A stretch of DNA of 35,781 nucleotides, taken from Candidatus Adlerbacteria bacterium RIFOXYC1_FULL_48_26. GTDB lineage: Bacteria; Patescibacteriota; Minisyncoccia; Phycocordibacterales; SBAW01. This document shows, piece after piece, positions 1-35,781 of this stretch. The position numbers and the translations under genes were made by a program. The first letter of the stretch is position 1. Each line of letters begins with the position of its first letter. The stretch lies in NCBI GenBank assembly GCA_001773575.1, contig MEXB01000013.1, forward strand, positions 1 through 35,781, written 5' to 3'. The notes below the pieces were generated by a model. It was not told the origin of the DNA and searched no databases. It saw nothing but the letters and a program-made list of their open reading frames with translations.

Positions 1-102
1 CGCTGTACGGTTGAAACATCCTCAGGACAGGTCATTGGCCGCATTACATTTACGGTAAAAACCTCAAGCAGCACACCGGCGCTTTCAAGTGCTAAACTCT
101 AA
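1..102 (+). CDS. C-terminal fragment of an upstream CDS (hypothetical), truncated by window start
   Basis: Frame 1 is open from base 1 to TAA at 100-102 (RCTVETSSGQVIGRITFTVKTSSSTPALSSAKL*), just before the argS ATG. Confidence 0.6.
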   Translation, partial: RCTVETSSGQVIGRITFTVKTSSSTPALSSAKL

Positions 103-106
103 CTTT

Positions 107-1732
107 ATGGTCCGCACGTCTATTGAAAAGGCAATACAGGCTGCTTTAGCAGAACTTGGTGCAGAAGATGTCTCTTTTGTCGTTGAGCGCCCATCTGATA
201 TGTCGCACGGCGACTACGCTACTAACGCCGCACTTGTCGCTGCAAAATCACTCAAAGCAAACCCACGAGAGATTGCTCAGTCTCTTACAGAAAAACTTCC
301 CACTATAGAGGGAGTAAAAAATATTGAAGTTGCAGGCGCGGGCTTTATAAACTTTTCTCTTTCTCCAGAAGTACTAACTGACATTGTAGGTGAGGCAACA
401 GAAGAGGGGTGGGGGAAGAACTCGCTCTACTTAGGCCAACATGTGTTGGTTGAATACACTGACCCGAACCCATTTAAAGAATTTCACATCGGGCACTTGA
501 TGAGTAACGCTATAGGCGAAAGCATTGCGCGGCTCTTTGAAGCAGGAGGGGCTGATGTTAAACGTGCGAACTATCAGGGTGATGTTGGTGTGCATGTGGC
601 TAAAGCTATTTGGGCTAAGCGACAGAAGCCGGAGATGTCGTGGGGCGAGGCGTATGTGTATGGCTCCGCAGAGTACGAAACCAACAAAGAAGAGATAGAT
701 GAACTGAATAAAACTATTTACGAAAAGAGCGATGTAGAGGTAAATAAACTTTACGAACAAGGTAGGAATCAATCCTTGGATCACTTTGAAGGAATTTACA
801 AAACTCTTGGAACGAAATTTGATTACTACTTCTTTGAAAGTGAGACGGGCGTACTTGGACTCGATCTGGTAGATAAGCATCCAGAAGTGTTTGAAAGAAG
901 CGATGGCGCAACTATATTCCGTGGTGAGAATGTTGGCCTCCATACCCGCGTGTTCATCAACAGCAAAGGACTTCCAACCTACGAAGCAAAAGAACTCGGC
1001 CTTGTTGTGGCCAAAAAGAAACAAGGACAATTCGACCTTTCGCTTACGGTAACTGCTAATGAAACGAGAGACTTTTTCCGAGTTGTTCGTGCGGCTGCAG
1101 AAAAGATCTTCCCAGATTTGGAAGATAAGATGCTCACTCGTTTCCACGGCTTCTTGAAACTCACGACAGGTAAGATGTCGTCACGTTTGGGCAATGTCAT
1201 AACAGGGGAATCTCTTATTAGAGATTTAACTGAAGAAGCGCGAGGTAGGGAAGATGTTGCTGTGGGGGCGATTAAGTTTATGGTTCTGCGCCAAAACACA
1301 GGCAAAGATATTATTTTTGATCCAGAGAAATCTCTTTCACTTGAGGGCGACTCTGGCCCGTATGTGCAATACGCACTTGTTCGCACACGTTCTCTTTTAC
1401 GTGAGGCGAAGAAGGCCGTCATCGCCGACCGAGTTAATTCTGAAGCTGTGCGCCAGCCGGGGGGCGCTTCAGAATTAACTCGCTCAGCTCTCACTAGGTT
1501 GCTGGTGCATTTCCCTGATGTTGTTGCGCGCGCTTCGATGGAACTAGAGCCACATCACGTTGCTACGTATCTGACAGAGCTCGCTTCGAGCTTTAATAGT
1601 TGGTATGCGAGTGAACGTTTGATCGTTGATGGGGAGGTTTCTTCTGATGCGTTGGCGCTTGTGCGTGCGGTTGAACATACGCTCGACCGAGGCCTCAATA
1701 TCCTAGGAATTCCAGCGCCGCAGGAAATGTAA
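107..1732 (+). CDS. argS: Arginine--tRNA ligase
   Basis: Class I aaRS signatures: DPNPFKEFHIGHLMSNAIGE (HIGH) and KMSSRLGN (KMSKS-like); C-terminal anticodon-binding region. ATG at 107 preferred over the upstream ORF start at 89. Confidence 0.95.
   Translation: MVRTSIEKAIQAALAELGAEDVSFVVERPSDMSHGDYATNAALVAAKSLKANPREIAQSLTEKLPTIEGVKNIEVAGAGFINFSLSPEVLTDIVGEATEEGWGKNSLYLGQHVLVEYTDPNPFKEFHIGHLMSNAIGESIARLFEAGGADVKRANYQGDVGVHVAKAIWAKRQKPEMSWGEAYVYGSAEYETNKEEIDELNKTIYEKSDVEVNKLYEQGRNQSLDHFEGIYKTLGTKFDYYFFESETGVLGLDLVDKHPEVFERSDGATIFRGENVGLHTRVFINSKGLPTYEAKELGLVVAKKKQGQFDLSLTVTANETRDFFRVVRAAAEKIFPDLEDKMLTRFHGFLKLTTGKMSSRLGNVITGESLIRDLTEEARGREDVAVGAIKFMVLRQNTGKDIIFDPEKSLSLEGDSGPYVQYALVRTRSLLREAKKAVIADRVNSEAVRQPGGASELTRSALTRLLVHFPDVVARASMELEPHHVATYLTELASSFNSWYASERLIVDGEVSSDALALVRAVEHTLDRGLNILGIPAPQEM
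1430..1482. repeat. 17-bp perfect inverted repeat inside argS
   Basis: CGAGTTAATTCTGAAGC (1430-1446) and GCTTCAGAATTAACTCG (1466-1482) are exact reverse complements with a 19-nt spacer. Confidence 0.95.
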
Positions 1733-1766
1733 GCAAAATAAGGCCCAAAGTGGTATATTTTTTGAT

Positions 1767-4700
1767 ATGGCAGATAAGAGCGAGACAGTACTAAGAGAGG
1801 AGCAAATCCTTGAGTTTTGGCGGGAAGATAAGACATTTGAAAAGTCGGTTGAAAAGCCAGCCGCTAAGGGCGACTTTGTTTTTTATGACGGCCCACCGTT
1901 TGCAACAGGTCTTCCGCACTCAGGCTCCCTCCTCTCTTCAATAATCAAAGATGTTATTCCGCGTTACAAAACAATGCGCGGCTACCGTGTGCCACGTGTG
2001 TGGGGTTGGGATACTCACGGGCTTCCTATTGAATCTTTGGTTGAAAAGACACTTGGTCTTAAAACAAAAAAAGATATTCTCGCTATCGGTATCGAGAAGT
2101 TTAATGAAACTGCGCGTTCGTTGGTGTTGGAGTATGTGCACGAATGGAAACGATACATCGAACGAGTAGGGCGTTGGGTTGATTTTGATAACTCGTACAA
2201 GACGATGGACAACTCGTATATCGAATCCATCTGGTGGGCTCTTAAGCGTCTACACGGAAAAAATTTAATGTACGAGGGCAAGAAGGTGCTTATGTACTGC
2301 CCGCACTGCGAGACTCCTCTGGCGAAAGCAGAGATCGCAATGGACAACACGTACAAGGATATTACTGAGACTGCAGTCACTGCACGTTTCAAAGTAAAAA
2401 ACCCACAGAAATATAAGTTGCCAGAGAACACATACCTGTTGGCATGGACCACAACTCCATGGACTCTTCCTGGCAACGTTGGTTTGGCTGTTGGTCCAGA
2501 AATGCGCTACGCAGTAGTGCAGGATGGAAGCGCACACTATATAGAGCAAGAAGACGGTGGAGACATAAAGGGAAGCGACCTTGCTGGCATAGAGTACGAG
2601 CCGCTCTTTGATGTGCCCGTACTTAAATCTCCACGTTCGTACAAAGTATGGTCGGCGGGGTTTGTTACGGCAGGGGAAGGCACGGGCATCGTACATACAG
2701 CCGTAATGTACGGCGAAGACGACTTCGCACTTGGTATGAAGGAGAAACTGCCAATGGTGCAGATGCTTGAACCAAACGGCCACTACAACAATATCGTTCC
2801 TGAATTTCTCCGTGGCAAATTTATCAAACAAGGAGAGAAGGAGATTGTCGCAGACCTTGAGACACGCGGTCTCCTGCATAGTAAAGAACCGCACACGCAC
2901 TCATACCCACACTGCTATCGTTGCGGCGCGGCACTTATCTACAACGCAGTTGTGTCATGGTTTTTGAATATTCAAAAAGTTAAGAGCAAGATGCTCTCGG
3001 AGAACAATAAGATCTACTGGTTCCCACAGCATCTTAAACACGGCCGTTTCCACAATAACGTCGAGAGCGCACCCGACTGGACCATCTCCCGCAACCGCTT
3101 TTGGGCGTCACCACTTCCTATTTGGAAGGAGAAGCAGTCTCGGGCAGGGGAGCAGCTTGAAGGAAAAAAACTAATGGTTGTCGGTTCACTCGAAGAGTTG
3201 CTCGCAAAGACTAAAAAGTCTGGCAACAAGTATTTTGTCATGCGCCACGGTGAGGCGAAGAGCAATATTGCTCAGATTTTTGACGGAGGGAAGAACACTG
3301 ACAACCACCTTACTGATGTTGGACGGCAGGTGGTCCGTGCTACATCTGAACAGTTGAAAAAAGAAAAGATCGATATGGTCATTGCGTCGCCAATTTTGCG
3401 TACGCAGGAAACAGCAAAAATTGTTCTTAAGGTGCTCGGGTTGCCGGACACGGCTCTTATGACAGATGAGCGACTCCTTGAACTCCAAGTTGGTATCTAC
3501 GACGGCAAGCGCATTGAGGATTGGAGAAACAACTTTGTGTCTAGACTTGAGCGTTTCAGTAAAGCTGCTGAGGGGGGTGAGACATACGCAGACGTGCGCC
3601 GCCGCGTTGGAGAATTTCTTTTCGAGGTTGAACGCCGTTATAGCGGCAGAAACATACTTATTGTTACGCACGAATGCCCTTCGTGGTTGTTGGACGGCGT
3701 GGCTCGTCATATGACAAACGAAGAAATTGCTGCGGAACGTGATGCGCCTTTTATGCAGCCAGGTACATACAGACCTCTACCATTCACACCCTTCCCTCAC
3801 AATAAAAAATACGAGCTTGATCTCCACCGCCCATACATCGATGAAGTTGTCTTGGTTGATGAAAAGGGAAGCCGCTACGAGCGCATTCCTGAAGTCTTGG
3901 ACTGCTGGGTAGAGTCTGGGGCAATGCCATTCGCTTCTATGCAGTACCCTCGTGACAAATCAAAAGTAAATCCTGAACGTTTCTTCGGCTTAGCTCCAAA
4001 GGGCTACCCAGGCGACTTTATCGCTGAATATATTGCTCAGACCCGCACGTGGTTCTACTACATGCACGCGATGGGCGTGATGTTGTTTGGTAAACGATCA
4101 TTTAAAGCCGTCGTTACCACGGGAAATATTCTTTCTTCTGACGGCACAAAGATGAGTAAGTCGAAAGGGAACTACACCGACCCATACGAACTGATGGATA
4201 AGTGGGGCTCAGATGCGTACCGCTTCTACCTTATGGGTTCAGTGGTTATGCAGGCAGAAGATTTTAACTTCCGTGACGAAGACGTTCGCGAAGTCCATAA
4301 CCGTGTTGTTGGTACATTGTGGAACTCATTTAAATTCTTTGAACTCTACAAAGACAAACTTGATGGCAGTGACTACACACAGAGTGAGCATCCGCTGGAC
4401 CGTTGGGTAATTTCTCTCTTAAACAAAACAGTTGCAGAGACAACGGAGGCGTTTGAAAGATATGACCTTCCTGCAGCAACGCGCCCTATCCGCGCATTCA
4501 TTGATAACTATTCAACCTGGTACGTTCGCCGTTCCCGCGACCGCGCCCGCGGCGACAGTGCTGATGCCATGATGTGTTTGGCAACGCAGAAACATGTGCT
4601 TTTGACGGTAGCAAAACTTCTCGCGCCCATAACGCCGTTTATTACAGAAAGTGTTTCTCGTGGTTTAGGAGAAGAGAACAGTGTGCACTTGGGCAATTGG

Positions 4701-5156
4701 CCGGAAGGCGGCTCAGTTGATGAGCAGTTGCTTACAGACATGCAGACCATTCGTGAGCTCGCAAGTAAGGGCTTGGAACTCCGCGACCGCGCGGGCATAA
4801 AAGTGCGCCAGCCTCTCGCAAAATTCTCGGCTACCTCTTTGCCACACAATGCTACGCTCCATACGATCCTTGCTGAAGAAATCAACGTAAAACAAGTTAC
4901 AGAAGACGCATCGCTTACAGAACCAGTGCTTGATACAAACCTCACGCAAGAACTTAAGGAGGAGGGCTTGGTGCGCGACCTCGCTCGTCGTATCCAAGAG
5001 TGGCGCAAAGAACAAAAGCTTTCTATCAGCGACCGTCCTTCCTACACACTTGAAGTTACTGCTGAAGAAAAACCAATTGCAGAAAAATATCGTTCTACTC
5101 TCATTGCACAAACTGGTCTCCAGGATCTGCAGCTGACAGAAAAAACGAATGCATGA
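1767..5156 (+). CDS. ileS: Isoleucine--tRNA ligase with an internal histidine-phosphatase domain
   Basis: IleRS motifs: DGPPFATGLPHSGSLLSSIIKD, GWDTHGLPIE, DLHRPYIDEV, KMSKSKGNYTDP. Between GSLEELLAK and DLHRPYID lies YFVMRHGEAKSN...ASPILRTQETA...VTHECPSWLL. Confidence 0.95.
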   Translation: MADKSETVLREEQILEFWREDKTFEKSVEKPAAKGDFVFYDGPPFATGLPHSGSLLSSIIKDVIPRYKTMRGYRVPRVWGWDTHGLPIESLVEKTLGLKTKKDILAIGIEKFNETARSLVLEYVHEWKRYIERVGRWVDFDNSYKTMDNSYIESIWWALKRLHGKNLMYEGKKVLMYCPHCETPLAKAEIAMDNTYKDITETAVTARFKVKNPQKYKLPENTYLLAWTTTPWTLPGNVGLAVGPEMRYAVVQDGSAHYIEQEDGGDIKGSDLAGIEYEPLFDVPVLKSPRSYKVWSAGFVTAGEGTGIVHTAVMYGEDDFALGMKEKLPMVQMLEPNGHYNNIVPEFLRGKFIKQGEKEIVADLETRGLLHSKEPHTHSYPHCYRCGAALIYNAVVSWFLNIQKVKSKMLSENNKIYWFPQHLKHGRFHNNVESAPDWTISRNRFWASPLPIWKEKQSRAGEQLEGKKLMVVGSLEELLAKTKKSGNKYFVMRHGEAKSNIAQIFDGGKNTDNHLTDVGRQVVRATSEQLKKEKIDMVIASPILRTQETAKIVLKVLGLPDTALMTDERLLELQVGIYDGKRIEDWRNNFVSRLERFSKAAEGGETYADVRRRVGEFLFEVERRYSGRNILIVTHECPSWLLDGVARHMTNEEIAAERDAPFMQPGTYRPLPFTPFPHNKKYELDLHRPYIDEVVLVDEKGSRYERIPEVLDCWVESGAMPFASMQYPRDKSKVNPERFFGLAPKGYPGDFIAEYIAQTRTWFYYMHAMGVMLFGKRSFKAVVTTGNILSSDGTKMSKSKGNYTDPYELMDKWGSDAYRFYLMGSVVMQAEDFNFRDEDVREVHNRVVGTLWNSFKFFELYKDKLDGSDYTQSEHPLDRWVISLLNKTVAETTEAFERYDLPAATRPIRAFIDNYSTWYVRRSRDRARGDSADAMMCLATQKHVLLTVAKLLAPITPFITESVSRGLGEENSVHLGNWPEGGSVDEQLLTDMQTIRELASKGLELRDRAGIKVRQPLAKFSATSLPHNATLHTILAEEINVKQVTEDASLTEPVLDTNLTQELKEEGLVRDLARRIQEWRKEQKLSISDRPSYTLEVTAEEKPIAEKYRSTLIAQTGLQDLQLTEKTNA

Positions 5157-5730
5157 TGTCATCTCCACTCGCGGAATAGTTCTCAGTAAGCGAACGGTGG
5201 GGGAGGCAAACACACTTGTCTCTATGCTTACGGAAGACCTCGGCGTTATACGAGTGTCTGCACGTTCCGCACGTCTTGAGCGTTCCAAGCTTCGGTATGG
5301 GCTTGAGACGTTAACGCAGGGTACGTTCTCGCTTGTGCGCGGCAAATATGACTGGAAATTAACTGGCACACAAGGACTCTCTCGTCCGTTCCTCCACGCC
5401 TCTATTGCTCAACGTAAAACAGCGGGGAAGGTGAGCCGTCTCTTGATCCGTCTTATCCAAGGCGAAGAGCCTGTCCGCGACCTGTTTGAAGTTATTGTTC
5501 ACGGCCTACTTCATATCTCGCAGGAAACGAACGAAGAAAATCTTCCATATATTGAAGCGATATTGGTTCTACGCATTGTCGCCCAGTTAGGTTATGTCGA
5601 AGAAAAGCAGGAGCTTGGTGTATTCCTCAACACACATACATTTTCAGAAGCGCTTATTGAACAGGCTAAAAAGAATCGGCCACTGCTTATCAGAAGCATA
5701 AATACCTCCCTCGCCGAAACGGGCCTATAA
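5149..5730 (+). CDS. recO: DNA repair protein RecO
   Basis: N-terminal OB-fold-like sequence (STRGIVLSKRTVGEANTLVSMLTEDLGVIRVSARSAR); overlaps the ileS stop by 8 nt. Confidence 0.75.
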   Translation: MHDVISTRGIVLSKRTVGEANTLVSMLTEDLGVIRVSARSARLERSKLRYGLETLTQGTFSLVRGKYDWKLTGTQGLSRPFLHASIAQRKTAGKVSRLLIRLIQGEEPVRDLFEVIVHGLLHISQETNEENLPYIEAILVLRIVAQLGYVEEKQELGVFLNTHTFSEALIEQAKKNRPLLIRSINTSLAETGL

Positions 5731-5764
5731 GACGGTCCTTTGTAAGACTTGGTATACTATTTGA

Positions 5765-7699
5765 ATGGCAGAGAAGAAGGGCTCTATAGCGTGGCTTAAA
5801 GCCGCGCTCTATTCCCGCAAAGATGACGTATCTATAAATCCAGATGAACGAACGCCACTTGAGGCGCACTCAACGGACGTCCCTGTTTCATGGAATGATG
5901 CGCCACGGTCTCCTTTACCTCAAATCACCACACTTCTTCATATGGCATCTACTAAAAAGGGCTGGTCTATTGCGACAAAATTTCTTATAGTCTCGTTCGT
6001 ATTTTTTATTCTTGCGGCAGGAGCTGCCACATACATGTTTTTCTACGGCAATAACGGGATCTCTCCTCAAAATATTGATGTGCAGATTATCATGCCGTCG
6101 GTTATAGATGGAGGTAAGCCAACGACAATCCAAGTGCTCATTGTTAACCGTAACAATGCGAACTTGAAATTAGCAGACTTGATCATCAATTATCCTGACG
6201 GAACTCGCAATGCCACGAACGCTAACCAGTCACTGATCCACGAGCGACAATCCATTGGTTCTATAAGTGCAGGTCAGACAGTACAACGAACATCGCAAGC
6301 AATTTTCTACGGCCAGGAAGGCCAGGCACAAAAAGTGTCAGTGCAGTTGGAATATAGTATTGAAGGCTCCAACGCAGTGTTTGAAAGAAATGCAGATATA
6401 AACTTTACGATAGGCTCATCACCGGTCTCAATTGCAGTCTCATCGCCAACAGAAGCAATTTCTGATCAACAATTTTCATTCGATGTAACAGTGCAGAGTA
6501 ACTCGCTCGCGCCAGTGCAGGACGTGGTGATCCAGGCTCGTTATCCATTTGGATTTAGTGTCACTAATACATCGCCACAGGCACAGGTTGGCGGCACATT
6601 GTGGCGCTTGGGTGAAATGAAGCCAGGTGAGTCAAAAGTACTGCGCATCACAGGCACACTTAACGGCCAAGATGGCGACACGCGAGTGTTTTACTTCCTC
6701 GCAGGTTCAGATGCTGATAAAACAAACACAACACTGCGTGTGCCGTTCTTGTCGGTGCCGCAGACGTTGACGGTGCGCAGGCCATTTATCTCTGCAGAAC
6801 TTGCAGTGAATGGACAGACAGGGAAGACTATCTCGGTGCCAGCAGGTGCTGATATCCAAGGTGTAATCACATGGACAAACAATTTGCCTGACCCTGTTGC
6901 AGACGTACAACTAACGCTTTCACTGGCAGGACCTACTCTTAATACGAGTGCGATAGGCGCTTCGACAGGCTTCTACCAATCCTCTGACTCAACCATTGTT
7001 TGGACGAAGGACCAAAACCCACAACTTGCTGAAGTGCCACCGGGCGGCACAGGTACGCTACCATTCCGTTTCGGAACGCTCTCCTCTGGTACAAGTGGAA
7101 CGTTGTATTCCAACCCTGCTATTAGCCTTAACGTTAAGGTTGAAGGCGTGCGCCAAGGACAGACTAATGTGCCTCAAAATGTTGCTTCGGCTGATTCAAC
7201 ACAAGTGTATGTCTCATCAGTTGTTGTACTTAATGCAGTGGCGTCGCACTTTAGCGGACCATTCTCTAATACTGGCCCTATGCCACCAGTGCCTGGACAA
7301 AACACAACCTACGGCATCACATGGACAGTAACGAACACTTCGAATACCATTGCAAACGGTGTTGTTTCTGCAACATTGCCGCCCTACGTTACTTTTATGG
7401 GTGCGCAGTCTGGTAGCGGCATAAGCTACGATTCTGGCAGCCGCACGGTTACGTGGGCAATGGGGGATGTGAAGGCAGGCGCAGGCTTTACAGCAGCGTC
7501 ACGAGTGGCGGCATTCCAAGTTTCACTACTCCCAAGTATTTCGCAGAAAGGACAACCGGCGGCGCTCACAAACCCTGCGGCCTTTTCAGGACAGGATCGT
7601 TTCGCCCAGGTGCAGGTAAGTGCCACTGCAATTCCTCCAACAACACAGTTGGGTAGTGAGGCTGGATATACTCCAAATATGGGTTCGGTCGCTCAATAA
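5765..7699 (+). CDS. Single-pass membrane protein with large extracellular CARDB/DUF11-like repeats
   Basis: Cytoplasmic ~75 aa, TM segment FLIVSFVFFILAAGAATYMFFYG, then beta-rich repeats (e.g. 'YGITWTVTNTSNTIANGVVSATLPPYVTF'). Confidence 0.6.
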   Translation: MAEKKGSIAWLKAALYSRKDDVSINPDERTPLEAHSTDVPVSWNDAPRSPLPQITTLLHMASTKKGWSIATKFLIVSFVFFILAAGAATYMFFYGNNGISPQNIDVQIIMPSVIDGGKPTTIQVLIVNRNNANLKLADLIINYPDGTRNATNANQSLIHERQSIGSISAGQTVQRTSQAIFYGQEGQAQKVSVQLEYSIEGSNAVFERNADINFTIGSSPVSIAVSSPTEAISDQQFSFDVTVQSNSLAPVQDVVIQARYPFGFSVTNTSPQAQVGGTLWRLGEMKPGESKVLRITGTLNGQDGDTRVFYFLAGSDADKTNTTLRVPFLSVPQTLTVRRPFISAELAVNGQTGKTISVPAGADIQGVITWTNNLPDPVADVQLTLSLAGPTLNTSAIGASTGFYQSSDSTIVWTKDQNPQLAEVPPGGTGTLPFRFGTLSSGTSGTLYSNPAISLNVKVEGVRQGQTNVPQNVASADSTQVYVSSVVVLNAVASHFSGPFSNTGPMPPVPGQNTTYGITWTVTNTSNTIANGVVSATLPPYVTFMGAQSGSGISYDSGSRTVTWAMGDVKAGAGFTAASRVAAFQVSLLPSISQKGQPAALTNPAAFSGQDRFAQVQVSATAIPPTTQLGSEAGYTPNMGSVAQ

Positions 7700-7709
7700 A
7701 AAATAAACT

Positions 7710-9032
7710 ATGTCTGAATCACAGAATTTGATGGAAAAAATTGTTTCGCTCTGCAAACGCCGCGGCTTTGTATTTCAGGGCTCTGAAATATACGGTGGCC
7801 TTGCTGGTACCTGGGACTACGGTCCTTTGGGCGTAGCACTCAAGAAAAATATAAAAGATATTTGGTGGAACATGTTTGTCGAGAGCCGTGATGATATGTA
7901 CGGCCTCGATGCAGCAATCTTGATGAACCCAAAAGTATGGGAAGCCTCAGGCCACGTATCTGGTTTTTCCGACCCGCTCGTTGAATGCAAAAAATGTCAT
8001 CATCGTTTTCGTGCTGACCAACTTGAAGATGTAACTAAGTGTCCTGATTGCGGCGGTGGTTTTGGTGAAGTCCGTCAATTCAACATGATGTTTAAGACAG
8101 AGATTGGTGCGACTGAAGGCGCTATCTCATATCTTCGTCCTGAAACTGCAGGTGGTATCTTCGTAAACTTTAAGAACGTTGTTGATTCATTCCATCCAAA
8201 ACTTCCATTTGGTATTGGCCAGATAGGGAAGGCGTTCCGAAATGAAATTGCTCCACGCGACTTCGTATTTCGTTCTCGCGAGTTCGAGCAAATGGAAGTG
8301 GAATATTTTGTACGCCCAGAAGCATGGGAAGAAGCGTTTGAGGCATGGCGTAAAGGCGTTCATGCGTACAACGAAGCGGTTGGTATTTCTTCAGATGCGG
8401 TGCATGAACTTGAAGTGGCTGATGGAGATCGTGCCCACTACTCCAAGCGCACGATAGACTTTGAATTTGATTTCCCGTTTGGCCGTAAAGAACTTTATGG
8501 TTTGGCGTATCGCACAAACTTTGATCTCTCAGCGCATCAAGCAGGGTCTGCACAAGACCTCTCGTACAAGGCTGAAGGGGAGGAGCCTGTTGTTCCTCAT
8601 GTTATCGAACCATCGTTTGGTGTCGATAGAACTATCCTCGCAGTTCTTACATCTGCATATACAGAAGACGAACTTGGCGGAGAAACTCGCACGTACTTGA
8701 AGTTTCACCCACGCGTGGCACCTATCAAAGCGGCGGTCTCTCCGCTTGTAAAAAACAAACCTCATTTGGTTGAGAAGGCGCGAGAAATCTACAACGACCT
8801 TAAAAAACAAGTGCCGCAGATTGTCTGGGACGACAATGGCAACATTGGTAAGCGTTACCGCCGCCAGGACGAAATTGGTACGCCGTGGTGCATTACCATC
8901 GACTTCGATACCCTCGGAGAAACTCCAGAACTTAAAGACACAGTAACGGTCCGTGACCGCGATACAGGCGAACAAACCCGCATGCCTATTGCTGAACTCA
9001 GTAGCTTCATCACCTCCAAAATTAGCCTCTAA
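7710..9032 (+). CDS. glyS: Glycine--tRNA ligase, class II homodimeric type
   Basis: CKRRGFVFQGSEIYGGLAGTWDYGPLGVALKKNIK; Zn-type CKKCHHRFRAD...CPDCGG; RPETAGGIFVNFKN. Confidence 0.93.
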   Translation: MSESQNLMEKIVSLCKRRGFVFQGSEIYGGLAGTWDYGPLGVALKKNIKDIWWNMFVESRDDMYGLDAAILMNPKVWEASGHVSGFSDPLVECKKCHHRFRADQLEDVTKCPDCGGGFGEVRQFNMMFKTEIGATEGAISYLRPETAGGIFVNFKNVVDSFHPKLPFGIGQIGKAFRNEIAPRDFVFRSREFEQMEVEYFVRPEAWEEAFEAWRKGVHAYNEAVGISSDAVHELEVADGDRAHYSKRTIDFEFDFPFGRKELYGLAYRTNFDLSAHQAGSAQDLSYKAEGEEPVVPHVIEPSFGVDRTILAVLTSAYTEDELGGETRTYLKFHPRVAPIKAAVSPLVKNKPHLVEKAREIYNDLKKQVPQIVWDDNGNIGKRYRRQDEIGTPWCITIDFDTLGETPELKDTVTVRDRDTGEQTRMPIAELSSFITSKISL

Positions 9033-9050
9033 TTATGATATAGTTGGCGC

Positions 9051-10130
9051 ATGTCAGAGCGTGACGTCAACGTCCACATCAGCTCCGGGACGGTCATCAA
9101 AACCATCCTCTTTCTACTTTTGGTAGCCCTTTTGTGGTACCTCCGCGACATTGTACTTATCGTCCTTACGGCGGTGGTTATAGCCTCTTCCGTTGAGCCT
9201 GGCATCTTGTGGCTGACACAACGTAAGTTTCCAAGAATTGCCGCGGTGCTTCTGCTCTACACCGGCGTTATCGGAACATTTTTTGCTATCGTATTTTTCT
9301 TCGTGCCGCCAATCTTGAGCGATGCAGCTATTGTTCTTCAGGAACTACCAAAGACACTTTCCAACCTCAATATCACTGACGTAACGCATGGCCTCCTTCC
9401 ATGGGGCAACGTAAGCGACGCTATTGCCTCAGCAGACGTTCTACAGAACCTTGCAAACTCACTTCGCGATTCTACAGGTGGAGCATTTAGCGCACTCTCT
9501 GCGTTCTTCGGCGGCGTAACATCATTCATTCTTATCGTTGTCTTCTCATTCTATTTCTCAGTACAGGAAACAGGCGTTGATGACTTCCTTCGTGTTATCA
9601 CACCAGTCAAAGAGCAGGCGTACGTACTCCACTTGTGGAAGCGTTCACAGCAAAAGATAGGGAAGTGGATGCAAGGACAATTGATCCTGGGTATTATCGT
9701 CGGCGTTTTGCTATATCTTGGCCTGCTTATTCTGGATGTCCCTCACCCGTTATTGCTCGCAATACTTGCAGGTGTGTTTGAACTTATCCCAGTCTTCGGT
9801 CAGATCTTGGCGATGGTTCCAGCAATTGCGCTGGGCTTCCTTAACGGCGGCATAACAGAGGCGCTGCTTATCCTCGGACTCTACGTCATTGTTCAACAGT
9901 TTGAAGCAAACTTGATTTACCCCGTGGTTGTTAAGAAGGTGGTGGGTGTGCCTCCACTCCTAGTTATCTTGGCCCTCCTCATTGGTTTCCAACTTTTCGG
10001 ATTTTTGGGTATTTTGCTTTCGGTACCAATCGCCGGTGCTATCCAAGAATATGTGGCAGACATCGACCGCGAGAAAAAACGTGCGCTTGCGAAGCAGGGC
10101 TTGGCTGATAATGGGGAACCTGCGAAGTAG
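9051..10130 (+). CDS. AI-2E (PerM/UPF0118) family transporter
   Basis: Multiple TM helices and the typical C-terminal segment (FELIPVFGQILAMVPAIALGF...NLIYPVVVKKVVGVPPLLVILALLIG). Confidence 0.85.
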   Translation: MSERDVNVHISSGTVIKTILFLLLVALLWYLRDIVLIVLTAVVIASSVEPGILWLTQRKFPRIAAVLLLYTGVIGTFFAIVFFFVPPILSDAAIVLQELPKTLSNLNITDVTHGLLPWGNVSDAIASADVLQNLANSLRDSTGGAFSALSAFFGGVTSFILIVVFSFYFSVQETGVDDFLRVITPVKEQAYVLHLWKRSQQKIGKWMQGQLILGIIVGVLLYLGLLILDVPHPLLLAILAGVFELIPVFGQILAMVPAIALGFLNGGITEALLILGLYVIVQQFEANLIYPVVVKKVVGVPPLLVILALLIGFQLFGFLGILLSVPIAGAIQEYVADIDREKKRALAKQGLADNGEPAK

Positions 10131-10132
10131 CT

Positions 10133-11581
10133 ATGGCTGATAAAAACTTTTACCTGACGACGACGCTTCCGTACGTAAACGCAGACCCACACATTGGTTT
10201 TGCGCTCGAACTTGTACAAGCAGATATAACTGCGCGATATAAAAAGTTGCGTGGATCGAATGTATTCTTCACTACCGGCACTGATGAACACGGACAGAAG
10301 CTATACGAGACAGCGCAGAAGGCAGGCAAAGATATACAGGAGTATGTTGATGAATATGCTGCAAAGTTCCGTGGGCTTAAGGAGAAACTTGGCCTGTACC
10401 CAGAATTGCACTTCATTCGCACCACCGACCCGCACCATATAGTTGCGGCACAGGAAATGTGGCGCCGATGTATGGCAAATGGCGACATAGAAAAACGTAC
10501 CTATAAGGGTATGTATTGCGTGGGCGATGAGGCATTTATGAAAGAGAGCGAACTTGTAAATGGCCGCTGCCCAAACCATCCAAACGCAGAACTTATTGAA
10601 CTTGAAGAAGAGAATTATTTCTTCTTGCTCAGTAAATACCAGCAAAAACTCACCGAGTATCTTTCAAAAGAAGGAGTCATAGTGCCCGAATGGCGCCGAC
10701 AGGAAGCGCTTAACTTTGTACAGAAAGGTCTTGAAGATTTCAGTATCTCTCGCGTTAAAGAAAAAATGCCATGGGGTATTGCTGTTCCTGATGATGAGAC
10801 ACAGGTTATGTATGTATGGTTCGACGCGCTTACAAACTACGTCTCAACCCTTGGGTGGCCAGATGATGCAGAAGGAAACTTTAAAACCTTCTGGGACAAT
10901 GGCTTTGCAATGCAGATGGCAGGGAAGGACCAGGTCCGTTTCCAGTCGATCATGTGGCAGGCAATGCTCACTTCTGCCGGTATCAAAAATACAGACCAAG
11001 TGTTCTATCATGGCTTCATCACTTCAGGTGGGCAGAAGATGAGTAAATCAATTGGCAATGTTATCGACCCAATGACTATCGTCGATGAATATGGCCTCGA
11101 TGCATTGCGCTATTTCCTTGCGCGCCATGTGCACCCGGTTGATGACAGCGATGTAACGCTAGAAGGTTTTAAAGAGGCGTATAACGCCAACCTCGCAAAC
11201 GGGTTGGGTAACTTGGTATCTCGTGTAATGACATTGGCAACGACACACTTCACTGAACCTGTTGAATTAAATCAGATTGAATCTGATGTTTCAGTTTCTG
11301 AACGCATGGAGAAGTTTGAATTTAACCGAGCCATGGATGCTGTGTGGGAACGAATAGGTCAGTGCGACGCCCTCATTACGTTGAAGAAACCATTCTCTGG
11401 AATTAAGTCAGAAAACCCAGAGGAACAAGAAGAAGCCAGAGAACTCATGAAAAAGCTTGTGAGAGAAATATACGCAATCGCGTGTGATCTTGAGCCAGTC
11501 ATGCCAGAGACGTGCTTGAAGATAAAAACTGCCGTCACTCAGCACCAAAAGCCAGAAAACTTGTTCGCTCGCAAAGACTAA
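10133..11581 (+). CDS. metG: Methionine--tRNA ligase
   Basis: TTTLPYVNADPHIGFALELVQADI (HIGH-like), GTDEHGQK, KMSKSIGNVIDP. Confidence 0.95.
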   Translation: MADKNFYLTTTLPYVNADPHIGFALELVQADITARYKKLRGSNVFFTTGTDEHGQKLYETAQKAGKDIQEYVDEYAAKFRGLKEKLGLYPELHFIRTTDPHHIVAAQEMWRRCMANGDIEKRTYKGMYCVGDEAFMKESELVNGRCPNHPNAELIELEEENYFFLLSKYQQKLTEYLSKEGVIVPEWRRQEALNFVQKGLEDFSISRVKEKMPWGIAVPDDETQVMYVWFDALTNYVSTLGWPDDAEGNFKTFWDNGFAMQMAGKDQVRFQSIMWQAMLTSAGIKNTDQVFYHGFITSGGQKMSKSIGNVIDPMTIVDEYGLDALRYFLARHVHPVDDSDVTLEGFKEAYNANLANGLGNLVSRVMTLATTHFTEPVELNQIESDVSVSERMEKFEFNRAMDAVWERIGQCDALITLKKPFSGIKSENPEEQEEARELMKKLVREIYAIACDLEPVMPETCLKIKTAVTQHQKPENLFARKD

Positions 11582-11582
11582 T

Positions 11583-12449
11583 ATGAAATATTTTGACGCG
11601 CATACGCATGTGCAGTTTGTCGCCTATGATGCCGACAGGGATGAGGTACTAGCTCGCGCCAAAGAGGCCTCGGTGGGAATGAACTTGGTTGGTACGCAGA
11701 TTGATACATCGCGTGCGGCTGTAGAGCTGGCAGAGAAACACGACGATGTGTATGCAAGTATTGCGTTGCACCCAGTCCACACTGCTAAATCCTTCCATGA
11801 CAAGAAAGAGCTGGGAGGTGAGGGCGAGGCGTTTACCTCACGTGGGGAGAAATTTGATTTTGATGCGTATGAAAAATTAGGACAGTCGCCCAAGGTTATA
11901 GCGATAGGGGAATGTGGGTTGGATTACTATCGCCTTGAAGAGGATACAAAGAAAGTCCAAACAGAAGTATTTCTCCAGCATATCGAACTGGCAAATAAAC
12001 TTAACAAGCCGCTGATGCTCCATATCCGCGACGCGGCGCACCAAAGCAATGGCGATTCTAATGCGTATAAAGATGCCCTAGAGATTTTAAAGGCACACCC
12101 GCCTGGCGGACGGGCAGGCGCAAAATATCCTGGCGATGTGCATTTCTTTGCAGGGAACTGGGACATAGCAAAACAATTTTTAGATTTAGGATTTACACTT
12201 TCGTTTACAGGGGTGCTTACGTTTACCCATGACTACGACGATGTGATAAAGAATACCCCTATGGATATGCTGCTTACGGAGACCGATGCGCCCTACATTA
12301 CCCCTGTTCCATACCGTGGCCAGCGCAACGAACCTATACATGTCAGGGAGGTGGTTAAGGCTATGGCTCGTCTAAAAGAGGTGTCTGAGGAGGAGATGGC
12401 TGCCCAGGTAGTCCTTAATTCAAGGCGTTTTATAGGCCTTGACAAATAA
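11583..12449 (+). CDS. tatD: TatD family hydrolase (DNase)
   Basis: FDAHTHVQF, IGECGLDYYR, PLMLHIRDA, LLTETDAPYITP. Confidence 0.85.
   Translation: MKYFDAHTHVQFVAYDADRDEVLARAKEASVGMNLVGTQIDTSRAAVELAEKHDDVYASIALHPVHTAKSFHDKKELGGEGEAFTSRGEKFDFDAYEKLGQSPKVIAIGECGLDYYRLEEDTKKVQTEVFLQHIELANKLNKPLMLHIRDAAHQSNGDSNAYKDALEILKAHPPGGRAGAKYPGDVHFFAGNWDIAKQFLDLGFTLSFTGVLTFTHDYDDVIKNTPMDMLLTETDAPYITPVPYRGQRNEPIHVREVVKAMARLKEVSEEEMAAQVVLNSRRFIGLDK
12098..12120. repeat. GC-rich palindrome in frame within tatD
   Basis: CCCGCCTGGCGGACGGGCAGGCG contains CCGCCTGGCGG (12099-12109) and CGCCTG...CAGGCG. Confidence 0.7.
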
Positions 12450-12467
12450 GATATTTAGTCCTATACT
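12439..12467 (+). promoter_or_regulatory. sigma70-type promoter for the small GC-rich ORF
   Basis: TTGACA (12439-12444), 17-nt spacer, TATACT (12462-12467). Confidence 0.75.
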
Positions 12468-12517
12468 ATATAGGTAGTTCTGTTGTAGTCAAAACGCGCT
12501 AACAAAGGGAGATACCT

Positions 12518-12808
12518 ATGCGCATCATCCGCTATATCGCTTCGTCAGTTGCTCTGTCGGCCGTGCTGGTCGTCGGTGCGGGCTTCTATGCCGCAAGCTC
12601 CTCGCTGGGCCGTTGCCATCAGCCGCCCGAGGGAAAGAGTCTCAGCGACTACCAGCGTAGACTGGCCGTGAAGAATCCTGGCAAGGTTGCCTGGATTCAG
12701 TCCACCCAGGCTGCCAGGTTCGTCTGGGAGTCGGGCACCGGTCCGGTGCCGTGCCCCGAAGGGCAATACGCGGTGGTGCTGTTCACCGTCAGCAACCAGA
12801 CCAATTAG
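12518..12808 (+). CDS. Small hypothetical protein with N-terminal signal/TM segment; GC-rich orphan ORF
   Basis: SD-like GGGAGA upstream of ATG; MRIIRYIASSVALSAVLVVGAGFYA leader; followed by terminator. Line 12601-12660 is 39/60 GC by hand count. Confidence 0.65.
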   Translation: MRIIRYIASSVALSAVLVVGAGFYAASSSLGRCHQPPEGKSLSDYQRRLAVKNPGKVAWIQSTQAARFVWESGTGPVPCPEGQYAVVLFTVSNQTN

Positions 12809-12836
12809 TTCGGCCCCGGCCGATGAGAAAGGGAAT

Positions 12837-12868
12837 AGCCCCTTCCATCGTGTCGGGGCTTTCTTTTT
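12837..12868 (+). terminator. Intrinsic terminator after 12518-12808 ORF
   Basis: AGCCCC-N12-GGGGCT followed by TTCTTTTT. Confidence 0.75.
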
Positions 12869-12922
12869 ACCTACCCATCGAGGCGCGGTTGCAAAGCCAC
12901 ATCTCTGTGGTAATCTCCTTAC

Positions 12923-13435
12923 ATGGCTGAAAAGTCGCAGACCGCCGAGGTCTTAACCCAAGCGAACTCTGAGAAACGACCTGTGTATGAGGTCGGATTT
13001 CACATCCTCCCAACTGTGGGGGATGAAGGTGTTGCTGGTGTTGTAGACCAAATTCGCAGCGCCCTCGGCAACGCTGAAATTATCAGTGAGCAGGTCCCAG
13101 AAAAAAAGCGTCTTGCATACACGGTTGAGCGTTCGCTCACCGGCAAGCGTGAAAAGTACGATGAAGCGTACTTTGGTTTTACGAAGTTTGCACTTGAGCG
13201 CGAGTCGATTCCCGCTTTTGAAGAAGCACTTCGTTCTAATAAAAATGTTCTCCGCTTTCTTCTTATCGAGACGGTACGTGAGGATATAAGCACGACACCA
13301 CGTCGCGCAGTATTCGCATCTGACCGCCTTGAAGGCGAGACTATCCAGAAGCCTAAGGCCGTGGCGGAAGAGCCAGCTGGCGAGGTTTCAGAAGCTGAGC
13401 TCGATAAATCTATCGACGCACTTGTACAGGAATAG
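12923..13435 (+). CDS. rpsF: 30S ribosomal protein S6 (extended C-terminus)
   Basis: YEVGFHILPTVGDEGVAGVVDQIRSAL...; followed by ssb and rpsR in the conserved order rpsF-ssb-rpsR. Confidence 0.85.
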   Translation: MAEKSQTAEVLTQANSEKRPVYEVGFHILPTVGDEGVAGVVDQIRSALGNAEIISEQVPEKKRLAYTVERSLTGKREKYDEAYFGFTKFALERESIPAFEEALRSNKNVLRFLLIETVREDISTTPRRAVFASDRLEGETIQKPKAVAEEPAGEVSEAELDKSIDALVQE

Positions 13436-13455
13436 GCACGGTATACTTGGAGTAT

Positions 13456-13896
13456 ATGAATAAAGTTATCCTCTACGGCAACCTTACTCGCGACCCAGAG
13501 CTAAAAACTCTTCCGGGCGGGGGACAGGTGGCGACGTTCAGTGTTGCTACTAACCGCCGCGTCAAAAAAGACGAACAGTGGGTAGATGTACCAGAATTCC
13601 ACAATGTTGTGGTGTTCGGTCGTCAGGCAGAAACAAGCGCTCAGTACCTCAAAAAAGGTAGCTCAGCACTTATTGAAGGCCGCATGCAGACCCGCAGCTG
13701 GGAAACCCCAGAGAAGGGTAAGCAATACCGCACAGAGGTGGTTGCAGAGCGTGTTCAGTTCGGTTCACGCAGTGGCGGGGGAGGTTCTCCTTCATCATCA
13801 GCGCCGAGCCGTGACGACCACGAACAGCCAGCACCTAAAGAGGATGCAATAGACTATCCTCAAGAAGACATCAATCCTGATGATATTCCCTTCTAG
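13456..13896 (+). CDS. ssb: Single-stranded DNA-binding protein
   Basis: MNKVILYGNLTRDPELKTLPGGGQVATFSVATNRR...; acidic C-terminal tip DINPDDIPF. Confidence 0.95.
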   Translation: MNKVILYGNLTRDPELKTLPGGGQVATFSVATNRRVKKDEQWVDVPEFHNVVVFGRQAETSAQYLKKGSSALIEGRMQTRSWETPEKGKQYRTEVVAERVQFGSRSGGGGSPSSSAPSRDDHEQPAPKEDAIDYPQEDINPDDIPF

Positions 13897-13932
13897 TACG
13901 CATCAAGCAAAAATAAATTTAAGTTAATTACT

Positions 13933-14136
13933 ATGCCACAGCAAACAGACAACTACGTCGCGCACTTCCAGCGCATCGACTACAAAGATGTCGATGTTCT
14001 CAAGAAGTTCTTGAACCCGCACGGCAAAATCATGCCTCGCCGCCGTACCGGCCTTTCGGCCGCAAACCAGCGCGCGCTCGCACAGGCAGTAAAGCGCGCA
14101 CGCTTTATGGCACTACTGCCATTCATCGTTCGCTAA
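13933..14136 (+). CDS. rpsR: 30S ribosomal protein S18
   Basis: [51 protein letters not shown]. Confidence 0.95.
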
Positions 14137-14147
14137 ATACTCTCAAA

Positions 14148-14176
14148 TAAAAAAGCCCCCAATTGGGGGCTTTTTT
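14148..14176. terminator. Bidirectional intrinsic terminator between rpsR and efp
   Basis: AAAAAAGCCCCCAATTGGGGGCTTTTTT. Confidence 0.9.
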
Positions 14177-14187
14177 ATGTATCTATT

Positions 14188-14763
14188 TTAGAATTTACCT
14201 ACTCGCTCTACGTAGTCACCTGTTTCTGTATTGATGAGAACTCGATCGCCTTCGTTGATGAAAAGGGGAGCGTTTACTGTTGCGCCAGTTTCAAGCGTGA
14301 TGATTTTGTTACCACCTTGAGAGGTGTTGCCACGAACTGCAGGAGGCGCATCTTTTACAACAAGTTCAACTTTAATAGGGATGCGGACTGAGATTATTTT
14401 TTCATCAAACACTACCGCTTCTACGATAGAATTCGTTTTCATAAACTGTGCGCCGTTGCCTACGGTGTCTGCACTAAGTGCAAAACGGTCTGCAGGATTA
14501 TTTTCTGCACAGAACCAGTACTCGCCCTTTGCAGTGTAGAGATATTTTACGTTCTTGAGCGAAAGGTCAGCCTCTTCAGCTTTTTCTGATACATGGAACG
14601 CATGCTCAGTAACCTTGCCAGTAATGAGGTGTCGAAGCTTCGTCTGGTTTACCGGCTTACGCTGTTGTTTGCGGAACACGTGCGCGTCCAATACTTCGTA
14701 CGGAGCCCCGTCGAGAAGGATTACCTTTTTGTTTAAAATTTCGTTGTATTCAAGCATTGCCAT
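14188..14763 (-). CDS. efp: Elongation factor P
   Basis: LEYNEILNKKVILLDGAPYEVLDAHVFRKQQRKPVNQTKLRHLITGKV...; EF-P KOW/OB domain pattern. Confidence 0.92.
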   Translation of the reverse strand: MAMLEYNEILNKKVILLDGAPYEVLDAHVFRKQQRKPVNQTKLRHLITGKVTEHAFHVSEKAEEADLSLKNVKYLYTAKGEYWFCAENNPADRFALSADTVGNGAQFMKTNSIVEAVVFDEKIISVRIPIKVELVVKDAPPAVRGNTSQGGNKIITLETGATVNAPLFINEGDRVLINTETGDYVERVGKF

Positions 14764-14799
14764 AGATACGCATTGTAGCCAAAAATAGCCAAAAGAAAA

Positions 14800-14823
14800 G
14801 GCCGTCCCAGGTTAGGGGCGGCC
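14800..14823 (-). terminator. Intrinsic terminator (minus strand) after 14834-15178 ORF
   Basis: Minus strand reads GGCCGCCCC-TAACCT-GGGACGGCC-TTTTCTTTT. Confidence 0.75.
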
Positions 14824-14833
14824 CGTGTAGAAC

Positions 14834-15178
14834 CTAGTGGTTCTGCTTAGAACACTTACGAGGGAAGACCTTCGCGTGGCACATCTCTTCCGCGCACCAT
14901 TCGCGGAACGCCGCTTCGACGACGTCCAGGTGGGGGCCGACGACCGTGGTCCTCTTGTTGCGGTGGTCGACGGTCAGCACGCCGTCGGCGATCTTCACGT
15001 TGATCTTGCTGGGATGGACGTAGGTGCAGCTGCCCTGGCGGACGTCCAACCCGGGCATCTTGGAAAAGAAGCTGGCGATCTTTTCGGCCGCCTCCGCGTC
15101 TTTGTCGACCTTGACCTTGACCCGCCGGTTAGTGCGGGCGCCCATAAGCCCAAGATCTGCTCTGCTTTCGTAGCTCAT
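14834..15178 (-). CDS. Small hypothetical protein; GC-rich orphan ORF
   Basis: Minus-strand ORF with SD-like GGGAGAG 7 nt before ATG and a terminator immediately after its stop; line 15001-15060 is 38/60 GC. Confidence 0.65.
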   Translation of the reverse strand: MSYESRADLGLMGARTNRRVKVKVDKDAEAAEKIASFFSKMPGLDVRQGSCTYVHPSKINVKIADGVLTVDHRNKRTTVVGPHLDVVEAAFREWCAEEMCHAKVFPRKCSKQNH

Positions 15179-15311
15179 GTCTTTTCTCTCCCGTATCCTA
15201 TACGAAACGAACGTAAGCCATCCTTACTAAGGAGCTTAATGCAAACTATAGCCGAAACTTGCTGGGGCGCAACATAGTTGTAAAGGGTGCGCCATGATAT
15301 ACAGTGTAGTC

Positions 15312-15902
15312 ATGAAGGAATACCTCACACTTGAGGAACAAGGGCAGGAGCATACCGACGAGGAGCTCTTGGCCGCATCTATTGCACAGCCGTCACTTTT
15401 TGCGCTTCTTGTGCGCAAATATGAAGAGCCTTTCTTGCGTAAAGCGATGAGTATTGTTCGTTCAAAAGAAGAGGCAGAAGATATCGTCCAGGAAGCGTTC
15501 ACAAAGATATATATGAATGCGGCGAAGTTTAAGAAACAAGATGGCGCGCAGTTTTCATCATGGGGGTACCGTGTTCTCATCAACACCGCACTGACGCACT
15601 ATCAAAAACAGAAACGAAAAGGGGAGAGGCAGATGGAACTGGACGAAGAGATCTGGGCAATTATTCCAGATCGCACTATGCGCCAGTTTGAGAAAAAAGA
15701 ATTTATGGATGAAGTGGCCTCAGTGCTCTCTCGTTTGCCAGCGCCTTTTGCAAAAGCACTCTCAAGTTTCTTTATTGAAGGAAAATCACAAGAAGAAATG
15801 GCAGAGGAAGAGGGGGTCAGCGTAGGTGCTATAAAGACTCGTGTACACCGTGCAAAAAAGGAGTTTAAGAAGATTTATGAAACCATTAGCACTAAGGTAT
15901 AG
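15312..15902 (+). CDS. RNA polymerase sigma factor, sigma-70/ECF type
   Basis: Region 2: REAMSIVRSKEEAEDIVQEAFTKIY-like sequence; region 4: SRLPAPFAKALSSFFIEGKSQEEMAEEEGVSVGAIKTRVHRAKKEFK. ATG at 15312 preferred over 15294. Confidence 0.88.
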   Translation: MKEYLTLEEQGQEHTDEELLAASIAQPSLFALLVRKYEEPFLRKAMSIVRSKEEAEDIVQEAFTKIYMNAAKFKKQDGAQFSSWGYRVLINTALTHYQKQKRKGERQMELDEEIWAIIPDRTMRQFEKKEFMDEVASVLSRLPAPFAKALSSFFIEGKSQEEMAEEEGVSVGAIKTRVHRAKKEFKKIYETISTKV

Positions 15903-15913
15903 TTTGTATATAT

Positions 15914-16246
15914 ATGCAGAGCAAAATAGAACAACAAGTTATGGCAGGAGTCGCGGTTGTCTATACGACACGCAAGCTCACAAGCCGCTTCGCACTTGAG
16001 TGTTACGCGCTCGCTCTTTCCTTTGCTGGTGCAGCCTACTTCGTCTCGCTTCCAAACGTCTTCGCAAACCTTACCCATGTAGCGCAGGGCGGGGCAGTGA
16101 GCATAGGGGTCTTCTTTCTCAGCGCAATTCTCCATACCAAACTTGTCGTACAAGTCGCCGTACTTATCGGTGCCGCGTCTCTTATGCTTATAGGTGTCGA
16201 TATTGTTCGTTCCGCGCAGTCTCCAAACCGCCAGCTCGCAGCCTAG
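15914..16246 (+). CDS. Small multi-TM membrane protein downstream of sigma factor
   Basis: Hydrophobic segments (ALALSFAGAAYFVSLP; GGAVSIGVFFLSAIL; VVQVAVLIGAASLMLIGVDIV); ATG 11 nt after the sigma-factor stop. Confidence 0.55.
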   Translation: MQSKIEQQVMAGVAVVYTTRKLTSRFALECYALALSFAGAAYFVSLPNVFANLTHVAQGGAVSIGVFFLSAILHTKLVVQVAVLIGAASLMLIGVDIVRSAQSPNRQLAA

Positions 16247-16253
16247 TCGCCTC

Positions 16254-16282
16254 TTGACTCCTCTAAAATGGTAATGTATCTT
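16254..16282 (+). promoter_or_regulatory. sigma70-type promoter for third GC-rich ORF
   Basis: TTGACT (16254-16259), 17-nt spacer, TATCTT (16277-16282). Confidence 0.5.
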
Positions 16283-16382
16283 GCTTGAGTCCCAAGGGAC
16301 GCTTTTTTGTCTACGGACACGGGAGCGAAGCCTGAGGGAAGTTCCGGGGATCCACCCCATCAACCACGAGGAAACTCACGTG

Positions 16383-16829
16383 ATGAACAAGACCATTCGT
16401 TCGCTGAACGGCCTGGCCGGTCAGTACAAGACGCCCATCGTCAGCCTGGCTTCGACCACGCTCGCTTCGCGGATCTGTGCCGGCTTCGACCAGCTCCTGG
16501 CCTCCCACACGCAGGGCAAGCTCGGCAAGGATCGGCTCAGGGGCATGCTGGAAGGCAAGACGATGTCGGCCGTCGACTCGGCGCTCGAGATCGCCAACCC
16601 CGCGCAGCGCAAGCAGATCCTGATCGCCGCCGACAAGGCCTGGACCGAGTTCTACGACAAGCGTCATCTCGATCGTCTCATGCACGCCAATGCCGGCCCG
16701 AACCCCTATGCCGACCTGATCGCCGCCTTCGGCGAGACGTCGACTGTGGGCGAGCGCACCAGCAACCTCATCGTCGGCGCCCAGGTGATCGACAAGCAGC
16801 ACGGCTTCGGCACGCTCGCCCGAACCTGA
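16383..16829 (+). CDS. Hypothetical protein; GC-rich orphan ORF
   Basis: MNKTIRSLNGLAGQYKTPIVSLASTTLASRICAGFDQLL...; GAGGAA upstream of ATG; terminator downstream; line 16501-16560 is 39/60 GC. Confidence 0.65.
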   Translation: MNKTIRSLNGLAGQYKTPIVSLASTTLASRICAGFDQLLASHTQGKLGKDRLRGMLEGKTMSAVDSALEIANPAQRKQILIAADKAWTEFYDKRHLDRLMHANAGPNPYADLIAAFGETSTVGERTSNLIVGAQVIDKQHGFGTLART

Positions 16830-16858
16830 CCTTCGACGCCGTCATCTACGGCACGTAA

Positions 16859-16892
16859 CTCCGGAACCTCACAAGGTTTCGGAGTTTTTCTT
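16859..16892 (+). terminator. Intrinsic terminator after 16383-16829 ORF
   Basis: CTCCGGAACCT-CACA-AGGTTTCGGAG followed by TTTTTCTTTTT. Confidence 0.85.
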
Positions 16893-16895
16893 TTT

Positions 16896-16933
16896 CCCGA
16901 CGCTCTGGTCGGGATCCCGACTGAAGCGTCGGG
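16896..16933. repeat. 38-bp nested palindrome between convergent genes
   Basis: CCCGACGCT-CTG-GTCGGGATCCCGAC-TGA-AGCGTCGGG: 9-bp outer arms around a perfect 14-bp palindrome. Confidence 0.9.
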
Positions 16934-16941
16934 ATATATTT

Positions 16942-18039
16942 TTAATCTTCGTCAGCAGTAGCTGCAGTTTTTGCAGGAGCAGAAGTTTCCAAACCTTTTT
17001 CTATGGTCTTGAGAAGCTCAGTAGCAATCTTTTTATTTTCACGGAGGAACGTGCGGGATGCATCATAGCCGCGGCCAAGTGCGACCTTCTCTCCATCTTT
17101 AGAGAGGAAAGAGTAGGATGCGCCGCTCTTAGACACTGCACCGAGGCTTTCTCCGAGTGCCAACAATTCGCCTTCGCGGGAAATACCTTCGTTATAAAGA
17201 AGGTCGAACTCTGTTTTACGAAACGGAGCGGCGACTTTGTTTTTGACTACTTTGACACGATGGCGGCCACCAACAACTTCTTCGCCCTTCTTTATCTGTG
17301 CAATGCGGCGGATATCGAGACGTACTGATGTGTAGAACTTAAGTGCTTTGCCCCCTGGAGTTGTTTCTGGGTTACCGAACATCATACCTATCTGCATGCG
17401 GATCTGGTTGATGAACACAACGATGGTTTTAGATTTTGCAGTGATGGCAGTGAGTTTACGGAGTGCCTGTGACATCAAACGTGCTTGCTTACCAACGTGT
17501 GTCTGTCCCATATCACCCTCAATTTCATCTTTAGGGGTGAGCGCGGCAACAGAGTCGATAACAATGATGTCTACTTTGCCTGAACGCACGAGCGACTCCA
17601 CAATCTCGAGTGCTTGTTCGCCTGTGTCTGGCTGTGATACGAGAAGTTCGTCTAGTTTCACACCAATCTTCTTTGCATATTCCGGGTCGAGCGCATGTTC
17701 TGCATCTATAAACGCGCACACGCCGCCTTTTTTCTGTGCTTCAGCGATTGCGTGGAGAGAAAGAGTTGTCTTGCCGGAACTTTCTGGGCCAAAAATTTCA
17801 ATAATGCGTCCACGAGGGTAGCCGCCAATACCGAGTGCCCAGTCGAGGCCGATAGAGCCAGAGGGGATAGCGTCAACATTAACGCGGCCAGTGTCGCCGA
17901 GTTTCATAATTGCTTCTTCGCCGAACTTCGTTTTTATTTCGCGGATAGCTGCGTCAATTGCGGAAGTATCTTTATGTTCTTTTCCGCCGGAGGCGGACCC
18001 GCCTTTGGAGGGCTTTTCTTTCTCTTTTGTTTTTGCCAT
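16942..18039 (-). CDS. recA: Recombinase A
   Basis: [51 protein letters not shown]... Confidence 0.97.
17983..18013. repeat. GC-rich palindrome in frame within recA N-terminus
   Basis: TCCGCC-GGA-GGCGGA (17983-17997) followed by CCCGCCTTTGGAGGGC; encodes [14 protein letters not shown]. Confidence 0.65.
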
Positions 18040-18044
18040 GACAG

Positions 18045-18437
18045 TTAGTTAATCGGACAGTAATTGACTACGGTAAATGCGACCTCTTTTGACGCACGTC
18101 GGCCGAAGCGGTCGACCCCACGAACAGTAAACACATTATACCCTGGGGGTGGGGAGAGGGTGACCGCAAAATGTCCCGACTCGTCTGTATACGCAGGGGC
18201 ATCGTTGACTGTGAGGAAGGAAATGTTCTCTGCGGTACCGGAAACGACCACAGAGCTAGAAGATGTGGCGCTGCCATTTGATGGCATTTTTATCGATATT
18301 TGAGGGCCTTCTATAAGCCTCCGCCCTTCAAAAAGCCCATACCCCAGCACTATCACAATAGCGGACACTATTATGATAAATGTGGCTGTGCGACGGGCTC
18401 CGCCGCCGGCGAGGCGAGGGGAGTGACCGTAACTCAT
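18045..18437 (-). CDS. Membrane-anchored protein with Ig-like/bacterial-Ig fold domain
   Basis: TM segment [19 protein letters not shown], then [59 protein letters not shown] overlap with ftsK. Confidence 0.6.
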
Positions 18438-20707
18438 AGATCGGGCTGTTCTTCAGCTGATTCTCCGCCTGAGCGTCCAAGTACTTCACGTGGTTTTGCT
18501 CCATCACCTGGGCCGATTACACCGCGTTCTTCTAGTATGTCGATAAGGCGCGCTGCGCGTGCGTAGCCAACACGAAGTTTTCTTTGCAGATACGAGGTTG
18601 ATGCTTTACCAGCTTCCATTACAGCAGCGCGCGCCGCTTCATACATGTCGTCGTCATCTCCGTCATCAAAACCGCCTCCACCACCGCCTGAGCCGCCTTC
18701 AAGTGAAATGCTTGTGGTCCCTGGGGCAGGAGCTGCGATATCTATTGGAATTTCAACATCGTTGTTCTTAGCGATAAAGTCCGTCACTTTCTTTACTTCG
18801 TTTTCAGTAATGAAGGCGCTCTGTAAACGCACCGGTTTTGCCATGTCGGCAGAGAGGTACAGCATGTCGCCGGCACCAAGGAGAGTTTCCGCGCCGCCTT
18901 GGTCCAAAATTGTACGTGAGTCTATTTGGCTTGCTACTTGAAGAGCGATACGTGTTGGTACGTTTGCCTTAATAAGGCCGGTAATGACATTAACGCTAGG
19001 GCGCTGTGTTGAGAGAAGGAGGTGGATACCAACGGCACGGCTCATCTGGGCTAGGCGTACGATAGAAGCCTCAAGTTCTCGAGGGTAGGTCTGCATAATG
19101 TCGGCGAGCTCATCGATGACGACGACTATATACGGCATTGCTTCAGGAGCTCTCTGACCTTCCTCAAGTTCACCGCCTTGCTTGCGAATATCTTCAAGAG
19201 CAGGGGTCAGAATGTTCTGATGGTATGAGTCGATATCGCGCACGCGGTTTTCTTCCAAAATATTGTATCGGCGTTCCATTTCGCGTCCTGCCCAGCGGAG
19301 CGCCATAACTGCCTTCTTAGGGTCGGTGATAACTGGAGTGAGAAGGTGAGGGATAGAGCGGTAGAGAGTGAGCTCTACGCGCTTAGGGTCGATCATGATA
19401 AAGCGTAGTTGTTGTGGACCTGCTCTATATAGAAGTGAGTTTATTATTGCGTGGATAGCGACTGACTTACCTGAGCCTGTTGCTCCCGCAATCAAACCGT
19501 GCGGCATTTTAGCTAGGTTTGAGTACACAGAGTTGCCGGCAATGTCGCGGCCAAGGGCGACCATAAGAGGCTTCGGTGAGTCGGTGAACTCCTCTGAACC
19601 CAAGAGTGTGCCCAGACCCACAGTAACTTTTGCAGTGTTTGGCACTTCAATACCCACCAGTGACTTACCTGGGATAGGGGCTTCGATACGAATGCCACCC
19701 TTTGCTGCGAGTGCGAGTGCGAGGTTTTGTTGAAGGGCGACGATCTTCTGGAGACGCACGCCTTCTGCGGGTTTGATGGCGTAGCGGGTAACTGATGGAC
19801 CAATGGAGATTTCGTCGATCTCTACATTTATGCCGAAGTTTTGGAGAGTGCGGCGGATGATGTTGGCGTTGGCCTTAATGTCGCCACTGCCGGCACGGCC
19901 CTTGTCGCCTTCGAGCAAAGAAAGAGGCGGGGGAGTGTATTGGCCCAGGAGAGATTTTAGGTTGGCTGCAGCGGCACGTGCGGCTGTTTCTTTTGAGGCA
20001 TTCTCACGTGCCGCTGCAGATGCCGAACCGCGCTCAGCGCGGGCAGGTACTTGTTGGGGCATCCTCGGAGTTTCTTGCTCATCCTCCTCGTCCATTGGAG
20101 GATACGTTTCCTCTAACTCTTCGTCATCCTGCAACCCTGTTATAGAAGGTTCGAGTTCTCTGTCGCCTCGTCCTGTGAGTTTTCTAAAGAGTGCCAGTAT
20201 GTTGCGACCAATGGAGGTAAATATTTCAGGAGAGATGCGACCCTCAATCAATATAAGGAGAGAGATGAGAGATAGTCCGCCCATGATGATGAGTGCGACG
20301 TAGATATCAAAAAATTGCACAGTGGGGTGGGCGATGGCTCCGCCCACGAGACCTCCTCGGTTTGAAACAGCATCAACAAAGCCGAGTCCTGCCAAAATAA
20401 AAATAACGCTCGAAACCATCTTTAATGGGTTGAAGCCAACAGACTCTTCACGTAAGGCACTCCATCCGAGGATGAAGAGGAGGAGGGGGAGCAAGAAGTA
20501 GCCTATCCCTAGAAGGTAGTCAAAAAGCCAGTAGAGGTCAGAGCCTCCATTTCCTGCTACACCGAAATATGCGAGCACAAAAATAAGGCCGAGGATGAAA
20601 AGAACTATTGCTGCAATCGTGCGCTTGGTTTCTGTAGGTAGTGTGCGCAACGGGTTAGCAGTGTCCTTGCTTTGCTTGCCATTTTTGCGCGCCATATATG
20701 AAGACAT
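18434..20707 (-). CDS. ftsK: DNA translocase FtsK/SpoIIIE
   Basis: N-terminal TM helices; GLIAGATGSGKSVAIHAIINSLLYRAGP (Walker A); VVVIDELADIM; C-terminal gamma-like winged helix. ORF is open to 20815, but MSSYMARKNGKQ at 20707 is the more likely start. Confidence 0.93.
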   Translation of the reverse strand: MSSYMARKNGKQSKDTANPLRTLPTETKRTIAAIVLFILGLIFVLAYFGVAGNGGSDLYWLFDYLLGIGYFLLPLLLFILGWSALREESVGFNPLKMVSSVIFILAGLGFVDAVSNRGGLVGGAIAHPTVQFFDIYVALIIMGGLSLISLLILIEGRISPEIFTSIGRNILALFRKLTGRGDRELEPSITGLQDDEELEETYPPMDEEDEQETPRMPQQVPARAERGSASAAARENASKETAARAAAANLKSLLGQYTPPPLSLLEGDKGRAGSGDIKANANIIRRTLQNFGINVEIDEISIGPSVTRYAIKPAEGVRLQKIVALQQNLALALAAKGGIRIEAPIPGKSLVGIEVPNTAKVTVGLGTLLGSEEFTDSPKPLMVALGRDIAGNSVYSNLAKMPHGLIAGATGSGKSVAIHAIINSLLYRAGPQQLRFIMIDPKRVELTLYRSIPHLLTPVITDPKKAVMALRWAGREMERRYNILEENRVRDIDSYHQNILTPALEDIRKQGGELEEGQRAPEAMPYIVVVIDELADIMQTYPRELEASIVRLAQMSRAVGIHLLLSTQRPSVNVITGLIKANVPTRIALQVASQIDSRTILDQGGAETLLGAGDMLYLSADMAKPVRLQSAFITENEVKKVTDFIAKNNDVEIPIDIAAPAPGTTSISLEGGSGGGGGGFDDGDDDDMYEAARAAVMEAGKASTSYLQRKLRVGYARAARLIDILEERGVIGPGDGAKPREVLGRSGGESAEEQPDL

Positions 20708-20819
20708 GATACCATCTTTTGCTTTTGGAGAGCGAGGCAGTATACTCAAAGACACATGAGAGGTCCTATATGTCTTTAAGAATATAAGACAAATTAAAGG
20801 ACTTCTATGAGACAAAAAC

Positions 20820-21542
20820 GTGTCTGATATTGATAAAAAATTTCACGAATTTGCTCTAAAATCTATCCTTTTTAAAGGACGAACGGATTGGTATTTTTGT
20901 TACTTGAAGTCAGAAAAAATCGCACATGTTCTCTTGATTCTTGCTGAACGATCGGACATAAAAGATAGAGAGGTTTCATACAAGCTTGCGATGGCAGCAG
21001 CAGAACTCCCTCACACCTTCGCTCACTTTGCTGCGGGGGAGATGGATGCATCCATCGTCATCGCAGATATTTTCGCACTTCTTTCAAAGGTGAGACTCGC
21101 GACGACCGCAGGTTTCATTAGTAAAGAAAACAGCCCTGTTTTATTGAACGAATACGAACAGTTGGCGCAGCGGTTTTCTTTAAGCGTCCACCCATCACCG
21201 TTCACTTCGATACAAGATTTTTCAGTGCCAGAAATTGAGTCATCAGAAAACTCAGCAGAGCGTCCACGACTTTTGAATAACGGACAACGTCCTATGGAAC
21301 AGAGTTTAGATAAAGGACAGACTAAGGGACAAGTTAAGGACATCAATAAAGGACACACTGACCGTATGGAGAAAATACTCCAATTTGTGCGTAATAATGC
21401 AAACTCTTCTATAAAAGATATCGCATCGGCGGTGAAGGGTTGCAGTGAAAAAACCGTCCAGAGAGAGCTAGCAGTCCTGATCACTCAAGGACTTATAAAA
21501 AAGGTAGGGGAGCGTCGTTGGAGCGTGTATCTTGCTATATAA
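20820..21542 (+). CDS. HTH (winged-helix-like) protein with KGQ-rich linker; GTG start
   Basis: C-terminal MEKILQFVRNNANSSIKDIASAVKGCSEKTVQRELAVLITQGLIKKVGERRWSVY; linker NNGQRPMEQSLDKGQTKGQVKDINKGHTDR. Confidence 0.65.
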   Translation: MSDIDKKFHEFALKSILFKGRTDWYFCYLKSEKIAHVLLILAERSDIKDREVSYKLAMAAAELPHTFAHFAAGEMDASIVIADIFALLSKVRLATTAGFISKENSPVLLNEYEQLAQRFSLSVHPSPFTSIQDFSVPEIESSENSAERPRLLNNGQRPMEQSLDKGQTKGQVKDINKGHTDRMEKILQFVRNNANSSIKDIASAVKGCSEKTVQRELAVLITQGLIKKVGERRWSVYLAI

Positions 21543-21752
21543 GGAAGGCGTTGACCGGAAGCCTTCATAGTGGTAATTTTGGGGTACCTGGAAACCCAGC
21601 TCGACAGCCCCTTCGGGGGCTCATTTGCGCTGTTGTCCACAGGGTATTTTTGAGTTCCGGGCCCTATAGCCATATACTTGGTTGTAGCGACCGAACGTCG
21701 GGTATTCAGGGCATATACCGGAAGTCAGAAATTGTAAGATCGTTGACAACAG
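21543..21752 (+). ncRNA. Candidate structured RNA region (unidentified)
   Basis: Successive hairpins GAAGGC/GCCTTC, TGGG/CCCA, AGCCCC(TTCG)GGGGCT, then nested CTGTTGTC/GACAACAG, TTCCGG/CCGGAA, GCCCT/AGGGC and CCGA(ACG)TCGG. Orientation not established. Confidence 0.35.
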
Positions 21753-21893
21753 AATAGTAGATGAAGAATTACAGTAAGTGCTGTGGTTCATGTGCGTCTT
21801 CATTGTTAGTGGACATTTCCTAATCCCTTCACGGTTGCTTTGTCTGAACGTCCAATTCCATTCTGACTACCAGTCGCTCTTCTGCTTGAGTGA

Positions 21894-21938
21894 TGGTTTC
21901 TCTGTCCTTCTTTAATAGAAGGAGAACCAGAGACACCA
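21894..21938 (+). promoter_or_regulatory. Long hairpin in putative 5' leader of surface-protein gene
   Basis: TGGTTTCTCTG-TCCTTCT-TTAAT-AGAAGGA-GAAC-CAGAGACACCA: 18-position stem, one mismatch, 4-nt bulge. Confidence 0.7.
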
Positions 21939-22040
21939 CACTAATGCGGAAGAAGCGGGTAGAATTTTGTTCGAAAGTTTCGGTTCTCTTTATCCGTACG
22001 ATTACAAGTAATTATTAATAGTTCGAATTAGTTAGTTATT

Positions 22041-25000
22041 ATGACAATTACTCAGAGTTCTACACGTCTCGTCGCTTTCGTCGGCGGTGCAGTTGTTGCC
22101 CTCGGACTTATGTTCGGCGCAATCGCTACTCCAGCTCACGCAGCGTCTCTCACGGCGTCTCAGGTAAGTGCGATCGTTTCGTTGCTCCAGTCCTTCGGTG
22201 CTGATGCAGCTACTATCGCTAACGTTCAGGCATCACTCAATGGTCAGCCTACAACCGGTGGTTCTACCGGCGGTACTACCGGCGGCTCATGCTCAACGAG
22301 CTTTACCCGCGACCTCACAGTCGGTTCTACAGGTGCTGATGTTATGGCTCTCCAGAAGTTCTTGAACATGAGCGCAGGCACGATGGTTTCATCGTCTGGC
22401 GCCGGTTCTCCTGGTATGGAAACTTCAACCTTCGGTCCTGCTACAAAAGCAGCCGTTGTTAAGTTCCAGGCCGCAAATAGCATCTCACCAACTTCTGGTT
22501 ATGTAGGTCCATTGACCCGCGCAAAGCTCAACGCTCTCTGCGGTTCAACACCAACAACACCAACAACACCAACAACACCTACTACCCCTACAACAGGTAC
22601 AGGTACTGCAACTGTTTCAGCAGCAGCACAGCCAGCAAATGGCATTGCTCCGCTTAACGCAGCTCGCATTCCGTTCACCAAGTTCACTGTTACTGCAACA
22701 GGTGGCAACGTAACGCTTAACAACGTTACAGTTCAGCGCGATGGTATCGCTTCTGACCAGGCCTTCAACGGCGTTGTTCTCTTGGACCAGAATGGTAACC
22801 AGGTTGGTATCACAAAGACTTTGAACAGCAATCACCAGGCGGTGGTTGGTTCAGCAGTTGTGATCCCAAGCGGCACATCTATGACCTTCACCGTTGCTGC
22901 AAACCGCGGTAGCGCTACAGGTTACGCAGGTCAGATCGCTACCTTCTCAGTTGTTGCAGTTAACACTTCAGCAGCAGTTACGAACGGCGGTCTTCCAATC
23001 AGCGGTGCAAGCATGACAATCAACGAAGCAGCAAGCCTCATTGGTTCAGTCACTGCTGCTCGCGGTACAAATGACCCAGGTGCAGCTAACACTGAAAACG
23101 TTGGTCAGACCAACTACATCTTCTCTTCGATCCGCGTAACTGCAGGTTCAGGTGAAGACGTATACTTGAAGTCAATCCGCTGGCACCAGATCGGTTCTGC
23201 TTCACAGAGCTATCTCTCAAACGTTGTTTCAGTAGTTGATGGTACTTCATACGCTACAACTGTCTCAGCTGATAACTACTACACGACAACTTTCCCAGGC
23301 CAGGGTATCTTGGTTCAAAAAGGTTTCTCAAAGGACGTAGCTATCCAGGGTGACATCGTAAATGGTTCAGCAACAAATGCTCAGTTCGATATCCAGAAGG
23401 CATCTGACATCAACGTTGTTGGTGCTCAGTATGGCTACGGTATCCTTCCAGCATTTGGCAACCAGTCTGCAGCAGCAGGCGTTGTTTCAAGCTCTGACGA
23501 TCCTTACTACACAGGTTACCAAGTTACGATCTCAGGCGGTGTTGTAACCGTTTCGACTTCAAACTCAGTTACCTCAGGTAACGTTGCTATCAATCAGGCT
23601 GACCAGGTTCTCGGTGGTTTCTCTGTACAGGTACAGGGTGAAACAATCACTGTAGGTCGCATGGTCTTCCAGATTACTGCAGACAGCACATCCGGTTCTT
23701 ACAACGATTTGACTAACATCAAGCTCGTTGACCAGAACGGTGTTGTACTCGCAGGCCCAGTTGACGCAACAAGCGGTGGTTCTACATCAGACGCAACTGT
23801 AACCTTCACAGATACAGTTACTGTCCCAGTTGGAACTACTCAGCTTATGCTCAAGGGCAAGCTCGGTACTGACTTCGCAACCAACGACACTGTCCAGGCT
23901 TCGACATCTCCAACAACTGGTTGGACAACTGTTACTGGCCAGACAACTGGTCGCTCAATCACAATCGCTCCGGCAGGCCCTCTTACGAGCGCTTCCCAGA
24001 CTGTAAAGGCAGCTTCACTTAGCGTGACTGTTGCTTCTACTCCGATTGCTCAGACGGTTATTGCAGGTAGCAATCAGTTCACCTTCAGCAACATCATCCT
24101 TGATGCAACTGCTTCTGGTGAAGATCTCCGCCTCACGACTCTTCCAGTTCGTTACGCATTGGGTACTCCTGGTACCGCAAATGATCTGACAAACTGCCAG
24201 GTCTACAACGGTTCAACCAGCATCTCTGACCAGCACGTATACAACCCTTCATCGAGTGTTACGACTGGTGCTCAGGTATCATTCTCACTTAACAGCGGTG
24301 GCATCGTTGTTCCAAAGGGAACAACTGTAACCCTCGCAGTTAAATGCGATATCCGCAGCGGTGCAGCAGGTACATACTCATTCGGTCTTAACTCAAGCGA
24401 CACTGTTGGCGCATCAGGCGTCACCAGCGGCTCAACTGTCAACGGCACCCTCACAACGAACGCAGGCAATACAATGACTGCTTCTTCAGGTGGGACTCTT
24501 TCAGTTACACTTGACTCAAGCACTCCTTCATTCGGAGTAACTTCAGCAGGTTCAACTGGTGTTGACCTTGGCCACATCCGCTTTGCGGGCACCAACGAAG
24601 ATCTCGATCTCCGCCAGGTTGCTCTCCAGCTCGAAAACACTGGTACTCGCACTGACCTCGTAAACAACCAGGTTACTTTGTGGGATGCAACAACAAACAC
24701 TCAGATCGGAACAGCAGTGTTCCCATCTGGTGCTAACGCAACTTCATCACAGATTGCTTCAGGTGCGTTCCGCATCCCAGCAAACGGTTCTCGCGTGATG
24801 ATCATCAAGGGTGATATCGCAGGCATCAGCGTCAGCGGTCCTCTTACAGCTTCAGGCGACATCATCAAGGTTAACTACGATGGTGGTAACGTCAGCGGTA
24901 CAAACGGTACGTACGCTGTCGGTGTAGCTTCTGGTCAAAATCGCCAGCCAGCTTCGGCTGACACTGCAGTAAACGGTGTGGAGATCTATAAGAGCTTCCC

Positions 25001-25553
25001 AACGTTCACTTACAGCACAACAGGTTCAACAGCAGTTAGCGGTAACCAGACACTTATGTCTCTCACTGTTGCTGCAGACGCAAAGGGCGATGTTACCCTC
25101 GGTAAACTCGTCTTCTCAGTCGCAACATCAACAGCTACTCTCACCGCTCCAACCTTCTCAGGTCCAAACGGTGCGGTTGGCTCATCAACACCAATCTTGG
25201 CAACGACTGGTTCTACGATCACTGTCTACTTCGACAGCGTATCTAACACCTCAGATGCTGTAGTTGCAGCAGGTACAACTAAGACCTTCACCCTCCGCGG
25301 CACTCTTGCTCTCACGGGCAACAGTGGTAGCTCAGGTTCAGTCTCAATTGCACTCAAGGCTGATACTTCAGTAGCAACGATTGGTACGTTCGATTCACTC
25401 AGTGCCAGCAACATGATTTGGTCTCCAGAGTCAACTTCAACAGTTAAGACTCCTAAGGCTAATAATGACTGGACAAACGGCTACGGTCTCGGCGGTTGTT
25501 TCGCAACCTCAGGCCTTGGTCAGGACTGCTTCTCAGTCGTTACAGCGAAGTAA
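22041..25553 (+). CDS. Large secreted surface (S-layer-like) protein with peptidoglycan-binding domain
   Basis: Signal peptide (LVAFVGGAVVALGLMFGAIATPAHAA), PG_binding_1-like region (LTVGSTGADVMALQKFLNMSAG...FGPATKAAVVKFQAANSI...GPLTRAKLNALC), TPTTPTTPTT linker, long Ser/Thr/Gly beta-rich body. Confidence 0.75.
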   Translation: MTITQSSTRLVAFVGGAVVALGLMFGAIATPAHAASLTASQVSAIVSLLQSFGADAATIANVQASLNGQPTTGGSTGGTTGGSCSTSFTRDLTVGSTGADVMALQKFLNMSAGTMVSSSGAGSPGMETSTFGPATKAAVVKFQAANSISPTSGYVGPLTRAKLNALCGSTPTTPTTPTTPTTPTTGTGTATVSAAAQPANGIAPLNAARIPFTKFTVTATGGNVTLNNVTVQRDGIASDQAFNGVVLLDQNGNQVGITKTLNSNHQAVVGSAVVIPSGTSMTFTVAANRGSATGYAGQIATFSVVAVNTSAAVTNGGLPISGASMTINEAASLIGSVTAARGTNDPGAANTENVGQTNYIFSSIRVTAGSGEDVYLKSIRWHQIGSASQSYLSNVVSVVDGTSYATTVSADNYYTTTFPGQGILVQKGFSKDVAIQGDIVNGSATNAQFDIQKASDINVVGAQYGYGILPAFGNQSAAAGVVSSSDDPYYTGYQVTISGGVVTVSTSNSVTSGNVAINQADQVLGGFSVQVQGETITVGRMVFQITADSTSGSYNDLTNIKLVDQNGVVLAGPVDATSGGSTSDATVTFTDTVTVPVGTTQLMLKGKLGTDFATNDTVQASTSPTTGWTTVTGQTTGRSITIAPAGPLTSASQTVKAASLSVTVASTPIAQTVIAGSNQFTFSNIILDATASGEDLRLTTLPVRYALGTPGTANDLTNCQVYNGSTSISDQHVYNPSSSVTTGAQVSFSLNSGGIVVPKGTTVTLAVKCDIRSGAAGTYSFGLNSSDTVGASGVTSGSTVNGTLTTNAGNTMTASSGGTLSVTLDSSTPSFGVTSAGSTGVDLGHIRFAGTNEDLDLRQVALQLENTGTRTDLVNNQVTLWDATTNTQIGTAVFPSGANATSSQIASGAFRIPANGSRVMIIKGDIAGISVSGPLTASGDIIKVNYDGGNVSGTNGTYAVGVASGQNRQPASADTAVNGVEIYKSFPTFTYSTTGSTAVSGNQTLMSLTVAADAKGDVTLGKLVFSVATSTATLTAPTFSGPNGAVGSSTPILATTGSTITVYFDSVSNTSDAVVAAGTTKTFTLRGTLALTGNSGSSGSVSIALKADTSVATIGTFDSLSASNMIWSPESTSTVKTPKANNDWTNGYGLGGCFATSGLGQDCFSVVTAK

Positions 25554-25590
25554 TTCGGGTAGCGTAAGTTAAGCTAGTTCAATCCAACAA

Positions 25591-25620
25591 AAGCCCCCTC
25601 GAAAGAGGGGGCTTTTGTGT
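25591..25620 (+). terminator. Intrinsic terminator of surface-protein gene
   Basis: AAGCCCCCTC-GAAA-GAGGGGGCTT then TTGTGTTTTT. Confidence 0.9.
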
Positions 25621-25633
25621 TTTTCATGTTTGT

Positions 25634-25666
25634 AAGAATCCCCGAGGACCGTCCTCGGGGATTCTT
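25634..25666. repeat. 33-bp perfect palindrome (REP-like) upstream of RAYT
   Basis: AAGAATCCCCGAGGAC-C-GTCCTCGGGGATTCTT: 16-bp perfect arms, 1-nt centre. Confidence 0.95.
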
Positions 25667-25731
25667 ATTAAAAATTCATCACTCAAATTGTTATCCTTTC
25701 ACATGACAAAGGTCGGTCCTTTGTATCTAAG

Positions 25732-26409
25732 ATGCTTCGAAAAACACCTCTCATCATCGGCGAAACATATCATATATACAATCGGGGCGCCCACAAACGG
25801 AATATCTATAGTTCTGAAGAAGATTACACACGCTTCATGTTCCTACTGTTTATTGCTAATGATCCCGCTCGCCTCAATATGCGAGATCTTCTGTCTAAAT
25901 ACAGAGGTCGGTCCTTTACAGAGATATTCAAAGAAGAAAAACCAAAAAAATCACTTGTCGATGTTTTGGCCTACTCGCTTATGCCAAATCACTTTCATTT
26001 AGTGTTGCGTCAAAGAACTGAACAGGGTATAACTTTCTTTCTAAGAAAAGTTATGACTGGGTATTCTATGTATTTCAACATTAAATACAGCCATAGTGGA
26101 GTGCTTTTGCAGGGCCGTTTTAAAAGTTCTCACATAAATAACGAACCCTATTTTCGCTACATATTTTCATATGTGCACCTAAACCCTTTATCCCTAATTG
26201 AGCCGAAGTGGGAGAAGTTAGGTGTAAAAGATAGAGATGCAGCTAGGGATTTTATGAGAAATTACAAATATTCGAGCTATCAAGATTATGCCTACGCCAG
26301 AAGGCCTGAATCTAGGCTTCTAGCGGAAATTAATATCCCTGAATTTCTCTACCGACAAAACGATTTAGAAAATTTATTTCAATCTCTTACAGAGGACAGT
26401 CCTCTGTAA
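25732..26409 (+). CDS. REP-associated tyrosine transposase (Y1_Tnp / IS200-like)
   Basis: ETYHIYNRGAHKRNIY; AYSLMPNHFHLVLRQ (HUH: HFH); YFRYIFSYVHLNPL; YKYSSYQDY. Confidence 0.9.
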   Translation: MLRKTPLIIGETYHIYNRGAHKRNIYSSEEDYTRFMFLLFIANDPARLNMRDLLSKYRGRSFTEIFKEEKPKKSLVDVLAYSLMPNHFHLVLRQRTEQGITFFLRKVMTGYSMYFNIKYSHSGVLLQGRFKSSHINNEPYFRYIFSYVHLNPLSLIEPKWEKLGVKDRDAARDFMRNYKYSSYQDYAYARRPESRLLAEINIPEFLYRQNDLENLFQSLTEDSPL

Positions 26410-26410
26410 G
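26386..26410. repeat. 25-bp perfect palindrome at RAYT 3' end
   Basis: CTTACAGAGGAC-A-GTCCTCTGTAAG; 12-bp perfect arms; includes the RAYT stop codon. Confidence 0.95.
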
Positions 26411-26473
26411 TTTTGATAAATATTTGTAGTTCGTTTTAGCGAGATTTCAGTACTGTTTTTTGTAACCTAGAGC

Positions 26474-27097
26474 ATGTCACAAAAAACGATATGGCGAATG
26501 TTGCGAGTAGTTCGTTGGGTGCCTTTGGTGCTTTGTTTACTTTATATATTGCTTGTACTGGTTCGAATTCCTGCTGTTGCAGAAAAAGAGAAAAGTGGAA
26601 AAGCAGTCATCGATATTCAAGCGCAACATATTACGGTAGGGGACGTGTTGGGGAATAACCTCCCTCCAACTCCGGATGAAGCTCAGAACAGTGCGACGCT
26701 TGCGGGCGTTGATGTAAATAAAAATAATATTCGTGATGATATAGAACTCTCTATATTTTCGGCCACCACAAATGCCCAGGTTCGCGCTGCGGAACTCCAA
26801 TATGTGTTTGCGAAACAACTAGCTCTTACAAGTGTATTCGATAGCGATACGTGGGTTGCCTTTGTCGTACAAGAAAATAGAGGGTTTCAGTGTCTAGGGC
26901 AAGCTCTACTCCAGGCCGGGGTGCCCAAGAACAATCTGATTTCAATGGTGGTGAAACGAACAGAGGAGCTCACAGCTCTTACGTTAGACACTCAATTGAG
27001 AAAGGACGCCTACGAGAGAGCTGAGCGTTTTGCTACGAGCTATGTATTAGACGGTAGCCATGTGTGTGATGTCGACCTGGACATGCTTCAAAACTAA
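26474..27097 (+). CDS. Membrane-anchored hypothetical protein with calcium-binding-like loop
   Basis: N-terminal TM (VPLVLCLLYILLVLVRIPAV); VDVNKNNIRDDIE motif. Confidence 0.55.
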   Translation: MSQKTIWRMLRVVRWVPLVLCLLYILLVLVRIPAVAEKEKSGKAVIDIQAQHITVGDVLGNNLPPTPDEAQNSATLAGVDVNKNNIRDDIELSIFSATTNAQVRAAELQYVFAKQLALTSVFDSDTWVAFVVQENRGFQCLGQALLQAGVPKNNLISMVVKRTEELTALTLDTQLRKDAYERAERFATSYVLDGSHVCDVDLDMLQN

Positions 27098-27098
27098 T

Positions 27099-29060
27099 AT
27101 GAAAAAACCACGCTTCCATATTGGGCTCGCTATTTTCTTGCTCCTAATGTTTTACCCACAGGGAGTGTTTGCTGATGTTGGTAATAGGTGTTCGCCTTAT
27201 GGATACACGGTTATGTTTGTAAACGGAGCCTTCGATACGTTGGAGAACGCGAAGTCGAATACTGCCGGGCTCGAACTGCTGCTGAGTGGGTCATATAAAG
27301 AAGAGCCTGTCACGGTTACGCTCGCATATAATCCAATACATCTTGCGGGGCTGGGGGATCTGGCCGAAACAGTTTCTCAGATGTTGTTTAACCCAATTTC
27401 CAATTACGATTTCAACAATCTGCTTCGAGAGTTGTCACAAAAAGACACAACCCAAAAACTCTTGCTCGTGGGCCATTCTCAGGGCGCGCTCTATACGAAC
27501 TCTATGTACGAATATCTCACTGCGCGTGGCGCACCTGCAAATACTGTCGGTCTATATGCTGTTGCAACGCCGGCAAATTATGTCGCTGGGGGCGGAACAT
27601 ATGTTAATTCATACGAAGATAAAGTGATCTTCGGTGTGCGTGAAATAGCAAAAAGAGCGGATGCGCCGTTGCCATTGCCTAGTAATGTAAACATCTCCAG
27701 CGGCTTCGCTATTTCAGATTTACCCCAAACTCACAGATTTTTATCATACGTACAGGGGGCCGAAGATCGAATGAGGTCAGATATATATCGTGGGCTCGAC
27801 TTGCTCAAGAACTATCCAGTGGCACTCGAACCGAAATCTTGTCTTACGGCGCCCCCCGACTCTTTCTCTGATAGTGCGCAGAGAGCAGTCTTTGGCTTTG
27901 TTGACCCTGTGGCAGATGTTGCCATGAAGACGTTTGTGTCTAAGTACAAAGATATCGCCGATGCCGTAGTAAGTACGCTTACTATTGCACAGCACGGGTC
28001 TCGTCTTATCAGTTCCGCCATAGATGCGCTTTTTGGACATGTGGGAGCGGTAGAAAATCTCCCTCTGTCTCCGCAGAATCAGGAAAAAGATTTTAATTTT
28101 GTTAAAAAACTTTATGGTTCAAGTCTCGACCAAGAAACATACGAAGAATTAAATTCTAACCAAGGTGCCTCGGTAGCATTAGCTGTTATTCCTTCTATTG
28201 AGACAGAGTTTGTGGAATATGAAGATGATGAGTCAACTACGACGATAAACATAATCTCGACAGCGAACGGAAGTGCTCAGCAAACGTATGTGTACACAGG
28301 TGGTACGGGGCTGCCTCCACCGCAGCCTGAAACTACAGAGGACGTGTCTACAACTACTCCACCTGAAACTGACGACTCTCCTGAACCCACTACGCCGCCT
28401 GTGCAAACGGAAACAGTACCGACAACTACGCCAACATCGTCTCCTGTCGTAGTTACGACCCCACCTCAAACACCACCACCTTTTACACCAGAACATAGTC
28501 CCATCAACGACACCTTCAATAGTTTCAACAGTAAGGCGTGGCAAACCTTTGGACAGAACGTAAAGAACTTTGATTTTAATGATGGGGAAGATGGTGAGTG
28601 TCTTAGAAAGGGCTGTGCCGTCGGCATGGGAGGTAATGTCTATGACACATTAATACCGCGCATGTTTATACAAAAAGATCCCGGTCTTGCTTCGGGTGCC
28701 TACACGCTCTACGTAAAAGCACGATCTGGTTTTAGTAATCCTTTTCCAGTGATTACTATTTGTGCTGCAGGCTACAGTGCCTGTACTGATAATGGAAGCA
28801 CAAAGGGAATCAATTTTATGAACTCCATACCTCTAGACGACACATGGCATCATTATTACTTTGCCTGGAAGCAAGGGGACGAATTCGTCCAAAGTTGTTT
28901 TATGCAAGATTACGTACATTTTTCCGACTGTGTATGGGTGGACACCGATTTTGCCGCAGGCACGACATTTAATGGTGTTGCACTTTGGTCTACCAATAGC
29001 TGGCGCGCTGACGTTTCGCCCCACGCAAACCTCTGGTTTGATGAGCTTGATGCCAAGTAG
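27099..29060 (+). CDS. Secreted alpha/beta hydrolase (lipase-like) with P/T-rich linker and C-terminal beta domain
   Basis: Signal peptide (FHIGLAIFLLLMFYPQGVFA); LLVGHSQGALYTNSMYEYL (GxSxG nucleophile elbow); TTPPETDDSPEPTTPPVQTETVPTTTP linker; C-terminal beta-rich domain. ATG at 27099 preferred. Confidence 0.65.
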   Translation: MKKPRFHIGLAIFLLLMFYPQGVFADVGNRCSPYGYTVMFVNGAFDTLENAKSNTAGLELLLSGSYKEEPVTVTLAYNPIHLAGLGDLAETVSQMLFNPISNYDFNNLLRELSQKDTTQKLLLVGHSQGALYTNSMYEYLTARGAPANTVGLYAVATPANYVAGGGTYVNSYEDKVIFGVREIAKRADAPLPLPSNVNISSGFAISDLPQTHRFLSYVQGAEDRMRSDIYRGLDLLKNYPVALEPKSCLTAPPDSFSDSAQRAVFGFVDPVADVAMKTFVSKYKDIADAVVSTLTIAQHGSRLISSAIDALFGHVGAVENLPLSPQNQEKDFNFVKKLYGSSLDQETYEELNSNQGASVALAVIPSIETEFVEYEDDESTTTINIISTANGSAQQTYVYTGGTGLPPPQPETTEDVSTTTPPETDDSPEPTTPPVQTETVPTTTPTSSPVVVTTPPQTPPPFTPEHSPINDTFNSFNSKAWQTFGQNVKNFDFNDGEDGECLRKGCAVGMGGNVYDTLIPRMFIQKDPGLASGAYTLYVKARSGFSNPFPVITICAAGYSACTDNGSTKGINFMNSIPLDDTWHHYYFAWKQGDEFVQSCFMQDYVHFSDCVWVDTDFAAGTTFNGVALWSTNSWRADVSPHANLWFDELDAK

Positions 29061-29072
29061 TAGAATAGGGGT

Positions 29073-29735
29073 ATGGATGAAAACACACGAAAATGGTACG
29101 GAATCGCAGCAGGAATTATCGTTATTTTTGTAGCGTTTGCAGTATATTTGAGCGCACACAAAAATGCCGTAGCACCGAGTGAAAATTCTATCGCCACCAC
29201 AACTACTGCTACAACAACCGGCCAGACTGGCGACCTACAGACAAGTGTTCCAAACACGTCTGGTTACACAGCTCCAAACCTAGATCGTGTCTATACACCG
29301 CCTTCAAATTTACCGGCAAGTGTACAGGCTGATAGTAAGAAAAAAGTTGCGGAAGCAATTGCTCAACTTAAAATTGATCCAAACCATATAGCATACTGGC
29401 TTCAGCTTGCCGTATATCGCAAAGGGGCAAATGATTTTGTTGGAGCAGAAGAGGTTTGGGTATATTGCACCAAGGTATGGCCAACGGACCCTATTGCGTT
29501 TGAAAACCTTGCTGACCTATATGCATACAATCTGAAACAGCCAGCCAACGCAGTTGAGTACTGGAACAAAGCAATTCCACTCGACAAGCCAAACAGCATC
29601 AGACTCTACCTAGCACTTGCGACATTCCAGGGTATAAACATGAGTGATAAAGTTGCCGCCCGAGCAACGTTGGAGGCAGGTCTTAAGGCAAATCCAGGAA
29701 ATAAGGATCTTCAAAACGCCCTTAATAACCTCTAA
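29073..29735 (+). CDS. TPR-like membrane-anchored protein
   Basis: N-terminal TM (IAAGIIVIFVAFAVYLSA), then helical repeat (YWLQLAVYRKGANDFVGAEEVWVYCTKVWPTDPIAFENLADLYAYNLKQPANAVEYWNKAIPLD). Confidence 0.65.
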   Translation: MDENTRKWYGIAAGIIVIFVAFAVYLSAHKNAVAPSENSIATTTTATTTGQTGDLQTSVPNTSGYTAPNLDRVYTPPSNLPASVQADSKKKVAEAIAQLKIDPNHIAYWLQLAVYRKGANDFVGAEEVWVYCTKVWPTDPIAFENLADLYAYNLKQPANAVEYWNKAIPLDKPNSIRLYLALATFQGINMSDKVAARATLEAGLKANPGNKDLQNALNNL

Positions 29736-29739
29736 TAGA

Positions 29740-29877
29740 ATGCATAAGTATTTTACAAAAACTTTCTTCAAGTTTTTGTTTGGGTTCTTGGTTATTATTG
29801 TGGGAGCGTTTTCAGTGCTTGTGGTCTTGGGGCAGCATGCGCCCGACCCCGTTGACAATATCGCGCAACCACAGTAA
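29740..29877 (+). CDS. Small single-TM protein
   Basis: MHKYFTKTFFKFLFGFLVIIVGAFSVLVVLGQHAPDPVDNIAQPQ, 5 nt after the preceding stop. Confidence 0.45.
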   Translation: MHKYFTKTFFKFLFGFLVIIVGAFSVLVVLGQHAPDPVDNIAQPQ

Positions 29878-29879
29878 CC

Positions 29880-30003
29880 TCATTTTCATAGGGGCCGTAG
29901 AAAGGAGGCATTTAACCAATGTAATTGCGACTAACGTCGCTCCCTCCCGAGGTCGAACTCAAAGCCCTTAATGTACAAGGGCATTTATTTTGCCCAAAAA
30001 GAT
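29880..30003 (+). promoter_or_regulatory. Putative L10 (rplJ) leader
   Basis: ~120-nt non-coding leader before rplJ with hairpin GCCCTT-AATGTAC-AAGGGC; position as expected for L10/L12 autoregulation. Confidence 0.5.
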
Positions 30004-30621
30004 ATGGCAATTACAAAACAAAAGAAAGTAGAGATTACCGAAAAGGTGAGTGCAATCATTAAAGATTCCTCAACGTTGGTATTCGCAAAATTCAAAGGTC
30101 TTCCAGTATCGGAACAGACTGAACTCCGCCGTGCACTCCGTGCAGCAGATGTCAGCTATACGGTTGCGAAGAAAACTCTTATGCGTCGTGCGCTTGATGC
30201 TGCAAAGTTTGAGGGAACAGCCCCTGAGCTTGAAGGTGAAATAGCGCTCGTCTCCGGCCGCGATGAACTCGCGCCGGCGCGTGAGTTGGCAGTATTCGTC
30301 AAGAAATTCTCCGAGCACCTTTCCTTCGCAGGTGGTGTGTTCGGCGGCAAGTATATGACTGCAGATGAGATTAAATCCATCGCAGCAATCCCAGGCCTTG
30401 AAACCTTGCGCGCAATGTTCGCACAGATCATCAACTCACCACGCCAGCGTTTTGCTGTCGCGTTGAATGAGGTGGCAAAGCTCTCAGGTACTCCTGCACC
30501 AGCTCCGGTTGAACAAGCCGAAGCATCAGCGGAAGTAGTGCCAGAAGCAGCTCCAGCTGAGGTTGTTGAGGCTCCAGCTGAGACTCCAACCGAAGCAGAA
30601 GCAACAGAACAAACAAGCTAA
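30004..30621 (+). CDS. rplJ: 50S ribosomal protein L10
   Basis: MAITKQKKVEITEKVSAIIKDSSTLVFAKFKGLPVSEQTELRRALRAADVSYTVAKKTL; A/E/P-rich tail; followed by rplL. Confidence 0.93.
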   Translation: MAITKQKKVEITEKVSAIIKDSSTLVFAKFKGLPVSEQTELRRALRAADVSYTVAKKTLMRRALDAAKFEGTAPELEGEIALVSGRDELAPARELAVFVKKFSEHLSFAGGVFGGKYMTADEIKSIAAIPGLETLRAMFAQIINSPRQRFAVALNEVAKLSGTPAPAPVEQAEASAEVVPEAAPAEVVEAPAETPTEAEATEQTS

Positions 30622-30633
30622 TTAATTAAATTT

Positions 30634-30990
30634 ATGACACAGGATCAAATCATCGAAGCAGTAGAAAAGATGTCGGTACTTGAGCTCCACACGCTCGTAA
30701 AGGCAATCGAAGAGAAGTGGGGTGTCTCTGCAACAGCAGTTGCAGCAGCAGGTCCAGCAGCAGAGGCGGCAGAAGAGAAATCTTCTTTCAACGTCCAGCT
30801 CGCAGATGCAGGTGCCCAGAAAGTTCAGGTTATCAAGGCAATCAAAGATGCTCTTGGTCTTGGCTTGAAGGAAGCAAAGGATCTCGTAGATGCAGCTCCA
30901 GCGATGCTCAAGGAGGGCATGAAGAAGGAAGATGCAGACAAGCTCAAAGCAGCTGTCGAAGCAGCAGGCGGCAAGGTCGAGTTGAAATAA
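30634..30990 (+). CDS. rplL: 50S ribosomal protein L7/L12
   Basis: [26 protein letters not shown]...[38 protein letters not shown]...AGGKVELK. Confidence 0.97.
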
Positions 30991-31010
30991 TCTCTCTCAA
31001 ATGTTTTACA

Positions 31011-31036
31011 AAAACCCCGCACTTGCGGGGTTTTTG
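31011..31036 (+). terminator. Intrinsic terminator of rplJL
   Basis: AAAACCCCGCACTTGCGGGGTTTTT. Confidence 0.9.
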
Positions 31037-31079
31037 TTTTGCGATACTATCCGGTAGGAATTGATGTTAGGAGGAATGC

Positions 31080-31337
31080 ATGTTTGGAATCTTTCAGGGA
31101 AATCCTAGAGACTGGTCCTGGGGCGGAGACTCATCAGAGCCAAGGGATATAGGTGCGGGCCTCATCTTTGCTTTGTTAGGGTGGGGGATCGCGTTTCTGG
31201 TGAGTGCCATACTCTGGCATTTTCTCGGATGGGTTTCTCTGCGGGGGTTTTGCATCGACGGTGGAGTTCTTTGTATCCTGTGCGCCGTTGGGTGCGCTTT
31301 TCTAAAAAGGCGCTGGTTTTCCATCACCATCGGCTAA
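31080..31337 (+). CDS. Small two-TM hypothetical protein
   Basis: TAGGAGGAATGC-ATG strong SD; TM segments (GLIFALLGWGIAFLVSAILWHF; GGVLCILCAVGCAFL); terminator at the stop. Confidence 0.55.
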   Translation: MFGIFQGNPRDWSWGGDSSEPRDIGAGLIFALLGWGIAFLVSAILWHFLGWVSLRGFCIDGGVLCILCAVGCAFLKRRWFSITIG

Positions 31338-31364
31338 GCGGCGCTTTGCGCCGCTTTTCTTTTT
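31337..31364 (+). terminator. Intrinsic terminator
   Basis: AGCGGCG-CTTTG-CGCCGCT followed by TTTCTTTTT. Confidence 0.85.
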
Positions 31365-31520
31365 AATTTAGTAGAAGGTACCTGTGGATAACTTTTGTAA
31401 CCTTTTCTCTGAAAGGCGAGTTTTTATAAACGGATAGGGCAGTGGAACATTGAAATAGTGTTTGAGGGTCTCTCGTTCGGTTATTTTTACGGAATAGTTT
31501 TGCATCTATTTCGTATCGCG

Positions 31521-31740
31521 CTTCTCGCTACTTCTCCCTTCGTCTCTCGTCTCTTTCTTCGTCTTCTCGTCCGTCTCTTTTCCTCCTCTTTCTCTCCCCT
31601 TCTTTTCTGTTCGCTTCATTCTTCTCCCCCATTCCTTTCTTCTCGTTCTTTCTCCACTCTCCATCCCTCACTCACCCACTTCGCCCTTTCGTTCCTTCGT
31701 TCTTATTCCCCACCTCTGTTCCCTCGCCCACTCTCTCTTT
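31521..31740 (+). other. Extreme pyrimidine-rich tract
   Basis: About 25 purines in 220 nt by hand count (~89% C+T) on the + strand, ending in a hairpin/T-tract. Confidence 0.9.
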
Positions 31741-31757
31741 GAGTGGGCTTTCTTTTT
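31726..31757 (+). terminator. Intrinsic terminator ending the pyrimidine-rich tract
   Basis: GCCCACTC-TCTCTTT-GAGTGGGC-TTTCTTTTT. Confidence 0.85.
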
Positions 31758-31827
31758 GAAAATTGTCCAGACTTTGCAGGGTTGGGAAGTAACAGCTAGA
31801 ATAGCAGAGCATTACTGCACTGACTGT

Positions 31828-32406
31828 ATGGCTGATGGATTACAGAAACTCTTTGGAAGCCCTGCTCGGGTAAAACTCCTACGCCTCTTTTTGTTTAACC
31901 CTCGTCTGTCGTTCACTCCTGCTGATGCTGCAAAACGTGCACGTGTTGCAGATGCCGAGACGCGCAAGGAACTGCTTTTATTTACGAACGCTGGCGTCAT
32001 TATGCGCGCGCCACGTGGTAAGGCTGTGCGCTATGTGCTCGACGGTAACTTCGAATATGTCGAAGCGCTCCAGAATCTTTTATTGAATGCTCCAACGCGC
32101 GGCCAAGATATTGTCGCTCGTGTTCGTAGAACAGGAACACTTAAAATGGTAATTCTCTCAGGCATCTTTTTAGGTGAGTGGGACGGAGTGCTCGACTTGC
32201 TTCTCGTGGGTGACCGAATGAAAGATAAAAAACTGCGAGACGAGATCCGAAAGTTGGAAGCTGAGATAGGTAAAGAGATCCGCTACACCCTCCTTTCCTC
32301 AGACGACTTCTTCTACCGACTCAATTTAAATGACAAGCTCGTGCGAGATGTTCTGGATTACCCTCACTCCATCGTGTACGACAAGCTGGATATGGGCTTA
32401 AAGTAG
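31828..32406 (+). CDS. Predicted HTH transcriptional regulator-like protein
   Basis: MADGLQKLFGSPARVKLLRLFLFNPRLSFTPADAAKRARVADAETRKELLLFTNAGVIMRAPRGKAVRYVLD: winged-helix-like N-terminus. Confidence 0.6.
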   Translation: MADGLQKLFGSPARVKLLRLFLFNPRLSFTPADAAKRARVADAETRKELLLFTNAGVIMRAPRGKAVRYVLDGNFEYVEALQNLLLNAPTRGQDIVARVRRTGTLKMVILSGIFLGEWDGVLDLLLVGDRMKDKKLRDEIRKLEAEIGKEIRYTLLSSDDFFYRLNLNDKLVRDVLDYPHSIVYDKLDMGLK

Positions 32407-32512
32407 GCCCAAGAATATAGGGAAGGGACTATCCACACAGGCCCCTTGATGAAGCGCTAAGGTTGCTACAATAGAGGTGTAGCTTATTAATCATTATTTC
32501 TTCGTTTATATC

Positions 32513-33196
32513 ATGATAGTTCAGCAATGGGGTTATGTTCTTCAGCAGTCTTTCTATAACCTGCTTTGGAATGTGGTGAATTTCCTTCCCAGCCTCCTGT
32601 TCGCCATTATTATTTTCATCATCGGATGGTATCTCGCAGGCTGGGCATGCTGGCTTGTGTCTGAAGCGGTCAAAGCGCTTCGCGTCGACCACGCACTTCG
32701 CAGCGCAGGGTTCAACGATGTCATCGCTCGTGCAGGCTACAGCCTCAACTCAGGTAAATTCCTTGGTGAGCTTGTACGCTGGTTTGTCATCCTCGTCTTC
32801 TTGCTCGCAGCACTTCAGGTGCTCGGTCTTGTCGCAGTGACATACTTCTTGCAATCAATCGTCATCGCCTTCTTGCCGAACGTCATCATTGCCGTTCTCA
32901 TCATTTTGGCAGGTGCAGTTATTGCTGATCTTGCACAAGGCATCGTCCGCGGTTCAGCACGCGCAGCTGGCATCCACGGTGCTGGCATCGCAGGCACAGT
33001 TGCAAAGTGGGCTATCTGGATCTTCGCAATTCTTGCAGCAATGGAACAACTCCAAATTGCACAGGGAATTCTCCAGACACTTTTCACTGGTGTTGTTGTT
33101 GCTCTTGCTCTTGCATTCGGTCTCTCATTTGGCCTCGGTGGCCAGGAAGCGGCAGCTCGCTTCATCGAGAAGACTCGCGAGAACATGAACCACTAA
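32513..33196 (+). CDS. Mechanosensitive-channel-like membrane protein (TM_helix repeats)
   Basis: LPSLLFAIIIFIIGWYLAGWA..., FLPNVIIAVLIILAGAVIADLAQGIV..., VVVALALAFGLSFGLGGQEAAARFIEKTRE. Confidence 0.7.
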   Translation: MIVQQWGYVLQQSFYNLLWNVVNFLPSLLFAIIIFIIGWYLAGWACWLVSEAVKALRVDHALRSAGFNDVIARAGYSLNSGKFLGELVRWFVILVFLLAALQVLGLVAVTYFLQSIVIAFLPNVIIAVLIILAGAVIADLAQGIVRGSARAAGIHGAGIAGTVAKWAIWIFAILAAMEQLQIAQGILQTLFTGVVVALALAFGLSFGLGGQEAAARFIEKTRENMNH

Positions 33197-33216
33197 TCGG
33201 TCCAAATTGGTCTCTA

Positions 33217-33244
33217 AAAACCACCCCCGAAAGGGGGTGGTTTT
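33217..33244 (+). terminator. Intrinsic terminator
   Basis: AAAACCACCCCC-GAAA-GGGGGTGGTTTT. Confidence 0.9.
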
Positions 33245-33307
33245 GTATTCACTTTAGCTCCTTAAAATAAGGGCTTTTCCCCAATATGCCCCCTAGGGGT
33301 CCGGAGT

Positions 33308-33336
33308 TTGACACTATAGGAGGCCTCGTATATACT
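33308..33336 (+). promoter_or_regulatory. Consensus promoter for 23S rRNA
   Basis: TTGACA (33308-33313), 17-nt spacer, TATACT (33331-33336). Confidence 0.8.
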
Positions 33337-33410
33337 CACTCACACAGATGTTAACAGTAACTCAAGTGAAATTGCGGCAGTAGCAAGCGACTTCGAAGTT
33401 GCCTGATGCT

Positions 33411-33432
33411 CCGCGGATGACGCGGGTTTTTT
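33411..33432 (+). terminator. Terminator-like hairpin within the pre-23S leader
   Basis: CCGCG-GATGA-CGCGG-G-TTTTTT. Confidence 0.55.
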
Positions 33433-33682
33433 GTTTCCGAGGCTTGTCCGAGGAAACGAAATAAATTGTAAAATCTGACGAGTGCGAGTTTCCTTGAAAA
33501 CTGAATCCCATTACGCAACCGCTTTCCAAGCGGGTCTTTTCGAGGATGCGGAAATGGAAAAACATAAATCACAAACAAAAACAAAAATCTCAAATGAGGT
33601 TGCAGGTTAGACAGTTGCAACAACGTTTGAGTGAACAACAAATTATTGCGGTTCTCAAGCTTCCTTTTCTCTCTCACAAGAG

Positions 33683-35781
<2,099 letters not shown>

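Follow-up and report, generated by a model that had tools for sequence, protein, structure and literature searches.

The isoleucyl-tRNA synthetase (IleRS) encoded in the window, that is, in the whole stretch of 35,781 nucleotides that was analysed, carries a histidine phosphatase domain inside its own chain, and very likely this arrangement reflects a functional link of the phosphatase to tRNA charging that was not previously described. Few enzymes are as conserved as the aminoacyl-tRNA synthetases, and the extra domains that they carry usually serve tRNA binding or editing. Both parts of the protein, the synthetase and the phosphatase, are known; their combination, spread and linkage appear to be new. 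In the open-access literature, a scope that leaves most subscription papers outside, no description was found of a fusion between a histidine phosphatase and IleRS or the valine synthetase (ValRS) in the Patescibacteria (CPR). To our knowledge, these tiny organisms form one of the main bacterial radiations, and hardly any of them can be cultured.

The window corresponds to contig C13 of a parent genome of 630 kb that is 96% complete and whose relatives place it in the Patescibacteria (CPR), and it presents the order argS, ileS and a recO-like gene, all on the forward strand. The first of these, encoding arginyl-tRNA synthetase (89-1732, assigned by Pfam and gene order), lies upstream of ileS (1767-5156, assigned by its open reading frame, Pfam and TIGR00392), whose end is overlapped by the recO-like gene (5149-5730), with RecO_N as its only Pfam match. 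The recO-like product has 193 residues in the window and 271 in a relative (L178). At a distance from these genes, positions 16300-16860 reach a GC content of up to ~65%, contain long overlapping frames in several reading frames and look foreign to their surroundings.

The frame of 1129 residues described in the earlier note is indeed continuous, running from 1767 to 5156 without interruption and in frame through the insert. Pfam recognizes in its product tRNA-synt_1 (residues 13-468), His_Phos_1 (490-642), Anticodon_1 (878-1018) and DUF5915 (1038-1126), and the NCBIfam ileS model TIGR00392 gives 766.6 bits, above its cut-off of 621.4. The KMSKS loop (4149-4163), the anticodon-binding domain and the GEDD segment of the editing domain are all present. 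The HIGH-type motif reads HSGS (residues 51-54, 1917-1928), with Ser replacing the fourth His, normally conserved, and the class I signature, HXGH, or G/AXHH in IleRS2, is therefore absent from the window enzyme. The prokaryotic IleRSs analysed in PMC10485003 display these two signatures only. By its sequence, the window protein is an IleRS despite HSGS, as it presents every other feature of the family. Variants of this motif are also found elsewhere: HSGS, HTGS and HHGS in congeners, and HYGS, HHGT and HIGL in other CPR.

The insertion site, a loop between PLPIW and DLHRPYID, is flanked on one side by the conserved IleRS block SRNRFWASPLPIW (3087-3125) and GSLEEL, and on the other by the conserved block DLHRPYIDEV (3819-3848). 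The spacer at this site comprises 231 residues in the window protein versus 22-34 in unfused IleRSs, which upholds the proposal that the domain had been inserted between GSLEEL and DLHRPYIDEV. On the basis of His_Phos_1, the fold model, Foldseek and the spacer comparison, the best estimate for the branch-1 histidine phosphatase domain is residues ~484-684 (~3216-3818), close to the 3222-3810 put forward in the earlier note. The Pfam search that this note had suggested returned both tRNA-synt_1 and His_Phos_1, the latter with E=1.3e-30 and 107 bits against a cut-off of 21.7, which places the insert in branch 1. The four signature segments listed there were likewise located in the frame: RHGE, within RHGEAKSN (residues 493-500, 3243-3266), SPILRTQETA (541-550, 3387-3416), ELQVGIYDG (572-580, 3480-3506) and VTHECPSW (633-640, 3663-3686). 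Structure prediction also bore out a folded histidine phosphatase, as the AlphaFold2 mean pLDDT was 89.5 when the complete protein was modelled and 95.5 when the insert was modelled by itself, and the best Foldseek matches of the insert in the PDB were the histidine phosphatases PspA (4ij6/4ij5) and PhoE (1h2e), at TM ~0.7-0.77, with 1ebb also among its branch-1 matches. The insert scored far under every NCBIfam equivalog cut-off, those for PspA, PhoE, CobC and dPGM included (CobC, 76.8 versus 162.9; PspA, 64 versus 350), and the assignment of a substrate from these models was dropped for this reason.

Histidine phosphatases work through a phosphohistidine intermediate on the His of the RHG motif, assisted by two Arg, a second His and an acidic residue. 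This branch 1 catalytic set is complete in the window protein. The RHG motif corresponds to R493-H494-G495 (3243-3251), with H494 as the predicted phospho-accepting nucleophile, the second catalytic Arg to R545 (3399-3401, in SPILRTQETA), the acid/base to E572 (3480-3482, in ELQVGIYDG) and the second catalytic His to H635 (3669-3671, in VTHEC). Conservation was assessed in 100 distinct sequences (IleRS inserts plus ileS-adjacent homologues) whose pairwise identity averages 34%: R493 and H494 were found in 98 of the 98 inserts covering the site, R545 and H635 in 100 of 100, and the acidic position was Glu in 97 and Asp in two of the 99 sequences counted. In addition, in 35 full-length fused IleRSs the catalytic residues of the phosphatase are invariant, as are those of the synthetase itself. 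Exceptions are the loss of Glu in a divergent insert (G375) and that of the second His in a ValRS insert (G142). Family f132 frequently has two phosphatases inserted in tandem, and both tetrads were intact in the four proteins sampled. Because the catalytic residues remain nearly invariant at such low overall identity, the active site of the insert is held by selection, and the domain is apparently a catalytically competent phosphatase. The earlier proposal of an active phosphatase coupled to IleRS thus gains from both sides: activity is made plausible by a folded domain with a selected active site, and coupling by the insertion itself together with the adjacent genes and the ValRS insertions described below.

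The spread of the fusion was evaluated with a profile built from 20 junctions (A1) and searched in whole genomes, a genome being counted as fused when its best E-value was below 1e-60. At this threshold, the fused gene is present in ~156 of the 238 genomes of the window's class (about two thirds) and in ~26 of the 264 genomes of the other classes of the phylum, distributed over some ten families. The profile of the insert across CPR IleRSs that had been called for hence shows that well over a hundred genomes share this architecture. About a third of the class members lack the fusion, including one genome of the window's own genus (G028), which has an unfused IleRS; since no copy, whether fused or adjacent, was seen in some members of the class, the phosphatase is not essential. 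In a GTDB scan, the complete fused matches among those listed came from CPR-named or unnamed MAGs, plus one contig labelled Spirochaetia (L038, PowLak16_MAG37). The latter, whose fused IleRS is of the CPR type and falls within CPR sequences, is probably misbinned or misnamed.

A second line of evidence derives from genomes in which the phosphatase is a gene of its own. In at least nine of them (loci L178 and L243-L250), a separate homologue of the insert lies exactly between argS and ileS, often overlapping the start of the latter; the upstream genes of these split loci that were tested by Pfam are argS, so that the neighbourhood is the same as in the window. Where a class member has an unfused IleRS, this intervening gene is often the closest homologue of the insert. 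One further genome (G563) has an insert-like phosphatase gene still following argS (L262, 2082-2666, reverse strand), with ileS on a different contig. In a tree of 131 phosphatase domains, the operonic genes fall inside the clade of IleRS inserts (98/91), beside fused sequences (95/93); this nesting implies that conversion between the inserted and the neighbouring state has happened.

The histories of insert and synthetase body do not coincide. On a tree of IleRS bodies from which the insert was removed, the fused or unfused label requires at least 12 changes. The bodies of the window's genus belong to two lineages, a single clade being rejected (AU p=1e-21), and those of the family f198 genomes with the argS-phosphatase-ileS order do not form one clade either (AU p=7e-9), both values coming from tests on small sets with groups picked after the trees were seen. 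The phosphatases of these f198 genomes form a coherent set, and those of the window's genus, with L024 left aside, a single clade (96/94), on a single-domain insert tree that is short (198 columns) and whose individual branches need care. In one congener (G001), a body of the window's type is paired with the shortened phosphatase that goes with the second type. As the inserts of the genus constitute one clade and the bodies two lineages, replacement of the IleRS body has left the phosphatase in place; as the trees indicate, what stays constant within a conserved neighbourhood is the phosphatase, and what is replaced is the body.

The association extends to a second synthetase. Histidine phosphatases were found in the ValRS of about a dozen genomes, at the matching site between SRQ..WG..P.WY and DTWFSSG, the IleRS being unfused in several of them. 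The ValRS inserts form several separate groups in the tree of 131 domains, which points to more than one insertion event, and an isoleucine-specific role is weakened by their existence. In an order-wide survey, the inspected large frames carrying the phosphatase were IleRS or ValRS. Other loops may also be occupied: the IleRS of G338 (L263, 667-5382; 1572 residues) contains three phosphatases in three loops, all with the RHG...R...E/D...H set. One fixed insertion geometry was therefore rejected, given the three loops of this protein and the separate gene at nine loci. A few synthetases accommodate several domains or other ones. A GNAT domain (residues 666-764) accompanies a histidine phosphatase in a third loop (916-1087) in the IleRS of G144 (L264, 1138-5490, reverse strand); a serine hydrolase, a NUDIX domain and a phosphatase without Glu occur in that of G375 (L186, 141-4772); a NUDIX domain lies in the editing-domain region of that of G398 (L278, 693-4280); an HAD domain, a serine hydrolase and a phosphatase are found in the ValRS of G326 (L258, 1-3657); and an intein (PF14890) is present in the IleRS of a class member, G577 (L260, 3-3764). 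Such unusual cases are few, the common form being a phosphatase placed in the zinc-ribbon loop.

These observations could be integrated in a model, which we regard as fairly probable on the sequence evidence, in which the window protein would be a bifunctional enzyme: an IleRS with a branch-1 phosphatase (PhoE/PspA/CobC-like) that is tethered to the synthetase, or co-expressed with it, to clear a phosphomonoester linked to charging. Located in the zinc-ribbon loop that precedes KMSKS, the phosphatase would be transiently phosphorylated at H494, with the phosphate held by R493, R545 and H635 and with E572 acting as acid/base, and the phosphoenzyme would then be hydrolysed. Attached to the Ile (sometimes the Val) synthetase or produced along with it, the domain would remove on the spot a phosphomonoester that arises at tRNA charging or disturbs it. 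Because the domain also occurs in other IleRS loops, in ValRS or as an adjacent gene, a precise geometric coupling is less likely, tethering is preferred to a fixed channel, and proximity or co-expression is probably what is needed. As the hosts are two different synthetases, metabolites specific to Ile or Val are disfavoured, and a product common to charging or a phosphate on the tRNA end is favoured since the nucleotide-like CobC and a phosphatase fused to RNase H are among the nearest models. The leading candidate would be AMP or a related nucleotide released by aminoacylation and editing, a tentative guess against which it counts that removing AMP would cost adenosine salvage; the second candidate would be the phosphate on a tRNA end.

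The main rival to this bifunctional model, and one that we judge rather unlikely, is that an active phosphatase of general metabolism has lodged in a tolerant surface loop, is unrelated to tRNA charging, and is guarded from loss in a shrinking genome by its location within the essential ileS. The few IleRS or ValRS loops of relatives that house NUDIX, GNAT, HAD, serine hydrolase or intein domains fit this idea and count against the bifunctional model, as the loops may simply tolerate insertion; so do the different loops in which the phosphatase itself is found and the further stand-alone histidine phosphatases that many of the surveyed genomes possess. However, loop tolerance does not predict that a gene lying exactly between argS and ileS should belong to the same phosphatase clade, nor that the phosphatase should stay with ileS through the exchange of the IleRS body or enter ValRS independently at the matching site.

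The accompanying domains allow a broader and still less probable reading, drawn by analogy, in which the IleRS and ValRS of Patescibacteria would be a chassis for small house-cleaning enzymes (histidine phosphatase, NUDIX, HAD, GNAT, serine hydrolase). The carried enzymes would guard charging from aminoacyl-nucleotide by-products or inhibitors, whether produced by the cell, its host or its neighbours, in the way that stand-alone immunity enzymes defend cells against nucleotide antibiotics of the Trojan-horse type. Within such a general sanitation system tethered to synthetases, the phosphatase would be the dominant component. A PADLOC scan for anti-phage links gave nothing for the window protein.

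A different kind of substrate is contemplated if the insert is a SixA-like protein phosphatase or regulator, taking phosphate off His, Ser or Thr of the synthetase or a partner and thereby switching charging; SixA is reported to act on protein phosphohistidine (PMC7948535). In a same-genus subclade of nine genomes (L153-L161), a clean deletion of ~30 residues follows the catalytic-Glu motif, with RHG, Arg, Glu and His kept, which would open the site and bring it closer to a SixA-like minimal form. Yet the deletion is confined to that subclade, the insert scores 36.1 with the SixA equivalog against a cut-off of 74.5, its nearest relatives are small-molecule phosphatases and no kinase partner was identified, all of which makes this explanation quite improbable. 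Even less credit is given to a catalytically dead module that would stabilise the enzyme or bind tRNA: the domain does occupy the zinc-ribbon position, where the cysteines are absent from the window protein, but many other fused members retain them and, although identity averages 34%, the catalytic residues do not vary. A chimeric assembly or misprediction can practically be dismissed, as well over a hundred independent genomes share the architecture and the insert matches its flanks in both GC content and codon usage.

Returning to the bifunctional model, a phosphatase that resides in IleRS or ValRS, or beside ileS, and is kept through body swaps points to an undescribed step associated with charging, which would concern much of one of the main radiations of bacteria. 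The lineages with the split argS-phosphatase-ileS order represent natural controls.

Among known systems, the synthetase part is type-2-like: type 2 IleRSs (Priestia megaterium IleRS2, 8c8u/8c8v; Thermus, 1ile) are its top sequence and fold matches, and both share the catalytic core, the CP1 editing domain with GEDD, KMSKS and the anticodon-binding domain. The window enzyme differs from them in the ~200-residue phosphatase in the loop ahead of HRPYID. NCBIfam holds no model for a phosphatase-carrying IleRS, though it does hold one for an IleRS with GNAT (NF040702, isoleucine--tRNA ligase, N-acetyltransferase domain-containing), which sets a precedent for an unrelated enzyme domain on IleRS; the window protein, with a phosphatase and without GNAT, scores 280.9 bits against its cut-off of 1999. 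Regarding the insert, PhoE, PspA and CobC (1h2e, 4ij5, 6nru), its best sequence matches in the PDB, have the same fold and the same RHG/Arg/Glu/His site, but the window phosphatase differs from them in sitting inside a synthetase. Finally, the top-scoring NCBIfam model for the insert (86, cut-off 326) is that of the bifunctional RNase H/acid phosphatase (NF005567, Rv2228c type), in which a branch-1 histidine phosphatase is also joined to a nucleic-acid enzyme, there by fusion to RNase HI and in the window by insertion within a synthetase.
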